A stretch of 64,000 bases of DNA from positions 1,715,001 to 1,779,000 of the forward strand of contig NZ_JAUSZK010000001.1 in assembly GCF_030817495.1 (NCBI RefSeq), written 5' to 3'. Origin of the DNA: Streptomyces sp. V3I7 (lineage in GTDB: Bacteria > Actinomycetota > Actinomycetes > Streptomycetales > Streptomycetaceae). The notes under the pieces were generated by a model, which was given only the letters and a program-made list of their open reading frames with translations, was not told the origin of the DNA and did not search any database. Below, piece by piece: positions 1-64,000 of the stretch (positions within the stretch are counted from its first letter, which is position 1; each line of letters begins with the position of its first letter). Both the position numbers and the translations under genes were made by a program.

Positions 1-1005
1 CCGTACGTGCTCGGTCCGCGCCCCCGCTTCGTCCTGGACCGGGTCGAGCCCGGCGGCAGCCGCGAGGTGTCCTACCGGGTCCGTTCGGACCTGCGCGGCC
101 GCTATCCGCTGGGCCCGCTCCAGTTGCGGCTGACCGACCCGTTCGGGATGTGCGAACTGACCCGCTCCTTCTCGGCGTACGACACCCTGACCGTCGTCCC
201 GCGCGTGGCGGCGCTGCCGCCGGTGCGGTTCGGCGGCGAGGCGAAGGGGTACGGCGATGGGCGGCAGCGCGCGCTGGCGCTGGCCGGCGAGGACGACGTG
301 ATCCCGCGCGAGTACCGCCACGGCGATGACCTGCGCCGCGTGCACTGGCGCTCCACCGCGCGCTACGGCGAGCTGATGGTGCGCCGCGAGGAGCAGCCGC
401 AGCGCGCCCGCTGCACGGTGCTCCTCGACACCCGGGGCGTCGCGTTCGAGGGCGCGGGCCCGGAGTCGGCCTTCGAGTGGGCGGTGTCGGGCACGGCGTC
501 CGTCCTGGTCCACATGCTCGAACGCGGCTTCACGGTACGGCTGTTGACGGACACCGGCAGCTCGGTGCCCGGGGAGGGCGCCGAGGGGTTCTCGGGCGAG
601 GCCACGGCGGACGCGGCCGGGCTGATGATGGACACCCTCGCCGTGGTCGACCACTCGGACGGCACCGGCCTGTCGCGCGCGTACGACGTGCTGCGCGGCG
701 GCAACGAGGGGCTGCTGGTGGCGTTCCTCGGCAGTCTCGACGAGGAACAGGCCACGGTGGTCGCCAGGATGCGGCGGCGCAGCGGGGCCGCGGTCGCCTT
801 CGTCCTGGACAGCGACACCTGGGTGCGCGGGGCGGCGGAGGATCAGATGCCGGACCCGGCCGCGGATCCTCTGCGTCTGCTGCGCGAGGCCGGCTGGACG
901 GCGCTGAGCGTGCCGCGCGGTGCCGCGTTGGCCGACCTGTGGCGTCGGGCGGAGCGCGAGGGCACAGGAGTGGCCGCGGTGGGCGGCGGGGAGGCACGGA
1001 GTTGA
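1..1005 (+). CDS. DUF58 domain-containing protein (5' truncated by window edge)
   Basis: The reading frame is open from the first base, so the true start lies upstream. The visible 334 codons contain the DUF58 core: a beta-rich first part, then the hallmark stretch REYRHGDDLRRVHWRSTAR near codons 104-122, followed by a von Willebrand-A-like part with LLDTRG and a later hydrophobic strand. DUF58 proteins usually sit between a MoxR AAA+ ATPase and a transglutaminase-like membrane protein; the latter is indeed the next gene, 40 bp downstream. The molecular function is unknown; a chaperone or assembly role for cell-surface complexes is commonly proposed for the family. Family assignment is firm, role is inferred. 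Confidence 0.9.
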   Translation, partial: PYVLGPRPRFVLDRVEPGGSREVSYRVRSDLRGRYPLGPLQLRLTDPFGMCELTRSFSAYDTLTVVPRVAALPPVRFGGEAKGYGDGRQRALALAGEDDVIPREYRHGDDLRRVHWRSTARYGELMVRREEQPQRARCTVLLDTRGVAFEGAGPESAFEWAVSGTASVLVHMLERGFTVRLLTDTGSSVPGEGAEGFSGEATADAAGLMMDTLAVVDHSDGTGLSRAYDVLRGGNEGLLVAFLGSLDEEQATVVARMRRRSGAAVAFVLDSDTWVRGAAEDQMPDPAADPLRLLREAGWTALSVPRGAALADLWRRAEREGTGVAAVGGGEARS

Positions 1006-1045
1006 GCGTGGGGGCGGGGTCGTGGCGGGGGCAGGAGGGGTGGGC

Positions 1046-3430
1046 ATGAGCGGGCGTGCGCGGCTGGCGGTGTGTGCCGTGGCGGCGACGATGATGGCGG
1101 CCTGCGCCCTGTTGCCGCTGGTCTCCCCGGCGACATGGATCATCCAGGCGGCCTTCCTGCTGTCCGTGCAGGCGGGGGTGGGCGCGGCGGCCCGCCGGGT
1201 GCCGCTGGCGCGGACGCTGACGGCGGCGGCGCAGGTGCTGGTCACGCTGATGCTGCTGACCCTGTTCTTCGCGCGCGGCCACGCGATCGTCGGCGTGATC
1301 CCGGGTCCGGAGGCCCTCGGCCACTTCGGTTCCCTGTTCGTCCAGGGTGCGGACGACGTCGGCCGGTACGCGACGCCGGCGCCGCTGTCGGACGGCATCC
1401 GGCTGATGCTGCTCTGCGGTGTCCTGGTCATCGGGCTGCTGGTGGACACCCTCACGGTGTCCTTCCGCAGCGCGGCCCCCGCCGGGCTGCCGCTGCTCGC
1501 GCTGTACTCCGTCGCGGCGGGCCTGAACGGCAGCGGCGCCGACTGGCTGTGGTTCCTGGTCGCGGCGGGCGGCTATCTGATGCTGCTGCTCGCCGAGGGC
1601 CGGGACCGGCTCGCGCAGTGGGGCCGGGTCTTCGGCACGGCGCCCCGCGCTCCCGGTGATCCGGCGCCCGACGTGGCGGCCCCGGCCCGCACCGGGCGGC
1701 GCATCGGCGCGGCCGCGCTGGGCCTCGCCCTGTTCGTGCCGTTCCTCCTGCCCGCGATGCAGGGCGGCCTGCTGGGCGACGCGGGCACCGCCGGGGGTGC
1801 GGACAACGGCTCCGGCGACACGATCTCCGCGGTCAACCCGCTGGTCTCGCTGCGCGACAGCCTGAACGCGGACGAGGACCGCCAGGTGCTGTCCCTCAGG
1901 ACCACGTCGACCGACATCTCGCACCTGTATCTGCGCATCGTCTCCCTGGACGACTTCGACGGCACCACCTGGAAGCCGTCCCGGCGGCGCATCACCGGCG
2001 TCCCCCATCCGTTCCCGGCCCCGGCCGGTCTGAGTCCCGCGGTCAAGCGCACGCCGGTGCGCACCTCGATCGAGGCGGCGGACTGGTACGCGCAGGACTG
2101 GCTGCCGATGCCGTACCCGCCGAGCGAGGTGAGGATCGGCGGCCGCTGGCGCTATGAGCCGGAGGGCATGACGCTGGTCGGCGACCACGGCCAGACCACG
2201 CGCGGCGCGACGTACGACGTGAGCAGCCTGACCGTGGAGCCGACCGCCGAGCAACTGGCCGACGCGCCGAACCCGTCGGCGGAGCTGGTGGACGCGTACA
2301 CGCGGGTGCCGCCCTCGCTGCCGCCGGTGGTGGCCAGAACCGCCCGGCAGGTCACCGAGGGGACCCGCAGCCACTACGACCAGGCGGTCGCGCTCCAGGA
2401 CTACTTCGCGGTGAACGGCGGCTTCCAGTACGACACCGAGGTGGCCGTCGGCCGGGGCCCGGGCGCGATAGCGACCTTCCTGCGCAAGAAGCAGGGCTTC
2501 TGTATCCACTATTCGTTCACGATGGCCGCGATGGCCCGCACGCTGGGCATCCCGGCCCGGGTCGCGATCGGCTTCGCGCCCGGCTCCCCGCAGCCGGACG
2601 GCACGGTGTCGGTCGGTCTGAAGGACGCGCACGCGTGGCCCGAGCTGTACTTCGAGGGCATCGGCTGGACCCGCTTCGAGCCGACTCCGACCCGGGGCGA
2701 CGCGCCGGCGTACACGCAGCGGGAGGCGCCCGGGAGCAGTGTCCCGGACCCGGCCCGTCCGTCGCGGGGCGCCTCCGTGGAGCCCTCGGTGTCGGCGTCG
2801 GCGAGCGAGAGCTGTACGGCGATGCGGCGGAAGCTGGAGGAGTGCGGGGGCCCGTCGGCGCAGGTCGGGGCGGGGTCCGGCGGGAGCGGCCCGCGGTGGT
2901 GGGAGCCGGTGCTGTGGACCCTCGGCGCGCTCGCGGTCGTGGTGGTCCCGCTGCTGCCGATGCTGTGGCGCAGGAGGCTGCGGGCCGTACGGCTGGGCGC
3001 GCACGCCCGCACGGACGAGGGCGCGGCGGCCCACACGCTGGCGGTCTGGCAGGAGGTCACCGACACGGCCTGGGACGTCGGCATCCCGCCGGACGACTCG
3101 CGGACCCCGCGCAAGGCGGCCGACCGGATCGTCCGGCTCGGCCAACTGGATCCGGCGGCCGCCTCCGCCGCGCACCGGCTGGCGGACGCCGTGGAGCAGG
3201 TGCTGTACGCGCCGCGGCCGCGGCCGGTTGCCGGGCTCGCGGAGGACGCGCGCCAGGTGATCGGCGGCCTGACCGGCGCGGTCGGCGAGCGTACGCGGCT
3301 GCGCGCGCGGCTGGCCCCACGGTCGTGCGTCCGGGTGCTGTGGGCGGTGTCGGCCCGGTGGGCGTCGCTCATGGAGCGGGCGGCGGCGGCCCGGCCGGTC
3401 CTGCGCAATCCGTTCGGACAGCGCGGCTGA
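1046..3430 (+). CDS. TgpA-like transglutaminase membrane protein (DUF3488/DUF4129)
   Basis: A 794-residue membrane protein. The N-terminal ~240 residues carry several hydrophobic helices (DUF3488 type). An extracytoplasmic transglutaminase-like domain follows, with the candidate nucleophile in QGFCIHYSF (about C486) and the histidine in DAHAWPELYF (about H529); the third position lies in WTRFEPTP, where Glu stands in for Asp. After a Ser/Pro-rich linker there is one more transmembrane helix (about 620-643) and a C-terminal DUF4129-like tail. The ATG at 1046 is chosen because GGAGGGG lies just upstream; an in-frame GTG at 1022 is possible. It probably forms an operon with the DUF58 gene. Substrate is unknown. 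Confidence 0.9.
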   Translation: MSGRARLAVCAVAATMMAACALLPLVSPATWIIQAAFLLSVQAGVGAAARRVPLARTLTAAAQVLVTLMLLTLFFARGHAIVGVIPGPEALGHFGSLFVQGADDVGRYATPAPLSDGIRLMLLCGVLVIGLLVDTLTVSFRSAAPAGLPLLALYSVAAGLNGSGADWLWFLVAAGGYLMLLLAEGRDRLAQWGRVFGTAPRAPGDPAPDVAAPARTGRRIGAAALGLALFVPFLLPAMQGGLLGDAGTAGGADNGSGDTISAVNPLVSLRDSLNADEDRQVLSLRTTSTDISHLYLRIVSLDDFDGTTWKPSRRRITGVPHPFPAPAGLSPAVKRTPVRTSIEAADWYAQDWLPMPYPPSEVRIGGRWRYEPEGMTLVGDHGQTTRGATYDVSSLTVEPTAEQLADAPNPSAELVDAYTRVPPSLPPVVARTARQVTEGTRSHYDQAVALQDYFAVNGGFQYDTEVAVGRGPGAIATFLRKKQGFCIHYSFTMAAMARTLGIPARVAIGFAPGSPQPDGTVSVGLKDAHAWPELYFEGIGWTRFEPTPTRGDAPAYTQREAPGSSVPDPARPSRGASVEPSVSASASESCTAMRRKLEECGGPSAQVGAGSGGSGPRWWEPVLWTLGALAVVVVPLLPMLWRRRLRAVRLGAHARTDEGAAAHTLAVWQEVTDTAWDVGIPPDDSRTPRKAADRIVRLGQLDPAAASAAHRLADAVEQVLYAPRPRPVAGLAEDARQVIGGLTGAVGERTRLRARLAPRSCVRVLWAVSARWASLMERAAAARPVLRNPFGQRG

Positions 3431-3455
3431 GAACGCCCGGCGCGCCGAGCACGAC

Positions 3456-3492
3456 CGAGGGGTGACCACCCGGACCGGGTGGTCACCCCTCG
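3456..3492. terminator. Bidirectional hairpin terminator
   Basis: A perfect 16-bp inverted repeat (arms 3456-3471 and 3477-3492) with a 5-nt loop lies between convergent genes, 25 bp after the transglutaminase stop codon. There is no clear U-tract, as is usual in Streptomyces. Confidence 0.85.
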
Positions 3493-3520
3493 TGCTTGTC
3501 CAGAGATGCGCTGGTGGGCG

Positions 3521-3910
3521 CTAGTGGCCCTGTTCGTCGCGGCGGCGCTGCCAGCGCTGCTCGATGCGGTCCATCATGGAGCGTCGCTGCCGTGCCTGAC
3601 GGCGGGTGTGCGGGGTGCCCGCGGGCTGCTCGCCCGGCTTCGGAGCCTTGCGCCAGCCTGTGACGGCGAGTACCGCGCACCCCAGCATGACGAGGAAGCC
3701 CACCACGCTGACCCAGATCTGCTGCGCGACCATTCCGGCCATGAGGAGCGCGATACCCACGAGGAATCCGGCGCCTGCCTGATAGACCCGTCGCCGGGTG
3801 TGCGTGCGCAGCCCGTTTCCCTCAAGCGCTGTCGCGAACTTGGGATCTTCGGCGTACAGCGCTCGCTCCATCTGCTCGAGCATGCGCTGCTCGTGCTCCG
3901 AGAGCGGCAC
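3521..3910 (-). CDS. DUF3040 domain-containing small membrane protein
   Basis: A 129-residue protein starting at GTG with GAGGAGG upstream. It opens with PLSEHEQRMLEQMERALYAED, the conserved head of DUF3040, an amphipathic helix rich in Glu. Two transmembrane helices follow (about residues 40-60 and 65-85), and the C-terminal end is basic and Arg-rich. DUF3040 proteins are short, widespread in actinobacteria and of unknown function; many sit near cell division genes. Family membership is clear, no function can be read from the sequence. Confidence 0.9.
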   Translation of the reverse strand: MPLSEHEQRMLEQMERALYAEDPKFATALEGNGLRTHTRRRVYQAGAGFLVGIALLMAGMVAQQIWVSVVGFLVMLGCAVLAVTGWRKAPKPGEQPAGTPHTRRQARQRRSMMDRIEQRWQRRRDEQGH

Positions 3911-4189
3911 GGAGTCCTCCTCATCGTGCAGTCGCCGGGGCGGCGACCCGGGGGTCCCTTAAGGATAGGCAGGGAATCGCCCCCGTGAAACCCGCCCCTC
4001 TGCGCCAATTGGCCAACCAGAACCCACCACGACGGACCCGGCTCGCTGAGGCTTCCATTCCCCTGCGGCCGCCCCGTCATGCCGGGCGGTCTCCCTCGAT
4101 CATACGGCGCAAACCCCTCGATCGGGGGGCGTGTGCTGTAGTCCATGTGCCGCCGAGGCCCTGATCAGGGGCGTGACGGGGGCGGTTGC

Positions 4190-4960
4190 TCAGTCCTGTG
4201 CAGCGCCGTGCGTCTCGCCGAGCACATGGAGCTGGGTGGCGACGGAATGGAACGCCGGGAGCTCGGCCGCCGCGGCCTCCAGCTGGAGCAGGGCGTCGAG
4301 GGCTCCGGGTTCGGTGTCCACGAGGACTCCGGGGACCAGGTCGGCGAAGACCCGCACGCCGTGCACGGCCCGGACGCTGAGCCCGGCCGCCTCGACCAGC
4401 TCGGTGAGCTGCTCGGCGGTGAAGCGGTGCGGCACGGGGTCCGCCGCGCCCCAGCGGCCCTGGGGGTCGTCGAGGGCGTGCTTGGCCTCCCGGAAGTGAC
4501 CGGCCAGGGCGCGGGCGAGCACGGCGCCGCCGAGGCCGGCCGCGAGCAGGCTGAGGACGCCCTCGGGGCGCAGGGCGGCGACGGTGTTGCGGATGCCCTC
4601 GGCCGGGTCGTCGACGTACTCCAGGACGCCGTGGCACAGCACCGCGTCGTAGCTGCCGCGCTCGACCACGTCGAAGAGGCCGAGGACGTCGCCCTGGACG
4701 CCGCGCACCCGGTCGGCGACGCCGGCCTCGGCGGCCCGGCGCTCCAGCGCGAACAGCGCGTTCGGGCTGGGGTCGACGACGGTGACGCGGTGGCCGAGGT
4801 GGGCGAGGGGCACCGCGAACCTGCCGCTGCCGCCCCCGAGGTCGAGGACGTCCAGCGCGTCACGCCCCGTGGCCTTGACGCGGCGGTCCAGGGCGTCCTG
4901 GAGAACGTCCCGGACCACGGCAGTACGGAGGGAGGCGCGAGAACGGCTCGGGTCCGGCAC
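4190..4960 (-). CDS. Class I SAM-dependent methyltransferase
   Basis: A 256-residue protein beginning at GTG with a GAGGAG ribosome site 8 nt away. Motif I of the Rossmann methyltransferase fold is LDLGGGSGRFA near residue 41, motif II acidic residue is in VTVVDPSPNAL, and motif IV is YDAVLCHGVLEYVDDP, typical of the Methyltransf_11/25 families acting on small molecules. The C-terminal half has the helix-rich cap that usually sets substrate choice. No pathway gene lies nearby, so the substrate is unknown. It is followed downstream by the DUF3040 gene on the same strand after 279 bp. Confidence 0.88.
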   Translation of the reverse strand: MPDPSRSRASLRTAVVRDVLQDALDRRVKATGRDALDVLDLGGGSGRFAVPLAHLGHRVTVVDPSPNALFALERRAAEAGVADRVRGVQGDVLGLFDVVERGSYDAVLCHGVLEYVDDPAEGIRNTVAALRPEGVLSLLAAGLGGAVLARALAGHFREAKHALDDPQGRWGAADPVPHRFTAEQLTELVEAAGLSVRAVHGVRVFADLVPGVLVDTEPGALDALLQLEAAAAELPAFHSVATQLHVLGETHGAAQD

Positions 4961-5253
4961 GGCAGTTGGCTCCTCGGCGCGGCACCGCCTGCTGCCGGCG
5001 GTGCGAACGGAGTGCCTCCCCCGCCCGGCAACGGGAGCGGGAGGCTTCAGGCGTTCCCCACCCTATTGCCTCCCCCGCCGCCCCCGGTCACCACGGTGAC
5101 CTGCGCCGCCCCGAGTCTCGCAGGGTGGACGGCACGGGCCGCACGAAGCGCGCCCTCCCGATCGAGCACCAGGCGCGCACCGCAGCCGTCACGCCCGACG
5201 GCCGGCCCCGACCCGTCAGGGAGAAGGCCGAGCAGGCCGGTGGGCGTCCACGT

Positions 5254-5649
5254 CGGTCACGCGACCGCCGGCGAGAACAGCAGGCGCCCCGCAAGGGCGG
5301 ACGCGGCACTCCTGGCCGGGTCAAGGCCCGCCCTTGGCACAGCCCGCCCCGCCTACCTCCCCCTTCAGCCGCCTCCGGCCCGCCCCGGACAGCGGTCACG
5401 CGGCCGCCAGTGCGAAACAGCAGGCGCCCCGCACGGGCGGACACGGCGCTCCCCGCCGAACCGGGGCCGGCCCTTCGCACAGCCAGCCCCGCCTACCTCC
5501 CCCTTCAGCCGCCTCCGGCCCGCCCCGGACAGCGGTCACGCGGCCGCCAGTGCGAGCGGCAAGGCGCCCCGCACGGGCAGACGCGGCACTCCTGGCCGGG
5601 GCACGGCCCGCCCCCGCCCGCCTCCCCCTTCAGCCCGCGTCCGGCATGT
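5254..5649. repeat. Three imperfect ~140-bp tandem repeats
   Basis: The 669 bp between the HEPN gene (ending at 5630) and the methyltransferase hold no convincing gene. From 5254 three tandem units of about 139-140 bp can be aligned (approximately 5254-5392, 5393-5532, 5533-5649). Shared blocks are CAGGCGCCCCGCA, GCGGTCACGCGGCCGCC and CCTCCCCCTTCAGCC. The last block recurs at the 3' end of the HEPN gene and includes its TGA stop, so the array seems built from the gene end plus downstream DNA. The part 4961-5253 shows nothing recognisable. Confidence 0.7.
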
Positions 5650-6187
5650 TCCGATCGGTGGCTGAGGTGTCCGGGCGGGGTCGGGGCAGGGCCGGCGGGA
5701 GCTTCAGCAGGCGTTCGACGATGCGGACGAACATCGCCACGTCCCGTATGAGGTCGTCGGCGTCGCGGCGGCCTGCCGCGCCCTGGATGCCCGCCTCGGC
5801 GCGGGCGCGGCGGTCGGCGCCGGAGGCGAACAGGGCGCTCCACTCGGTGAGTTCGGGCGCGATCTCGGGCAGCACCTCCCAGGCGCTGCGGATGCGGGCG
5901 CGACGCCGCGGCGAGGGTTCGGGCCGGGCGCGCGCGGCGAGGACGGCGGCGGCCGTCCGCAGGGCGGCCAAGTGGGCCGTGGCGTAGCGCTCGTTGGGCG
6001 TTTCGAGGGCGGTGGCCTCGTCGAGTCCCGCGCGGGCCTGGGCGAGCAGGGAGAGGGCGGCGGGTGGGACGGCGGCCGGCCGCTGCACGGGGTGGACGTC
6101 GCTCGCCGGGTCGCCCGGCGAGGGGGCGGGGAGGGCAGGGCCGGTGGCGCTGCGCCGACGGGCGGCGGCCGCGGACGAGTTGGCCAT
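5630..6187 (-). CDS. SAV_6107-family HEPN domain protein
   Basis: A 185-residue, largely alpha-helical protein starting at ATG with an AGGAGG site 7 nt upstream. After a low-complexity Ala/Pro/Arg N-terminus (residues 1-40) come the conserved helices ALSLLAQARAGLDEA, ERYATAHLAALRTAAAVLA and the region RIRSAWEVLPEIAPELTEWSALFA, matching the actinobacterial SAV_6107 HEPN family. The RX4-6H RNase motif of toxic HEPN proteins is not apparent, so nuclease activity cannot be claimed. It is divergent from a TetR gene across 177 bp, which may regulate it. Family call is by recognition; function unknown. Confidence 0.8.
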   Translation of the reverse strand: MANSSAAAARRRSATGPALPAPSPGDPASDVHPVQRPAAVPPAALSLLAQARAGLDEATALETPNERYATAHLAALRTAAAVLAARARPEPSPRRRARIRSAWEVLPEIAPELTEWSALFASGADRRARAEAGIQGAAGRRDADDLIRDVAMFVRIVERLLKLPPALPRPRPDTSATDRNMPDAG

Positions 6188-6364
6188 GACGAACCTCCTG
6201 TCGTCTGGATGACGGCACCGTGGCCGTATGTGCCCATCATGAGGTATGCCACCGACAACCCGTTCTGACCTGGACTTTCTCCTCGATCGAAAGTTCGGAC
6301 GGCAGCGGGGCGACCGATCGGCCCGCGTTCCGGCCGGGGCGCCCTTCCTGTGAGAATCGGGGCC

Positions 6365-6994
6365 ATGGAAAGCAGCAGCGCCCGGCCGGGCGGCAGCACA
6401 CGCCGTGAGGCCACGCGGCAGAGGCTCTACGAGGCGGCCGTCACGCTCATCGCCGAACAGGGCTTCTCCGCCACCACGGTGGACGAGATCGCCGAGCGGG
6501 CCGGGGTCGCGAAGGGGACGGTGTACTACAACTTCGCGAGCAAGTCGGTCCTCTTCGAGGAGCTGCTGCGGCACGGGGTGGGGCTCCTGGCCGCCTCCCT
6601 GCGCGAGGCCGCCGAGCGCACCGCGCGCGCGGGCGGCGACAGTACGGCCGCCCTGGACGCGATGATCCGCGCCGGGCTCGTCTTCATCGACCGCTACCCG
6701 GCCTTCACCCAGCTCTACGTCGCCGAGCTGTGGCGCACCAACCGCGCCTGGCAGTCCACGCTGATGATCGTCCGCCAGGAGGCCGTCGCCGTCGTCGAGG
6801 GCGTTCTGCACGAGGGGATGGCGAACGGCGAGCTGAGCGCGCGGACGGACGTCCAGCTGACGGCCTCCGCGCTCGTCGGCATGGTGCTGGTGGCCGCGCT
6901 GGACTGGCAGGCGTTCCAGCCGGAGCGCTCCCTGGACGACGTCCACGCGGCGCTGTCCCTGCTGCTGCACGGACGGTTCGGCGGCCGGGACTGA
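6365..6994 (+). CDS. TetR/AcrR family transcriptional regulator
   Basis: A 209-residue regulator (214 if the GTG at 6350 is used; neither start has a strong ribosome site). The N-terminal helix-turn-helix reads GFSATTVDEIAERAGVAKGT, followed by the diagnostic VYYNFASKSVLFEELL. The C-terminal ligand-binding domain is helical and contains a TetR_C-like stretch with FIDRYPAFTQLYVAELWR. It lies divergent to the HEPN gene and upstream of a CrtI-like flavoprotein 482 bp away; its targets are unknown, self-regulation through the 6188-6364 interval is the usual arrangement. Confidence 0.93.
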   Translation: MESSSARPGGSTRREATRQRLYEAAVTLIAEQGFSATTVDEIAERAGVAKGTVYYNFASKSVLFEELLRHGVGLLAASLREAAERTARAGGDSTAALDAMIRAGLVFIDRYPAFTQLYVAELWRTNRAWQSTLMIVRQEAVAVVEGVLHEGMANGELSARTDVQLTASALVGMVLVAALDWQAFQPERSLDDVHAALSLLLHGRFGGRD

Positions 6995-7476
6995 CCCGGT
7001 TCCGCTCCGCCCGCGCGCGGGCACGGGAAAGCGCCGGTCCGCCGTGGCCGCGTCCCCCGCGGACCGCCGTCGGACCGGCGCCTTCGTGTTCCCCCGTTCC
7101 CCACCGGGCTCCGCAGCCGCACTCCCCGTGCGGACCCCCGTCGAAGCCCCTGCCGGTCGTTCCCCGCTTCCCCCGTACCCCCGTTGCCTCTCTTCCGCCG
7201 ACGGCATCGGCGGAAGGAGCGGTCAAGGGCGCGAGCCGCGTTCCGCCGCCCCGTGTCGGCGGTGCCGGAGCCGCGCCCCCTTCCGTGCCTCCACTCTCCC
7301 GTTCCCGCAGGTCGCGCCCCATCCGCGCACGTACTCAACTCGCTCCCTAGGTACGGATACTCAGTTCTGCGCACGCAGGCCCAGCAGCCGGCGCCGCCGT
7401 CTGGTCCCGAGCGCGTCCGCGCTCGTACTCCCGCCCGCGCGGGGGACTGTCAGTGGTGGTGGATAAAGTCGCAGGC
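6995..7476. other. Gene-free interval
   Basis: No coding frame with plausible homology or codon use was found. The stretch from about 7270 to 7400 is locally lower in GC and holds CTAGGTACGGATACTCAG near 7349. A TAAAGT hexamer at 7464-7469 sits so close to the ATG at 7477 that, if it is a -10 element, the next transcript would be leaderless or nearly so. This is tentative. Confidence 0.4.
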
Positions 7477-9015
7477 ATGGCACGGATTGCGGTGATCGGC
7501 GCCGGGATGGGCGCGATGGCGTCCGCCGCCCGGCTGGCCGTCGCGGGCCACCGGGTGGTGGTGTACGAGCGGACGGAGACGTACGGCGGAGCGGTGCGCC
7601 GGTTCGAGCGGGACGGGTTCCGTTTCGACACCGGTCCCGGTCTGCTGCCGCTGCCCGCGGTCTACCGCGACCTGTTCGTCAAGACCGGCAAGGAGCCGCT
7701 GGAGGACTGCGTCGATCTGGTGCAGGTCGACCCGTCCTCGCACCACGTCTTCGCCGACGGTACCGAGGCCCCGCTGCCCAACGCCTCGCGCGCGGGCGTC
7801 GTCTCGGCGCTCGACGAGGCCCTCGGCTCGGGCGCCGGGCAGCGCTGGGGCGACTTCCTGGTGCGCGCCCGCGAGGCCTGGGACCGTACGCGCCGCCCCC
7901 TGCTGGAGGAGCCGCTGTGGCCGAACTGGCCGGTGCTGGCCGAGCGCGAGCCCTATCCGGCCGTCCCGCACAAGAAGCTGCTGCGCACCCGTCGCGCGGG
8001 CACGCTCGCCGAGGTCGGCGCCTGGGAGCTGCGCGACGAGCGCCTCACCGCGCTCCTGGAGGGTCACGCGCTCGCGTACGGCCTCGACCCCCGGACCACC
8101 CCGGCGAGCGCGGCCGTGCTGCCGTACATGGAGCACGCCTTCGGCACCTGGTACGTCCGCGGCGGCATACGGGAGTTGGCGCGCGCGGTGTACGAGCGCT
8201 GTCTGCGGCGCAAGGTCGAGTTCGTCTTCGGCGCCGAGGTCACCGGGATCGTCCGGGAGGACGGCCGGGCGGCGGGAGTGGAGCTGGCCGGGGGCACGGT
8301 GGCCGAGGCCGACTTCGTGGTCGCCGGTGTCGCTCCCGAAGCCCTCGACGGCGTCGTCGCGGACGCGCCCGTGCGCGGCGACGGCGAGGTGGCGCCCCAG
8401 CAGGGACGGGCGAGTCGGCTGACCGTGCTGCTGGCGCTGCGCGGCGCACGGCCGGACGGGACGCCGCACCGGACCGTGGTGCACGCCCAGGACCGCGACG
8501 CCGAGCTGGACGCTCTGTTCGGCGCCCCGGCGGCCGCCACCGCGCACCCGACCGTCACCGTGCCGCGCCCGACCGTCACCGTGCTGCGCCCGGACGACCC
8601 CTCGCTGGTCCCCGACTCCGCGCACGAGGCGGTCACCCTCGTCGCGCCGGTCCCCGCCGGGTTCGGCGAGGGCGGTCAGTCAGCGCGGCGGGCCCTCGAC
8701 GCCCACGTGGAGGCCATGATCGGCGCCGCCGAGCAGGCCGTGCCCGGCCTGCGGGACCGCATCCTGTGGCAGCACACGTGCACACCCGCCGACATCGCGG
8801 AGGCGACGGGCGCGGTGGGCGGCGCAGTCCCGGCCCCAGCGCTCGCGGCCGGCGGCGGACGCCTGCTGCATCCGGCCAACTCCACCGCTCTGCCAGGGCT
8901 GTTCACCGCCGGAGGCTGGTCACACCCCGGCGGCGGCCTCCCGCACGCGGGCATGTCGGGTGCGCTGGTCGCCGGACTGATCGTGGAGGGGCCGGAGTTC
9001 AAGGGCTCCCAATGA
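7477..9015 (+). CDS. CrtI-type phytoene desaturase-like FAD oxidoreductase
   Basis: A 512-residue flavoprotein. The N-terminus has the dinucleotide-binding motif IAVIGAGMGAMASAARLA followed by the acidic end VVVYER, and the next block GFRFDTGPGLLPLP is characteristic of the phytoene desaturase/carotenoid isomerase family. The C-terminus ends with the FAD-binding segment GLFTAGGWSHPGGGLPHAGM, also typical. No carotenoid synthase, cyclase or prenyl transferase gene is nearby, so a role in carotenoid formation cannot be assumed; many Streptomyces core genomes contain such an orphan paralogue. The ATG at 7477 is preferred to the upstream GTG because the Rossmann strand starts directly after it. 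Confidence 0.88.
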   Translation: MARIAVIGAGMGAMASAARLAVAGHRVVVYERTETYGGAVRRFERDGFRFDTGPGLLPLPAVYRDLFVKTGKEPLEDCVDLVQVDPSSHHVFADGTEAPLPNASRAGVVSALDEALGSGAGQRWGDFLVRAREAWDRTRRPLLEEPLWPNWPVLAEREPYPAVPHKKLLRTRRAGTLAEVGAWELRDERLTALLEGHALAYGLDPRTTPASAAVLPYMEHAFGTWYVRGGIRELARAVYERCLRRKVEFVFGAEVTGIVREDGRAAGVELAGGTVAEADFVVAGVAPEALDGVVADAPVRGDGEVAPQQGRASRLTVLLALRGARPDGTPHRTVVHAQDRDAELDALFGAPAAATAHPTVTVPRPTVTVLRPDDPSLVPDSAHEAVTLVAPVPAGFGEGGQSARRALDAHVEAMIGAAEQAVPGLRDRILWQHTCTPADIAEATGAVGGAVPAPALAAGGGRLLHPANSTALPGLFTAGGWSHPGGGLPHAGMSGALVAGLIVEGPEFKGSQ

Positions 9016-9044
9016 CGCCCCGGCAGCGCGGCTAGGCCGGCGAC

Positions 9045-10019
9045 TCAGAAGCGGTACTGCTCGTCGTAGCCGTGCCCCTGCTGCTGCTGTCCGTGGCCCT
9101 GCTGCCCGTACTGCTGCTGCTCGGGCGGGAGTTCGCCGCCGTAGGCCTCGTCGGTGCGCTGCTGCGGTACCCACGTCCCGCCGCCCTGGGTCTCGCCGTA
9201 GCCGCCGGACGCGTACTGATCCTGGCCGTAGCCCTGCTGCCCGTACTGCTGCTGGCCGCCGTACGTGGAGTCGTACGAGCCCTCGCCATAGGTCTGGGCG
9301 CCGGTGTACGGGTCGTACTGCACGTACTGCTGCTGGCCGGTGGCGTCGTAGCCGTACTGCTGCTGTCCGTATCCCGAGTAGTCGTAGGCGTAGGCCTGGT
9401 CGGCGCCCTGGCCCGCGGTGGCGTAGCTCTGGTCGTGGTGCTGTCCGGCGGCCGCGTAGGCGGGGTCGGCGGAGGCGGTCGCGTACGAGCCGGTGTCGTA
9501 GATGCCGTACGAGCCGGTGTCGTCGGGCAGGGGCTGGGGCTCGTAGACGGCGGTCGCCTCGGCTGCCGCGCGGGCCGGCGTGAAGACGTCGTCCCGGTCG
9601 TAGTCGGCGGCGGCCGCAGGGGAGTTGACCTGGTCGTACGGCGCGCCGTCCTGGCCGGCGTAGCCCGGCGCGGGCGTCGCCGCCTCGTAGGCGGGACCCT
9701 CGTCGCGCGCGTCGTCGTAGGCGCCGCCCTCGTGGTCCGCCTCGTCCCGGCCGTCGTCGGCGCCGGGGCGCTTGACCGCCCAGCCCTCGGCGAAGCCGCG
9801 GCGGAACGACAGCGTGACGTAGGTCTGGCCGACCGCGAACGCTGCCGCGCCCAGCCCGATGACCACCACGGAGGGGATGAGCACACCGATCACGACACAG
9901 AGGAAACCGCCGAAGGCGAGGAGTCGCCAGCGCAGCCGCGCCTTGTACTGCAGCAGCACCTCGCCGAGCAACCACAGTGCGACGATGCCGAACGCGATAT
10001 AGAGGACCGTCCAGCCCAT
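9045..10019 (-). CDS. Membrane protein with long Gln/Tyr/Gly-rich low-complexity tail
   Basis: A 324-residue protein with start ATG preceded by GAGAGGGG. Two transmembrane helices lie at about residues 2-22 and 30-60, then a short conserved cytoplasmic-type block (TYVTLSFRRGFAEGWAVKRP). Everything after about residue 85 is low complexity, first acidic Asp/Glu/Ala/Tyr-rich, then dominated by Gln, Tyr and Gly with repeats such as QQQYGQQGYG. The composition resembles prion-like or phase-separating tails. It sits 56 bp downstream of metF on the same strand and may be co-transcribed. No known function; described in annotation only as a hypothetical protein. Confidence 0.85.
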   Translation of the reverse strand: MGWTVLYIAFGIVALWLLGEVLLQYKARLRWRLLAFGGFLCVVIGVLIPSVVVIGLGAAAFAVGQTYVTLSFRRGFAEGWAVKRPGADDGRDEADHEGGAYDDARDEGPAYEAATPAPGYAGQDGAPYDQVNSPAAAADYDRDDVFTPARAAAEATAVYEPQPLPDDTGSYGIYDTGSYATASADPAYAAAGQHHDQSYATAGQGADQAYAYDYSGYGQQQYGYDATGQQQYVQYDPYTGAQTYGEGSYDSTYGGQQQYGQQGYGQDQYASGGYGETQGGGTWVPQQRTDEAYGGELPPEQQQYGQQGHGQQQQGHGYDEQYRF

Positions 10020-10075
10020 GTACGCCCCTCTCCCAGTGACCGTTACGCAGTGTGTCGTATCCGGGTGTGGCCGGT

Positions 10076-10999
10076 CTAGGCCTGCGGCGGGTCGTGCAGG
10101 CCCAGGTTTTCGTAGATTTCCAGTGGTGCCGTGGAGTTGTTGAGCGTGATGAAGTGCAGCCCGGGCACACCTTCGGCCAGCAGCCGCGCGCAGAACTCCG
10201 TGGCGAACTCGATGCCAATGGAGCGTACCGAAGCCGGATCGTCCTTCGCCGCGAGGATGCGCTCCCGCAACGCGGACGGGAACGTCGCGTTGCTGAGCTG
10301 GGGCAGCCGCTCCAGCATCTTCACGCTGGTCACCGGCAGGATCTCGGGGATGACGGGTGTCTCGCACCCCGCGGCGGCGACCCGGTCGCGCAGGCGCAGA
10401 TAGGACTCCGGCTGGAAGAACATCTGCGTGATGGCGTAGTCGGCGCCGGCCCGGCACTTGTCGACGAAGTGCGCGACGTCCGTATCCCAGTCGCGCGAGC
10501 GCGGGTGCATCTCCGGGAAGGCGGCGACGCCCACGCAGAAGTCGCCCGCCTCCTTGATGAGTTGGACGAGCTCGACGGCGTAGGTCAGGCCCTGGGGGTG
10601 TGCCAGCCAGTCGCCCATCGGGTCGCCGGGCGGGTCGCCGCGCACGGCGAGCATGTTGCGGATGCCCGCGTCCGCGTACTGGCCGATGATGTTGCGGAGT
10701 TCGGCCACGGAGTGGTTGACCGCGGTGAGGTGGGCGACCGGGGTGAGCGTCGTGTCGACGACGATCTGCTGGGTCTCCTTGACCGTGGTCGCGCGCGTGG
10801 TGCCGCCTGCGCCGTACGTCACGGAGACGAAGTCGGGGGCCACCGCCTCGACCCTGCGAAGCGCCGCCCACAGGTTCTTCTCACCTTTGGGGGTCTTCGG
10901 CGCGTAGAACTCGAACGAATACGTCGTCTTGCCGGTCCCCAGGATGTCGCGCACGGTGCGTGCGCGGTCGGTCCTGGTGGATGCGGTTCCGAGGGCCAT
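10076..10999 (-). CDS. metF: Methylenetetrahydrofolate reductase
   Basis: A 307-residue FAD enzyme reducing 5,10-methylene-THF to 5-methyl-THF, the methyl donor for methionine synthesis. The strand-1 motif [13 protein letters not shown] carries the catalytic glutamate (E30); the FAD/folate-binding segments [32 protein letters not shown] and ITQMFFQPE are all present in order, and the length matches the MetF family. The start ATG lies after a weakly purine-rich leader. No SAM or cobalamin riboswitch is visible in the 108-bp upstream gap to thiE. No other methionine gene is in the window. Confidence 0.97.
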
Positions 11000-11107
11000 A
11001 CCCGCAGGTTAGTCAGGGGTGGGCGGTGTCCCAACCGGGCACGGGAAAATGGCACGAATTGCCGACTTCTTGTCCACCCCTTGGACAGCTCCGCGCTACC
11101 GCTACCG

Positions 11108-11764
11108 CTACCGCTGCCGCAGTCGCTTCGCGAAGTCGGCCGCGGCGGCGCCCGGGTCGTCCGCCTCGGTGAGCGCGCGGACGACGACGACGCGGCGGGC
11201 GCCCGCGTCGAGTACCTCGTCGAGGTTGCCGAGGTCGATGCCGCCGATCGCGAACCAGGGGCGGTCCGTGCCCAGCGCGGCCGTGTGCCGGACCAGGTCG
11301 AGGCCGGGGGCCGGGCGGCCGGGCTTGGTGGGGGTCGGCCAGCAGGGGCCGGTGCAGAAGTAGTCCACGCCCTCCTGGACGGCGGCCGCGGAGGCCTCGG
11401 CCTCGGTGTGCGTGGAGCGGCCGATGAGGACGTCGTCGCCGAGGATCGCGCGGGCCGCGGGGACCGGCAGGTCGCCCTGGCCGAGGTGGAGGACGTCGGC
11501 GGAGGCGGCGTGGGCGACGTCCGCGCGGTCGTTGACCGCGAGCAGCTTGCCGTGCCGGGCGCAGGCGTCGGCGAGGACCTCCAGGTACTCCAGCTCCTCG
11601 GCGGCCTCCATGCCCTTGTCGCGCAGCTGCACGATGTCGACACCGCCGGCCAGGACGGCGTCCAGGAACTCGGCCAGGTCGCCCTGGCGCCTGCGGGCGT
11701 CCGTGCACAGGTAGAGACGGGCGTCGGCGAGCTGGGCACGGGCGGTGGTCGTGGTGTCGGGCAT
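11108..11764 (-). CDS. thiE: Thiamine phosphate synthase
   Basis: A 218-residue TIM-barrel enzyme joining HMP pyrophosphate and the thiazole phosphate to thiamine monophosphate. Diagnostic motifs: [26 protein letters not shown], the phosphate loop [12 protein letters not shown] and FAIGGID. The ATG at 11764 follows GGGGGGACG; longer in-frame versions start in poorly conserved sequence. The gene ends with three in-frame TAG codons separated by single CGG codons. It is transcribed opposite to the thiO-thiS-thiG unit 2 kb away, and no TPP riboswitch is visible in its own leader. Confidence 0.96.
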
Positions 11765-11807
11765 GGCGGAACGTCCCCCCGGGGTCGGTGCGTGGTGGGT
11801 GGCCGAG

Positions 11808-11846
11808 CGGTGACCCGTGGCCATGAGGAAAGACCCTAGGTCACCG
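11808..11846 (-). promoter_or_regulatory. Stem-loop between the Rv2175c-like gene and thiE
   Basis: CGGTGACC at 11808 pairs with GGTCACCG ending at 11846 (8 bp, 23-nt loop). It could be a weak terminator of the upstream gene or a leader structure for thiE; the sequence does not decide. Confidence 0.35.
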
Positions 11847-11911
11847 CCCGGCCGGGGACGGAGCGTGCCCGCCCCCGGCCGCCGCACCTGTGCGTGGTGT
11901 CGGTGTACGGG

Positions 11912-12277
11912 TCAGACGGCGAGCGCCTGGGCGCGGCGCTTCACCTCGGTGCCGCGGTTCTCGCTCAGGGCCTGGGCGGGGGTTCCGGGCAGGGACGGGT
12001 CGGGGGTGAAGAGCCACTCCAGCATCTCTTCGTCGGTGAAGCCGTCGTCCCGCAGGAGCGTCAGGGTGCCGGTCAGGCCCTTGACGACCTTGTCCCCGTC
12101 GATGAAGGCGGCGGGGACGTGCAGTGCCCGGTTCTCACCACGGCGTACGGCGATGAGCTGGCCCTCCTTGACCAGCTGCCGCACGCGCGTCACCTCGACA
12201 CCGAGCATCTCGGCGATCTCGGGGAGGTTGAGCCAGGCAGGGACGAGAGCATCGATCTTTGCGTCAATCTCGGTCAC
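11912..12277 (-). CDS. Rv2175c-family DNA-binding protein
   Basis: A 121-residue protein from the GTG at 12277 (an extended frame to 12337 is open but less conserved-looking). The first third is a winged or MerR-like helix-turn-helix: LNLPEIAEMLGVEVTRVRQL followed by VKEGQLIAVRRGEN, then the conserved Rv2175c C-terminal module (VVKGLTGTLTLLRDDGFTDEEMLEWLF). The mycobacterial Rv2175c protein binds DNA and is a substrate of the Ser/Thr kinase PknL; a PASTA kinase gene lies 4 kb away here, but no link is shown. Same strand as thiE, 147 bp upstream of it. Confidence 0.85.
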   Translation of the reverse strand: MTEIDAKIDALVPAWLNLPEIAEMLGVEVTRVRQLVKEGQLIAVRRGENRALHVPAAFIDGDKVVKGLTGTLTLLRDDGFTDEEMLEWLFTPDPSLPGTPAQALSENRGTEVKRRAQALAV

Positions 12278-12397
12278 GGAAACAGCGTGCCATCCCGGAC
12301 TGACAGTCGGAAGTCGGGCCGGTCCAACTCGGGACATTTCTGGTCATCTCATGGCTTCCTTCGGCCGACCAGGCCACGGGCTCCCCGAAGCGACCGC

Positions 12398-13627
12398 TCA
12401 GAGCGTGGCCGCCTTCAGGGGCCGGGCGTGGTCCGCCAGCAGCTCCGGATCCATCGGCGCGCCGCTCTCGATGAGCCGCCGCCCCTGGGCCAGGTCACGC
12501 GGCCGGCCCACCGCCAGCAGGGCGACCAGCCGGCCCTCGCACAGCCAGCAGACGGACCAGGCCGGGCCGACGGGGTCGCCGCGCCAGACCAGCGTGTCGG
12601 CCGACGCGTGGTGGCCGGCGTACTGGACGAAGCGGCCGAACTGCTCGGACCAGAAGTACGGCACCGGGTCGTAGACGGCGTCGGTCTCGCCCATGACGGT
12701 CGCCGCGACCGTGCGTGGCCCCTGCAGGGCGTTGTCCCAGTGGTGCACCAGGAGCCGCTCGCCGTACCGGTGCGAGGGGAAGGAGGCGCAGTCGCCGACG
12801 GCGTACACGTCCGGGGCGGAGGTGCGCAGCCGGTCGTCGGCGACGACCTCGCCGTGCGCGCCGAGTTCGATGCCGGAGCCGGCCAGCCAGGCCGTGGCGG
12901 GGCGCGCGCCGATGCCGACGACGACGGCGCCCGCGGGCAGCCGCGCGCCGTCGTCGAGGACGACCGCGCCCTCCTCGACGCGCTCCACGCGCGCGTGGGT
13001 GCGCAGGGTGGCGCCACTGTCGGCGTACCAGGCGGTCATCGGCGCGGTCACCTCGGCGGGCAGCGCCTCGGCGAGCGGGCGGTCGGCGGCCTCGACGACG
13101 GTGACCGCGCAGCCCGCCTCGCGGGCCGCCGTCGCGAACTCGGCGCCGATCCAGCCGGCGCCGACGACCACGATGTCGTGCTGCCGGGCGAGCACGGGCC
13201 GCAGCCGCTCGGCGTCGTCGAGGGTGCGCAGCAGATGGACACCGGGGACGCCCTCCGAGCCGGGCAGGCTGATGGGTGCGGCGCCGGTCGCGAGGACGAG
13301 GACGTCGTACGGGACGGGTCCCGCCTCGGTGTCCAGTTCGTGGTCGGCTGGGCGCACGCCCAACGCCTCGCGGCCCAGCAGGAGTTCGATGCCGAGTCCC
13401 TCGAAGTCCACGTCGAGGGCCGAGCCCTCCGCCTTGCCGAGCAGGACGGCCTTGGACAGCGGCGGCCGGTCGTACGGCTGGTGCGGCTCCGCCCCGATGA
13501 GCGTCACGATGCCGGTGAAGCCCCGTTCGCGCAGGGCGACCGCGGTCTGCACCCCCGCCATCCCCGCCCCGACGACGACCACGCGCCGTCCCTGTGCCGT
13601 GTCCGCGTCCCGCGTCTCGTCGCTCAC
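12398..13627 (-). CDS. NAD(P)/FAD-dependent ferredoxin/rubredoxin reductase-like protein
   Basis: A 409-residue two-dinucleotide-binding flavoprotein. FAD motif VVVVGAGMAGVQTAVALRE near residue 12, then PYDRPPLSK, the NAD(P)H motif VVVGAGWIGAEFATAA near residue 150, and the second FAD block VYAVGDCASF near residue 280. The C-terminal domain with PYFWSEQFG and CWLCEGRLVALLAV is the reductase_C fold found in ferredoxin reductases for oxygenases. Start GTG (SDETRD) is chosen because the FAD motif follows ~12 residues later. No ferredoxin or oxygenase is adjacent; the partner is unknown. It diverges from the TPP riboswitch of thiO. Confidence 0.9.
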   Translation of the reverse strand: MSDETRDADTAQGRRVVVVGAGMAGVQTAVALRERGFTGIVTLIGAEPHQPYDRPPLSKAVLLGKAEGSALDVDFEGLGIELLLGREALGVRPADHELDTEAGPVPYDVLVLATGAAPISLPGSEGVPGVHLLRTLDDAERLRPVLARQHDIVVVGAGWIGAEFATAAREAGCAVTVVEAADRPLAEALPAEVTAPMTAWYADSGATLRTHARVERVEEGAVVLDDGARLPAGAVVVGIGARPATAWLAGSGIELGAHGEVVADDRLRTSAPDVYAVGDCASFPSHRYGERLLVHHWDNALQGPRTVAATVMGETDAVYDPVPYFWSEQFGRFVQYAGHHASADTLVWRGDPVGPAWSVCWLCEGRLVALLAVGRPRDLAQGRRLIESGAPMDPELLADHARPLKAATL

Positions 13628-13732
13628 TCGATCACCATAGACAATCCGGATTCCCTCGGTCAGGGGGCGAGCGAGGGCCGGGGGACGTGCTGGCAGGCCT
13701 GCGCGGCCGCGGGCTAGGGTGGCGGGGACAAC

Positions 13733-13829
13733 GCACTCGCGGGAGCCCGGACGCACCGGGCTGAGAGGGAGGCTGACGCGGCCTCCGACCGTACGAACCT
13801 GATCCGGGTCATGCCGGCGAAGGGAGGGG
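13733..13829 (+). promoter_or_regulatory. TPP riboswitch (THI element)
   Basis: The conserved THI-box core elements are present in order: GGGAGCCC with GGGCTGAGAGGG in the pyrimidine-sensor arm, a variable stem closed by GGCTGACGCGGCC, and the pyrophosphate-sensor arm ACCTGATCCGGGTCATGCCGGCG followed by AAGGGAGG. The final GGAGGGG is also the ribosome site of thiO (ATG at 13840), so ligand binding should hide the Shine-Dalgarno sequence, a translational mode common in actinobacteria. It should repress thiO-thiS-thiG when thiamine pyrophosphate is plentiful. Confidence 0.93.
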
Positions 13830-13839
13830 CTGGACGCCC

Positions 13840-15027
13840 ATGTCGTCACGTACGTCCGACGTGCTCGTCGTCGGAGGCGGGATCATCGGTCTGGTCACGG
13901 CCTGGCGTGCCGCGCAGCGCGGCGTGGCCACGGCCGTGGTGGACCCCGGCCCCGGCGGAGGGGCCGCCCAGGTCGCCGCCGGGATGCTGGCCGCGGTCAC
14001 GGAACTGCACTACGGCGAGCAGACCCTGCTGGCCCTGAACCTGGAATCGGCCCGCCGCTACCCCGACTTCGCCGCCGAGCTCACCGAGCTGACCGGCCTC
14101 GGCCTCGGCTACCGCCGGTGCGGCACGCTCGCGGTCGCGCTGGACTCCGACGACCGGGCCCACCTGCGTGAACTGCACGCGCTGCAACAGCGCTCGGGCC
14201 TGGAGTCGGTGTGGCTGACCGGCCGGGAGTGCCGGCGCCTGGAGCCGATGCTCGCGCCGGGCGTGCGCGGCGGGCTGCGCGTCGACGGCGACCACCAGAT
14301 CGACCCGCGCCGGCTGGCCGCGGCCCTGGTCGCCGCCTGCGAGCGCACCGGAGTGGTCTTCCACCGCACGCGCGCCGAGCGCCTCGACGTCATCGGGGAC
14401 CGGGTCACCGGCGTCACCACGGCGGACGGCACCGCGCTGGCCGCCGGGCAGGTCGTGCTCGCGGCCGGCAGCCTGAGCGGCGAGCTGGCGGGCGTACCGG
14501 ACGACGTAAGGCCGCCGGTGCGCCCCGTGAAGGGGCAGGTGCTGCGGCTGACCGTGCCGAAGCGGTACGCGCCGTTCCTCAGCCGCACCGTGCGGGCCGT
14601 GGTCCGCGGCGGCCAGGTCTATCTGGTGCCGCGCGAGAACGGCGAGCTGGTCGTCGGCGCGACGAGCGAGGAGCTGGGCTGGGACACGACGGTGACCGCG
14701 GGCGGCGTGTACGAGCTGCTGCGCGACGCCCACGAGCTCGTGCCCGGCATCACCGAGCTGCCGCTGACCGAGACGCGCGCGGGGCTGCGTCCCGGCTCCC
14801 CCGACAACGCGCCGCTGCTCGGCCCGACCGCCCTCGACGGACTGCTGCTGGCCACCGGCCACTTCCGCAACGGCGTCCTGCTCACGCCCGTCACCGGCGA
14901 CGTCATGGCCCACGTCCTCGCCACCGGCGACCTCCCCCCGGAGGCGCGCCCCTTCACGCCGCGGCGCTTCGACGCCGCCCTCACCCCTGTCTCGCCTGTC
15001 TCGTCTGTCTCGGAGCAGCCCGCATGA
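13840..15027 (+). CDS. thiO: Glycine oxidase ThiO
   Basis: A 395-residue flavoenzyme that oxidises glycine to dehydroglycine (iminoacetate), the source of C-N for the thiazole ring in aerobic bacteria. FAD motif DVLVVGGGIIGLVTAW begins at residue 7; the DAO-fold end TETRAGLRPGSPDNAPLLGP and the terminal GLLLATGHFRNGVLLTP are typical of ThiO. It is the first gene behind the TPP riboswitch and overlaps thiS by four bases (ATGA), so translation of the two is probably coupled. A Pro/Val/Ser-rich tail follows the catalytic domain. Confidence 0.95.
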   Translation: MSSRTSDVLVVGGGIIGLVTAWRAAQRGVATAVVDPGPGGGAAQVAAGMLAAVTELHYGEQTLLALNLESARRYPDFAAELTELTGLGLGYRRCGTLAVALDSDDRAHLRELHALQQRSGLESVWLTGRECRRLEPMLAPGVRGGLRVDGDHQIDPRRLAAALVAACERTGVVFHRTRAERLDVIGDRVTGVTTADGTALAAGQVVLAAGSLSGELAGVPDDVRPPVRPVKGQVLRLTVPKRYAPFLSRTVRAVVRGGQVYLVPRENGELVVGATSEELGWDTTVTAGGVYELLRDAHELVPGITELPLTETRAGLRPGSPDNAPLLGPTALDGLLLATGHFRNGVLLTPVTGDVMAHVLATGDLPPEARPFTPRRFDAALTPVSPVSSVSEQPA

Positions 15028-15236
15028 GCACGCCCGTCACCATCTCCGTCAACGGGCAGCGCCGCGAGGTCGCGCCCGGCACCGTGCTGGACGCGCTGGT
15101 GCGGAGCCTCACCGCGGCGCCCGCCGGAGTGGCCGCCGCTCTCAACGAGACGGTGGTCCCGCGCGCGGAGTGGCCGTCGACGGCCCTCGCCGAGGGAGAC
15201 CGCGTCGAAGTCCTCACCGCCGTCCAAGGAGGCTGA
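15024..15236 (+). CDS. thiS: Sulfur carrier protein ThiS
   Basis: A 70-residue ubiquitin-fold protein beginning STPVTISVNGQRREV and ending in the essential Gly-Gly (AVQGG). The C-terminus is adenylated and thiocarboxylated, and hands sulfur to ThiG. Its ATG overlaps the stop of thiO and the stop lies 3 bp before thiG, so the three are one translational unit. Confidence 0.95.
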   Translation: MSTPVTISVNGQRREVAPGTVLDALVRSLTAAPAGVAAALNETVVPRAEWPSTALAEGDRVEVLTAVQGG

Positions 15237-16034
<798 letters not shown>

Positions 16035-16149
16035 TCCGTTCGGTCTTCCGTCCGGTCTCTGCGTGGCGCGTCACAAGTGGGCTGCGGTAACGCCCTGAAC
16101 CCGGTCCCGGCCGGGCGGCGTGTCAGTCTCCCCTCGTAGACTCGCCTGC

Positions 16150-18111
16150 GTGGATACGACGCTTCAGGACCCCCTCGTCGGGCAGGTGCTCGACGGCCGT
16201 TACCGCGTCGAGGCGCGGATCGCCGTCGGCGGCATGGCCACGGTCTACCGGGCCCTGGACACCCGTCTGGACCGGGTCCTCGCCCTCAAGGTGATGCACC
16301 CCTCGCTCGCGGCCGACGGCTCCTTCGTCGAGCGGTTCATCCGCGAGGCGAAGTCGGTGGCCCGGCTCGCCCACCCCAATGTGGTGCAGGTCTTCGACCA
16401 GGGGGCCGACGGGTCGTACGTCTATCTCGCGATGGAGTACGTCGCCGGGTGCACCCTGCGCGACGTGCTGCGCGAGCGCGGGGCGCTTCAGCCGCGCGCC
16501 GCCCTGGACATCCTGGAGCCGGTGCTGGCCGCGCTGGGCGCCGCGCACCGGGCGGGGTTCGTGCACCGGGACATGAAGCCCGAGAACGTGCTCATAGGGG
16601 ACGACGGCCGGGTCAAGGTCGCCGACTTCGGGCTGGTGCGGTCCGTGGACACGGTGACGAGCACCACCGGTGCCGTGCTCGGCACCATCTCCTACCTCGC
16701 GCCGGAGCAGATCGAGCGGGGCGGCGCCGCGGACGCCCGCGTCGACGTGTACGCCTGCGGTGTCGTCCTGTACGAGATACTGACCGGCGACAAGCCGCAC
16801 ACCGGCGACTCCGCCGCCGCGGTGCTCTACCAGCACCTCCACGACGACGTACCGCCGCCCTCGGCCGCCGTGCCCGGGCTGCCGTACGCGCTGGACGAGC
16901 TGGTCGCCGCGGCCACCGCGCGCACCCCGGACGTCCGGCCGCACGACGCCGTGGCGCTGCTCGCCCAGGTGCGTGAGGCCCGCGCGGGCCTGACCGCCGA
17001 GCAGCTGGACGCCGTACCGCCGCAGGCGCTCTCGGCCGGGCACGACAACGCCGGGGACCGCACGAGCGTGATCCCGCGCTCGCTGACCGTGCCGCGGCTG
17101 CTGCCGGTCGGCGAGGCGGACGACCCGACCACGCGCGTGGAGTGGACCGCGTCCGTCGAACGGACCAGCCTGTACGAGGTGCCGCCCGCCCCGCCGTCCG
17201 GTGGCGCCGGACGCGGGCTCTCGCGCGCGCGGCGCGGCATCGTCACGCTCGTGGCGGCCGTGCTCGTGGTCTTCGGCGTCGGGGCCGGCGTCTGGTACAT
17301 CAACTCCGGGCAGTTCACCAAGGTCCCGCCGCTGCTCGCGAAGACGGAGGCACAGGCCAGGGCCGAACTGAAGGGGGACGGGCTCGACGTCAAGCAGGTC
17401 AGGCACGCCTACAGCGACACGGTGAAGCGGGGCACGGTCATCAGCACCGATCCGGGGGCCGGCGCCCGCATCCGCAGCAGCGGCGCGGTGACGCTGACCG
17501 TCTCCGACGGGCCGGAGACCGTGCGGGTGCCGGGTCTGCAGGGCTACCGGCTGGACAAGGCGCGGGCGCTGCTGAAGGACCAGAGTCTGGAGCCGGGCAT
17601 GGTCACCCGGGAGTTCAGCGACGACGTCGCCAAGGGCATGGTGATCGGCACCGACCCGGAGGCCGGCACCGAGCGGCACGCGGGCTCCGCCATCGCGCTC
17701 ACCGTCAGCAAGGGCAGCCCGGTCGACGTTCCGGACGTCACCGGCGAGGACCTGGACAGCGCCCGGGAGGAGCTCACGGACGCCGGCCTGCGGGTGCGGA
17801 TCGCCACGCGCGAGGTCGACTCGGAGTACGACAAGGGCGAGGTCGCCGAGCAGACCCCGGCGGGCGACGGCGAGGCCGCCGAGGGCGACACGGTGACGCT
17901 GACGCTGTCCAAGGGCCCCGAGATGGTCGGGGTGCCGGACGTGGTCGGGGCGAAGGCCGACGACGCGAAGAGGCGGCTGGAGAAGGCCGGCTTCGAGGTC
18001 AAGGTGAGCCGCGGGCTGTTCGGCCTGTTCGGCGACACCGTGAAGCGGCAGTCGGTGCGCGGCGGCGAGAAGGCGCCCAAGGGCTCGCAGATCACGATCA
18101 CCGTCCGCTGA
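16150..18111 (+). CDS. PASTA-domain Ser/Thr protein kinase (Stk1/PknB family)
   Basis: A 653-residue membrane kinase. The kinase domain (about 18-285) has the glycine loop IAVGGMATVY, the ATP lysine in VLALKVMHP, the catalytic loop HRDMKPENVL (D140 region), DFG and the APE-like APEQIERG. A proline-rich juxtamembrane linker, one transmembrane helix (about 362-385) and four extracellular PASTA repeats (about 390-653, starting VPPLLAKT, VRVPGLQG, VDVPDVTG and VGVPDVVG) follow. Such kinases sense muropeptides or lipid II and control cell-wall growth. The start is GTG at 16150 (VDTTLQDP). It resembles what I recall as PkaF of S. coelicolor; the name is not assigned here without a search. Confidence 0.95.
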   Translation: MDTTLQDPLVGQVLDGRYRVEARIAVGGMATVYRALDTRLDRVLALKVMHPSLAADGSFVERFIREAKSVARLAHPNVVQVFDQGADGSYVYLAMEYVAGCTLRDVLRERGALQPRAALDILEPVLAALGAAHRAGFVHRDMKPENVLIGDDGRVKVADFGLVRSVDTVTSTTGAVLGTISYLAPEQIERGGAADARVDVYACGVVLYEILTGDKPHTGDSAAAVLYQHLHDDVPPPSAAVPGLPYALDELVAAATARTPDVRPHDAVALLAQVREARAGLTAEQLDAVPPQALSAGHDNAGDRTSVIPRSLTVPRLLPVGEADDPTTRVEWTASVERTSLYEVPPAPPSGGAGRGLSRARRGIVTLVAAVLVVFGVGAGVWYINSGQFTKVPPLLAKTEAQARAELKGDGLDVKQVRHAYSDTVKRGTVISTDPGAGARIRSSGAVTLTVSDGPETVRVPGLQGYRLDKARALLKDQSLEPGMVTREFSDDVAKGMVIGTDPEAGTERHAGSAIALTVSKGSPVDVPDVTGEDLDSAREELTDAGLRVRIATREVDSEYDKGEVAEQTPAGDGEAAEGDTVTLTLSKGPEMVGVPDVVGAKADDAKRRLEKAGFEVKVSRGLFGLFGDTVKRQSVRGGEKAPKGSQITITVR

Positions 18112-18181
18112 GCGGCCGGGGCGGGGCTGGCCGATGACCGGTGTTTTCCTCGGGCCGGACCGGGCGTGACACCCTGAACGG

Positions 18182-19078
18182 GTGATACGTCAGCAGTCCG
18201 GCGCCCCCGCCCCCCTCAGCCCCCTCCGCAACCCCGTCGGCGGCCACGTCCCCGTGGCCGGCGGCCTGCACTCGGTGGGACTCACCTACGCCCACGATCT
18301 GAAGGCCGAGGCCGTGCAGGTCTTCGTCGCCAATCCGCGCGGCTGGGCGACCCCGGCCGGGAACGCGCGGCAGGACGAGGCGTTCCGGGAGACCTGCGCG
18401 CGGGAGTCGGTCCCTGCGTACGTGCACGCCCCCTACCTGATCAACTTCGGCTCGCACACCGAGGCGACCGTGGAGAAGTCGGTGGAGTCACTGCGGCACT
18501 CGCTGCGGCGCGGGCGGGAGATCGGCGCGCTGGGCGTCGTCGTGCACACGGGCAGCGCGACGGGCGGACGGGACCGGGCGGTGGCGCTGAAGCAGGTACG
18601 GGAGTTCCTGCTGCCGCTGCTGGACGAGCTCACCCACGACGACGACCCGTACCTGCTGCTGGAGTCCACGGCCGGGCAGGGCGCCTCGCTGTGCTCGCGC
18701 ACCTGGGACTTCGGGCCGTACTTCGAGGCGCTGGAGGCGCACCCGAGGCTGGGCGTGTGCCTGGACACCTGCCACGTCTTCGCGGCCGGGCACGACCTGA
18801 CCGGCCCGAGCGGCATGCACCAGACGCTCGACCTGCTGGTGGAGACGGTCGGCGAGGGCCGGCTGAAGCTGATCCACGCCAACGACTCCAAGGACGTCGT
18901 GGGCGCGCACAAGGACCGCCACGAGAACATCGGCTCGGGCCACATCGGCGAGGACCCGTTCCGGGCCCTGATGACCCACCCCGCCACCGAGGGCGTCCCG
19001 CTGATCATCGAGACCCCGGGCGGCAAGGAGGGACACGCGGCGGACGTGGAGCGCCTGAAGAAGCTGCGGGAGGGATAG
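18182..19078 (+). CDS. nfo: Deoxyribonuclease IV (AP endonuclease, Nfo family)
   Basis: A 298-residue TIM-barrel metallo-endonuclease that cleaves DNA at abasic sites in base-excision repair. Zinc ligands are seen in order: GGHVPVAGG, YVHAPYLINFGS, VVVHTGSATGG, LLLESTAGQG, CLDTCHVFAAGHDL, HANDSKD, DRHENIGSGHIG and IIETPGG. Length agrees with the family. The GTG start leaves a Ser/Pro/Ala-rich head of about 18 residues before the first conserved strand. It is 70 bp behind the kinase gene; co-transcription is possible but unproven. Confidence 0.94.
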   Translation: MIRQQSGAPAPLSPLRNPVGGHVPVAGGLHSVGLTYAHDLKAEAVQVFVANPRGWATPAGNARQDEAFRETCARESVPAYVHAPYLINFGSHTEATVEKSVESLRHSLRRGREIGALGVVVHTGSATGGRDRAVALKQVREFLLPLLDELTHDDDPYLLLESTAGQGASLCSRTWDFGPYFEALEAHPRLGVCLDTCHVFAAGHDLTGPSGMHQTLDLLVETVGEGRLKLIHANDSKDVVGAHKDRHENIGSGHIGEDPFRALMTHPATEGVPLIIETPGGKEGHAADVERLKKLREG

Positions 19079-19105
19079 TCCGGCCCGGAATCCAGAACCT
19101 CGGGA

Positions 19106-19122
19106 ATACCCCTGGGGGGTAT
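19106..19122 (+). promoter_or_regulatory. CsoR-like copper operator palindrome
   Basis: ATACCCCTGGGGGGTAT is a perfect 7-bp inverted repeat (ATACCCC/GGGGTAT, 3-bp spacer) matching the ATACCC...GGGTAT pattern of actinobacterial Cu(I)-sensor CsoR sites. It overlaps GGGAAT (19102-19107) and lies just before CGTT (19126-19129), 18 bp apart, which looks like an ECF-sigma type -35/-10 pair. The gene it faces starts at 19171. The identification is by motif only; no csoR gene is in the window. Confidence 0.6.
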
Positions 19123-19170
19123 CTACGTTCCAGTCGTCACGGGAAACGGCACTCAGCACCGGAGGCACCC

Positions 19171-19665
19171 ATGACGCACGAGGCGCACGCACACGCACAC
19201 CACACCCATGAGCACGGCCACGCGCCAACGGCCACGTGGTCCATGGCCGCGCAGGCCACCCTGCACTGCCTCACCGGCTGTGCCATCGGCGAGGTGCTCG
19301 GCATGGTCGTCGGCACGGCGTTCGACTGGGGCAATCTGCCGACGATGGTCCTGGCGATCGCGCTGGCGTTCCTCTTCGGTTACGCGCTCACGCTGCGCGG
19401 GGTGCTGCGGGCGGGCGTCGGTCTGCGCACCGCCGTGCGCGTGGCGCTGGCCGCGGACACGCTGTCGATCGCCGTGATGGAGCTGATCGACAACGGCGTG
19501 ATCGCGCTCTGGCCGGGCGCGATGGACGCCCACCTGGGCGACCTGCTCTTCTGGACCGCGCTGGCGATCTCGCTAGTGGCGGCCTTCGTGGTCACGACGC
19601 CCGTCAACAAGTGGACGATCGGCCGCGGCAGGGGCCATGCGGTGGTGCACCGGTACCACCACTGA
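19171..19665 (+). CDS. His-rich DUF4396 membrane protein, possibly copper-regulated
   Basis: A 164-residue protein with a strong GGAGG site. The first 19 residues are a metal-ligand-like tail, HEAHAHAHHTHEHGHAPT, with His at almost every second place. Four transmembrane helices follow (about 28-50, 52-75, 90-115, 125-148) containing HCLTGCAIGEVLGM, a His/Cys cluster inside helix 1, and MELIDN in helix 3, both characteristic of DUF4396. A His-Tyr-His-His end closes the protein. A CsoR-like palindrome precedes it. Together these suggest handling of Cu(I) or another soft metal, but the family has no demonstrated transport activity that I can cite. Confidence 0.88.
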   Translation: MTHEAHAHAHHTHEHGHAPTATWSMAAQATLHCLTGCAIGEVLGMVVGTAFDWGNLPTMVLAIALAFLFGYALTLRGVLRAGVGLRTAVRVALAADTLSIAVMELIDNGVIALWPGAMDAHLGDLLFWTALAISLVAAFVVTTPVNKWTIGRGRGHAVVHRYHH

Positions 19666-19689
19666 CCGGCGCCGGCCGGGAGGAGAGCG

Positions 19690-20331
19690 TCAGAGCTCGG
19701 GGCCGTCCCCGGGCTCCTCCTGGTAGGAGTAGCGCTGTTCCTTCCAGGGGTCGCCGAGGTTGTGGTAGCCGCGCTCCTCCCAGAAGCCACGGCGGTCCTC
19801 GGTCATGTACTCGACGCCGCGGACCCACTTGGGCCCCTTCCAGGCGTACAGGTGCGGGACGACGAGGCGGACCGGGAAGCCGTGCTCGGCGGTGAGGAGT
19901 TCGCCGTCCTTGTGGGTCGCGAAGATCGTGCCCTCGGCGGCGAAGTCCGACAGGCGGAGGTTCGCGCTGAAGCCGTACTCCGCCCAGACCATCACATGGG
20001 TGACGCCGGAGGCGGGCGGCGCCGCCTTCAGGATCGCGCTCGCCGGGACGCCGCCCCATTCGGCGCCGAGCATGCTGAACTTGGTCACGCAGTGGAGGTC
20101 GGCGACGACGCTGGTGTACGGCAGGCCCGTGAACTCCTCATGGGTCCAGCAGCGCTTGTCGCCGTCGGCGGTGGCCCCGAAGACCCTGAACTCCCAGCGC
20201 TCGGGGCGGAACTTGGGCACCGGGCCGTAGTGCATGACCGGCCAGCCGCGCTGGAGCCGCTGCCCCGGCGGAAGCTCGGACCGTACGCCCTCTCCGAATT
20301 CTCCAGATTCGTGCTCCACCGGCTGCCCCAT
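19690..20331 (-). CDS. Sulfite-oxidase-like molybdopterin oxidoreductase
   Basis: A 213-residue single-domain protein of the sulfite oxidase/YedY fold. The Mo-ligating cysteine lies in VVADLHCVTKFSML, preceded by WTHEEFTGLPYT, and the pterin-contact region YGFSANLRLSDFA and HGFPVRLVVPHLYAWKGPKW is present. There is no signal peptide, no TAT motif, no haem domain and no dimerisation domain, so it is a soluble, short form of unknown substrate. The start ATG lies 175 bp from divergent bfr; a 15-bp palindrome at 20410 lies in between and may control either gene. Confidence 0.92.
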   Translation of the reverse strand: MGQPVEHESGEFGEGVRSELPPGQRLQRGWPVMHYGPVPKFRPERWEFRVFGATADGDKRCWTHEEFTGLPYTSVVADLHCVTKFSMLGAEWGGVPASAILKAAPPASGVTHVMVWAEYGFSANLRLSDFAAEGTIFATHKDGELLTAEHGFPVRLVVPHLYAWKGPKWVRGVEYMTEDRRGFWEERGYHNLGDPWKEQRYSYQEEPGDGPEL

Positions 20332-20409
20332 GGTTCCATCCTGACAGACGCGGAGCAGTGCGTTTGACCAGGTGTCCCCCGAAGCGGACAACTGATGACA
20401 AGCGTGGAT

Positions 20410-20424
20410 GTACTTACTAAGTAC
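20410..20424. promoter_or_regulatory. 15-bp palindrome in divergent promoter
   Basis: GTACTTACTAAGTAC is a perfect inverted repeat of 7 bp around one central base, followed by a further half-like GCACTTACT. It lies between the divergent sulfite-oxidase-like gene and bfr. TACT-N5-AGTA resembles operators of HxlR/YodB-type redox regulators and some MarR proteins; the regulator is not encoded here. Confidence 0.5.
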
Positions 20425-20506
20425 GCACTTACTGGACGATCTTTGGCACCCGGTGCAATCATGCGCCCGCAACCTCCCCATCCCCCATGCGGAAGGAGCC
20501 TCTGCG

Positions 20507-20986
20507 ATGCAGGGCGACCCCGAGGTCCTGGAATTCCTGAACGAGCAGCTCACCGGCGAGCTCACCGCCATCAACCAGTACTTCCTGCACGCCAAGATGC
20601 AGGAGAACTTCGGCTGGACGAAGCTCGCGAAGTACACGCGGCACGAGTCGTTCGACGAGATGAAGCACGCCGAGGTGCTGACCGACCGGATCCTGTTCCT
20701 GGAGGGGCTGCCCAACTACCAGCGGCTGTTCCATGTGCGGGTGGGTCAGACCGTCAAGGAGATGTTCGAGGCGGACCGGCAGATCGAGGTGGAGGCGATC
20801 GACCGGCTGACGCGCGGCGCGAAGGTGATGCGCGAGAAGGGCGATCTCACATCCGCGAACATCTTCGAGGACATCCTCGCCGACGAGGAGCACCACATCG
20901 ACTACCTGGACACCCAGCTGGAACTGGTGAACAAGCTCGGGGAGGCGCTCTACCTCGCGCAGCTCATCGAGCAGCCGGACAGCTGA
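20507..20986 (+). CDS. bfr: Bacterioferritin
   Basis: A 159-residue iron-storage protein, 24 copies of which form a haem-containing shell. All ferroxidase ligands are at canonical positions: E18, E51, H54, E94, E127 and H130; the haem ligand M52 is present, separating it from plain ferritins. The ATG follows GGAAGGAG. The partner Bfd, which releases iron, is encoded 1.2 kb downstream on the opposite strand; an IS element has entered the gap. No iron box is apparent in the bfr promoter, in line with bacterioferritins being induced rather than repressed under iron excess. Confidence 0.97.
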   Translation: MQGDPEVLEFLNEQLTGELTAINQYFLHAKMQENFGWTKLAKYTRHESFDEMKHAEVLTDRILFLEGLPNYQRLFHVRVGQTVKEMFEADRQIEVEAIDRLTRGAKVMREKGDLTSANIFEDILADEEHHIDYLDTQLELVNKLGEALYLAQLIEQPDS

Positions 20987-21010
20987 ACCGGCTCCGCACG
21001 AGGAGACTAG

Positions 21011-22064
21011 GTGTATTGATCACGAGCGTTGTTGACACTCGCTGGGCTTGATCATGGCGAAGACCTCCGGTGTGGTGGAGCTGTCTAGGACTGCACCGCA
21101 CGGAGGTCTTCGTGTCCCACCGTAATGCCCGGCTGACCGTTCACGGCAGGCGGCTTCTCGTTGAACGTGTCTGCGCAGGTCGCCCCGTTGCGCATGTCGC
21201 GGCGGAGATGGGCATCTCGCGGGCCACGGCTCACAAGTGGGTCCGCCGCTGGCGGGCAGAGGGCGAGTCGGGCCTGCACGACCGTTCCAGCAGGCCGCGG
21301 ACGACACCCCACCGCACGCCCGCGATGGTGGAGGCCCACGTGTGCCAACTGCGTCAGGCCCGCAAGCTCGGCCCGGCCCGCATCGGCCCCGTCCTGGGCA
21401 TGCCCGCCTCGACCGTGCACCGCATCCTGGTCCGCCATGGCCTGAATCGCCTGGCCCATCTTGACCGGCCCACGGGTGAGGTCATCCGCCGCTACGAACG
21501 CGACCGCCCCGGCGAGCTCGTCCACGTCGACGTCAAGAAACTCGGCCGGATCCCGGACGGCGGCGGTCACAAGGTCCTGGGCCGCCAGGCAGGCCGTGCC
21601 CGACGCAGCAGCATGGGCTTCGACTACGTCCACTCCGCCGTCGACGACCACAGCCGTCTCGCCTACAGCGAGATCCACCCGGACGAGAAGGCCGACACCT
21701 GCGCAGGCTTCCTCCGCCGGGCCGCAGCCTTCTTCGCCACCTGCGGCATCGAGCACATCGAACGCGTTCTGACCGACAACGCCTGGCCCTACCGCAAAAG
21801 CTTCGCCTGGCGGCAAGCCCTGGCCGACCTCGGTGCGGCCGGCAAGCTCACCCGCATCTACCGGCCGCAGACCAACGGCAAGGTCGAACGCTTCAACCGC
21901 ACACTGCTCGACGAATGGGCCTACCTGCGGCCCTACACCAGCAACACCGAACGCGCCGAAGCCCTGCCAGACTTCCTCCACACCTACAACCACCACCGCT
22001 GCCACACCGCACTCGGCGGCCACCCACCGATCAATCGTGTGAACAATGCTGCGGGTCAATACAA
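21011..22064 (+). mobile_element. IS481-family insertion sequence
   Basis: A ~1054-bp element flanked by direct CTAG copies (21007-21010 and 22065-22068), the preferred target of IS481 elements. Terminal inverted repeats can be traced for about 31 bp: left TGTATTGATCACGAGCGTTG, right (reverse complement) TGTATTGACCCGCAGCATTG, continuing TTGACAC/TTCACAC. One transposase gene fills it. Ends, target site and gene are all intact, so it may be active or recent. Confidence 0.9.
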
Positions 22065-22068
22065 CTAG
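21112..22068 (+). CDS. IS481-family transposase
   Basis: A 318-residue DDE transposase from GTG with CGGAGG upstream. The N-terminal half is helix-turn-helix (VAAEMGISRATAHKWVRRWR; second HTH with LGMPASTVHRIL). The RNase H-like core has the first Asp in GELVHVDVKKLG, the second in RVLTDNAWPYRK and the Glu in NGKVERFNRTLLDEW, with the usual HTALGGHPPINR near the end. The terminal codons are Tyr-Asn, and the TAG stop belongs to the duplicated CTAG target rather than to the element itself. Confidence 0.95.
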   Translation: MSHRNARLTVHGRRLLVERVCAGRPVAHVAAEMGISRATAHKWVRRWRAEGESGLHDRSSRPRTTPHRTPAMVEAHVCQLRQARKLGPARIGPVLGMPASTVHRILVRHGLNRLAHLDRPTGEVIRRYERDRPGELVHVDVKKLGRIPDGGGHKVLGRQAGRARRSSMGFDYVHSAVDDHSRLAYSEIHPDEKADTCAGFLRRAAAFFATCGIEHIERVLTDNAWPYRKSFAWRQALADLGAAGKLTRIYRPQTNGKVERFNRTLLDEWAYLRPYTSNTERAEALPDFLHTYNHHRCHTALGGHPPINRVNNAAGQYN

Positions 22069-22152
22069 GGCCTGTCGTTTGGATCATCCCGGCGTCGCGG
22101 ACGGTCGAGAAGTACCGCACCTCACAGCCGGCCTGATCCAAACGACAGACCC
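22068..22152. mobile_element. 85-bp MITE-like element
   Basis: The 85 bp are bounded by 19-bp inverted repeats with one mismatch: left GGGCCTGTCGTTTGGATCA, right (reverse complement) GGGTCTGTCGTTTGGATCA. CTA triplets flank both sides (22065-22067 and 22153-22155), as expected for a 3-bp target duplication of IS5-type elements. There is no coding capacity, so it would need a transposase in trans. The IS481 element has inserted at the CTAG formed at its left junction. Confidence 0.75.
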
Positions 22153-22395
22153 CTAGGCCGCTTCCGGGAACGCGGGTGCGGACGGGAGGTCGGAGAGTAC
22201 CGGCCTGCCCTGGTCGGCCAGCTCGCGGCGCGGGCAGGCGCCCCGGCCGAGGATCGCCTGGATGCGGCGTACGCACGACCCGCAGTCCGTGCCCGCCTTG
22301 CAGGCGGAGGCGATCTGGCGCGGGGTGCAGGCGCCGCCCTCCGCGTGCTGCTTCACCTGTTGCTCTGTGATGCCGAAGCAACTGCAGACGAACAC
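22153..22395 (-). CDS. bfd: Bacterioferritin-associated ferredoxin
   Basis: An 80-residue [2Fe-2S] protein that passes electrons to bacterioferritin haem to release stored iron. The four cluster cysteines follow the BFD pattern: FVCSCFGIT at the start and CKAGTDCGSCVRR in the middle. The start is GTG with GGAGGTGG. Length exceeds the ~64-residue E. coli protein by a Pro/Ala-rich tail. Its TAG stop is the CTA copy at the MITE border. A DtxR-type iron box upstream predicts induction under iron starvation. Confidence 0.93.
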   Translation of the reverse strand: MFVCSCFGITEQQVKQHAEGGACTPRQIASACKAGTDCGSCVRRIQAILGRGACPRRELADQGRPVLSDLPSAPAFPEAA

Positions 22396-22448
22396 GCGGA
22401 TCCACCTCCAGCCGGGGATTGAAAGGTCATGCCGCCCCGATTGATCGG

Positions 22449-22467
22449 TGAGGCAAACCTAACCTTA
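22449..22467 (-). promoter_or_regulatory. Iron box (DtxR/IdeR/DmdR site) of bfd
   Basis: On the minus strand TAAGGTTAGGTTTGCCTCA matches the 19-bp consensus TTAGGTTAGGCTAACCTAA at 14 positions, including the whole left arm core AGGTTAGG. It lies 54 bp ahead of the bfd start codon. Iron-loaded DmdR should repress bfd here. Confidence 0.8.
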
Positions 22468-22495
22468 CCCGCGATGCGGGTACGGAGAAAGCGAT

Positions 22496-22525
22496 GGGGC
22501 GCGGATCGTCTGTGATCCGCGCCCC
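22496..22525. terminator. Hairpin terminator after DAHP synthase gene
   Basis: A perfect 12-bp stem (GGGGCGCGGATC / GATCCGCGCCCC) with a 6-nt loop lies 28 bp beyond the stop codon of the DAHP synthase gene, separating it from the bfd promoter. Confidence 0.85.
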
Positions 22526-22553
22526 ACTCACGCCTCGGTCAGAGGCCGGAACC

Positions 22554-23906
22554 TCACTGGTCCCGGTACATCTCCGCCACGAGGAACGCCAGGTCGAGCG
22601 ACTGGCTGCGGTTCAGCCGCGGGTCGCAGGCCGTCTCGTAGCGCTGGTGCAGGTCGTCGACGAAGATCTCGTCGCCGCCGCCCACGCACTCGGTGACGTC
22701 GTCGCCGGTGAGCTCCACGTGGATGCCGCCCGGGTGCGTGCCGAGCTCCTTGTGGACCTCGAAGAAGCCCTTCACCTCGTCGAGCACGTCGTCGAAGCGG
22801 CGGGTCTTGTGGCCGGAGGCCGCCTCGAAGGTGTTGCCGTGCATCGGGTCGGTCACCCAGGCCACCGTCGCGCCGGACGCCGTGACCTTCTCGACCAGCT
22901 CGGGGAGCCTGTCGCGGATCTTGTCGGCGCCCATACGGACGATGAAGGTCAGCCGGCCCGGCTCGCGGTCGGGGTCGAGGCGCTCGATGTACTGCAGCGC
23001 CTCCTCGGCCGTGGTCGTCGGGCCGAGCTTGATGCCGACCGGGTTGCTGATCCTCGAGGCGAACTCGATGTGCGCGCCGTCCAGCTGCCGGGTGCGCTCA
23101 CCGATCCACACCATGTGCCCGGAGACGTCGTACAGCTTGCCGGTGCGCGAGTCGATCCGGGTCAGGGCGGTCTCGTAGTCCATCAGCAGCGCCTCGTGCG
23201 AGGCGTAGAACTCGACCGTCTTGAACTCCTCGGGCTCCGCGCCGCAGGCCCGCATGAAGTTCAGCGCGTTGTCGATCTCGCGGGCGAGCTGCTCGTAGCG
23301 CTGGCCCGAGGGGGACGACTTCACGAAGTCCTGGTTCCAGGCGTGCACCTGGCGCAGGTCGGCGTAGCCGCCGGTGGTGAAGGCGCGCACCAGGTTCAGC
23401 GTCGAGGCGGAGGCGTGGTACATCCGCTTCAGCCGCTCGGGGTCCGGGACGCGGGCGGCCTCGGTGAACTCGAAGCCGTTGACGGAGTCGCCGCGGTAGG
23501 TCGGCAGGGTCACGCCGTCGCGGGTCTCGGTCGGCTTGGAGCGCGGCTTGGAGTACTGGCCGGCGATCCGGCCCACCTTCACCACGGGCACGGACGCGGC
23601 GTAAGTGAGCACGGCGCCCATCTGCAGCAACGTCTTCAACTTGGCCCGAATCTGCTCGGCGCCCACAGCGTCGAAGGACTCCGCGCAGTCGCCGCCCTGG
23701 AGCAGGAACGCCTCCCCCTTGGCCACAGCCGCCATACGGGCACGCAGCTGGTCGCACTCGCCCGCGAAGACGAGCGGCGGATACGACTCGAGGTCCGCGA
23801 TCACTGCGCGCAGAGCCTCGGGGTCGGGGTACTCGGGCTGCTGCGCCGCGGGCAGGTCTCGCCAGGTGTTGCCAGCGTGGGAGCTGGTCTTAGCGTTCAC
23901 GGTCAC
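22554..23906 (-). CDS. aroH: Class II 3-deoxy-7-phosphoheptulonate synthase (DAHP synthase)
   Basis: A 450-residue enzyme for the first shikimate-pathway step, joining PEP and erythrose 4-phosphate. It is the plant/actinobacterial class II type: AGECDQLRARMA, FLLQGGDCAESFD, KVGRIAGQYSKPRS with the metal/substrate residues, the later HMVWIGERTRQLD, NPVGIKLGPTT and WVTDPMHGNTFEA, HVELTGDDVTECVGG are all present. Start GTG at 23906. It is divergent from the trp leader and fused TrpEG, so two aromatic-pathway genes share a 100-bp promoter region. The symbol aroH follows actinobacterial usage; aroG is an alternative name. Confidence 0.95.
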   Translation of the reverse strand: MTVNAKTSSHAGNTWRDLPAAQQPEYPDPEALRAVIADLESYPPLVFAGECDQLRARMAAVAKGEAFLLQGGDCAESFDAVGAEQIRAKLKTLLQMGAVLTYAASVPVVKVGRIAGQYSKPRSKPTETRDGVTLPTYRGDSVNGFEFTEAARVPDPERLKRMYHASASTLNLVRAFTTGGYADLRQVHAWNQDFVKSSPSGQRYEQLAREIDNALNFMRACGAEPEEFKTVEFYASHEALLMDYETALTRIDSRTGKLYDVSGHMVWIGERTRQLDGAHIEFASRISNPVGIKLGPTTTAEEALQYIERLDPDREPGRLTFIVRMGADKIRDRLPELVEKVTASGATVAWVTDPMHGNTFEAASGHKTRRFDDVLDEVKGFFEVHKELGTHPGGIHVELTGDDVTECVGGGDEIFVDDLHQRYETACDPRLNRSQSLDLAFLVAEMYRDQ

Positions 23907-24006
23907 GCGCTCAACATTACGGGGTGATGTCACGTGATCCCGTCCGCGCCCAGCAAATGAGACACGGCGTACGCAGTGCGGACATGCATGCGATAGGGTC
24001 CGACGC

Positions 24007-24063
24007 ATGTTCGCGCTTTCGATCCAGAACTGGTGGTGGACCGCTCATCCGGCGGCCCACTGA
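24007..24063 (+). CDS. trpL: trp leader peptide
   Basis: An 18-codon frame encodes MFALSIQNWWWTAHPAAH and stops at TGA 24061. Three consecutive tryptophan codons (24031-24039) are the signature of a ribosome-stalling leader. A strong hairpin follows 23 bp after the stop codon and the anthranilate synthase gene starts 95 bp after it. Too short for usual gene finders. Confidence 0.92.
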   Translation: MFALSIQNWWWTAHPAAH

Positions 24064-24085
24064 CTGCGCGTACCCACAGACTTCG

Positions 24086-24111
24086 CGAAGGCCGCCCGAG
24101 GGCGGCCTTCG
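24086..24111 (+). terminator. trp attenuator hairpin
   Basis: CGAAGGCCGCC pairs perfectly with GGCGGCCTTCG (11 bp, 4-nt loop CGAG), followed by GCGTTTCC. Placed between the Trp-rich leader peptide and trpE it should end transcription when Trp-tRNA is plentiful. The competing antiterminator pairing was not resolved. Confidence 0.85.
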
Positions 24112-24158
24112 GCGTTTCCGGGCCGCCCCTCTCCCACCCGAGAAGGATCACGGACCCC

Positions 24159-26072
24159 ATGGACCTGCTGGACCTGCTGCACGACCCACGCCCCTTCGCC
24201 CTGCTCCGCCGCCGCTCCCCCGGGCGCGACGGGGACACGGTGGAGGTGCTCGTCGGGCCGGTGACCACCCGCGAGCGGCTCGCCGACCTCCCGGAGGAGG
24301 GCCTCGCACTCGTCCCGTTCCGGCAGATCCGCGAGCGCGGCTTCGACGTCCGCGACGACGGGACCCCGCTGGCGGTGCTCACGCCCGAGGAGTCGTACGA
24401 GATCCCGCTGTCCGAGGCGCTGGAGCAGCTCCCCGCGCACGACGTCCGTGTCCGGGGCGGCGGCTTCGACGTCGATGACGAGGAGTACGGCGAGATCGTC
24501 GGGCGGGTGCTGCGCGAGGAGATCGGGCGGGGCGAGGGCGCGAACTTCGTGATCCGGCGGACGTACGAGGGTGAGGTCCCGGGGTTCGGGCGCGCCGACG
24601 CGCTGGCGCTGTTCCGGCGGCTCCTCGAGGGCGAGCGCGGCGCGTACTGGACGTTCGTCGTGCACACCGGGGAGCGGACGCTGGTCGGGGCGAGCCCGGA
24701 GGTGCATGTCCGCATGTCGAATGGAAGGGGCGAGCGCGAAGCGCTCCCGGCTGAGGGCGGTGGTGGGAGACGGGCGGGCGGGACGGTCGTGATGAACCCG
24801 ATCAGCGGGACGTACCGCTACCCGGCCGAAGGGCCGACGCCCGAGCACCTGCTGGACTTCCTCGCCGACGGCAAGGAGATCGAGGAGCTGTCGATGGTCG
24901 TCGACGAGGAGCTCAAGATGATGTGCACCGTCGGCGACATGGGCGGGGTGGTGGTCGGCCCGCGCCTGAAGGAGATGGCGCACCTCGCGCACACCGAGTA
25001 CGAGCTGCGCGGGAGGTCCTCGCTGGACGTGCGCGAGGTGCTGCGGGAGACCATGTTCGCCGCCACGGTCACCGGGTCCCCGGTGCAGAACGCCTGCCGG
25101 GTGATCGAGCGGCACGAGAGCGGCGGGCGCGGCTACTACGCCGGGGCGCTGGCGCTGCTCGGCCGGGACTCCGGGGGCGCCCGGACGCTCGACTCCCCCA
25201 TCCTCATCCGCACCGCCGACATCGACGCGGCCGGGCGGCTGCGGGTCGGGGTGGGCGCGACGCTCGTCCGCGGCTCGGACCCGGCGAGCGAGGTGGCGGA
25301 GACGCACGCGAAGGCGGCGGGGGTGCTGGCGGCGCTCGGCGTAGGGCCGTCGCGTCCGCGCGCGGAGCGGGCCCGGCCCCGGCTGGCCGACGACCCGCGG
25401 GTGCGGGCGGCGCTGGACGGGCGGCGGTCCTCGCTGGCGCCGTTCTGGCTGCGGATGCGGGAGCAGGCGCCGTCCCTCGGGGAGCACGCGCTGGTCGTCG
25501 ACGCGGAGGACACCTTCACCGCGATGCTGGCGCATGTGCTGCGCGCGTCCGGCCTGGACGTGACCGTGCGACGGTACGACGAGCCGGGACTGCGGGAGGC
25601 GGTGCTCGCGCACGAGGGTCCGGTGGTGCTCGGCCCGGGCCCGGGGGACTCCTCGGATCCTGCCGACCCGAAGATGCGGTTCCTGCGGGAGCTGACCGCC
25701 GACGTGCTGCGCGAGCACCGGCACGGCGTGCTCGGGGTGTGCCTCGGGCACGAGCTGATCGCGGCGGAGCTGGGGCTGGAGATCGTCCGCAAGGAGGTGC
25801 CGTACCAGGGTGCGCAGACGGAGATCGACCTGTTCGGCAGGATCGAGACCGTCGGCTTCTACAACAGCTTCACGGCCCGCTGCGAGGACGAGGCTCAGGC
25901 GGAACTGGCAGCCCAGGGCATCGAGGTGAGCCGGGCCGCGAACGGTGAGGTGCACGCGATCCGGGGCCAGGGGTTCGCCGGGGTCCAGTTCCACCCGGAG
26001 TCGGTTCTGACCCTCGACGGGGTCTCGGTCGTGCGGGAACTGGTGGGGCAGCCGCGCCGCACGACCGTGTAG
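24159..26072 (+). CDS. trpE: Fused anthranilate synthase TrpE-TrpG
   Basis: A 637-residue protein combining both anthranilate synthase subunits. Residues 1-420 are the chorismate-binding part (VMNPISGTYRYPAEG, ELSMVVDEELKMM, VTGSPVQNACRVIE, GARTLDSPILIRTADI). Residues ~440-637 are a class I glutamine amidotransferase with VLGPGPGDSSD, the nucleophile in GVCLGHELIA, and the His/Glu pair in VQFHPESV. This order resembles PhzE-type and some actinobacterial and rhizobial enzymes. An extra ~20 residues rich in Gly/Arg/Glu (about 188-208) interrupt the usual run from HVRM to GTVVMNP. Leader and attenuator indicate tryptophan control, favouring a primary-metabolism role. Confidence 0.93.
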   Translation: MDLLDLLHDPRPFALLRRRSPGRDGDTVEVLVGPVTTRERLADLPEEGLALVPFRQIRERGFDVRDDGTPLAVLTPEESYEIPLSEALEQLPAHDVRVRGGGFDVDDEEYGEIVGRVLREEIGRGEGANFVIRRTYEGEVPGFGRADALALFRRLLEGERGAYWTFVVHTGERTLVGASPEVHVRMSNGRGEREALPAEGGGGRRAGGTVVMNPISGTYRYPAEGPTPEHLLDFLADGKEIEELSMVVDEELKMMCTVGDMGGVVVGPRLKEMAHLAHTEYELRGRSSLDVREVLRETMFAATVTGSPVQNACRVIERHESGGRGYYAGALALLGRDSGGARTLDSPILIRTADIDAAGRLRVGVGATLVRGSDPASEVAETHAKAAGVLAALGVGPSRPRAERARPRLADDPRVRAALDGRRSSLAPFWLRMREQAPSLGEHALVVDAEDTFTAMLAHVLRASGLDVTVRRYDEPGLREAVLAHEGPVVLGPGPGDSSDPADPKMRFLRELTADVLREHRHGVLGVCLGHELIAAELGLEIVRKEVPYQGAQTEIDLFGRIETVGFYNSFTARCEDEAQAELAAQGIEVSRAANGEVHAIRGQGFAGVQFHPESVLTLDGVSVVRELVGQPRRTTV

Positions 26073-26088
26073 CGTCCGGGGGCTTTCG

Positions 26089-27117
26089 TCAGCCGAAGAA
26101 GACGCCGACCTCCTCGTACAGCTTCGGGTCCACGGTCTTCAGCCTGGCCGTGGCCTCGGAGATCGGGACGCGGACGATGTCCGTGCCGCGCAGGGCGACC
26201 ATCTTGCCGAAGTCGCGGTCGTGGACGGCGTCGATGGCGTGCAGGCCGAAGCGGGTGGCGAGCCAGCGGTCGAAGGCGCTCGGCGTGCCGCCGCGCTGGA
26301 CGTGGCCGAGGACCGTGGTGCGCGCCTCCTTGCCGGTCCGCTTCTCGATCTCCTTGGCCAGCCACTCGCCGACGCCGGAGAGCCGGACGTGGCCGAAGGC
26401 GTCGAGCGAGCCGTCCTTGAGCACCACGTCGCCGTCCTGGGGCATGGCGCCCTCGGCGACGACGACGATCGGGGCGTACGACGCCTTGAAGCGGGAGGTG
26501 ATCCAGGCACACACCTGGTCGAGGTCGAAGCGCTGCTCGGGGATGAGGATGACGTTGGCGCCGCCTGCGAGGCCGGAGTGCAGGGCGATCCAGCCGGCGT
26601 GCCGGCCCATCACCTCGCAGACGAGGACCCGCATATGGGACTCGGCGGTGGTGTGCAGCCGGTCGATGGCCTCCGTGGCGATGCCGACGGCCGTGTCGAA
26701 GCCGAAGGTGTAGTCGGTGGCGGAGAGGTCGTTGTCGATGGTCTTGGGCACGCCGACGCAGGGCACGCCGTACTCGTCGGACAGCCGCGCGGCCACGCCC
26801 AGGGTGTCCTCGCCGCCGATCGCGACGAGCGCCTCGACCTCCTGCTTGGCGAGGTTGTCCTTGATCCGGCGGATGCCGTCCTGGAGCTTGAGCGGGTTGG
26901 TGCGCGAGGAGCCGAGGATGGTGCCGCCGCGGGGCAGGATGCCGCGCACGGCGGGGATGTCGAGACGGACGGTGTCGCCTTCGAGGGGGCCGCGCCAGCC
27001 GTCCCGGTAGCCGGTGAATTCGTAGCCGTACTCCTGGACGCCCTTGCGGACGATGCCGCGGATGACGGCGTTGAGCCCGGGGCAGTCGCCGCCTCCGGTC
27101 AGTACTCCGACCCGCAT
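26089..27117 (-). CDS. pfkA: 6-phosphofructokinase
   Basis: A 342-residue glycolytic kinase, convergent with trpE at only 16 bp. N-terminal phosphate loop VGVLTGGGDCPGLNAVIRG, the catalytic PKTIDNDL at 124-131, EVMGRHAGWIAL and the substrate residues in VLGHVQRGGTPSAFDRW are clear. At 101-105 it has GGEDT with D104, and K125 in PKTIDND, the pattern seen in group III/PPi-type enzymes, although the characterised Streptomyces enzyme of this group, from memory, uses ATP. Phosphoryl donor therefore cannot be fixed from sequence alone. Confidence 0.95.
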   Translation of the reverse strand: MRVGVLTGGGDCPGLNAVIRGIVRKGVQEYGYEFTGYRDGWRGPLEGDTVRLDIPAVRGILPRGGTILGSSRTNPLKLQDGIRRIKDNLAKQEVEALVAIGGEDTLGVAARLSDEYGVPCVGVPKTIDNDLSATDYTFGFDTAVGIATEAIDRLHTTAESHMRVLVCEVMGRHAGWIALHSGLAGGANVILIPEQRFDLDQVCAWITSRFKASYAPIVVVAEGAMPQDGDVVLKDGSLDAFGHVRLSGVGEWLAKEIEKRTGKEARTTVLGHVQRGGTPSAFDRWLATRFGLHAIDAVHDRDFGKMVALRGTDIVRVPISEATARLKTVDPKLYEEVGVFFG

Positions 27118-27247
27118 GGATGTGTCCCTTCGCCGCGGTTGCCTGACGAGGGCCACGCTAATGGTGATGCACGTCACTCATGCAGGGGCGGGAAGGGCAA
27201 TTCCGGTGAATTGCCGGTCGGTTGGTTGACGCGGGCGGCGGCGCCGC

Positions 27248-27928
27248 TCACTCCTCGTCGAGCCCCCGCTCGATCGCGTACCGCACCAGCTCGACGCGGT
27301 TGTGCAACTGGAGCTTGCCCAGAGTGTTCTGGACGTGGTTCTGCACCGTGCGGTGGGAGATGACCAGGCGCTCGGCTATCTGTTTGTAGCTCAGTCCCTT
27401 GGCGACCAGGCGCAGCACCTCGGTCTCGCGGTCGGTCAGCCGCGGCGCGTTCGGCTCCTCGGCCTCGGCCGCGGCGCCGCCCGGATCGGAGGCCAGCCGC
27501 CGGTACTCGCCGAGGACCAGTCCGGCGAGTCCGGGCGTGAACACCGGGTCGCCGACGGCGGTTCGGCGCACCGCGTCGAGGAGTTCCTCGGTGGACGCCG
27601 ACTTCAGCAGATAGCCGGTCGCCCCGGACTTCACGGCCTCCAGGACGTCGGCGTGCTCGCCGCTGGCCGACAGCACCAGGACGCGCAACGCCGGGTTGGC
27701 GCCGACGAGTTCCTTGCAGACCTGGACGCCGGGCTTGGCCGGCAGGTTCAGGTCCAGGACGAGGACGTCCGGGCCGGCGGCCAGCGCGCGGCGCACCGCC
27801 TGCTCGCCGTCCCCGGCGGTGGCGACCACCTCGAAGCCGGACTCGGCCAGGTCCCGGGCGACCGCGTCGCGCCACATCGGGTGGTCGTCGACCACCATGA
27901 CCTTGATCGGGCCCTGTGCCTGCGTCAT
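27248..27928 (-). CDS. LuxR/NarL-type response regulator
   Basis: A 226-residue regulator. The receiver domain (1-125) has the acidic pair D14/D15, phospho-acceptor D59 in VLVLDLNLPAKPG, the Ser/Thr switch in VLVLSASGEH and the lysine in GYLLKSAS. The C-terminal LuxR helix-turn-helix (about 160-215) reads LTDRETEVLRLVAKGLSYKQ with the recognition part SHRTVQNHVQNTL. Its ATG overlaps the stop of the upstream kinase gene by four bases (ATGA), so the two form a co-translated two-component system. Target genes are unknown. Confidence 0.95.
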   Translation of the reverse strand: MTQAQGPIKVMVVDDHPMWRDAVARDLAESGFEVVATAGDGEQAVRRALAAGPDVLVLDLNLPAKPGVQVCKELVGANPALRVLVLSASGEHADVLEAVKSGATGYLLKSASTEELLDAVRRTAVGDPVFTPGLAGLVLGEYRRLASDPGGAAAEAEEPNAPRLTDRETEVLRLVAKGLSYKQIAERLVISHRTVQNHVQNTLGKLQLHNRVELVRYAIERGLDEE

Positions 27929-29148
27929 CGCTTCTCCGCCTTCCCCCGCGGGGCCTTCGACCGGGCCCTGGGAACCGTCAACTCCACTTCGGTGCCCTGT
28001 CCCTGAACCGACACCAGCTCGGCGCTGCCGCCCAGGTCGCGCAGGCGCCCCCGGATCGACTGGGCCACCCCGAGCCGTCCCTCGCCCTCGGCCTGGGCGA
28101 GCCGGCCCTCGGGGATGCCGGGTCCGTCGTCCCGGACGGTCACGACGACCTCGCCGGGCTCGTCCTCGACCAGGATCCAGGCCCGGGCGTCCTCTCCCGC
28201 GTGCCGGCGGACGTTGTCCAGGGCGGCGCCCACCGCCGCGGCCAGCTCGCGCGCGGCGGCCGGCGGCAGCAGGACGGGCGCGCCGGGTTCGGCCAGGCTG
28301 ACGTGGGCTCCGGCGTGCGGGGCGAGCAGGGCGCACAGGTCGACGGGGGCGGTGGCGTCGTCCGGCTCCTCGACGGTGCGGACGACCGCTCCGGCGTCCG
28401 CCGATGTCCGGGGGACGGGGACCAGTCCGCCGGAGACCAGCGTGCGCAGCGCCGCCTCCTGCTCGCCGGCCAGGCGTCCCAGCTCGGCCGCCTCGCCGCC
28501 GAGCACCGCGCCCCGGCGCTGCACCATCGCCAGCACCTGGAGCACGCCGTCGTGGATGTCCCGGGCGAGCCGCTCCCGCTCCCGGGTCACGGCCTCGATC
28601 TCCAGGGCGCGGGCGAGGGTGCGCTCGGAGGCGCGGGCGACCTCGACGACGTACCCGATGCCGATGGAGGCGATACAGACGAGGAGCACGTTGTGCACGG
28701 TGTCGCGGGTCGGGGCCCCCCGCTCGACCAGGTTGGCGCAGGCGACGATCGTCGAGGCGCAGGCCGCCCACCGCCAGCCGCCCTTGATGGCGAAGGCCAG
28801 CACGGCGCCGGCGGTCCATATCGACGGCAGGGTCGGGCCGCCGTCGGTGATGCGGTGGTGGGTGACGGCGAACGGGGTGAGAAGGATGCCGACGAGGGCG
28901 ATCGTCAGGTCGGCGACGAGGAAGCGCCGGGTGCAGTGCGCCGCGCCGGCCACCTTGGGGAAGGTGGCCAGGGTCCAGAGCAGCAGGACGGCGTAGTAGC
29001 CGATCGCGATCCAGGGGCGGGCGAACTGGGCGTGGGCGGCGACGCCGAGACCGATGGCGTACAGCGCCGTCAGCACGCGGTACGCCGTCAGGGCACGCCA
29101 CAGCGGCTGCTCGACGGACATCGTCATGACCCGCTCACGCTTGGACAT
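27925..29148 (-). CDS. MacS-type sensor histidine kinase
   Basis: A 407-residue membrane sensor. Five or six transmembrane helices fill residues 20-150 (for example ALYAIGLGVAA, YYAVLLLWTLA, GAVLAFAIKGGW). The dimerisation box ERLARDIHDGVLQVLAMVQ places the phospho-histidine near residue 199, typical of NarL-partner kinases. The ATPase part contains NVRRHAGEDARAWI, VRDDGPGIPEG and RLGVAQSIRGRL. Start ATG at 29148 is preceded by GGGGGG; an internal ATG at 29127 is possible. There is no periplasmic sensor domain, so the signal is likely membrane-linked. Confidence 0.92.
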   Translation of the reverse strand: MSKRERVMTMSVEQPLWRALTAYRVLTALYAIGLGVAAHAQFARPWIAIGYYAVLLLWTLATFPKVAGAAHCTRRFLVADLTIALVGILLTPFAVTHHRITDGGPTLPSIWTAGAVLAFAIKGGWRWAACASTIVACANLVERGAPTRDTVHNVLLVCIASIGIGYVVEVARASERTLARALEIEAVTRERERLARDIHDGVLQVLAMVQRRGAVLGGEAAELGRLAGEQEAALRTLVSGGLVPVPRTSADAGAVVRTVEEPDDATAPVDLCALLAPHAGAHVSLAEPGAPVLLPPAAARELAAAVGAALDNVRRHAGEDARAWILVEDEPGEVVVTVRDDGPGIPEGRLAQAEGEGRLGVAQSIRGRLRDLGGSAELVSVQGQGTEVELTVPRARSKAPRGKAEKR

Positions 29149-29213
29149 GTCCCCCCATGATGTTCGGTTCGCCGCCCCCGGCCCCGGATCCGTCCCGATC
29201 CTGACGAAAGACC

Positions 29214-29975
29214 CTAGGCCTCGGAATTCTTCTTCCCTGACTTGCCTGGCTTGCCTGGCTTGCCTGACTTCTCGGCCTTCTCGGCCTTCGCCGCCTCCGC
29301 GATCTGCCGCTTGGCGGCGGTCGCGTACATGTCGACGTACTCCTGGCCGGAGAGCTTCATGATCTCGTACATGACCTCGTCGGTCAGCGCCCGCAGGACG
29401 AAGCGGTCGTGCTCCATGCCCTGGTAGCGGCTGAAGTCGAGCGGCCTGCCGATCCGGATGCCGGGCCGCATCAGCTTCGGCACGACCTGGCCGGGCGGCT
29501 GGATCTTCTCCGTGTCGATCATCGCGACGGGGATGACCGGCGCACCGGTGGCGAGCGCGACGCGCCCGAGGCCCCCGGGCTTGCCGCGGTAGAGGCGGCC
29601 GTCGGGCGAGCGCGTGCCCTCGGGGTAGATGCCGAACAGTTCACCGCGCTCGATGACCTCGATGCCGCTCCTGATGGCCGCCTCGCCCGCGCCGCGCGCG
29701 CCGGAGCGGTCCACGGGGAGTTGGCCGACGCCCTTGAAGAAGGCGGCGGTCATCCTGCCCTTGAGACCGGGGGTGGTGAAGTACTCGGCCTTCGCGATGA
29801 AGGTGACCTTGCGGTCGAGCATCACGGGCAGGAAGAACGAGTCCGAGAACGACAGGTGATTGCTCGCCAGGATGGCGGGGCCCTCGGCGGGGATGTTCTC
29901 CAGCCCCTCCACCCAAGGTCTGAAGGCGACCTTCAGCGGTGCCCCGATGGCGACCTTCATCGCGCCGTACAACAA
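29214..29975 (-). CDS. plsC: 1-acyl-sn-glycerol-3-phosphate acyltransferase
   Basis: A 253-residue PlsC-family enzyme adding the second acyl chain to lysophosphatidate in phospholipid synthesis. Catalytic motif I is ASNHLSFSDSFF (NHx4D), motif III YPEGTRSPDGRLY and motif IV-type VIPVAMIDT. The preferred start is TTG at 29975 because AGGAGG lies exactly 7 nt upstream; an ATG at 29960 lacks such a site. The C-terminal 30 residues are Lys/Gly/Glu-rich, encoded by short GCTTGCCTG repeats (29240-29270), probably a dispensable tail. Confidence 0.93.
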   Translation of the reverse strand: MLYGAMKVAIGAPLKVAFRPWVEGLENIPAEGPAILASNHLSFSDSFFLPVMLDRKVTFIAKAEYFTTPGLKGRMTAAFFKGVGQLPVDRSGARGAGEAAIRSGIEVIERGELFGIYPEGTRSPDGRLYRGKPGGLGRVALATGAPVIPVAMIDTEKIQPPGQVVPKLMRPGIRIGRPLDFSRYQGMEHDRFVLRALTDEVMYEIMKLSGQEYVDMYATAAKRQIAEAAKAEKAEKSGKPGKPGKSGKKNSEA

Positions 29976-30156
29976 CCGAGTGCCTCCTGTTTCCGTCGGT
30001 CAGACCATAACCCGGACCACTGTCAAAGGACCCGACGACCCTGGTCGGTGTCAGTACGGTCGCGTACGGTGAGGGGGCCTGGAGTCGTGCACGCCCGCTC
30101 CACGCCCGTTTCGTGATCACATCCCGTACGTCCTTCTCATGAACAGGAGTACCGAG

Positions 30157-30936
30157 GTGCCGGTCCTGCCTGGAGCCGAGCCGTACCGCCACGACGGCGG
30201 TGAGGTCGGGATCCTCCTCTGCCATGGTTTCACCGGCTCGCCCCAGTCGCTGCGCCCCTGGGCGGAGCACCACGCCGCGCACGGCCTGACCGTGTCGCTG
30301 CCGCTGCTGCCCGGCCACGGCACGCGGTGGGAGGACATGCGGCTCACCGGCTGGCGGGACTGGTACGCGGAGGTGGACCGCGAGCTGCGGTCCCTGCGCG
30401 AGCGCTGCGCGCGGGTGTTCGTGGCGGGCCTGTCGATGGGCGGCGCGCTGGCCCTGCGGCTGGCGGCCCGGCACGGGGACGCGGTCGCCGGCGTGGTGGT
30501 CGTCAACCCGGCGAACAAGGTGCACGGCGCGTCGGCGTACGCCCTTCCGGTGGCCCGGCACCTGGTGCGGTCGGCGCCGGGGATCGCGAGCGACATCGCG
30601 CTGGAGGGCGCGCAGGAACTCGCCTACGACCGGGTGCCGCTGCACGCGGCCCACTCCCTGCGGACCTACCTGCGACTGCTGGACGGGGAGCTTCCGCAGG
30701 TCACCCAGCCGCTGCTGCTTCTGCGCAGCGCCCAGGACCATGTGGTGCCGCCGGCCGACTCGGCCCGGGTGCTGAGCCGGGTGTCCTCGCGGGACGTACG
30801 AGAGGTCGTACTGGAACACAGCTACCACGTCGCGACGTTGGACCACGACGCGGACCGGATCTTCGAGGAGAGCCTCGCTTTCACCGGCCGGCTCGCACCC
30901 CGTGTCGGCAAGGAAGGGACGGCCGCAGTTGGCTGA
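30157..30936 (+). CDS. Alpha/beta hydrolase, monoglyceride lipase/carboxylesterase type
   Basis: A 259-residue hydrolase. Oxyanion segment LLCHGFTGSPQSLRPWAEH, the PGHG motif LLPGHGTRWEDM, nucleophile elbow VAGLSMGGALAL, acid in LLLRSAQDHVVPP and the histidine in LEHSYHVATLDHD complete the triad. It resembles the Est30/monoacylglycerol lipase group acting on short or medium acyl esters. GTG at 30157 is taken as the start since AGGAG lies 8 nt before it; the ATG at 30139 has no ribosome site. It overlaps the next gene by 8 bp, so the two are an operon. Confidence 0.92.
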   Translation: MPVLPGAEPYRHDGGEVGILLCHGFTGSPQSLRPWAEHHAAHGLTVSLPLLPGHGTRWEDMRLTGWRDWYAEVDRELRSLRERCARVFVAGLSMGGALALRLAARHGDAVAGVVVVNPANKVHGASAYALPVARHLVRSAPGIASDIALEGAQELAYDRVPLHAAHSLRTYLRLLDGELPQVTQPLLLLRSAQDHVVPPADSARVLSRVSSRDVREVVLEHSYHVATLDHDADRIFEESLAFTGRLAPRVGKEGTAAVG

Positions 30937-31522
30937 GCACGACTCCGACCGCGAGGATCGCGAGCCGGACGAGAAGGGTGTCCCCTTCGACGAGAACGCC
31001 GCCTGGGCGGCGATCGTCGCGGGGTACGGGGACGAGCCGCCGGACCCGCCGGGCACCGAGCCCTACCGGCCGGTCCGGGATCTCGCGCTGCCCGAGCCGG
31101 AGGAGTCCCCGGAGGAGTCCGGCGAGGAGGACCGCGGCACGGAGACGGGCGGTGCGAGCCGTCCCGGCGGGCCGCTGGGCAGCTCGATCTCGTTCGCGCC
31201 CGGCGTCGGACCGCGCGACTACCGGGTGTCCGAGGCGTCCGAGGCGTCCGACGACGATCTCGGCGAGGACGACGAGGGCCACTTCGTGCCGCCCGAGCCG
31301 CCGCCGCTGCCCGCCGCCGACACCACCGCCAAGTTCGCCTGGCTCGGTGTGGTGGGCGGCCCGATCCTGCTCCTGCTGGCGATACTGCTCGGCTGGGAGA
31401 TGACCTGGTGGCTGGCCACGCTCGGTATCGGCGGCTTCCTCGGCGGCTTCGTCACGCTGGTGACGCGGATGCGGACGGACGACGACGAGGACGACGGCCC
31501 GGGGAGCGGCGCGGTGGTCTGA
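30929..31522 (+). CDS. Acidic protein with two C-terminal transmembrane helices
   Basis: A 197-residue protein starting at TTG inside the end of the esterase gene, with AAGGAAGGGA upstream. The first 130 residues are highly acidic and probably disordered (Asp/Glu/Pro-rich), with one conserved-looking motif, FDENAAWAAIVAGYGDEP. Two adjacent transmembrane helices (about 135-155 and 158-178) and a short acidic tail follow. It is a common actinobacterial hypothetical of unknown function; overlap suggests joint expression with the esterase. Confidence 0.85.
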   Translation: MAEHDSDREDREPDEKGVPFDENAAWAAIVAGYGDEPPDPPGTEPYRPVRDLALPEPEESPEESGEEDRGTETGGASRPGGPLGSSISFAPGVGPRDYRVSEASEASDDDLGEDDEGHFVPPEPPPLPAADTTAKFAWLGVVGGPILLLLAILLGWEMTWWLATLGIGGFLGGFVTLVTRMRTDDDEDDGPGSGAVV

Positions 31523-31556
31523 GCAGCGCGGTGGTCTGAGCAGCGCGGTGGTCTGA
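31506..31556 (+). repeat. 17-bp x3 tandem repeat spanning a stop codon
   Basis: GCAGCGCGGTGGTCTGA is repeated three times (31506-31522 with one mismatch, 31523-31539, 31540-31556). The first copy ends exactly in the TGA stop of the gene at 30929; the other two lie outside the gene. Confidence 0.9.
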
Positions 31557-31585
31557 GCGGCGCCGCGTTTTTCACGCCGCGCCTT

Positions 31586-32344
31586 TCACAACGCTGGGAC
31601 CCGGAGGGCGGCCAGGACCGGGAGGTGGTCCGTGGCCGCCCTCAGGTCTTCCTCCGTCACGCCCGGCAGGCCGGCGGTCGGCACGCCGCAGCCGAGCACC
31701 TCGACGCCCTTCGTCGCGAAGATCGCGTCGATGCGCTGGTGGGGGTCGGCGGGGGTGGACGTGTACTCGCCGCCCCAGGGGGCGGTGGCCCAGCCGTCCT
31801 GGAGTTCGCGGGCCAGCCGCCGGAAGGTGCGGCCGCCGGGGCGCTCGTTGAGGTCGCCGCCCGCGACGGCGTGCTCCACGCCGAGGCCGGCCAGCCGGTC
31901 GAGCAGCAGACCGCCCTGCGCGTACCGCTCGTCCTTCTGCAGGCTCAAGTGGCAGCTGAGCACGCCGATCCGGGCGGCGCCGAAGCGTACGACGGCGGTG
32001 GCGAAGCCGCGGCGGTGCAGGCCCGGGGTGTGCGGCAGGAGGACGTCCTCGGTCCGCTCGACAGTGGCCCGCAGCGAGCAGAGGATCGCGGGTCCCGTCG
32101 CCGTGGCACCGCCGGTGAGGACGACCTGTCCCGAGGCCGCCGCGAGCCGGGCGAGCTTCTTGCGCCAGCGGAAGAAGCGGGGGGCCTCCTGGAGAAGGAC
32201 CAGGTCGGGGGCGCAGGCGGTGATGACCCTGGCCAGCGCGTCGGTGTCGTCGCGCATCGAGCGGACGTTGTAGCTCAGGACGCGGACGAGGGCTGAACCG
32301 TCGGGCTCTGTGCGGGAGTCGGGTAGCGGTGGCGGTGTCGGCAT
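31586..32344 (-). CDS. Endonuclease/exonuclease/phosphatase family protein
   Basis: A 252-residue protein of the EEP (DNase I-like) superfamily. The opening strand RVLSYNVRSM, metal Glu in LVLLQEAPRFF, the VLSCHLSLQKDER histidine, AVAGGDLNERPG Asp/Asn pair and the terminal ATDHLPVLAAL His cover all catalytic motifs. It has no signal peptide or extra domain. It may act on nucleic acid or phospholipid head groups; the substrate cannot be read. The ATG at 32344 lacks a ribosome site, and an upstream GTG at 32365 is in frame. Confidence 0.88.
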   Translation of the reverse strand: MPTPPPLPDSRTEPDGSALVRVLSYNVRSMRDDTDALARVITACAPDLVLLQEAPRFFRWRKKLARLAAASGQVVLTGGATATGPAILCSLRATVERTEDVLLPHTPGLHRRGFATAVVRFGAARIGVLSCHLSLQKDERYAQGGLLLDRLAGLGVEHAVAGGDLNERPGGRTFRRLARELQDGWATAPWGGEYTSTPADPHQRIDAIFATKGVEVLGCGVPTAGLPGVTEEDLRAATDHLPVLAALRVPAL

Positions 32345-32390
32345 GCGGGTCAATTTAGTTGGCACCCGGGGCTGGTGCGCCTATGAGATC

Positions 32391-32457
32391 GGGGCGCGGG
32401 GGTGGGTGCGCGACTGCCAGTCGTCGGTGGCTGGTCGCGCCGTTCCCCGCGCCCCTT
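32391..32457. repeat. Dispersed Streptomyces intergenic repeat, copy 1
   Basis: GC-rich, self-complementary repeat starting GGGGCGCGGG and ending CTGGTCGCGCCGTTCCCCGC/GCCCCT. It matches, directly or inverted, the copies at 48484 and 60949. The two ends can pair, so it may also fold as a terminator between glkA and the convergent reading direction. Confidence 0.75.
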
Positions 32458-32493
32458 GGGTGGGCACAGGCGCCGTGGCCCGAAAGGCGAGCG

Positions 32494-33447
32494 TCACATG
32501 ATCGGGTCGGGCTCGCGGGCGAGGTCCGCCGCGCCGACGAGGCCGGCCTTGTTGCCCAGCTGAGCCGCGATCACCTCGGCGACCGGACGCCAGTTGCCGC
32601 CGACCAGCCAGCGCTTGTACGACTTGCGGATCGGGTCCAGGACCAGCTCGCCCTCGTCGGAGAGACCGCCGCCGACGATGAACGCGGAGGGGTCGAAGAG
32701 GGAGGCCAGGTCGGCGAGACCGGCACCGGCCCAGCGGGCCAGCTCGCGGTAGGAGTCCACGGCGACCGGGTCGCCCTGGCGGGCGGCCATGGAGATGTGC
32801 TTGCCCTCGATGCCGTCGGGGGTGCCGTCGCCCAGGGAGAGCAGCAGTTCGGCAAGCTCGGGGGTGGCGTTGGCGCGCTGCTTGGCGTACCGGACGAGGG
32901 CGCGGCCGGAGGCGTACTGCTCCCAGCAGCCCTGCGAGCCGCAGCCGCACATCAGGCCGTCCGGCACCATTCGGATGTGGCCGAACTCGGCGGCCACGCC
33001 GAAGTGGCCGCGGCGCAGCTTGTTGCCGATGATGATGCCGCCGCCGAGGCCGGTGCCGAGCGTGATGCAGATGACGTTGCGGTGGCCCTTGCCCGCACCG
33101 AACTTGTACTCGCCCCAGGCGGCCGCGTTGGCGTCGTTCTCCACGACGACCGGCAGGCCGACGCGGGCCTCGACCTTGTCCTTCAGCGGCTCCTGGCGCC
33201 AGTCGATGTTGGGCGCGAAATAGACGGTCGAACGCTGCCGGTTCACGTAGCCGGCCGCGCCGATGCCCACGCCGACGATGTCGTGCCCGGCGCGCGCGCC
33301 CTCCACCGCCGAGGCGATGGCGTCCACGATGGCCTCCGGCGTGGTGGGGGTCGGCACCTTGAAGGTCGAGAGGATGTTGCCTTCCTCGTCGACCACCCCG
33401 GCCGCGATCTTCGTGCCGCCGATGTCGACGCCGATGGTGAGTCCCAT
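32494..33447 (-). CDS. glkA: ROK-family glucokinase
   Basis: A 317-residue ATP-dependent glucokinase, exactly the length I recall for S. coelicolor GlkA, which also mediates carbon catabolite repression. ATP motif IGVDIGGTKIAAGVVD starts at residue 5, the glucose-binding Asp is in VVENDANAAAWGE, ITLGTGLGGG follows, and the ROK zinc motif is CGCGSQGCWE. The ATG at 33447 is followed at once by the first strand. It is preceded on the same strand by a DUF5304 gene (54-bp gap), a usual neighbour in Streptomyces. Confidence 0.96.
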   Translation of the reverse strand: MGLTIGVDIGGTKIAAGVVDEEGNILSTFKVPTPTTPEAIVDAIASAVEGARAGHDIVGVGIGAAGYVNRQRSTVYFAPNIDWRQEPLKDKVEARVGLPVVVENDANAAAWGEYKFGAGKGHRNVICITLGTGLGGGIIIGNKLRRGHFGVAAEFGHIRMVPDGLMCGCGSQGCWEQYASGRALVRYAKQRANATPELAELLLSLGDGTPDGIEGKHISMAARQGDPVAVDSYRELARWAGAGLADLASLFDPSAFIVGGGLSDEGELVLDPIRKSYKRWLVGGNWRPVAEVIAAQLGNKAGLVGAADLAREPDPIM

Positions 33448-33501
33448 GAATCCCTCAGTTCCGGTCGAGCCCCGCTAGGGCCAACCGTACCCGAGGCGGT
33501 T

Positions 33502-33972
33502 TCAGTCCAGGTCGATGCGTTCCCCGGGGCCGTCGTCGTCGCCCTTCGCGGGGTTCGTACGGGACGTCCAGCGCCCCTCCTGGCCCTGCACGGCGGAGCG
33601 GTAGGCGGCGAGGAGTTCGGTGCCGGCCGCGGCCAGGTGGTCGAAGACGTCCGGGTTGCGCTCGATGACCGGCTCGACGGCGGCCTTGGCCTGCTGCACG
33701 GCCTGCCGCACCGCCTGCTGGGCGGCCGGCCCGGCGATCGCGCCCAGGAGGGGCGACTGGACGCCGGACAGTTTGTCGGCGACGGCGTCGACGAGCTTGC
33801 GCAGCTCCTCGGCGGCGGACCCCGGCGGCGGGGCCTGCTCGGACCGGCGGCGGGCCTTCTCCGCCGCGAGGTCCTCGGCGCAGGCGGTGGCCCACGCGTC
33901 GGCGTCACTCACCCGCACCTCGTCGGCCGCTTCCGGCTCCGGGGCGTCAGGCGTGGGGCGCTCTTCGCTCAT
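33502..33972 (-). CDS. DUF5304 domain-containing protein
   Basis: A 156-residue protein, acidic at the N-terminus (Glu/Pro/Asp/Ala), then DADAWATACAEDLAAEKARR and a helical core with SAAEELRKLVDAVADKLSG, ending in an acidic DDDGPGERIDLD tail. No membrane segment or known catalytic motif. It lies directly upstream of glkA, separated by 54 bp, so it may be co-expressed. Function unknown. Confidence 0.85.
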   Translation of the reverse strand: MSEERPTPDAPEPEAADEVRVSDADAWATACAEDLAAEKARRRSEQAPPPGSAAEELRKLVDAVADKLSGVQSPLLGAIAGPAAQQAVRQAVQQAKAAVEPVIERNPDVFDHLAAAGTELLAAYRSAVQGQEGRWTSRTNPAKGDDDGPGERIDLD

Positions 33973-34146
33973 GGCGGACTCCTGACTACGGTTCGTCTCT
34001 CCGACGTTACCCGAACGGGCGTACCGGGTTCACCACGCGCTCGCGTCCGCGAGGCCGGCCCTGGGCAGAGCGGGCGGCGACCACGCCCCGGGGTGGGGCG
34101 GCTGGCGCCGTTCCCGCGGCCGCGGTGCCACCTCTTCTGTCTTCGG

Positions 34147-34228
34147 CCGGTGCGCGGGCGGTTCGGGCGTGGGGGGCATGGCCACCCATGGTCTCGACCG
34201 GTGCGCGGGCGGTTCGGGCGTGGGGGGG
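34147..34228. repeat. Two 31-bp direct repeats, 51 bp apart
   Basis: Within the 342-bp gene-free interval 33973-34314, a block beginning CCGGTGCGCGGGCGGTTCGG and ending GCGTGGGGGG occurs at 34147 and again at 34198. The rest of the interval (33973-34146) is featureless GC-rich sequence apart from the gene remnant at 34231-34295. Confidence 0.85.
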
Positions 34229-34230
34229 GC

Positions 34231-34295
34231 GATCCGGATACGCAGTTCGCTGTCACGCAGCCAGGCGCCCGCCAGAGTGCAGCGGCGCAGAACGC
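34231..34295 (-). pseudogene. Degenerate copy of the ArsA-like gene's 3' end
   Basis: These 65 bp align without gaps to 34351-34415 in the neighbouring ArsA-like gene, exactly 120 bp away, with about 70% identity. On the minus strand they read LRRCTLAGAWLRDSELRIRI, against LRRCTVAGAALRNGELRIRF in the gene, so the protein similarity is kept better than random drift would suggest. It is a decayed partial duplication of the gene end. Confidence 0.7.
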
Positions 34296-34314
34296 CGCGA
34301 CCGCTCCCCCGGTG

Positions 34315-35493
34315 TCACTTCCCCCGTGGCCACAGTCCCGGGTCCGGGGTGAAGCGGATGCGGAGTTCGCCGTTGCGGAGGGCGGCGCCTGCGACGGTGC
34401 AGCGGCGGAGGGCGGAGGGGAGGGGGACGATGCGGTGGAACGCGCCGGTGGTGACGACCAGTTCGTCGCCGCGGCGGATCAGGTCGAGTTCCTCGCGTAT
34501 CGCGCCGGGCAGCGGGATGTGCCAGACGAGGACGCCGTCCTCGGCGATGGAGTCGGTGACGTGCCACTCGACCGGGGCGGGCGCCGCGTTGACGCCGGGT
34601 GCGGTGAGCGCGGCGAGGTCCTCCGGGCCGCGCGGGTCGCGGCCGAGGTGGGGCACCTCGTGGACGTCGTACGGCTCCCCCGGCTCGCGCCAGTCGGCCA
34701 GGGCCTTGCGCTGCTGGGCGAGGAGGCAGGCGAGCCAGCTGTCCGGGGCGGTCTCGGGCAGGACGCGGTTGGCGACGAGGGCCTCGGTGCGCAGGCCGCG
34801 CAGGGCGATGCCGAGACCGGCGGCGCGCACGGCGGCGGCGCCGGCCGGGCCCGGCTCCGCGACCAGGCGGACGGTGGTGGCGCGGTCGGCCAGGACGGCC
34901 TCGACGGCGGCGAGTTCGACGTCCCACCGGCCGGCCGTCTCGTACAGCCACTCGGCGGGCATGGGGACGCCGGCGAGCCGGCCCAGGACCGGGCGCAGGG
35001 CGCGGGCCGCCTGCCGCTCGGGCGGGAGCAGGCGGCGCAGGTAGCGGCGCAGCTCCTCCGGGAGCGCGAGCAGGGCGAGGGCCTGCGGAGTGGGCGGGAG
35101 GTCGACGACGAGGAGGTCGTAGCGCTCCGAGAGGGCCGCGTCCCTGAGGGCGCGCAGGAACGACAGCTCCTCGGCGCCGGGGAGCGGCGTGACCTCCTCG
35201 GCGTCCAGGCGGGAGGCACCGAGCAGGTCGAGGACGTTCGCGGCGCGGGTCTGGAACGCGGTGAGGTCCTCACGGAAGCGTTCGACCGCGTCGGGGCGCC
35301 AGGCCGTGAGGCCGGGGGCGGCTTCGACCGGGACGGGCCCGGTCTCCGTGCCGAGCGCGGCCCCGAGGGTGTCGGTGCGGTCGGCGCTCAGCACCAGGGT
35401 GGTGGTGCCCTCGCGCGCGGCCCGCAGGGCGGTGGCCGCGGCAACGGTCGTACGGCCGCAGCCGCCCGGACCCGTGATCAGGATGGTGCGCAT
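34315..35493 (-). CDS. ArsA/Get3-like ATPase with altered P-loop
   Basis: A 392-residue SIMIBI-class ATPase. The deviant Walker A reads ITGPGGCGRTTVAAA where ArsA/Get3 has GKGGVGKT, so both conserved lysines are replaced (Pro and Arg). Switch-like VLSADRTDTLGAALG and Walker B-like YDLLVVDLPPTPQAL follow, with LVANRVLPE later. The C-terminal domain (TDSIAEDGVLVWHIPLPGA onward) is a beta-rich ArsA_HSP20-type module. No arsenic genes are nearby. Its partner could be a tail-anchored protein, but actinobacterial members are uncharacterised. Adjacent on the same strand is the SRPBCC gene, 43 bp upstream. Confidence 0.85.
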   Translation of the reverse strand: MRTILITGPGGCGRTTVAAATALRAAREGTTTLVLSADRTDTLGAALGTETGPVPVEAAPGLTAWRPDAVERFREDLTAFQTRAANVLDLLGASRLDAEEVTPLPGAEELSFLRALRDAALSERYDLLVVDLPPTPQALALLALPEELRRYLRRLLPPERQAARALRPVLGRLAGVPMPAEWLYETAGRWDVELAAVEAVLADRATTVRLVAEPGPAGAAAVRAAGLGIALRGLRTEALVANRVLPETAPDSWLACLLAQQRKALADWREPGEPYDVHEVPHLGRDPRGPEDLAALTAPGVNAAPAPVEWHVTDSIAEDGVLVWHIPLPGAIREELDLIRRGDELVVTTGAFHRIVPLPSALRRCTVAGAALRNGELRIRFTPDPGLWPRGK

Positions 35494-35536
35494 GACGGTG
35501 AACGGTACCCGCGCGCGGGGCGCGAGGGCGCCATGC

Positions 35537-35980
35537 TCACTGCTCGCCCGACTCCACGCGCTTCTTCAGGCCCGCGAGCGCCCGGTCGATGATGACCTTC
35601 TCGGCCTTGCGCTTGATCATGCCGAGCATGGGGATCTTGACGTCCACCGTCAGCCGGTACGTCACCTCGGTGGCGCCCGCGCTGGCCGGCTTCAGCACAT
35701 AGGTGCCGTCGAGGGAGCGCAGCATCTGGGACTTGATCAGGGTCCAGGAGACCTCGTGGTCGCCGGTCCAGGTGTAGCCGAGGACCTGGTCGTCCTTGAT
35801 GGCGCCGGCGTCCATCACGAGGCGGACCTGCTCGGCCCGGCCCTGGGCGTCGGTCTCGAGGATCTCGGCCTGCTTCACTTCGCCCGTCCAGTCCGGGTAG
35901 CGGACGAAGTCGGCGATCACCGCCATCACGTCGGCCGGTGCCGCCTCGATGGTGATGCTCGAGCTGGTGTGTTCCGCCAT
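35537..35980 (-). CDS. SRPBCC (START/Bet v1-like) family protein
   Basis: A 147-residue protein with GGAGGAG upstream of its ATG. The polyketide-cyclase/dehydrase-type helix-grip fold is visible: TSSSITIEAAPADVMAVIADF and VRYPDWTGEVKQAEIL at the start, VSWTLIKSQMLRSLDGTYVL in the middle and a long basic C-terminal helix (KRKAEKVIIDRALAGLKKRV). Such proteins bind hydrophobic ligands. In Streptomyces it is usually next to the ArsA-like ATPase, as here, and to the acyl-CoA ligase 1.2 kb away; the ligand is unknown. Confidence 0.88.
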   Translation of the reverse strand: MAEHTSSSITIEAAPADVMAVIADFVRYPDWTGEVKQAEILETDAQGRAEQVRLVMDAGAIKDDQVLGYTWTGDHEVSWTLIKSQMLRSLDGTYVLKPASAGATEVTYRLTVDVKIPMLGMIKRKAEKVIIDRALAGLKKRVESGEQ

Positions 35981-36098
35981 CGCCGTGGCTCCTCCAGATA
36001 CGGGCCGGTTGTGCGCGCTGCGTGCGCACGCGTGTGCAGCGTGAAGGCTACCGCGCGGCCTCCCGGCCGACTTCACCGCCCGCCCCCACACGCCGCTC

Positions 36099-36896
36099 TC
36101 ACCACTGAAGCACCCACGGCTGTCCGGTCCCCGCGAAGTGGCCCACGTTCACGCACTCGGTCGCCCCGATCCGCATGCGGCGCACCAGCGGCTGGTGGAC
36201 GTGGCCGAACAGGTGGTAGCGGGGCCGGGTGCGGCGGATCGCGGCCAGCAGGGCCCGGCTGCCGCGCTCGAAGCGGCGCGCCACCGTGTCGTACACCAGC
36301 TCCGGGACGTCCGGCGGGATGTGCGTGCACAGCACGTCGACCTCGCCGACCGCCTCGACCTTCGCGGCGTACTCCTCGTCGCTGATCTCGTACGGCGTCC
36401 GCATGGGCGTGCGCAGGCCGCCGCCGACGAAGCCGAAGACGCGGCCGCCGATCTCCATCCGCTCGCCGTCGAGGACCGTGGTGCCGGGCCCGGCGTACTC
36501 GGGCCACAGCGGCGGCATGTCGACGTTGCCGTACGTCGCGTACGTCGGGGTCGGGAACGCGGCGAACATCTCGGCGTACTGTCTGCGCACCGCCGCCTCG
36601 ATCACCGTGCGCCGGTCGGAGCCGAGGCCCGCCCACAGCCGGGCGCCGAACTCCCGGGCCTCCTCGAAGCGGCGGGCGGTGCGCAGCTCCACGATCCGGC
36701 GGGCGTTCTCGGCGCCGAACAGGTCGGGGAAGATGCCGCGCGAGTGGTCGCGGTAGTCCAGGAAGAGCACGAGGTCGCCGAGGCAGATCAGGGCGTCCGC
36801 GCCCTCACCTGCCCGGGCGAGGTCGCGGGCGTTGCCGTGCACGTCGCTGACGACGTGGACGCGGGTCCTCGGCTTGCCGGCGGGTGTAAGTGCCAT
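36099..36896 (-). CDS. Metallophosphoesterase
   Basis: A 265-residue calcineurin-like phosphoesterase. Metal-binding blocks in order: VHVVSDVHGNARDL (DxH), DALICLGDLVLFLDYR (GD), TYATYGNVDMPPLW (GN[H/V]), LCTHIPPDVP (H) and HLFGHVHQPLVRR (GHxH). The second block is GDLV and the third has Val-Asp instead of the usual His-Asp pair, which may alter activity. It is soluble with no signal peptide. It may hydrolyse phosphodiesters; the substrate is not predictable. Confidence 0.9.
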   Translation of the reverse strand: MALTPAGKPRTRVHVVSDVHGNARDLARAGEGADALICLGDLVLFLDYRDHSRGIFPDLFGAENARRIVELRTARRFEEAREFGARLWAGLGSDRRTVIEAAVRRQYAEMFAAFPTPTYATYGNVDMPPLWPEYAGPGTTVLDGERMEIGGRVFGFVGGGLRTPMRTPYEISDEEYAAKVEAVGEVDVLCTHIPPDVPELVYDTVARRFERGSRALLAAIRRTRPRYHLFGHVHQPLVRRMRIGATECVNVGHFAGTGQPWVLQW

Positions 36897-37208
36897 GGTG
36901 ATCGAGCGTAGGCGTGTGTGGCATACGTGAACAGTGGCGTCCTGGCCTCCGGTTACTGGCACCTCAGGAAAGGCGTGGACTACTGTGCGCGAAGAAGCAC
37001 CGATCGGTGTGACGCGGCGAACATCTCGCCGAGACCCCCTGTCGAAGAAGCCATACCGGCGGGTAACGTCCGGCCAGTCCAGTCGTGCTCTGGATTTCAA
37101 CCACCGGGCCCCGGGCTCCTGGTGATTCCGGAGCACCTGCCCGCGCCGTGGACCGCACTGTCGCATGCACAACGTCGTGGCGCCGGCGCCTTAAGAGGAG
37201 CAGCAGTC
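36897..37208. promoter_or_regulatory. 312-bp divergent interval with a 12-bp palindrome
   Basis: No gene was found. CACCGATCGGTG at 36998-37009 is a perfect 12-bp palindrome of TetR-operator style and is the best regulatory candidate for the acyl-CoA ligase that starts at 37209. A purine-rich AAGAGGAG at 37191 is that gene's ribosome site. Confidence 0.45.
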
Positions 37209-39005
37209 TTGCGCGAGTTCAGCCTTCCGGCCTTGTACGAGGTCCCTGCCGACGGCAATCTGACCGACATCGTCCGCAGAAACGCCGCGCAGCACCCCGA
37301 CGTCGCCGTCATCGCGCGCAAGGTCGGCGGCACCTGGCAGGACGTGAACGCCCTGGACTTCCTGTCCGAGGTGCACGCCGCCGCGAAGGGCCTCATCGCC
37401 TCGGGCATCCAGCCCGGCGACCGGATCGGCCTGATGTCGCGCACCCGCTACGAGTGGACACTGCTCGACTTCGCCATCTGGAGCGCGGGCGCGGTCACCG
37501 TGCCGGTGTACGAGACCAGTTCCCCGGAGCAGGTGCAGTGGATCCTCTCCGACTCGGGCGCCAAGGCCTGCGTCGTCGAGATGGACAACCACGTCGCCGC
37601 CGTCGACTCCGTGCGTGACCGGCTGCCCGCCCTCGATCACGTCTGGCAGATCGAGGCCGGCGCCGTGGAGGAGCTCGGCCGGCTCGGCAAGGACGTCAGC
37701 GACGCGACGGTCGAGGAGCGCAGCTCGCGCGCCAAGGCCGACGACCCGGCGACCCTCGTCTACACCTCCGGGACGACCGGCCGCCCCAAGGGCTGCGTGC
37801 TGACCCACCGCAGCTTCTTCGCCGAGTGCGGCAACATCGTCGAGCGCCTGCGTCCGCTGTTCCGCACGGGCGACTCCTCGGTCCTGCTCTTCCTGCCGCT
37901 CGCGCACGTCTTCGGCCGGCTCGTGCAGGTCGCCTCGATGATGGCGCCGATCAAGCTGGGCCTGGTCCCGGACATCAAGCAGCTCACGGACGAACTGGCG
38001 TCCTTCCGCCCGTCGATGGTCCTGGGCGTGCCGCGCGTCTTCGAGAAGGTCTACAACTCGGCGCGCGCCAAGGCGCAGGCCGACGGCAAGGGCACGATCT
38101 TCGACAAGGCGGCGGACACCTCCATCGCCTACAGCAAGGCGCTGGACACCCCGGCGGGCCCGGGTCTGCGTCTGCGGCTCAAGCACAAGACGTTCGACAA
38201 GCTGGTGTACAGCAAGCTGCGCGCGGTGCTCGGCGGGCGGGGCGAGTACGCCATCTCCGGCGGCGCCCCGCTGGGCGAGCGCCTCGGCCACTTCTTCCGC
38301 GGCATCGGCTTCACGGTCCTGGAGGGCTACGGCCTGACCGAGTCGTGCGCCGCCACCACGTTCAACCCCTGGGACCGGCAGAAGATCGGCACGGTCGGCC
38401 AGCCGCTGCCGGGCTCCGTCGTCCGGATCGCCGACGACGGCGAGGTGCTGCTGCACGGCGAGCACCTGTTCAAGGAGTACTGGAACAACGCGGGCGCGAC
38501 CGCCGAGGCGCTGGCCGACGGCTGGTTCCACACCGGTGACGTCGGCACGCTCGACGAGGACGGCTACCTCAGGATCACCGGCCGCAAGAAGGAGATCATC
38601 GTGACCGCGGGCGGCAAGAACGTCGCCCCGGCCGTGATCGAGGACCGCATCCGGGCGCACGCGCTGGTCGCGGAGTGCATGGTGGTGGGCGACGGCCGCC
38701 CGTTCGTGGGCGCGCTGGTCACCATCGACGAGGAGTTCCTCGGCCGCTGGGCCGCCGAGCACGGCAAGCCGGCGGACTCCACCGCCGTGTCGCTGCGCGA
38801 GGACGCGGAGCTGCACGCCGCGATCCAGGCCGCGATCGACGACGGCAACGCCGCGGTGTCGAAGGCCGAGTCGGTCCGCAAGTTCCGTATCCTGTCCGGC
38901 CAGTTCACCGAGGAGTCGGGCCACCTGACCCCGTCACTGAAGCTCAAGCGCAACGTGGTGGCGAAGGACTTCGCGGACGAGATCGAGGGGATCTACCAGA
39001 AGTAG
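37209..39005 (+). CDS. Long-chain fatty acid-CoA ligase
   Basis: A 598-residue adenylate-forming enzyme activating fatty acids to acyl-CoA. AMP-binding signature YTSGTTGRPKGC, the A5 motif GYGLTESCAATTFNP, A7 WFHTGDVGTLDEDGYL, A8 RITGRKKEIIVTAGGKNV and the A10 lysine in SLKLKRNVVAKDF are all found, with the gate segment typical of the long-chain FadD15 group. TTG at 37209 is the start because GAGGAG lies 9 nt upstream, giving the length expected for the family. It feeds beta-oxidation or lipid remodelling. Confidence 0.93.
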   Translation: MREFSLPALYEVPADGNLTDIVRRNAAQHPDVAVIARKVGGTWQDVNALDFLSEVHAAAKGLIASGIQPGDRIGLMSRTRYEWTLLDFAIWSAGAVTVPVYETSSPEQVQWILSDSGAKACVVEMDNHVAAVDSVRDRLPALDHVWQIEAGAVEELGRLGKDVSDATVEERSSRAKADDPATLVYTSGTTGRPKGCVLTHRSFFAECGNIVERLRPLFRTGDSSVLLFLPLAHVFGRLVQVASMMAPIKLGLVPDIKQLTDELASFRPSMVLGVPRVFEKVYNSARAKAQADGKGTIFDKAADTSIAYSKALDTPAGPGLRLRLKHKTFDKLVYSKLRAVLGGRGEYAISGGAPLGERLGHFFRGIGFTVLEGYGLTESCAATTFNPWDRQKIGTVGQPLPGSVVRIADDGEVLLHGEHLFKEYWNNAGATAEALADGWFHTGDVGTLDEDGYLRITGRKKEIIVTAGGKNVAPAVIEDRIRAHALVAECMVVGDGRPFVGALVTIDEEFLGRWAAEHGKPADSTAVSLREDAELHAAIQAAIDDGNAAVSKAESVRKFRILSGQFTEESGHLTPSLKLKRNVVAKDFADEIEGIYQK

Positions 39006-39027
39006 TCGCCCGTACGACGCTCCACGT

Positions 39028-39066
39028 GCCGTGGCGCGGCCTCCCGTCGGGGAGACCGCGCCACGG
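39028..39066. terminator. Bidirectional hairpin terminator
   Basis: GCCGTGGCGCGG...CTCCC pairs with GGGAG...CCGCGCCACGGC (one mismatch, very short loop) midway between the convergent acyl-CoA ligase and glycosyltransferase genes. Confidence 0.85.
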
Positions 39067-39086
39067 CGCGTTTCAGGGAGCTGGTC

Positions 39087-40229
39087 TCAGAGCAGCGCCT
39101 TGAGGTTCTCGGCGAGCAGGTCCCAGCGCCACTTCTCCTCGACCCAGGCCCGTCCGCGCTCGCCCATCCGGCGGCGCAGCGCGGGGTCGCCGAGGAGGGC
39201 GACGATGCGGTCGGCGGCGTCCTCGGGGGAGCCGCCGCGCACGACCCAGCCGGTCTCGCCGTCGAGCACCGCGTCTGGCGCCCCGCCGGAGTCGCCGGCG
39301 ACGACGGGCAGTCCGGTCGCCGAGGCCTCCAGGTAGACGATCCCGAGCCCCTCGACGTCGAGGCCGCGGCGCCGGGTCCGGCACGGCATGGCGAAGACGT
39401 CACCGGCGCCGTAGTGCGCGGGCAGCTCCGCCCAGGGCACGGAGCCGGTGAAGCGCACGGAGTCCGCGACCCCGCTCTCGCGGGCGAGCCGGCGCAGGTC
39501 GTTCTCGTACGGGCCGCCGCCGACGATCAGCAGCACCGCGTCCGGCTCCTTGGCCAGGATGCGCGGCATGGCCCGGATCAGGGTGTCCTGGCCCTTGCGC
39601 GGCACGAGCCGCGAGACGCACACGACCACCGGCCGGTCGGACAGTCCGAGCCGGGCCCGTACCTCGTCGCCGCCGGAGCCGGGGTGGAAGGTCTTCTCGT
39701 CGACGCCGGGCGGCAGTTGCACCATCCGCGCGGCCGCCTCGGGGGTCAGCGCCCCGGCGATCCGCGAGCGGGTGTACTCGCCGAGGTAGGTGAGTGTGTC
39801 GGTGTCCTCGCCGATCCGGCGCAGCAGTTGCCGGGCGGCGGGCAGCTGGGCCCAGCCGGCCTCGTGCCCGTGGGTCGTGGCGACCAGCCGCTCGGCGCCC
39901 GCGGCCCGCAGGGCGGGCGCCATCAGGCCGAGCGGCGCCGCCGCCCCGAACCACACCGAGGTGCAGCCGTGCTCGCGCAGCAGCCCGGTGGCGCGCCGGG
40001 TCGCCCCGGGCGTCGGCAGCAGCATCGTCGTACGATCGCGTACGACCGTGAAGGGCTGCTCGGCGTCGAAGGCGGCCGTGGCCTCGATCCCCTCCCGGCT
40101 CCGCTTCCAGGTGGAGGCGTAGACGACGAGGCGCTCCGGGTCCAGCCGCAGCGCCATGTTGTGCAGGAACGCCTGGATGCCGCCGGGCCGGGGCGGGAAG
40201 TCGTTGGTCACGATGAGGGTCTTGTGCAT
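39087..40229 (-). CDS. pimB: GT4-family mannosyltransferase (PimB'-like)
   Basis: A 380-residue GT-B glycosyltransferase. The N-terminal loop TNDFPPRPGGIQAFLHNMA and THGHEAGW, then VCVSRLVPRKGQDTLI, LLIVGGGPYENDL and the sugar-nucleotide acidic pair in EGLGIVYLEASATGLPVVAG are conserved. The sequence closely resembles the actinobacterial phosphatidyl-myo-inositol monomannoside mannosyltransferase PimB', using GDP-mannose to make Ac1PIM2 at the inner membrane face. It is convergent with the acyl-CoA ligase and divergent from a GT87 gene, which would fit a mannolipid theme. The exact acceptor is inferred. Confidence 0.85.
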   Translation of the reverse strand: MHKTLIVTNDFPPRPGGIQAFLHNMALRLDPERLVVYASTWKRSREGIEATAAFDAEQPFTVVRDRTTMLLPTPGATRRATGLLREHGCTSVWFGAAAPLGLMAPALRAAGAERLVATTHGHEAGWAQLPAARQLLRRIGEDTDTLTYLGEYTRSRIAGALTPEAAARMVQLPPGVDEKTFHPGSGGDEVRARLGLSDRPVVVCVSRLVPRKGQDTLIRAMPRILAKEPDAVLLIVGGGPYENDLRRLARESGVADSVRFTGSVPWAELPAHYGAGDVFAMPCRTRRRGLDVEGLGIVYLEASATGLPVVAGDSGGAPDAVLDGETGWVVRGGSPEDAADRIVALLGDPALRRRMGERGRAWVEEKWRWDLLAENLKALL

Positions 40230-40311
40230 CGCCGCCGACCCTACCGGGCGCGTGTCCGGAACGGGTCCGGCGGACCGGGTGGCGACGGGCAGCGGACGAA
40301 CAGGGGCTCAG

Positions 40312-41547
40312 GTGAACAGGACGGCCGTGGGACGGCCCGTGGCGTGGCTGCTCGGCGCGTGGGGGGCCGGCCGGCTGGTGCTGCTGCTCCTCGTCTTCCG
40401 GGTGGTCGCCCTCCCGGGCGCGGACGTCACGACCGACGTGTCGGTGATCTACCAGGGCTGGTTCGAGGTGCTGCGCCAGGGCACGTTCCCGCTGGACGAC
40501 GTGACCTGGCAGTACCCGCCCGCCGCCGCCCTCGCGATCCTCTCCCCCGCCGTCCTGCCCTTCCTCGGCTACGCCTCCGCCTTCTTCGCCCTGGCCTGCC
40601 TCGCCGACCTGGCCGTCCTCGCCCTGCTGGTGTCCGCGGGCCTGCGCCCCGGCCGGTCGCTGTGCGGCGCCGGGGTGTGGGTGGCGGGCCTGCCGCTGCT
40701 CGGCCCGACGGCCTACGCCCGCTACGACGTGATGGTGACCGCAGTCGCCGTGGCCGCGCTGCTCACCGCGGCGCGGCACCCTCGGGCGGCGGGAGCGCTG
40801 GCGGGCTTCGGGGCGATGCTCAAGGTGTGGCCTGCGCTGCTGCTCCTGGGGGCCGTACGGCGCCGGACGTGGGCGGCGGCCGCGCTGACCGCCGCGTCCG
40901 TGGCCGCGCTGTTCGCGCTGGCGATGCCCGGCGCCTTCGCGTTCCTCACCTTCCAGCGCGACCGGGGCACCGAGGTGGAGTCGCTGGGCGCCCTGGTCTT
41001 CCATGTGGCCCGGCACTTCGGCTGGCAGGGTCAGGTGCTGCTCAACTACGGCTCGGTGGAGTTCCTGGGCCCGTACGTCGGGGCGGTCAGCACGGCCGCG
41101 CTGGGCCTCACCGCCGCCGCCTTCGGCTGGCTGCTGCTGTGGCGGCTGCGGGCGAGACGGTTCCTCCCGCACACGCTCGCCGACGCGGCCTTCACTGCGG
41201 TGCTGATGTTCACGGTCACCAGCCGGGTGATCAGCCCGCAGTACCTGGTGTGGCTGATCGGCGTGGCCGCCGTCTGCCTCGGCTACCGCGCCGGACGCAT
41301 GGCGCTGCCCACCTGGCTGCTGCTGGCGGCGGCCCTGGTGACGACCGTGGAGTTCCCGCTCTGTTTCGGCAACGTCGTGGCCAGTGACCGGTACGGTGTC
41401 GGCCTGCTCGTCCTGCGTAACGGCCTGCTGCTCGCCGCCGCCCTCCTCGCAGCCCGCCGGCTGTGGCGGGACTCGGTGATGCCGCCCGCCGCGGCCCCCG
41501 TCCCGAGCCAGACCCCCCACACGAAGGCGACCGCGGACGCCTCCTGA
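40312..41547 (+). CDS. GT87-family polyprenol-dependent mannosyltransferase-like membrane protein
   Basis: A 411-residue integral membrane protein with about nine to ten helices, starting at GTG. The loop after the first helix contains DVSVIYQGWFEVL and the WQYPPAAALAIL region, and AYARYDVMVTAVAVA follows, resembling GT87 enzymes (PimE group) that use polyprenyl-phosphate-mannose outside the membrane. Downstream VTSRVISPQYLVWLIG is a conserved GT-C signature. The neighbouring PimB'-like enzyme supports a role in mannosylated lipid or glycan formation, but acceptor and linkage are unknown. Confidence 0.8.
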   Translation: MNRTAVGRPVAWLLGAWGAGRLVLLLLVFRVVALPGADVTTDVSVIYQGWFEVLRQGTFPLDDVTWQYPPAAALAILSPAVLPFLGYASAFFALACLADLAVLALLVSAGLRPGRSLCGAGVWVAGLPLLGPTAYARYDVMVTAVAVAALLTAARHPRAAGALAGFGAMLKVWPALLLLGAVRRRTWAAAALTAASVAALFALAMPGAFAFLTFQRDRGTEVESLGALVFHVARHFGWQGQVLLNYGSVEFLGPYVGAVSTAALGLTAAAFGWLLLWRLRARRFLPHTLADAAFTAVLMFTVTSRVISPQYLVWLIGVAAVCLGYRAGRMALPTWLLLAAALVTTVEFPLCFGNVVASDRYGVGLLVLRNGLLLAAALLAARRLWRDSVMPPAAAPVPSQTPHTKATADAS

Positions 41548-41566
41548 CGACACCCCGGCACCGCCG

Positions 41567-41881
41567 CTCACCCCAACTGCACCCGCAGACAGTCCCGTCA
41601 CCGCCCGGTGAACCTCTCCGGCGTCGTCCCGAGCACCGCCCGCAACGCGCCGCCCAACACACCCGCGCGCCCACGGTGGCCACGCAGGCGACCCCGATCG
41701 GCCGCCTGACCAGGCACCGTCGAAGGCCGCCCGCCTCAGCCCAACTGCACCCGCAGGCAGTCCCCGCCACCGCGCAGTGAACTTCTCCAACGTCCACCGC
41801 AACGCCCCGCCCAACACGCCCGCGCGCCCACGCAGGCGACCCCGATCGGCCGCCTGACCAGGCACCGTCGAAGGCCGCCCG
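41567..41881 (-). repeat. Two degenerate tandem copies of the lipoprotein gene's 3' end
   Basis: The 335 bp between the GT87 gene and the lipoprotein gene consist of two units (41567-41734, 168 bp; 41735-41881, 147 bp). Each starts like the last ~95 bp of the lipoprotein gene and ends with a near-identical spacer containing GACCCCGATCGGCCGCCTGA. Unit 2 still encodes EKFTARWR in one frame, as in the gene's EKFTARWRDYLRAQLG end. The 21-bp length difference comes from two deletions. Confidence 0.85.
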
Positions 41882-41882
41882 C

Positions 41883-43091
41883 TCACCCCAGCTGTGCCCG
41901 CAGGTAGTCCCGCCACCGTGCCGTGAACTTCTCCGGCGTCGTTCCGAGCACCGTTCGCAGTGCCTCCTCCAGCGCGCCCGCTCGCTGGGGATGGGCGCCG
42001 ACGGCTCGGTAGAACTCGCCGAGCCGGACCTCGCCCCAGTGGTCGGCGATCATGCGGCAGGCCAGCCAGCCGCTCTCGTAGGCCTGCGCGAGCTGGGTGG
42101 CGTCGCCGCTGAAGGCGAAGTCACGGTCCTCCGGCAGGCTCGCCGGGATCCGGCCCTGGCGGACGGCGCGGGACAGTTCCGGGGCGGCCTGGAGGGGGGT
42201 GCGGCCGGTGCCGAGGTAGCCGGCCCAGTCGGCGTAGCCCTCGGAGAGCCACAGCGGGGTGGCCGCGGAGGTGTCGGCGCGGGTGGCGACATGGGTGGTC
42301 TCGTGGGTGAGCACCACCTGCTTGCCGACGTCGCCGAGGTCGGCGTACGCCTGCGGGTTCACGGTGATCCGGTCCGCAGGCGCCCGGCCCGAACCGCCCG
42401 CCTCGCCGGTGGTGACGGCGGCGATGCCGCGGTAGGAGGAGGCCGGCGAGCCGAGGAGCGCCGCTATGTCGTCCAGGGACCGCGGGACCAGCAGGACGAC
42501 GCGCCGGGCCCAGGAGGTGCCCCAGGTCTGGGTGACGGCGGGGACCGCGCGGTCGGCGAGCCGGGCGTACCCGCGCAGCGCGCCGGCGGACTGCCCGACG
42601 CCCAGCACCAGGCTGCGCTCGCCCCGGGCCACCGCCACCGTGCCCTGGTCCCACAGCTGCGCGGAGGCCTCCTTCGCGGGCCGGTCGGCGGCGACGTACC
42701 AGTGCCCGTCGGCCGTGCGGCCGAGGGTGAGGCTGCGCTCGGCGGTGACGGGGGACCGGTCGTAGCCCCGGATGCGGTAGCGCAGTTCGGCGTCGGCCGT
42801 GGTGGTGGGGCCGCCGCGGTGCAGGCCGGTCAGGCGGTACGTCCAGGACGCGAGCGGCAGCGCGCGCAGGCGCCCGTACGGGGTGCTGCTGCCGGTGTCG
42901 GCGTACGCCCGCTCGTCGTGGCCGAGGAGGGCCGCCGCGCGCCGGTCGAGGACGTGCTGCACCTCGGTGCGCGCGGGGTCGGCGGCGGGCTGTCCGCCGC
43001 ACCCCGTCAGGGAGACGAGCAGCAGACAGAGCCCCACGGCACCCGGGCTCCACGCCCGCCTGCGACCCCTGCGACCCCTGCGACCAGCCAT
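41883..43091 (-). CDS. Putative gluzincin metallopeptidase-like lipoprotein
   Basis: A 402-residue exported lipoprotein: Arg-rich head, hydrophobic helix, lipobox LVSLTGC with the lipidated Cys at about 31. The N-terminal half is an SnoaL/NTF2-like alpha+beta stretch. The second half contains VVLTHETTHVATRAD, an HExxH-like HETTH zinc motif, followed by LWLSEGYADWAGYLG with the third Glu ligand, typical of gluzincin (MA clan) peptidases. Substrate unknown. Its 3' end is duplicated twice downstream. It is 28 bp downstream of an NlpC/P60 gene, so a cell-envelope function is likely. Confidence 0.88.
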   Translation of the reverse strand: MAGRRGRRGRRRAWSPGAVGLCLLLVSLTGCGGQPAADPARTEVQHVLDRRAAALLGHDERAYADTGSSTPYGRLRALPLASWTYRLTGLHRGGPTTTADAELRYRIRGYDRSPVTAERSLTLGRTADGHWYVAADRPAKEASAQLWDQGTVAVARGERSLVLGVGQSAGALRGYARLADRAVPAVTQTWGTSWARRVVLLVPRSLDDIAALLGSPASSYRGIAAVTTGEAGGSGRAPADRITVNPQAYADLGDVGKQVVLTHETTHVATRADTSAATPLWLSEGYADWAGYLGTGRTPLQAAPELSRAVRQGRIPASLPEDRDFAFSGDATQLAQAYESGWLACRMIADHWGEVRLGEFYRAVGAHPQRAGALEEALRTVLGTTPEKFTARWRDYLRAQLG

Positions 43092-43119
43092 CCGCCGATC
43101 GTACGGCCCCCGCCGCCGG

Positions 43120-44142
43120 TCAGACGCGGGTGACCGAGGAGACCGGCATCATGCCGACCGGGTCGTAGCGCACGGCCGCGCCGGGATGGGGCGCGTGGAT
43201 CACCTGGCCGTTGCCCACGTACATGCCCACGTGTCCGGCGTCGGAGCGGTAGATGACCAGGTCGCCGGGCCGGGCCTCGGCGAGCGGGATCCGGCGTCCG
43301 GCGAACCGCTGTTCCTGCGAGGTGCGCGGCAGCTGGATCCCGGCGCGGGCGTACGACCACTGCATCAGGCCCGAGCAGTCGAAGCCGGAAGGGCCGCTCG
43401 CGCCCCACACGTAGGGACGCCCGAGGGCGGAGCGGGCGGCGGCGACGGCCGCGGCGGCCCGGGCGCTGGGCGCGACGGCGCCGCCGAAGCCGGGCAGGCC
43501 GGCCAGGTCCGGGCGGCCGTCGCGGGAGGTCCGCTCGTAGGCGGCCCGCTGCTCGTACGGCAGGGAGGCGAGCAGCAGCCGGGCCCGGGCGAGCTTCTTC
43601 TCCACGGTGCGCTTGTGGTCGGCGACGGCCCTGCGGCTCCGCTCCAGGTCGTGGAGCGCGCGGGCGGTCTCGGCCCGCTCCTGGGTGAGTTCACGCAGGG
43701 CCGTGCGGAGTCTTCGCAGCCGGCCGGCCTGGCGGGCGTCGATCCGGCCGAGCGTGGTCGCCTTGTCGAGGTAGGCGTCCGGGTCGTCGGAGAAGAGCAG
43801 GGCCACGGCGGGGTCGATGCCGCCGGAGCGGTACTGGGCCCCGGCCAGCGAACCGAGCTGCTCCCGCAGGGAGTTCACGCGCTCCTGCTGGCGGGCGATC
43901 TCGTCCTGCGCGTCGCCGATCCGCCGGTGCAGCACGCCGGCGCGCTCATGGGCCTTGTTGTAGGCCTCGGTCGCCTTCTCGGCCTGCTCGTAGAGGCGGT
44001 CCACCTCGACGCGGGGATCGGCGTGCGGCGCGGCGCCCGCCGGTACGGCGCCGAGGACGGCGGTCGCGGTGGACAGCGCGCACAGGGCGGCGCCGGCGCC
44101 CCGGTCGAACCCGGACGGTACAAGGCGGCGATGGAACCCCAC
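43120..44142 (-). CDS. NlpC/P60 cell-wall hydrolase with N-terminal coiled coil (paralogue 2)
   Basis: A 340-residue secreted enzyme. Signal peptide ends in VPAGAAPHA (about residue 40); the long coiled coil (about 45-200) includes VDRLYEQAEKATEAYNKAHE and LGSLAGAQYRSGGIDPAVAL, shared with its neighbour. The NlpC/P60 domain has the catalytic Cys in GFDCSGLMQWSY, His in AGHVGMYVGNG and the third residue in VIHAPHPG. Such endopeptidases cut peptidoglycan stem peptides. Start GTG at 44142 follows AAGGGG; longer frames lack a signal peptide at the right place. A strong leader hairpin precedes it. Confidence 0.92.
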   Translation of the reverse strand: MGFHRRLVPSGFDRGAGAALCALSTATAVLGAVPAGAAPHADPRVEVDRLYEQAEKATEAYNKAHERAGVLHRRIGDAQDEIARQQERVNSLREQLGSLAGAQYRSGGIDPAVALLFSDDPDAYLDKATTLGRIDARQAGRLRRLRTALRELTQERAETARALHDLERSRRAVADHKRTVEKKLARARLLLASLPYEQRAAYERTSRDGRPDLAGLPGFGGAVAPSARAAAAVAAARSALGRPYVWGASGPSGFDCSGLMQWSYARAGIQLPRTSQEQRFAGRRIPLAEARPGDLVIYRSDAGHVGMYVGNGQVIHAPHPGAAVRYDPVGMMPVSSVTRV

Positions 44143-44179
44143 GAAGCCGCACCCCTTCCGCTGGCGGACATGACAGCTC

Positions 44180-44232
44180 CGAGCGGTCACGCTCCCCGGG
44201 ACGCATGGCTGCGAGGGGAACGTGACCGCTCG
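44180..44232 (-). promoter_or_regulatory. Long hairpin in the leader of the second NlpC/P60 gene
   Basis: CGAGCGGTCACGTTCCCC (minus strand) pairs with GGGGAGCGTGACCGCTCG, an 18-bp stem with one mismatch and a 17-nt loop, 38 bp ahead of the start codon. It could be an attenuator, a protected mRNA leader or a dyad operator. No U-tract follows. Confidence 0.6.
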
Positions 44233-44300
44233 AAAACGCGCCAGACAGTAGCCGTGCGGACCCGTACCGGCCAAAGACGTCCGCGGGCACAGACGGTGAC

Positions 44301-44332
44301 ACCCCGCCGCCGACGCAGGTCAGCAGCGGGGT
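44301..44332 (-). terminator. Hairpin terminator after first NlpC/P60 gene
   Basis: ACCCCGCTGCTG (minus strand) pairs with CGGCGGCGGGGT around an 8-nt loop, with two G-U pairs, 64 bp after the stop of the 44397-45434 gene. This separates the two paralogous hydrolase genes transcriptionally. Confidence 0.65.
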
Positions 44333-44396
44333 GCGGGGCAGAACGCGCCCTGGCAATTCGCCCGTTCGGGCGGACGGGGGCGGGTCCGGAAGAACC

Positions 44397-45434
44397 TCAG
44401 ACGCGGACGCCGAACATGAACGGACCGCCGATGGTGCTCATCGACTCGTAGCGGACGACCGTGCCGGTTCGCGGGGCGTGCAGCACCTGGCCGTTGCCCG
44501 CGTAGAGGCCGACGTGGTGGATGTCGTTGAAGAAGAAGACCAGGTCGCCGACCTGGAGGTCGTTCATCGACGAGATGCGCGTGCCGATGTTGGCCTGCTG
44601 CTGCGCGGTGCGCGGGATGGAGACGCCGGCCTGGGCGTAGGCCCAGGAGGTCAGGCCCGAGCAGTCGAAGGAGGACGGGCCGGTGGCACCGTAGACGTAG
44701 GGCTTGCCGATCTGGCTCTGGGCGGCGGAGAAGGCCGCGGAGGCCCGGCCGGAACCGAGGTGCAGGCCCAGCTCCACGCGGGCGGCGGCGGAGCGGCTGG
44801 CGCGCGCCTCCTTGGCGGCGAGTGCCGCCTTCTCCTGCGCGGTCAGGGTGTTGAGCAGTCTCTGCGCCTCGGCGAGCTTGCCCTGGACTTCCTTCTTCTT
44901 GTTGCCCAGCTCGGTCCGGGTGGAGGCGAGGTCCTTGAGCTTCTCGGCCGCCTCGGCGCGCTCCTGGGCGAGTTCGCGCTGCTTGTCCTGGATCTTCTTC
45001 AGGGCCTCGACCTGCTGGCTGCTCAACTGGTCGAGCGTGGAGGCCTTGTCGAGGTAGTCGTCCGGGTCGGCCGACAGGAAGAGCTGGACGGAGGGATCTA
45101 TGCCACCGGAGCGGTACTGGGCGGAGGCCATCGAACCCAGGCCGTCGCGGAGCTTGTTGAGCTCTTCCTGCTCGCGCGCGACGTTGTCCTGGATGGTGGA
45201 GATCTCCTTCTGGAGCTTCTCCTGCTTCTCCTTGGCGCCGTTGTAGCGCTCGGTGGCCTGCTCCGCCTGCTCGTAGAGCGCGTCGACCTTGGCCTTGACC
45301 TCGTCCTTGTTCGGCTTCTCGCTCGGAGCCGCGTTGGCGGCCTGTGCGCTGAGGACGACGGCAGCGGCGGCTGCGGTGGTCAGCACGGTCACGCGTGCGC
45401 GGCTCGGCTGCTTCGGTCGACGGTGGGACGCCAC
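44397..45434 (-). CDS. NlpC/P60 cell-wall hydrolase with N-terminal coiled coil (paralogue 1)
   Basis: A 345-residue secreted peptidoglycan endopeptidase. Signal peptide cleaved after AQAANA (about 34); the coiled coil (about 40-215) includes VDALYEQAEQATERYNGAKE and LGSMASAQYRSGGIDPSVQL; the C-terminal NlpC/P60 domain has Cys in SFDCSGLTSWAY, His in IHHVGLYAGNG and VLHAPRTG. It is clearly a paralogue of the next gene downstream, same architecture and about half the residues shared by eye, so a tandem duplication followed by divergence. GTG start with GAAGGAG. In Streptomyces such hydrolases serve growth, branching and spore maturation. Confidence 0.94.
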   Translation of the reverse strand: MASHRRPKQPSRARVTVLTTAAAAAVVLSAQAANAAPSEKPNKDEVKAKVDALYEQAEQATERYNGAKEKQEKLQKEISTIQDNVAREQEELNKLRDGLGSMASAQYRSGGIDPSVQLFLSADPDDYLDKASTLDQLSSQQVEALKKIQDKQRELAQERAEAAEKLKDLASTRTELGNKKKEVQGKLAEAQRLLNTLTAQEKAALAAKEARASRSAAARVELGLHLGSGRASAAFSAAQSQIGKPYVYGATGPSSFDCSGLTSWAYAQAGVSIPRTAQQQANIGTRISSMNDLQVGDLVFFFNDIHHVGLYAGNGQVLHAPRTGTVVRYESMSTIGGPFMFGVRV

Positions 45435-45643
45435 GGAGCTGGGCTCCTTCGTTTGAGTGATAACCCGTGCGGAGGTTCGAGCCCAGACCCTAGTGACCTT
45501 GCTGTGATCAGTTCAAATCCTCAGATGAAAAAATGCGTCACACCCTGCATTCTTTGCACACAATTCACATGCGGTGACGCTCACTTGACGCTAGGTCGTG
45601 CGACGGAACCGTCAATTCAGGCATTGAGCCCGTACGTTGACCT

Positions 45644-46987
45644 TCACGACAGACGCTTGAGAAGCACCGCGGAAGCCACGGGACGGGCCCCGGCCTTGGC
45701 GACCCCGTCGGCCACCTCGCGGTCGGTCGAGGCGACGATGACCGGACGGCCCGGCGGCTCGGCGCGCACCAGCTGGCGGATCAGCTCGTCGGCCGTCACA
45801 CCCGGCTTGGAGAACAGCACCCGCACCCCGCGCGGCGGGGCGAGCAGCACGGGCGCGGCGAGTTCGGCGCCGTCGAAGACGCATGTGACCTCGGCGCCGG
45901 TCTGCGCGGCGAGCTGCGAGAGCTGACCGAGCAGCCTGAGCCGCTGCTTCTCCAGCGGCATCTGCGGATAGCCGGTCTTGGTGACGTTGTAGCCGTCGAC
46001 GACCAGATGCGCCTGCGGCAGCGCGAGCAGCTGGTCGAGGATCGCGGGGTCGCTGTCGGACAGCGCCCGCGCCGCGATGTCCTTCGGCGTCATCCGCCCC
46101 GGCTCGACCGCGTCCACGGTCTCGGCCGGGCGTACGGAGACGGGCGGCAGCGCCAGTTCCCTGCGCAGCCCCTGGGCCGCGTCCAGCACGGTGTCGAGCA
46201 GCAGCCGCAGCCGCATGTCCTCGACGCTGCGCCCCTCGCGGACCGCCCGGCGGCCGGCCTCCAGCGCCGCCTCGGCCTCGCCCAGGCGGGCCTTGAGCCG
46301 GCGCGTCTCGCTCTCGGCGGCGGACACCTGCGCCTGCCCCTCGGCGCGCACTGCCTCGATCTCGGCCTGCGCCTTGCGCAGCGCCGCCTCGCCGCGCTTG
46401 ACGTCACTGAGGGCCGCACGGAGCTTGCGGTGAAGCGACTCCGCTTCCTTCTTCGCCGACTCCAGCTCCCCGCGCAGCCGCTCGGTCTCGGCGCGGGCCT
46501 GCTCCCGGGCACGGTCGCGCTCCTCGCGCAGCCGCTCCAGTTCGGCCCGGCTCTCCTCGTCGGCGCGCTCGGCGTCGGCGCGCTCGACCTCCTCGCCGGC
46601 CGCGCTGACCAGCTTCACCCAGCCCGTGGGGCGCAGCACATAGGCCGCGGCCGCCACGTCGAGCGGATCCGCGGCCGGGGGCGCCGAGCCGGCGTCGAGG
46701 GCGCCGGAGAGCTCCGGCTGGGCCTCTCTGAGCTTCTCGCCGATGCGCTGGCGGAAGAGGGTGTCGGTCTCGACGGCCGCGGCCATGGCGCTGCCCGCGA
46801 ACTTGGCCCGGCGATTCGGGGCGAAACGGGCGTACTGCCGTAGCTGGGCGGGCAGTTCGCCGACCGTCAGCCCACCGAAGCCGTCCGCCACGATCTGCAC
46901 GACCCGGCGCCGCACGCCGTCGGGCAGCGGACGGTCAAGCACCTCGGCGGTGCCGTCGCCCGGCCCTCCGCTGGTGGTCTCCACCAT
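45644..46987 (-). CDS. NYN-domain (YacP/Rae1-like) protein with central coiled coil
   Basis: A 447-residue protein. Residues 1-130 form an alpha-helical domain (LTVGELPAQLRQYARFAPNR), 130-260 a long Glu/Arg/Ala coiled coil, and 300-447 a NYN/PIN-like nuclease domain with the Asp-containing strand HLVVDGYNVTKTGYP, VTCVFDGAEL and VIVASTDREVADG, giving the acidic active-site set of YacP-type RNases. In other bacteria YacP/Rae1 cleaves ribosome-bound mRNA; the coiled coil is an actinobacterial addition. The next upstream gene (minus strand) encodes a 79-residue zinc-ribbon protein, 40 bp away, probably co-transcribed. Confidence 0.9.
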   Translation of the reverse strand: MVETTSGGPGDGTAEVLDRPLPDGVRRRVVQIVADGFGGLTVGELPAQLRQYARFAPNRRAKFAGSAMAAAVETDTLFRQRIGEKLREAQPELSGALDAGSAPPAADPLDVAAAAYVLRPTGWVKLVSAAGEEVERADAERADEESRAELERLREERDRAREQARAETERLRGELESAKKEAESLHRKLRAALSDVKRGEAALRKAQAEIEAVRAEGQAQVSAAESETRRLKARLGEAEAALEAGRRAVREGRSVEDMRLRLLLDTVLDAAQGLRRELALPPVSVRPAETVDAVEPGRMTPKDIAARALSDSDPAILDQLLALPQAHLVVDGYNVTKTGYPQMPLEKQRLRLLGQLSQLAAQTGAEVTCVFDGAELAAPVLLAPPRGVRVLFSKPGVTADELIRQLVRAEPPGRPVIVASTDREVADGVAKAGARPVASAVLLKRLS

Positions 46988-47027
46988 CCGTCACACCCCA
47001 ATACGTGTACGGGGCCCGCTCCCTGAC

Positions 47028-47267
47028 TCAGGAGCCGGCGCCCGGCCTGTCCACGAGTTCCACCTGATCCAGCGCGTTGCACCAGCGGCAGCGCACCGAC
47101 TCGATGGTCTCACTGAGCACCTCGCGCTCCTCGACCGTGGGTTCCCCGCCGAGATCGAGGTGGACGAACTCGACGACCTTCGACTCGCGCGTCACGTCGA
47201 AGCGGGTGAGGTTGCCGCAGAGGGTGCACCGCCACCGCGTCGTGGCGGTCGGCAGGGGAACCGGCAT
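47028..47267 (-). CDS. Small zinc-ribbon-like protein
   Basis: A 79-residue protein with two CxxC pairs: WRCTLCGNLTRFD near residue 15 and VRCRWCNALDQVE near residue 60, which can form a zinc ribbon. The middle is acidic (PTVEEREVLSETIES). It precedes the NYN nuclease gene at 40 bp on the same strand, so they are likely an operon, and it might bind RNA or the ribosome with it. No known name. Confidence 0.85.
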   Translation of the reverse strand: MPVPLPTATTRWRCTLCGNLTRFDVTRESKVVEFVHLDLGGEPTVEEREVLSETIESVRCRWCNALDQVELVDRPGAGS

Positions 47268-47429
47268 CGTGGCCTCGCTTCCGTCTTCTGCTTCCAGTGT
47301 CCGTGACGCGCCGTCTGCCCGACGCCTGTGGCTCGTAACCCTACGGCCTGGGGGGTCCTCGACGCCCGCCCGGCCACGGCGGCGAGGCGGTCCGTGCTAC
47401 TGCGTCCCGTTACGTCATGCTCTGTATTC

Positions 47430-48173
47430 ATGATCGGCAATTGGAGCGGGGCGCGTGGCAGGACCCTTCGGACCGTCCGGCGCGCGCCGGCACCCGTGAC
47501 GCACGCCCTGATCACCCTGTGCTGTCTGATCTTCGCACTCGGCCCGGCGTCGGGACTCAATCCCTCGTACGGGACCGGCCAGACGCTGTTCCTCGCCCAG
47601 CGGGCGTACTTCCGGCACTGGGGCGTGGTCCCCGCGGACCTCTTCGACGGCCCCGCCGGCGAGGTCCTCACCCCGGTCACGGCCCTGTTCCTGCACGGCA
47701 GCTGGGTGCATCTGCTCGGCAACATGCTCTTCCTGTACGTCTTCGGCGCGATGGCCGAGGAACGGATGGGCCGGGTGCAGTTCACGCTGTTCTACCTCGG
47801 CTGCGGCTATCTGGCACTGCTCGGCTACGCGGCGGCCAACGCGAACTCCGAGCAGTCGCTGGTCGGAGCCTCGGGGGCGATCTCGGCGGTGCTCGGCGCC
47901 TTTCTCTTCCTGTTCCCCGGGGCCCGTGTCACCAGTCTCCTCCCCTTCCTGCTGTTCCTCCCGGTGCGCTTCCCCGCCTGGGTCGTGCTGCCCTTCTGGG
48001 CGGCCCTGCAGTGGGTCGCGGCGGGGCGGGCCTCGCAGGGGCCGGGGGTCGCGTACCTGGCCCACCTGGTGGGCTTCGGGCTGGGCTTCGTCTACGCGTG
48101 GGGGCGGTTCGGGCGTGGGACTAGAGTGAAGGTCACCGCAGCTCCGGCCCCCGAGGGAGAGAACCAGCCGTGA
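47430..48173 (+). CDS. Rhomboid family intramembrane serine protease
   Basis: A 247-residue six-helix membrane protease. Conserved features: TPVTALFLHGSWVHLLGNMLF in helix 2 (HxxxN-type), the catalytic serine in VGASGAISAVLGAF on helix 4, and the catalytic histidine in YLAHLVGFGLGF on helix 6. Start ATG at 47430 has no Shine-Dalgarno site, so the mRNA may be leaderless. Its stop overlaps the GTG of the RAM-domain gene by four bases. Rhomboids cleave single-pass membrane proteins; the substrate is unknown. Confidence 0.93.
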   Translation: MIGNWSGARGRTLRTVRRAPAPVTHALITLCCLIFALGPASGLNPSYGTGQTLFLAQRAYFRHWGVVPADLFDGPAGEVLTPVTALFLHGSWVHLLGNMLFLYVFGAMAEERMGRVQFTLFYLGCGYLALLGYAAANANSEQSLVGASGAISAVLGAFLFLFPGARVTSLLPFLLFLPVRFPAWVVLPFWAALQWVAAGRASQGPGVAYLAHLVGFGLGFVYAWGRFGRGTRVKVTAAPAPEGENQP

Positions 48174-48451
48174 TCACCGCGATCGTGCTCATCAAGACCA
48201 GCGTGGACCGGATCCCCGAGATCGCGGAACAGATCGCCTCACTGGACTCGGTGAGCGAGGTCTTCTCCGTCACGGGCACGTACGACCTGATCGCGATGGT
48301 GCGGGTGCGCGAGCACGAGGACCTCGCGGACGTCATTCCGGGGCGGATCAGCCGGATTCCAGGCGTGGAGGCGACGGATACGCATGTGGCGTTCCGTACG
48401 TATTCGCAGCACGACCTGGAGGCGGCGTTCTCGATCGGGCTGGACGCGTAG
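48170..48451 (+). CDS. Stand-alone Lrp/AsnC RAM-domain protein
   Basis: A 93-residue protein comprising only the ligand-binding alpha/beta sandwich of Lrp/AsnC regulators (ITAIVLIKTSVDRIPEIAEQ, VSEVFSVTGTYDLIAMVRV, RIPGVEATDTHVAF) and no DNA-binding helix-turn-helix. Such RAM proteins bind amino acids as ring oligomers. Overlap GTGA with the rhomboid gene means co-translation; the trpD gene lies convergent 130 bp away. It may sense an amino acid, but effector and partner are unknown. Confidence 0.92.
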   Translation: MITAIVLIKTSVDRIPEIAEQIASLDSVSEVFSVTGTYDLIAMVRVREHEDLADVIPGRISRIPGVEATDTHVAFRTYSQHDLEAAFSIGLDA

Positions 48452-48483
48452 GCCTGAGGCCTGCTTGAGCGCCTGCTCGTCTG

Positions 48484-48572
48484 CGGGGCGCGGATCGTGG
48501 GCGACTGCCGGCACGTGGTGGCTGGTCGCGCCCGCGCGGCGGAGCCGCACATCGATGCAGCCCCGCGCCCCT
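48484..48572. repeat. Dispersed Streptomyces intergenic repeat, copy 2
   Basis: Shares GGGGCGCGG, GCGACTGCC, GTGGCTGGTCGCGCC and the end CCCCGCGCCCCT with copy 1 at 32391, and has a ~25-bp insertion in the middle. It fills the space between the convergent RAM-domain gene and trpD. Confidence 0.75.
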
Positions 48573-48581
48573 AGAGGTGCG

Positions 48582-49652
48582 CTATCCCTGAGCGTTGCTC
48601 GCCAGTACCCAGCGTTCCAGGGCTCGCTTTGCCGCGCCTGAGTCGATCGACTCCGCCGCCTTCGCCATGCCCTCGCGGATCTGGTCCGGCAAGGGGGCCT
48701 CGGTGGGGTTCAGGGCTACCAAGGCCGCCGCCGCGTTCAGGAGGACCGCGTCTCGGACCGGGCCCTTCTCGCCGTCCAGGACGCGGCGGGCCACCTCCGC
48801 GTTGTAGGAGGGGTCACCGCCACGGAGGGCCTCCACCGGGACCAGGTCGATGCCGACGTCGCGCGGGTCGAAGGTCTCCTCGGTGACCTTGCCGTCGCGG
48901 ACCACCCACACCCTCGAGGTGGACGTCGTGGTCAGCTCGTCGAGGCCGTCGTCGCCCCGGAAGACCAGCGACGAGTTGCCGCGCTCGGCGAAGACGCCCG
49001 CCACGATCGGCGCCATGCGGGGGTCCGCGACGCCGACCGCCTGGGACCGCACCTGCGCGGGGTTGGTCAGCGGGCCCAGGATGTTGAACGTGGTGCGGAT
49101 GCCCAACTGACCGCGCGCGGCGGCCACATGCCGCAGCGAGGGGTGGAACTTCACCGCGAAGCAGATGGTGATGCCCGCTTCCTCGGCGACCTCGGCCGTG
49201 CGCTTCGGCGTCAGGTCGAGGTTGATCCCGAGCTTCTCCAGCACGTCCGAGGAGCCCGACGCCGAGGACGCCGCCCGGTTGCCGTGCTTGACCACCTTCA
49301 CGCCCGTACCGGCGACGACGATCGAGGCCATCGTGGAGATGTTCACCGTCTTCGCGCCGTCGCCGCCGGTGCCGACGATGTCGACGGCGTCCCCCGGCAC
49401 CTCGATGACGTTGGCGTGCGCGTACATCGTCCGTACGAGGCCGGTGATCTCCTCCACCGTCTCGCCCTTGGCCCGCAGCGCCACCGCGAAGCCGGCGATC
49501 TGGGCGTCGGTCGCCTCGCCGCGCATGATCCGGTCCATGGCCCAGGCGGTCTCGTCGGCGCTCAGGTTCCGGCCGCTCAGCAGACCGTCCAGCAGGGCAG
49601 GCCAGGAACGGCCCGCCGCGGTGTCGCCTCCAGCGGGGGTCACAGCGCTCAT
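48582..49652 (-). CDS. trpD: Anthranilate phosphoribosyltransferase
   Basis: A 356-residue enzyme transferring phosphoribose from PRPP to anthranilate, the second tryptophan-specific step. The PRPP/anthranilate signatures [47 protein letters not shown] and [13 protein letters not shown] are all present. ATG at 49652 is taken since AGGAG lies 7 nt upstream. It stands alone, 23 kb away from the TrpEG fusion, with no leader peptide seen; dispersed trp genes are normal for Streptomyces. Confidence 0.96.
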
Positions 49653-49732
49653 GAGCACGCTCCTGGGTCACAGGTCCCGGAGGTCCGGGACGCGAATCTA
49701 GACAGTCCCACCCTATCCAGCCTCCGGGTGTG

Positions 49733-49769
49733 CGAAGGGCCCCCGTCCCAAGAGGACGGGGGCCCTTCG
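49733..49769. terminator. Strong hairpin terminator after qcrB
   Basis: A perfect 16-bp stem (arms 49733-49748 and 49754-49769) with a 5-nt loop CAAGA lies 24 bp beyond the qcrB stop, ending the ctaE-qcrCAB transcript before the trpD promoter. Confidence 0.9.
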
Positions 49770-49793
49770 ACCGTGGCGTGGCGTGCGCAGCGA

Positions 49794-51431
49794 TCAGTGG
49801 TGGCCGTGGCCGCTCGTGATCTCCTCGTACTCCTCGGCGGTCGCCTTCGGGATCTGGGAGTCGTCGCCGTAGTAGGCGTTGCTGAGCTTGGCGCGCAGCT
49901 TCTCGGCACCCGTGATCTTCCGCTCGACGCCGTTCTCGTCCACCGCCGGGCCGACCAGGGCCGGCTCGTACTGGTGGTGGGCGGTGAGGGTGTGCAGCTG
50001 CTCCTGGCTGAGCGGCTCGTGGACCTCGATGAACTCACCGTGCGGCAGGCGCTTGATGATGCCGGTCTCCCGACCGTGCAGCACCTTCTCCCGGTCGCGG
50101 CGCTGGAGGCCGAGGCAGATCCGCTTGGTGACGAGGAACGCGATGACCGGTCCGACGAAGAAGAAGATCCGGACGAACCAGGTGACGGCGTTGATCGACA
50201 GGTGGAAGTGCGTGGCCCACAGGTCGTTGCCGCCGCCGACCAGCGTGATCATGTAGATCGTGATCCAGGCGACGCCGAACGCGGTACGCGTCGCGGCGTT
50301 GCGCGGACGGTCCAGGATGTGGTGCTCGCGCTGGTCGCCGGTGATCCAGGACTCGATGAACGGGTAGACCGCGAGCGCGACCAGGACCAGCGGGAAGAGC
50401 ACCAGCGGGATGAACACGCCCAGGACGAGCGTGTGGCCCCAGAAGTTGATCTCCCAGCCCGGCATGAAGCGGATCAGGCCCTCGGCGAAGCCCATGTACC
50501 AGTCGGGCTGGGCGCCGGTCGACACCTGGTCCGGGCGGTAGGGGCCCATGGCCCAGATCGGGTTGATCTGCGCGATGGCCGCGATGGCCGCGATGACACC
50601 GAAGACCAGGAAGAAGAAGCCTCCGGCCTTGGCCATGTACACCGGCAGCAGCGGCATGCCGACGACGTTCGTTTCCTTCTTGCCGGGGCCCGCGAACTGC
50701 GTGTGCTTGTGGTAGAAGACCAGGATCAGGTGCGCCACCATCAGGCCGAGCATGATGCCCGGCAGCAGCAGGATGTGGACCGCGTAGAACCGCGCCACGA
50801 AGTCGTGGCCGGGGAACTCGCCGCCGAAGAGGAAGAACGACAGGTACGTGCCGACGATCGGCACGGACAGGATCGCGCCCTCCATGAAGCGGACACCGGT
50901 GCCGGAGAGCAGGTCGTCCGGGAGCGAGTAACCGGTGAAGCCGGTGAACATGCCCAGGACGAACAGCAGGAAGCCGAACAGCCAGTTGATCTCACGCGGC
51001 TTGCGGAACGCGCCGGTGAAGAAGACGCGCATCATGTGCACGAACATGCCCGCGAGGAAGATCAGGGCGGCCCAGTGGTGGATCTGCCGGATGAGCAGAC
51101 CACCGCGCACGTCGAAGGAGATGTGCAGGGTCGAGCTGAACGCCTCGGACATCAGCTGTCCCTGGAGCGGGACGTAACTGCCGTGGTACTCCACCTCGTT
51201 CATCGACGGGTGGAAGAACAGCGTCAGATACACACCCGTCAGGATGATGATGATGAAGCTGTACATGCACACTTCGCCCAACATGAACGACCAGTGGTCG
51301 GGGAAGATCTTGCGCATGTTGGCCTTGGCCAGGGAGTAGATCCCGAGCCGGCCGTCCGCCCAGTCGGCGATGCGCTCGCCGCGGGGCGCCTGCCCGCCGG
51401 AGCGGGGCTGTTCGTTGGCTGCAGTACTCAT
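49794..51431 (-). CDS. qcrB: Cytochrome bc1 complex cytochrome b subunit
   Basis: A 545-residue membrane subunit holding both b haems and the quinone sites. Eight to nine helices; haem/quinone residues lie in LHISFDVRGGLLIRQIHHWA, VHMMRVFFTGAFRKPREINW, GYSLPDDLLSGTG, and the PEWY-equivalent QPDWYMGFAEGLIRF. The long C-terminal extension (beyond ~420) ending GHGHH is typical of actinobacterial QcrB. Its ATG overlaps the qcrA stop (ATGA). It belongs to the bc1-aa3 supercomplex with the diheme QcrC. Confidence 0.97.
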   Translation of the reverse strand: MSTAANEQPRSGGQAPRGERIADWADGRLGIYSLAKANMRKIFPDHWSFMLGEVCMYSFIIIILTGVYLTLFFHPSMNEVEYHGSYVPLQGQLMSEAFSSTLHISFDVRGGLLIRQIHHWAALIFLAGMFVHMMRVFFTGAFRKPREINWLFGFLLFVLGMFTGFTGYSLPDDLLSGTGVRFMEGAILSVPIVGTYLSFFLFGGEFPGHDFVARFYAVHILLLPGIMLGLMVAHLILVFYHKHTQFAGPGKKETNVVGMPLLPVYMAKAGGFFFLVFGVIAAIAAIAQINPIWAMGPYRPDQVSTGAQPDWYMGFAEGLIRFMPGWEINFWGHTLVLGVFIPLVLFPLVLVALAVYPFIESWITGDQREHHILDRPRNAATRTAFGVAWITIYMITLVGGGNDLWATHFHLSINAVTWFVRIFFFVGPVIAFLVTKRICLGLQRRDREKVLHGRETGIIKRLPHGEFIEVHEPLSQEQLHTLTAHHQYEPALVGPAVDENGVERKITGAEKLRAKLSNAYYGDDSQIPKATAEEYEEITSGHGHH

Positions 51432-52496
51432 CCGCGCTCCCAGAATGCAGGACCGACGGGCTCCTCGAAGTCGCCGAGCGCCTGGAGGTAACCCTCGTCG
51501 TTCACGCCGATGCGGAGCTGCGGCAGGGCGTGACCGGCGGGGCCGAAGATCACTCGGGCACCGTCGGAGAGGTCGAAGGTGGACTGGTGACACGGGCACA
51601 GGACGTGGTGCGTCTGCTGCTCGTACAGGGAGATCGGGCAACCCACGTGGGTGCAGATCTTCGAGTACGCCACGATGCCCTCGTGCGACCACTCGAGCTC
51701 GCGCTTGTCCTTGATGTCGTCCGGCTGGAGCCGCACGATCATCAGGGCCGCCTTGGCGATCTCGGTCTGGAAGTCCTCGGCCTTGTCCTCCAGGCCCTCG
51801 GGCTTGGCGAACGTCAGCGAACCGACGGCGACGTCCTCGGGACGCAGCGGCTGGTTGGTGTTGACGTTGACGAGGAGCTTGCCCTTCGACCACAGCGTGT
51901 GCCGCAGCGAGGTGCCCGGCAGCGGGCCGAGGTCGCGCAGCAGGACGAGGCCGGACAGCGGCACCAGGGTGAGCGCGCCGAGCATCGTGTTGCGGATCAG
52001 CTTGCGGCGGGCCGAGCCCGGACTCCTTGGCGCCCGCCCGGAAGTCCTCGAAGACCTTCGCGCGGACCTCGGGGGTCGCCGAGATGTCGTGCCGCTCGTC
52101 GGTCAGCTCCACGTCGGACATCAGGGTGCGGGCCCAGTGGACCGCGCCCGCGCCGATGCAGAACAGCGCCGTGCCGAGGGTCAGACCCAGCGCGAAGTTC
52201 AGGGCGCTGAGGTGACCGATCGGGAAGACGAAGACCGACTTGTCGGCCGGGATCGTCACATACGCGGCGATGAAGGCGAGGGCGGCCAGCATCGACACCG
52301 TGAACAGCATGGCCACGACGCGCTCGGACCGCTGGGCGGCCCGCTCGTCGATGTCCTGGATCCGGTGCTCGTGCGGCGGCAGACCGGGGTCGGCGAACGG
52401 GTGCTTCTCGTCCGCGACGCTGACGGCCTCGTGCTCGCTGTGTCCTGCGGGCCGCTGGGCCGGCAGGTTCTCTTCTGGAATGTCTTGGCTACTCAT
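51428..52496 (-). CDS. qcrA: Rieske iron-sulfur subunit of bc1 complex, interrupted by a frameshift
   Basis: The actinobacterial three-helix Rieske protein is split over two frames. The first frame (52496 down to about 52010) encodes the N-terminus from MSSQDIPEENLPAQ through helices at about 60-85 and 95-120 to FRAGAKESG. The second frame continues with RRKLIRNTMLGALTLVP and ends with the cluster motifs CTHVGCPISLY and CPCHQSTFDLS. Removing one G:C pair near 52009-52013 would restore KESGLGRRKLIRN and a 355-residue protein. Start ATG overlaps the qcrC stop and the stop overlaps qcrB. The otherwise intact sequence suggests a read error or a very recent mutation. Confidence 0.9.
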
Positions 52497-53305
52497 GACT
52501 TCTTGGCCTTTGCGGTCCGAGCGGCGACCCAGACGGCGACCGCGATCAGGGCACCCAGTCCGAAGATCCATCCGAACAGGCCCTCGGTGACCGGGCCGAG
52601 ACCGCCCAGCTCGAGACCGCCGGGGTTCTCGGTGTTGCTGCTGTTGACCGCGTTCAGGTACGCGATGATGTCCTTCTTGTCCTTCTCCGGCATCGTCGTG
52701 TCGGGGAAGGAGGGCATGTTCTGCGGGCCGGTCTGCATGGCCTCGTAGATGTGCTTCGGGGCGACACCCTCGAGGGTCGGCGCGAACTTGCCCTTGGTCA
52801 GCGCACCACCCTTGCCGGTGAAGTTGTGGCACTGCGCGCAGTTGGTGCGGAACAGCTCGCCACCGTGGGCGATGTCGGCGCCCTGGGGGCCGTACTGCTG
52901 CTCGGTCGGCACCTCAGGACCGGCGCCCAGCGACGCGATGTACGCCGCGAGCTGGTCGATCTGGGCCTGGTCGTAGATGGGCTTCTTGCTCGGGACCTGG
53001 GCACCCTGGGAGGTGGCGGCCGGCATGCGGCCGGTGCTGACCTGGAAGTCCACGGCCGCGGCGCCCACGCCCACCAGGCTCGGCCCGTCGGAGGTGCCCT
53101 GGCCACCGGTGCCGTGGCAGCTGGCGCAGCCGACCGAGTAGAGCTTCTTGCCCTCCTCGATCGTCAGGGACTGGGCCGTTTCATCGGCCTGTGCCTTGCT
53201 CGCGGGCGCGAACGCGGCGTACAGCCCCCCAGTGGCCGCCAGCGCAAGGAGTAGGACGACGACCGCCGCCAGCGGATGGCGTCGTCGTACGGAGAGCTTT
53301 TTCAC
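52493..53305 (-). CDS. qcrC: Diheme cytochrome c subunit of bc1 complex
   Basis: A 270-residue exported diheme cytochrome. N-terminal signal/anchor helix (LAAVVVLLLALAATGGLY), two CxxCH haem sites (CASCHGTGGQG about residue 58 and CAQCHNFTGKGG about residue 158) and distal Met ligands in GRMPAATSQ and MPSFPD regions, then a C-terminal anchor helix GWIFGLGALIAVAVWVAA. The diheme form replaces separate cytochrome c1 and c in actinobacteria and wires bc1 directly to aa3 oxidase. GTG start; stop overlaps qcrA start. Confidence 0.97.
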   Translation of the reverse strand: MKKLSVRRRHPLAAVVVLLLALAATGGLYAAFAPASKAQADETAQSLTIEEGKKLYSVGCASCHGTGGQGTSDGPSLVGVGAAAVDFQVSTGRMPAATSQGAQVPSKKPIYDQAQIDQLAAYIASLGAGPEVPTEQQYGPQGADIAHGGELFRTNCAQCHNFTGKGGALTKGKFAPTLEGVAPKHIYEAMQTGPQNMPSFPDTTMPEKDKKDIIAYLNAVNSSNTENPGGLELGGLGPVTEGLFGWIFGLGALIAVAVWVAARTAKAKKS

Positions 53306-53381
53306 GGATTACCCCGGTGTCAGGATCTTCTGCGTCGATGCTTCAGGGATTGGATCGGCCCGGCCGTCTCCGGCGCGCCGA

Positions 53382-54002
53382 TTACTTGATCAGGTAGATC
53401 GTTGCGAAGAGGCCGATCCAGACGACATCGACGAAGTGCCAGTAGTAGGACACGACGATGGCGGCGGTCGCCTGCTCGTGCGTGAACCTCTTGGCCACGT
53501 AGGTGCGGCCGAGGACCAGCAGGAAGGCGATGAGACCGCCCGTCACGTGCAGGCCGTGGAAACCGGTGGTCAGGTAGAACACCGAGCCGTACGGGCCGGA
53601 GGAGAGCGAGAGCCCGTCCTTCGTGACCAGCTCCGTGTACTCGAAGATCTGACCGCCGATGAAGATCGCACCCATCACGAAGGTGACGGCGAACCAGGCC
53701 CGGAGCTTCTTCACGTCACCGCGCTCGGCGGCGAACACGCCGAGCTGACAGGTGAGTGAGGAGAGCACCAGGATCGTGGTGTTGGTCGCCGAGAACGGAA
53801 GGTTCAGCGCGGACGCCATTTCCTTCCAGTACTTGGGACCGGTCACCGATCGCAGGGTGAAGTACATCGCGAAGAGGGCCGCGAAGAACATCAGCTCGGA
53901 ACTCAGCCAGATGATGGTTCCGACGCTGGTGAGGTTCGGCCGATTGACCGACGGGTGCGCGTGCCCGGTTTCTACTGTCGTTGCTGTCGCCACGACCGAC
54001 AT
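53382..54002 (-). CDS. ctaE: Cytochrome c oxidase subunit III
   Basis: A 206-residue, five-helix subunit of the aa3 oxidase. [20 protein letters not shown] in helix 1, the QIFEYTEL region and [19 protein letters not shown] and [18 protein letters not shown] in the last two helices are classic. It heads the ctaE-qcrC-qcrA-qcrB operon (76-bp gap to qcrC). The ATG at 54002 lacks a strong ribosome site; a GTG at 53993 is an alternative. It is divergent from a pseudo-receiver gene. Confidence 0.96.
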
Positions 54003-54205
54003 TATGTCGGTCGCTTATCTGGCCCTCACCCCGGGGGTCCCGTTCGGAGTGTCCGTGCGGTGTGTACTGCTTTGATGCCGCCGCGCGGACCCATCGAAGG
54101 CCTGTCCGAACCGGTGTTGACGAGGTGTCGGAAGGGGTAGCATCCGCGCCATCGGTACCCGGAAGTTCCCGACCCATACTGTGTCTTTCTAGGCGTGGAG
54201 GAACA

Positions 54206-54607
54206 ATGCAGGCGACCGCGACGGTGCTGGTCTACAGCGATGACGCAGGCACCCGTGAGCAAGTGCGGTTGGTCACGGGCCGCCGGCCCGCCCCGGACGT
54301 CCCCCTCGTGGAGTTCGTGGAGTGCGCCACGCCCGCCGCCGTCATGCGGGAGCTGACCAAGGGCGGCATCGACGTCTGTGTCCTGGACGGCGAGGCCGTG
54401 CCGATGGGTGGCATGGGCCTGTGCCGGCAGATCAAGGACGAGATCTTCGACGCCCCGCCGGTACTGCTGCTCATGGGCCGCCCCCAGGACGCCTGGCTGG
54501 CCACCTGGAGCCGCGCGGAGGCCGCTGTGACGCTCCCGGTGGAGCCGGTGGAGTTCGCGGGCGCCCTCGCCTCCCTGCTGCGGCAGAAGAGGCTCCAGAG
54601 CGCCTAG
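54206..54607 (+). CDS. Single-domain pseudo-receiver protein
   Basis: A 133-residue protein with a CheY-like fold and GGAGG site. It has an acidic pair at D12/D13 (VLVYSDDAG) and an Asp at 61 (VCVLDGEAVP) in the phospho-acceptor place, but the conserved signalling Lys is replaced (TLPVEPVEF where TKPV is usual) and the switch Thr/Ser is Met (LLLMGRP). No output domain exists. It is divergent from ctaE and conserved in that place in Streptomyces as far as I recall. A protein-protein docking role is more likely than phosphotransfer; unproven. Confidence 0.82.
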   Translation: MQATATVLVYSDDAGTREQVRLVTGRRPAPDVPLVEFVECATPAAVMRELTKGGIDVCVLDGEAVPMGGMGLCRQIKDEIFDAPPVLLLMGRPQDAWLATWSRAEAAVTLPVEPVEFAGALASLLRQKRLQSA

Positions 54608-54615
54608 GAGACGCA

Positions 54616-54666
54616 AGGGGCGTGCGGGGGGGCGTACAGCGGCTGTACGGCCCCCCGCACGCCCCT
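54616..54666. terminator. Long bidirectional hairpin terminator
   Basis: AGGGGCGTGCGGGGGG with GCGTACAG pairs with CTGTACGG and CCCCCCGCACGCCCCT, a 24-bp near-perfect stem with a 3-nt loop, between the pseudo-receiver and the convergent L,D-transpeptidase gene. Confidence 0.9.
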
Positions 54667-54672
54667 GTGTGT

Positions 54673-55947
54673 TCAGAGCGCCGTCGGCTGGAGGCGGGCC
54701 ATGTCCTCGGGCCGCTGGGTGTCCGGCGTGCCGGCCATCAGGGCGCTGCCGCCCCGCCACTTCTCCCAGGGGACGTTCCAGTCGCCGAAGCCGTTGTCGA
54801 ACGGGGTCATCTCCTGGCCGTTGGAGTTGACGACCTGGACGATGTCGCCCTCTCGGACGGTGTTGAAGAACCACTCCGCGTTGCCGGTGCTCATGCCGGT
54901 GCAGCCGTGGCTGACGTTGGCGGCGCCCTGGGAACCGACGGACCAGGGTGCGGCGTGGACGTACTCGCCGGACCAGGTGACCCGGGTGGCGTAGTACACG
55001 GGCAGGTCGTAGGAGTCGGAGGTGCCCTCGGCGATGCCGACCGTGGTCCCGCGCATGCGTACGAAGTACTCCTTGCCCAGGATGACCTTGACACCGTTGC
55101 GGGTCTCGAAGCCGGGCTTGCCCGTGGTGATCGGGATCTCCTTGATCACCGCGCCATTCTTGTAGACCTTCATGGAGTGCGTCGCGGCGTCGGTGACGGC
55201 GATGATCTGGTCACCGGTGGTGATCTTCAGGGGTTTGCCGGTGCCGCCGCGCAGCCGGTCGCTGATCTTGACGCCCTCCAGGTTGCTGCGCACCTGGATC
55301 GTGGCGTGGGTGGGCCAGTACTCCTTGGGCCGGTAGTGCAGTTGCTTGTCGTTCACCCAGTACCAGGCGCCCGCGACACCCGGCACCGAGTCGACCTGGA
55401 GGGACCGCTCGACGAGGGCGCGCTGGGCCTTGTCCCGTACGGGCTGGCTGAGGTCCGCGGTGATGGGCTGGCCGACGCCGTACTCCCCCGTCTTGGGCCC
55501 GAACGTGACGTCCAGGGCCTTCTTGGCGGTGGGCTTGGTGGTGTCGAAGTCCAGGACCTTGCGGCCGGGCGCCCCGTCCTCGCCCTCCGTGCTGACCCGC
55601 ACGGTGTAGTGGGCGTTGGCGGCGAGTGGGGAGGTGCTGTGCCAACGGCTGCCGTCGGCGGCGAGTTCGCCCGTCACGTAGCGGCCCGTGGCGTCCATCG
55701 CCGTGACGTCCGTGATGCGGTCGTCCCCGGTGGCGCTGACCTCGAGGGGCTTGTCCGGGTCGGCCTTCTTGCCGGAACCCGTGGGGGCGTTGAAGGAGAT
55801 CCTGTCCGCCGCGTCGTAGGGCCGGGCTGACAAGGATTCGCTGTCCGAGCTACAGGCGGTCAGGCCCGCACCGAGGGCGGTCACCAGCAGGGTGCAGCCG
55901 ATGACGGTGCCGGCTCCCGCGCCGCGAAAACGCACAGTGTGGCTCAT
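54673..55947 (-). CDS. L,D-transpeptidase lipoprotein (Ig-like + YkuD)
   Basis: A 424-residue secreted lipoprotein with lipobox GAGLTACSSD (Cys about 32). Two Ig-like domains (about 50-240), including LDVTFGPKTGEYGVGQPI, precede the YkuD catalytic domain (about 245-375) with VHAAPWSVGSQGAANVSHG leading to the nucleophile Cys in HGCTGMS. A C-terminal WEKWRGGSALMAG segment follows, as in mycobacterial LdtMt2. It makes 3-3 peptidoglycan cross-links outside the cell. It lies between ctaE and ctaF, splitting the cytochrome oxidase genes. Confidence 0.96.
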   Translation of the reverse strand: MSHTVRFRGAGAGTVIGCTLLVTALGAGLTACSSDSESLSARPYDAADRISFNAPTGSGKKADPDKPLEVSATGDDRITDVTAMDATGRYVTGELAADGSRWHSTSPLAANAHYTVRVSTEGEDGAPGRKVLDFDTTKPTAKKALDVTFGPKTGEYGVGQPITADLSQPVRDKAQRALVERSLQVDSVPGVAGAWYWVNDKQLHYRPKEYWPTHATIQVRSNLEGVKISDRLRGGTGKPLKITTGDQIIAVTDAATHSMKVYKNGAVIKEIPITTGKPGFETRNGVKVILGKEYFVRMRGTTVGIAEGTSDSYDLPVYYATRVTWSGEYVHAAPWSVGSQGAANVSHGCTGMSTGNAEWFFNTVREGDIVQVVNSNGQEMTPFDNGFGDWNVPWEKWRGGSALMAGTPDTQRPEDMARLQPTAL

Positions 55948-56022
55948 GCCGCCACGCTAAGCAGATGAGCGGACCGGTGCGCGGTAGGACAGTCCGATCG
56001 TGGGCCTTTTGTCCGGCAAATG

Positions 56023-56063
56023 GGGGAAGCCCGGGCCTCCTGACGGAGTGCCCGGGCTTCCCC
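56023..56063. terminator. Hairpin terminator after ctaF
   Basis: GGGGAAGCCCGGGC pairs perfectly with GCCCGGGCTTCCCC (14 bp, 13-nt loop), 18 bp beyond the ctaF stop and ahead of the L,D-transpeptidase promoter. Confidence 0.9.
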
Positions 56064-56080
56064 GGAGTGCGCTGCGTGCG

Positions 56081-56479
56081 CTACTGCGTGCGGCTCTCAC
56101 CGTGGTAGTACTCGAACACCCAGCCGAACAGACCGATCAGGATGATCGGCGCCGAGAAGTACATCAGCCACCAGCCGACGGCGATGCCGAGGAAGGCCAG
56201 CGCGCCGCCGATGCCGAGCGCGAGCGGCTGCCAGCTGTGCGGGCTGAAGAAGCCCAGCTCGCCGGCCTCGTCCGCGACGTCGGCCTCCTTGTTGTCCTGG
56301 GCACCCGCGTCGACCCGCCGGGCGGTGAAGCCCAGGTAGTAGCCGACCATGATGCACAGGCCGAAGGCCATGACGAGCGCCGTCGTACCGACCGGCTCCT
56401 TCGACCACACGCCATAGACGACCGCCATGACGAGGATGAAGGCGCTCAGCCACATGAACATCCTGCCCTGGATCTTCAC
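56081..56479 (-). CDS. ctaF: Cytochrome c oxidase subunit IV (actinobacterial)
   Basis: A 132-residue, four-helix small subunit special to actinobacterial aa3 oxidases. [21 protein letters not shown] starts helix 1; [21 protein letters not shown] is the hallmark segment before helix 3. GTG start overlaps the ctaD stop by three bases, giving coupled translation. It stabilises the bc1-aa3 supercomplex. Confidence 0.96.
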
Positions 56480-58209
56480 TTGCCGGCCTCCTTGCCGCCC
56501 GCGATGGCACCGGCGTGGCCGGCGTGCTCAAGCTGCTCGAGGGCCGCGATCTCAGGGTGGTGCAGGTCGAACGCCGGGGATTCGCTGCGGATCCGCGGCA
56601 GGGTGAGGAAGTTGTGCCGCGGGGGCGGGCACGAGGTGGCCCACTCCAGCGAACGGCCGTAGCCCCAGGGGTCGTCGACGCCGACCGGCTTGCCGTACTT
56701 GGCCGTCTTCCACACGTTGTAGAGGAACGGCAGGATCGACAGGCCGAGCAGGAACGAGCTGATCGTGGAGATCGTGTTCAGGGCGGTGAAGCCGTCGGCC
56801 GCCAGGTAGTCGGCGTAACGACGGGGCATGCCCTCGGCGCCCAGCCAGTGCTGGACCAGGAAGGTGCCGTGGAAGCCGATGAACAGCGTCCAGAAGGTGA
56901 TCTTGCCGAGGCGCTCGTCGAGCATCTTGCCGGTGAACTTCGGCCACCAGAAGTGGAAGCCGGAGAACATCGCGAAGACGACGGTGCCGAACACGACGTA
57001 GTGGAAGTGCGCCACCACGAAGTACGAGTCCGAGACGTGGAAGTCCATCGGCGGCGAGGCCAGGATGACACCCGTCAGACCACCGAAGGTGAAGGTGATC
57101 AGGAAGCCGACGGCCCAGAGCATCGGGGTCTCGAAGCTCAGTGACCCCTTCCACATGGTGCCGATCCAGTTGAAGAACTTCACACCGGTCGGGACCGCGA
57201 TCAGGAAGGTCATGAAGGAGAAGAACGGCAGCAGCACACCGCCGGTGACGTACATGTGGTGCGCCCACACGGTCACGGACAGACCGGCGATCGAGATCGT
57301 CGCGGCGATCAGACCCATGTAGCCGAACATCGGCTTGCGGGAGAAGACCGGGATGACCTCACTGATGATGCCGAAGAACGGCAGGGCAATGATGTACACC
57401 TCTGGGTGTCCGAAGAACCAGAAGAGGTGTTGCCACAGCAGTGCGCCACCGTTGGCCGCGTCGAAGACATGGGCACCGAACTTGCGGTCCGCCTCCAGGG
57501 CGAACAGCGCGGCGGCCAGCACCGGGAAGGCCAGCAGGACCAGGACACCGGTCAGCAGCACGTTCCACACGAAGATCGGCATGCGGAACATGGTCATGCC
57601 CGGAGCACGCATGCAGATGATCGTGGTGATGAAGTTGACCGAGCCGAGGATCGTGCCGAAGCCGGAGAGGGCCAGACCCATGATCCACATGTCGGCGCCG
57701 AGGCCCGGCGAGCGGACCGCGTCCGACAGCGGGCTGTACGCGAACCAGCCGAAGTCGGCCGCGCCCTCGGGGGTGATGAAACCACCGACCGCGATCGTCG
57801 AGCCGAACAGATAGAGCCAGTAGGCGAACATGTTCAGCCGCGGGAACGCCACGTCGGGCGCGCCGATCTGCAGCGGCATGATCCAGTTCGCGAAGCCGGC
57901 GAAGAGCGGGGTCGCGAACATCAGGAGCATCACGGTGCCGTGCATCGTGAACGCCTGGTTGAACTGCTCGTTGGACATGATCTGCAGGCCCGGCCGGGCC
58001 AGCTCGGCGCGCATGAGGAGCGCCATCACGCCGCCGATCAGGAAGAACGCGAACGACGTCACGAGGTACAGCGTGCCGATCGTCTTGTGGTCGGTGGTCG
58101 TCAGCCACTTCACCACGACGTTGCCGGGCTGCTTGCGCCTGACCGGCAGCTCGTGCTCGTACGAGTCTTCAGCTGCCGCGGCACCCTGGGGTTCGTTGAG
58201 GATGCTCAC
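56476..58209 (-). CDS. ctaD: Cytochrome c oxidase subunit I
   Basis: A 577-residue catalytic subunit with twelve helices, haem a, haem a3 and Cu[13 protein letters not shown] (low-spin haem His), [14 protein letters not shown] with the His-Tyr cross-link, [10 protein letters not shown] (CuB His pair; Tyr replaces the usual Phe) and [15 protein letters not shown] (haem ligands) are all in order. C-terminal cytoplasmic tail GGKEAGK follows. Start ATG overlaps the ctaC stop. It reduces oxygen at the end of the chain fed by QcrC. Confidence 0.98.
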
Positions 58210-59165
58210 AGGTTGTTCGTCTCCCGGTTCTTCTCATGCGGCGTCTGCTTGATGCCGGCGGGAATGTAACCGGTCTGCCCCTTCTTGGCGAGGTCCTTGA
58301 GGTGCTGCTCGTAGCGCTCGGGGGAGACGACCTTCACGTTGAACAGCATCCGGGAGTGGTCGACGCCGCAGAGCTCCGCACACTTGCCGAAGAAGGTGCC
58401 CTGGTGGTTCGGGGTCACCTGGAAGGCGTTGGTGTGGCCCGGGATCACGTCCTGCTTCATCAGGAACGGCACCACCCAGAAGGAGTGGATGACGTCACGC
58501 GAGGTGAGGATGAAGCGGACCGTCTTGCCCTCAGGGAGCCAGAGCGTCGGACCGGGGTTGTGCGTCTGCGGGTTCCGCGTACCGGGCGTGCCGACGTCGT
58601 AGACGCCGCCGGCGTTCGCCGGGAATTCCTTCACGAACCGGTTCGGAATGGCGTCCAGGTTCGGATCGGTCTTCGCGTTGCCCTTGGAACCGGGAACGTT
58701 CTCGATGTAGTTGAAGCCCCAGCTCCACTGGAAGCCGACCACGTTGACCGTGACGTCGGGCTTCTTGGAGAGGCTGAGGAGCTTCGCCTCGTCCCGGGCC
58801 GTGAAGTAGAAGAGCACCGAGATGATGATGATCGGGACCACCGTGTACAGGGCCTCGATCGGCATGTTGTACCGGGTCTGCGGAGGTACCTCGACCTTGG
58901 TGCGGCTGCGCCGGTGGAACATGACGCTCCACAGGATCAGGCCCCACACCAGCACGCCGACGGCGAGCGCGGCAGCCCAGGAACCCTGCCACAGGGAAAG
59001 GATCCGCGGAGCCTCTTCCGTGGTCGGGGTGGGCATACCAAGGCGGGGGAAGTCCTTGTATGTGCAACCGGTCGCGGTCGCCAGGACCAGGCCCGCGGTC
59101 AGTGCCTGCAGCAGCTTCCGCCGCATCGGGCGCCGCGGCGAGCGGTCGGAGCCGTTGGGACTCAC
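58206..59165 (-). CDS. ctaC: Cytochrome c oxidase subunit II
   Basis: A 319-residue subunit with a lipobox at [12 protein letters not shown] (Cys about 34), two helices (about 60-82 and 105-125), and the cupredoxin domain with the CuA site in [23 protein letters not shown] and [10 protein letters not shown] are conserved. GTG at 59165 is chosen since the Arg-rich n-region and signal follow at once and GGAAGGCG lies upstream; the longer frame to 59285 has no homologous character. First gene of the ctaC-ctaD-ctaF operon. Confidence 0.96.
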
Positions 59166-59542
59166 GTAGCGCCTTCCCGAGAGTCTCGCCCGCGCTGTAC
59201 GGCTGCGGCCGTCTCGCTGGTCGGTCGCCGCCCTGCGTCGGGCAGGGGTTTGATGTTTATGCGGACCAAACCCTACTGGACGCATTTCGGGGTCGCGCGG
59301 GAGGGGTGGGCAACGCGTCGCGCCTCCCCCCGAGGGGCCCCGGACACCCCGCCGTACACCGCCATCTGACGGGGATTCGACGCTTTCGGGGGCCTATGTC
59401 TCGGGGTCGTTACGGACGCTCGTGCGGGGGGTGACGACGAGGGGTCGGGATTGTGCGTGTTCAGGCGGATCTCCCACGAAAAGCCCGACAGGTGAGCCGG
59501 GCCGCCAGGACGGGTCGGCGCACCGAGGATTAGCGTGGCGGT
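59166..59542. promoter_or_regulatory. Divergent ctaC/desulfurase promoter interval with inverted repeat
   Basis: The 377 bp hold no gene. GGGTTTG (59246-59252) and CAAACCC (59267-59273) form a 7-bp inverted repeat with a 14-bp AT-richer centre, about 80 bp upstream of ctaC. A TAGGGT-like -10 for the minus strand overlaps its right arm. The remaining part toward 59542 shows no clear site. Confidence 0.45.
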
Positions 59543-60922
59543 GTGTCCTACTTCGACGCGGCCTCCGCCGCTCCCCTCCACCCCGTCGCCCGGCAGGCGC
59601 TCCAGGCCTCGCTCGACGAGGGGTGGGCCGATCCCGCACGGCTGTACCGGGAGGGGCGGCGGGCGCGGATGCTGCTGGACGCGGCGCGCGAGGCGGCCGC
59701 GGAGGCGGTGGGGTGCCGGCCGGACGAGCTGGTGTTCACCTCCTCCGGGACCCGGGCCGTGCACACCGGCGTCGCGGGCGCGCTGGCGGGACGGCGCCGG
59801 ACCGGACGCCACCTGATCGTGTCAGCCGTCGAACACTCCTCGGTGCTGCACGCGGCGGACGTGTTCGAGGCCGACGGCGGATCGGTGACCCGGGTCCCGG
59901 TCCTGCGTACGGGCGCGGTCACCGCGGACTCCTACGCCGGGGCGCTGCGCACCGACACCGCGCTGGCCTGTCTGCAGTCGGCCAGCCACGAGGTGGGGAC
60001 CGAGCAGCCGGTGGCCGCGGTGGCCGAGGTGTGCCGGGCGGCCGGGGTGCCGCTGCTGGTGGACGCGGCCCAGTCGCTGGGCTGGGGGCGCGTCGAGGGC
60101 GACTGGTCCCTGCTGACGGGCAGTGCCCACAAGTGGGGCGGGCCGTCGGGGGTCGGGCTGCTCGTCGTACGCAAGGGGGTGCGGTTCGCGGCCCAGGGGC
60201 CGGTGGACGAGCGCGAGTCGGGGCGGGCGCCCGGGTTCGAGAACATCCCGGCGATCGTGGCCGCGGCCGCATCGCTGCGGGCGGTACGGGCCGAGGCGGC
60301 CCAGGAGGCCGTACGGCTGCGGGAGTTGACCGAGCGGATCCGCACCCGGGTGCCGGAACTGGTGCCGGACGTCGAGGTGGTGGGCGATCCGGCGCGCAGG
60401 CTGCCCGGGATCGTCACCTTCTCCTGCCTCTACGTCGACGGCGAGGCGCTGCTCGACGCCCTGGACCGGGAGGGCTTCTCGGTGTCGTCCGGGTCGTCCT
60501 GCACGAGCAGCACGCTGATCCCGAGCCATGTGCTGAAGGCGATGGGTGTGCTGAGCGAGGGCAACGTACGGGTGTCGCTGCCGCCGGGGACGCCGGCGGA
60601 GGACGTCGAGCGGTTCCTGTCGGTGCTGTCCGGGGCGGTGGCCGGGGTCCGCGAGAAGCTGGGGGCGCCGGTCGGGACGGCTTCTGCGACGCCGGTCGAG
60701 GAGCTGATCGTGGACGCACTCGGCCGGCGCTGCCCGATCCCCGTCATCGAGCTGGCGAAGGTCATCGGGGACGTGCCGGTGGGCGGCACGGTGCGCGTCC
60801 TGTCGGACGACGAGGCGGCACGGCTGGACATCCCGGTGTGGTGCGAGATGCGCGGCCAGGAGTACGTCGGCGAGGAGCCGGCGGAACGAGGCGCCGCGTA
60901 CATCGTCCGCCGGGTGAGCTGA
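59543..60922 (+). CDS. Cysteine desulfurase-TusA fusion protein
   Basis: A 459-residue fusion. Residues 1-365 are a class V aminotransferase-like cysteine desulfurase: FTSSGTRAVHTG, SAVEHSSVLHAA, QSASHEVGTEQPV, the PLP lysine in LLTGSAHKWGGPSGVG, and the persulfide Cys in SSGSSCTSSTLIPSH. Residues ~385-459 are a TusA/SirA-like sulfurtransferase domain with the acceptor Cys in VDALGRRCPIPVIELAKVI. The fusion would pass persulfide sulfur within one chain, for example to tRNA thiolation or molybdopterin. GTG start. It is divergent from ctaC. Confidence 0.94.
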   Translation: MSYFDAASAAPLHPVARQALQASLDEGWADPARLYREGRRARMLLDAAREAAAEAVGCRPDELVFTSSGTRAVHTGVAGALAGRRRTGRHLIVSAVEHSSVLHAADVFEADGGSVTRVPVLRTGAVTADSYAGALRTDTALACLQSASHEVGTEQPVAAVAEVCRAAGVPLLVDAAQSLGWGRVEGDWSLLTGSAHKWGGPSGVGLLVVRKGVRFAAQGPVDERESGRAPGFENIPAIVAAAASLRAVRAEAAQEAVRLRELTERIRTRVPELVPDVEVVGDPARRLPGIVTFSCLYVDGEALLDALDREGFSVSSGSSCTSSTLIPSHVLKAMGVLSEGNVRVSLPPGTPAEDVERFLSVLSGAVAGVREKLGAPVGTASATPVEELIVDALGRRCPIPVIELAKVIGDVPVGGTVRVLSDDEAARLDIPVWCEMRGQEYVGEEPAERGAAYIVRRVS

Positions 60923-60948
60923 ACAGAGGCTCAGGGGCAGCCGACTCA

Positions 60949-61020
60949 GGGGCGCGGGGAACTGCGCGACCAGCCCCGACGGACCCGCGGTCGACACGGG
61001 ACCCGTCGAGGCACACGCGT
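60949..61020. repeat. Dispersed Streptomyces intergenic repeat, copy 3
   Basis: Read on the minus strand its end GGCTGGTCGCGCAGTTCCCC followed by GCGCCCCT matches copy 1 at 32391 almost base for base. It separates the convergent desulfurase and PfkB-family kinase genes. Confidence 0.8.
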
Positions 61021-61033
61021 GGTCGCCCGCAGA

Positions 61034-62008
61034 TCAGGCCAGGTGCGCCCGCACCTCCGCGGCGGCGTCCTCGCCGTAGGCCTTGGTGAAGCGGTCCATG
61101 AAGTGACCGCGGCGCAGCTGGTACTCCTGCGTGCCGACCGTCTCGATGACGAGGGTGGCGAGCATGCAGCCGACCTGGGCGGCGCGCTCCAGGGAGACGC
61201 CCCAGGCCAGACCGGACAGGAAGCCGGCGCGGAAGGCGTCGCCGACGCCGGTCGGGTCGGCCTTCACGTCCTCCTCGGGGCAGCCGACCTCGATCGGGTC
61301 CGCGCCGACCCGCTCGATGCGCACGCCGCGCGAGCCGAGGGTGGTGACCCGGTGGCCGACCTTGGCGAGGATCTCCTCGGCGCTCCAGCCGGTCTTGGAC
61401 TCGATGAGCCCCTTCTCGTACTCGTTGGAGAAGAGGTAGGTCGCCCCGTCCAGCAGTATCCGGATCTCCTCCCCGTCCATGCGGGCGATCTGCTGGGAGA
61501 AGTCGGCGGCGAACGGGATGTTCCGGGAGCGGCACTCCTCGGTGTGGCGGAGCATCGCCTCGGGGTCGTCGGCGCCGATCAGGACCAGGTCCAGGCCCTC
61601 GACACGGTCGGCGACGGTCTTCAGCTCGATCTGCCGGGCCTCGCTCATCGCACCGGTGTAGAAGGAGCCGATCTGGTTGTGGTCGGCGTCGGTGGTGCAC
61701 ACGAAGCGGGCGGTGTGCAGGGTCTCGGAGATGCGGACCGACTCGGTGTCCACGCCATGCCGCTCCAGCCAGGCGCGGTACTCGTCGAAGTCGAAGCCCG
61801 CGGCGCCGACCAGGACCGGCCGGGTGCCGAGCTGTCCCATGCCGAAGGCGATGTTGGCGCCGACGCCGCCCCGGCGTACGTCGAGGTTGTCGACCAGGAA
61901 GGAGAGCGAGACCGTGTGCAGCTGGTCCGCGACGAACTGGTCGGCGAAGCGGCCGGGGAAGGTCATGAGGTGGTCGGTGGCGATGGAGCCGGTGACTGCG
62001 ATGCGCAC
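61034..62008 (-). CDS. PfkB-family carbohydrate/nucleoside kinase
   Basis: A 324-residue ribokinase-fold enzyme. RGGVGANIAFGMGQLG is the substrate-side signature, and the C-terminal PfkB motif with anion hole and catalytic Asp is DPTGVGDAFRAGFLSGLAW. VGAAGFDFDEYRAWL and the adenosine-kinase-like VCTTDADHNQIGSFYTGAM suggest the actinobacterial adenosine-kinase branch rather than sugar phosphate kinases, but the substrate cannot be fixed. GTG at 62008 with AGGAGAG upstream; longer frames are not conserved in character. Confidence 0.93.
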   Translation of the reverse strand: MRIAVTGSIATDHLMTFPGRFADQFVADQLHTVSLSFLVDNLDVRRGGVGANIAFGMGQLGTRPVLVGAAGFDFDEYRAWLERHGVDTESVRISETLHTARFVCTTDADHNQIGSFYTGAMSEARQIELKTVADRVEGLDLVLIGADDPEAMLRHTEECRSRNIPFAADFSQQIARMDGEEIRILLDGATYLFSNEYEKGLIESKTGWSAEEILAKVGHRVTTLGSRGVRIERVGADPIEVGCPEEDVKADPTGVGDAFRAGFLSGLAWGVSLERAAQVGCMLATLVIETVGTQEYQLRRGHFMDRFTKAYGEDAAAEVRAHLA

Positions 62009-62210
62009 GGCTGGGACTCTCCTGAGGAATGTGGTGGGGCGCGGCGCCCGCGCACGTCCGAGGGGCGGCGGGGAGGAGACGGGCGGGCGGTTGACAGTTA
62101 ACGCTACCCGCTCCGCTCTCCGTACCGGCCCGAATGCGGACGTCGCGGCCGACAAACCTACCCGATAGTAGATCTTTCGCCACCACCCGCACCATGCCTA
62201 CGGTGCGTTC

Positions 62211-62414
62211 ATGACGAACCTCAAGGCCCCCGCTCCGGCCGACCTCGACGGCGATCTGGCCTCTCTGCGCGGCGACTGCGCCCGGATGGCCCGGCACTGG
62301 ACGACGCCCAAGCGCGCCGCGTCCCGGCCGGTACCACCCTCGCTCATCCACGGGGTGGACGTCCCGGCGAAGTCCGCCCGGCTGCTGGACGCGATGTCGG
62401 AGTACGGCGACTAG
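62211..62414 (+). CDS. Small conserved hypothetical protein
   Basis: A 67-residue protein from ATG at 62211. It starts Thr-Asn-Leu-Lys and contains LRGDCARMARHWTTPKR and the proline-containing VPPSLIHGVDVPAKSARLL end. No membrane helix or known motif. Codon use (GC-rich third positions) fits a real gene. Function unknown. Confidence 0.65.
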   Translation: MTNLKAPAPADLDGDLASLRGDCARMARHWTTPKRAASRPVPPSLIHGVDVPAKSARLLDAMSEYGD

Positions 62415-62450
62415 CCGACTCCCGTCTTCGAGGGAACCGCACGCTCCTCT

Positions 62451-62489
62451 CCCGCGTCCCATCGCCGTCCCCCATGAAGGGGACGCGGG
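62451..62489 (+). terminator. Hairpin terminator or attenuator
   Basis: CCCGCGTCCC (62451-62460) pairs perfectly with GGGACGCGGG (62480-62489); an alternative inner stem GTCCCC/GGGGAC competes for the same right arm. It lies between the small gene and the start of the next gene. Confidence 0.6.
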
Positions 62490-62514
62490 CCACGACTCAC
62501 CAAGGAGCGATGCG

Positions 62515-64000
62515 GTGAACAGCGAGCGACCGGACAACCCCGACCACGCCCCCGGCGAGGACGCGGCCGCGGGGAGCGACAGGCAGGCCCTTGCCGGGGA
62601 CGGCAGGCCCGCGCGCCGCCGCTCACCCGTGGTCATCGCCTCGGTCGCGGCCGCCGTGCTGGTGGCCGGGGGCGGCGGCGCCTACCTCGCCACGACGGCC
62701 GCGGGCGGGTCGGGCGGACGTACGGACTCCGAGGCACCCGGCACCGACGCGGCTCCCCCGCCCCTCGCCCTGGACGGCTTCACGGCGGGCGACACGGGCG
62801 GCGGCACCGGCAGTGGGAGCGGCGGAAGTGGAGGGGGCAACAACGGGATCGCGCCCGGTGAGCCCGATCCGTACGGCCCGACGTACCGGGTGCGCGGTTC
62901 GCTGCCCGAGGGACCGGGCTCGGCGCCCGTGTACCGACCGGCCGGTGAGGTCACCCGCGGTGAGGTCACCCGGTTGGCCGAGGCGCTCGGGGTGAAGGGG
63001 ACGCCGGTGGCCGAGGGGCGGCAGGGCTGGCGGGTGGGACCGGAGAAAGGCGGCGCGGGTCCGACGCTGCGGGTGACCCGGCAGGCGCCGGGGACCTGGA
63101 CCTTCCAGCGGTCCGGAGCCGGGAGCGACAACTGCGCGAAGGGCCCGGTGTGCGCCCAGCCGCCGAACGGCCGGGACGCCGGCCCGGTGAGCGCGAAGGA
63201 CGCGGAGAAGGCGGCGGCGCCGGTGCTGAAGGCGCTGGGCCAGGACGACGCCAAGGTCGACGCGAGCCAGGCCGCCGGTGGCCGGCGCATGGTGAACGCC
63301 GATCCGGTGGTGGGCGGACTGCCCACGTACGGCTGGCGGATCGGGCTGTCCGTGGACGAGCGGGGCGACGTGGTCGACGGCAGCGGGCTGCTGAAGGCGC
63401 CGGCGAAGGGGGTCACGTACCCCGTCGTGAGCGCGCGCCGGACGCTGGAGCTGATGAGCAAGGCGCCGCGGACCGAGCAGCGGATGGGCATCGGCGGCTG
63501 CGCCAGTCCTGTACCGCTGAAGGACCGGGCGGAGCAGCCGTGCGGGGCGTCGGGGAGCCCTTCGGGGCAGGAGGCGGCGACGGTGGAGAAGGCGGTGTTC
63601 GGACTGGCCGCGCAGTCCGTCGCGGGGCGGCAGACGCTGGTGCCGTCCTGGCTGTTCGAGGTGCGGGCGGCGGGGGCGCGGGACGCGTTCACGGTGACGT
63701 ATCCGGCGGTCGACCCGAGGTATCTGGCCTCACCGTCGGAGCCGTCCGGGAAGGCGACCGGGGTGCCGCGGACGCAGGACGTGAAGGTGGCGGGTTACTC
63801 GGCCGACGGCCGGGAGCTGACCGTGCGCTTCACGGGCGGGGTGTGCGCCGAGTACCGGGCGACAGCGGCGGAGAGCGGGGAGCAGGTGACGGTCAGGGTG
63901 ACCGAGACGGTGCGGTCGGACAAGCCCTGCATCCTCATCGCCAAGGAATACGGGCGGACCATGCGCCTGGACGAGCCGCTCGGCGACCGGAAGGTGGTCG
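62515..64000 (+). CDS. Large membrane-anchored hypothetical protein (3' truncated by window edge)
   Basis: The frame is open from GTG 62515 (AAGGAG 9 nt upstream) to the window end, 495 codons. The first 40 residues are charged and cytoplasmic in character, with ARRRSPVV before one transmembrane helix (VIASVAAAVLVAGGGGAYLA, about 42-61). The remaining part is extracellular and low in cysteine, beginning with a Gly/Ser/Thr linker and the two duplicated units GEVTRGEVTR. There are VKGTPVAEGRQGWRV and later YPVVSARRTLELMSKAP. I recognise no enzyme motif; it resembles what actinobacterial annotation calls a large membrane protein. Confidence 0.82.
   Translation, partial: MNSERPDNPDHAPGEDAAAGSDRQALAGDGRPARRRSPVVIASVAAAVLVAGGGGAYLATTAAGGSGGRTDSEAPGTDAAPPPLALDGFTAGDTGGGTGSGSGGSGGGNNGIAPGEPDPYGPTYRVRGSLPEGPGSAPVYRPAGEVTRGEVTRLAEALGVKGTPVAEGRQGWRVGPEKGGAGPTLRVTRQAPGTWTFQRSGAGSDNCAKGPVCAQPPNGRDAGPVSAKDAEKAAAPVLKALGQDDAKVDASQAAGGRRMVNADPVVGGLPTYGWRIGLSVDERGDVVDGSGLLKAPAKGVTYPVVSARRTLELMSKAPRTEQRMGIGGCASPVPLKDRAEQPCGASGSPSGQEAATVEKAVFGLAAQSVAGRQTLVPSWLFEVRAAGARDAFTVTYPAVDPRYLASPSEPSGKATGVPRTQDVKVAGYSADGRELTVRFTGGVCAEYRATAAESGEQVTVRVTETVRSDKPCILIAKEYGRTMRLDEPLGDRKVV

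Follow-up and report, generated by a model that had tools for sequence, protein, structure and literature searches.

The actinobacterial QcrA (NF050121) is a three-TM Rieske protein of the bcc-aa3 supercomplex, exemplified by Sco2149 of Streptomyces coelicolor. In Sco2149, spans 1 and 2 are inserted by Sec and span 3 by Tat, and the twin arginines lie between membrane spans 2 and 3, as described in PMC5449189. S. coelicolor COE192, deleted for the whole qcrCAB to ctaCDF locus, is alive according to PMC7931247. PMC12007338 states that long-read errors fragment genes and are for the most part short indels at homopolymers. In the nanopore assembly of that paper, homopolymer errors were mainly deletions, while insertions occurred mostly after A or T and showed no link to any one homopolymer.

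The qcrA locus and its frame change

The window, the whole stretch of 64,000 nucleotides that was analysed, comes from a 6.55 Mb genome assembled in 2 contigs and 99.84% complete (G000). Its minus strand carries, in reading direction, ctaD, a small gene, others, ctaE, qcrC, qcrA, and qcrB, which is the usual actinobacterial bcc-aa3 cluster. Positions 52496 to 51428 on the minus strand are qcrA, encoding the Rieske subunit of the actinobacterial bcc complex. The features are as follows.

49794..51431, minus strand: qcrB, intact (family-model match), in the same frame as the first half of qcrA with no stop between
51428..52006, minus strand: qcrA second half, TM3 and Rieske 2Fe-2S domain, in the other frame (PF00355, E 2.1e-9; NF050121, E 3e-83, profile 131-319)
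52009..52011: GGG run with the extra base, frame-change site at the twin-arginine (Tat) codons (direct reading and alignments)
52014..52496, minus strand: qcrA first half, 161 aa (PF19297 QcrA_N, E 1.8e-13; NF050121, E 1.1e-32, profile 2-120)
52493..53305, minus strand: qcrC, intact (NF050122, E 6.3e-115)
53382..54002, minus strand: ctaE, intact (NF050119, E 1.4e-95)
56476..58209, minus strand: ctaD, intact (NF050116, 1023.5 bits)

Family models cover nearly the whole length of ctaD, ctaE, qcrC, and qcrB. The small gene at 56081-56479 could not be matched convincingly to any NCBIfam model.

One extra base in the plus-strand G run 52009-52011 splits qcrA into two frames, as seen by direct reading and in alignments. 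The site reads GGCGGGCC in G000, versus GGCGGCC (aligned as GGC-GGCC) in the relatives G013 and G007. An earlier note on this DNA had claimed a one-base gain near 52009 that leaves the two halves of the gene in different frames with their motifs intact, and each part of this description was borne out. From the ATG at 52496, the first 161 codons stay open down to 52014. The last 192 codons follow in the second frame, with the stop at 51428-51430. The second half holds the ligand boxes CTHVGC and CPCHQS, which agree with the patterns of the Rieske 2Fe-2S site, C-T-H-x-G-C and C-P-C-H. The QcrA_N region at the N terminus and the Rieske domain at the C terminus are both present and in profile order. 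By analogy with Sco2149, the first half is predicted to comprise TM1, TM2, and the cytoplasmic loop. The locus resembles that of other actinobacterial QcrA proteins in its two profile-matching halves, its gene order qcrC-qcrA-qcrB, its ATGA overlap with qcrB, and its twin arginines between TM2 and TM3, and differs in that one extra base sets the halves in different frames.

Two features of the break had escaped the earlier note: the join coincides with the Tat motif, and no stop closes the shifted frame anywhere in qcrB. Reading across the join gives KESGLG-RRKLIRN, and RRKLIR is encoded right at the join in the frame of the second half, out of frame with the first half. At the aligned site, 100 of 109 relatives have RRKLIR; the others have RRPLIR (4), RRGLIR (2), RRKLVR (2), or RRKLLR (1). 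As read, the break would cost the protein its Tat targeting together with its third span and its iron-sulphur domain. The frame that starts at the qcrA ATG remains open to the end of qcrB, 900 codons in all. Since in 66 of the 109 relatives (65 by a looser motif search) the shifted frame likewise has no stop between the motif and the qcrB start, this openness is ordinary in G+C-rich DNA and no sign of adaptation. Repeats near the site were limited to a short direct one and two short inverted ones, and none lies at the join.

A gene that works in two separately translated pieces was considered and rejected, as the second-half frame has no ATG, GTG, or TTG before its first ATG at 51985. Because that start comes after the twin arginines, a separately started second half would be without the Tat motif. 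A second intact QcrA in the genome was rejected as well: six Rieske domains were found in G000, qcrA included, and the three other matches to QcrA were only 41-46% identical over about 60 residues.

Comparison with relatives and selection on the gene

The earlier note had proposed an alignment to the QcrA proteins of close relatives, and none of the 109 loci compared carries the shift. These loci combine 29 and 80 from two sets of relatives in which some species may occur twice; the 80 are the best 80 named relatives, all titled Streptomyces, from which the strain's own or very near records were possibly left out. A single continuous reading frame of qcrA is absent from the G000 assembly and present in 109/109 relatives, each with one open frame of 300 codons or more that spans the site and ends at the qcrA stop. 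The ATGA overlap with qcrB is conserved in all of them. The break is therefore private to G000. Under a stricter rule, an alignment from the first base and a length divisible by three, 106/109 loci passed; L019 and L025 failed because their alignments begin inside the gene. The third locus to fail was L113 (the S. afghaniensis 772 draft), whose qcrA lost one base near its start, unrelated to the break in G000. L034 appeared to be a shifted relative, but this was an artefact of the alignment, whose gaps compensate each other; its open frame is 362 codons long. A frame model that uses no relatives gave the qcrA site as the sole frameshift candidate in the 64 kb window.

The search was extended to 392 same-genus genomes, G000 included, with the QcrA of an intact relative as query. 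A match was obtained in 391, the exception being G103, which is 78% complete. Of these, 389 matched at unsplit strength (E 1.4e-156 or better), and for the weaker rows of the search an unbroken qcrA was inferred from the E-value. Only G000 (1.0e-125) and G399 (1.3e-122) fell below this strength. G399 is 55% complete, and its qcrA is broken near residues 100-104 and 316-321, with a TAG in the first piece. The breaks in G399 and L113 lie at other places than the join, and a recurrent hot spot there was rejected.

Selection was assessed by counting rare changes, defined as amino acids seen in no more than two of the aligned sequences, with G000 itself counted. Loci aligned over less than 90% were dropped, which removed 0, 2, 11, and 1 of the 109 for the second half, first half, qcrB, and qcrC, respectively. 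The second half of qcrA had 0 rare changes in 192 codons, where 109/109 others had as many or more (median 1). The first half, qcrB, and qcrC had 3 in 161 codons, 5 in 545 codons, and 3 in 270 codons, with as many or more in 33/107, 22/98, and 30/108 others, respectively. By these counts, selection does not appear relaxed on either half of qcrA, on qcrB, or on qcrC. Normal constraint acted on the gene until now or very nearly until now. The same pattern would be seen in a very young pseudogene, and the lack of rare changes in the second half means that any loss must be very recent.

Error, recent mutation, or slippage

Because the gene is otherwise well preserved, a sequencing or assembly error is the most likely origin of the extra base, followed by a very recent mutation. 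We consider a consensus error of the assembly the best explanation, with a probability of roughly 0.68, and qcrA is very probably ordinary and functional in the organism itself. On this reading, sequencing or polishing would have introduced the base, which the cell would lack. The assembly is in two contigs and therefore probably stems from long reads. The unbroken frame in all 109 relatives, the rarity of a split gene among the 391 matched genomes (only G000 and the poor, elsewhere-broken G399), the absence of rare changes in the 192 codons downstream of the break, and the intact qcrB, qcrC, ctaE, and ctaD all argue for such an error. The case resembles the long-read indels of PMC12007338 in that a single base is affected, in a short G/C run of a conserved gene, and privately to one assembly. 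However, the homopolymer errors described there are mainly deletions, whereas here a base is gained; a gained G fits that profile poorly, and the G run is only 3 long. The completeness of the assembly also counts against an error. The locus serves mostly as a caution, as a single surplus base would lead annotation to record the Rieske subunit as lost although the assembly is otherwise good.

The second and less likely possibility is that the sequenced strain carries a real null mutation of qcrA, of very recent date, and respires through cytochrome bd. The ribosome would read TM1-TM2, then about 190 out-of-frame residues, and continue through qcrB (900 aa), so that the Rieske protein would be missing and QcrB probably defective. 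The uninterrupted frame of 900 codons is in keeping with this course, but the alternative frame is also open up to the start of qcrB in the majority of relatives counted above, and its openness does not indicate adaptation. Four cydA genes, each with an adjoining cydB, lie in contig C1 of G000 at 286456-288783, 3318773-3321234, 6318390-6320897, and 6334125-6336608. Since COE192 lives without the locus and G000 has these four pairs, a real loss would probably be viable. Four is the highest cydA count among 37 same-genus genomes, own included; the maximum in the others was three when pieces of one gene were merged (G003, G004, G018), and in a second family of the order, three genomes had four or five matches. 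Two of the G000 pairs are separated by about 15 kb and sit some 155 kb away from the end of the contig. A null mutation nevertheless has to be reconciled with the absence of relaxed selection in both halves, qcrB, and qcrC, with the intact bcc-aa3 neighbours, and with a same-genus search in which the only other split gene came from the poor assembly G399. If real, it would make this a natural bcc-null Streptomyces-like strain, not unprecedented in kind given the viable S. coelicolor deletion (PMC7931247). Such a strain, with its four cytochrome bd loci, would be useful.

The earlier note had left three options side by side: an error, a real loss, and programmed slippage. The first two stand in that order of preference, and the third is disfavoured, as the site lacks conservation, a stop codon, and structure. 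Programmed +1 frameshifting of the prfB type is the known system for comparison. The G000 site shares with it the required direction of the slip and an SD-like hexamer upstream, and differs in having no in-frame stop, conservation, or structure. Programmed +1 frameshifting at the twin-arginine codons that makes full-length QcrA and meters Tat targeting is very improbable, and so, to the same degree, is a real extra base combined with slippage, by which a fraction of chains would gain the Tat motif and Rieske domain while the rest run into a QcrB fusion. The break does fall exactly on the Tat motif, with the SD-like AAGGAG just upstream and intact motifs on both sides of the join, yet the shift occurs in 0/109 relatives, and AAGGAG is simply the Lys-Glu codons, found in 89/109 unbroken relatives. 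The site codons GGG CTC GGC CCG CCG place no stop codon in the A site, and the first-half frame meets no stop through qcrB. By reasoning, a +1 slip would be followed by poor re-pairing, and none of the codons would be rare in DNA of this kind. In one 120-base stretch around and downstream of the site, no pseudoknot-free RNA structure stood out (z +1.11; 179/200 shuffles folded at least as well), and a roughly matching stretch of L037 gave z -0.78. Within the collection of papers covered, none joined programmed frameshift, Rieske, and Streptomyces. Nothing points to a special mechanism at the qcrA break.

One-base changes elsewhere in the assembly

Frameshift candidates from the frame model numbered 12 for G000 (1.2 Mb scanned), 11 for G013 (0.8 Mb), and 3 for G007 (0.4 Mb), and not every one of these is real. 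By reasoning, the model is biased towards gains, since in such DNA a frame shifted by a loss is soon closed by a stop. Per Mb, G000 has no more candidates than the one-contig G013, which speaks against a consensus error and in favour of a real mutation. Among the 12 candidates of G000, an aligned relative was available for 3 (qcrA, a dienelactone hydrolase family gene, and a tricorn/S41 peptidase gene) and for none of the other 9. Two of those 9, an NAD-glutamate dehydrogenase gene and a siderophore-interaction-like gene, were compared with five relatives each, and an extra base was established for the former only. The remaining seven may include true pseudogenes or false calls.

The dienelactone hydrolase family gene (L123, about 10010; G000:C1:1685010), with PF01738 in its second piece, is split and has one G more than G013 and G007. 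The NAD-glutamate dehydrogenase gene (L222, about 16514; G000:C1:2671514), identified by PF05088 and related domains, is split by one C that is lacking in 5/5 relatives. Like that in qcrA, these one-base gains lie in G/C runs of conserved genes, and they favour a sequencing or assembly origin for it. The tricorn/S41 peptidase gene (L200, about 3516; G000:C1:2218516) changes frame near its end through a one-base gain relative to G013 only.

Polarised gap counts, in which an indel is private to one of G000, G013, and G007 against the other two, depended on the flank rule. With strict flanks, private short indels (gains/losses) numbered 8/0, 3/2, and 2/1 for G000, G013, and G007, respectively, and the fact that all 8 in G000 are gains again favours an error in qcrA. 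With lax flanks, private one-base events numbered 8/8, 3/4, and 2/1 in 231-237 kb each, and the balance in G000 weighs against it. Because gains and losses are balanced under the lax rule (8/8 in 235 kb), a general insertion-error signature in G000 is not established. The larger indel total of G000 may reflect errors or a longer branch.

The frame model also marked a frame change in an aminoglycoside acetyltransferase-like gene of G000 (L115, about 11733; G000:C1:1526733). In G013, three frameshift candidates, at about 2371002, 2454000, and 2463502 of G013:C1 (L136, L140, and L140, respectively), are one-base gains relative to both G000 and G007.
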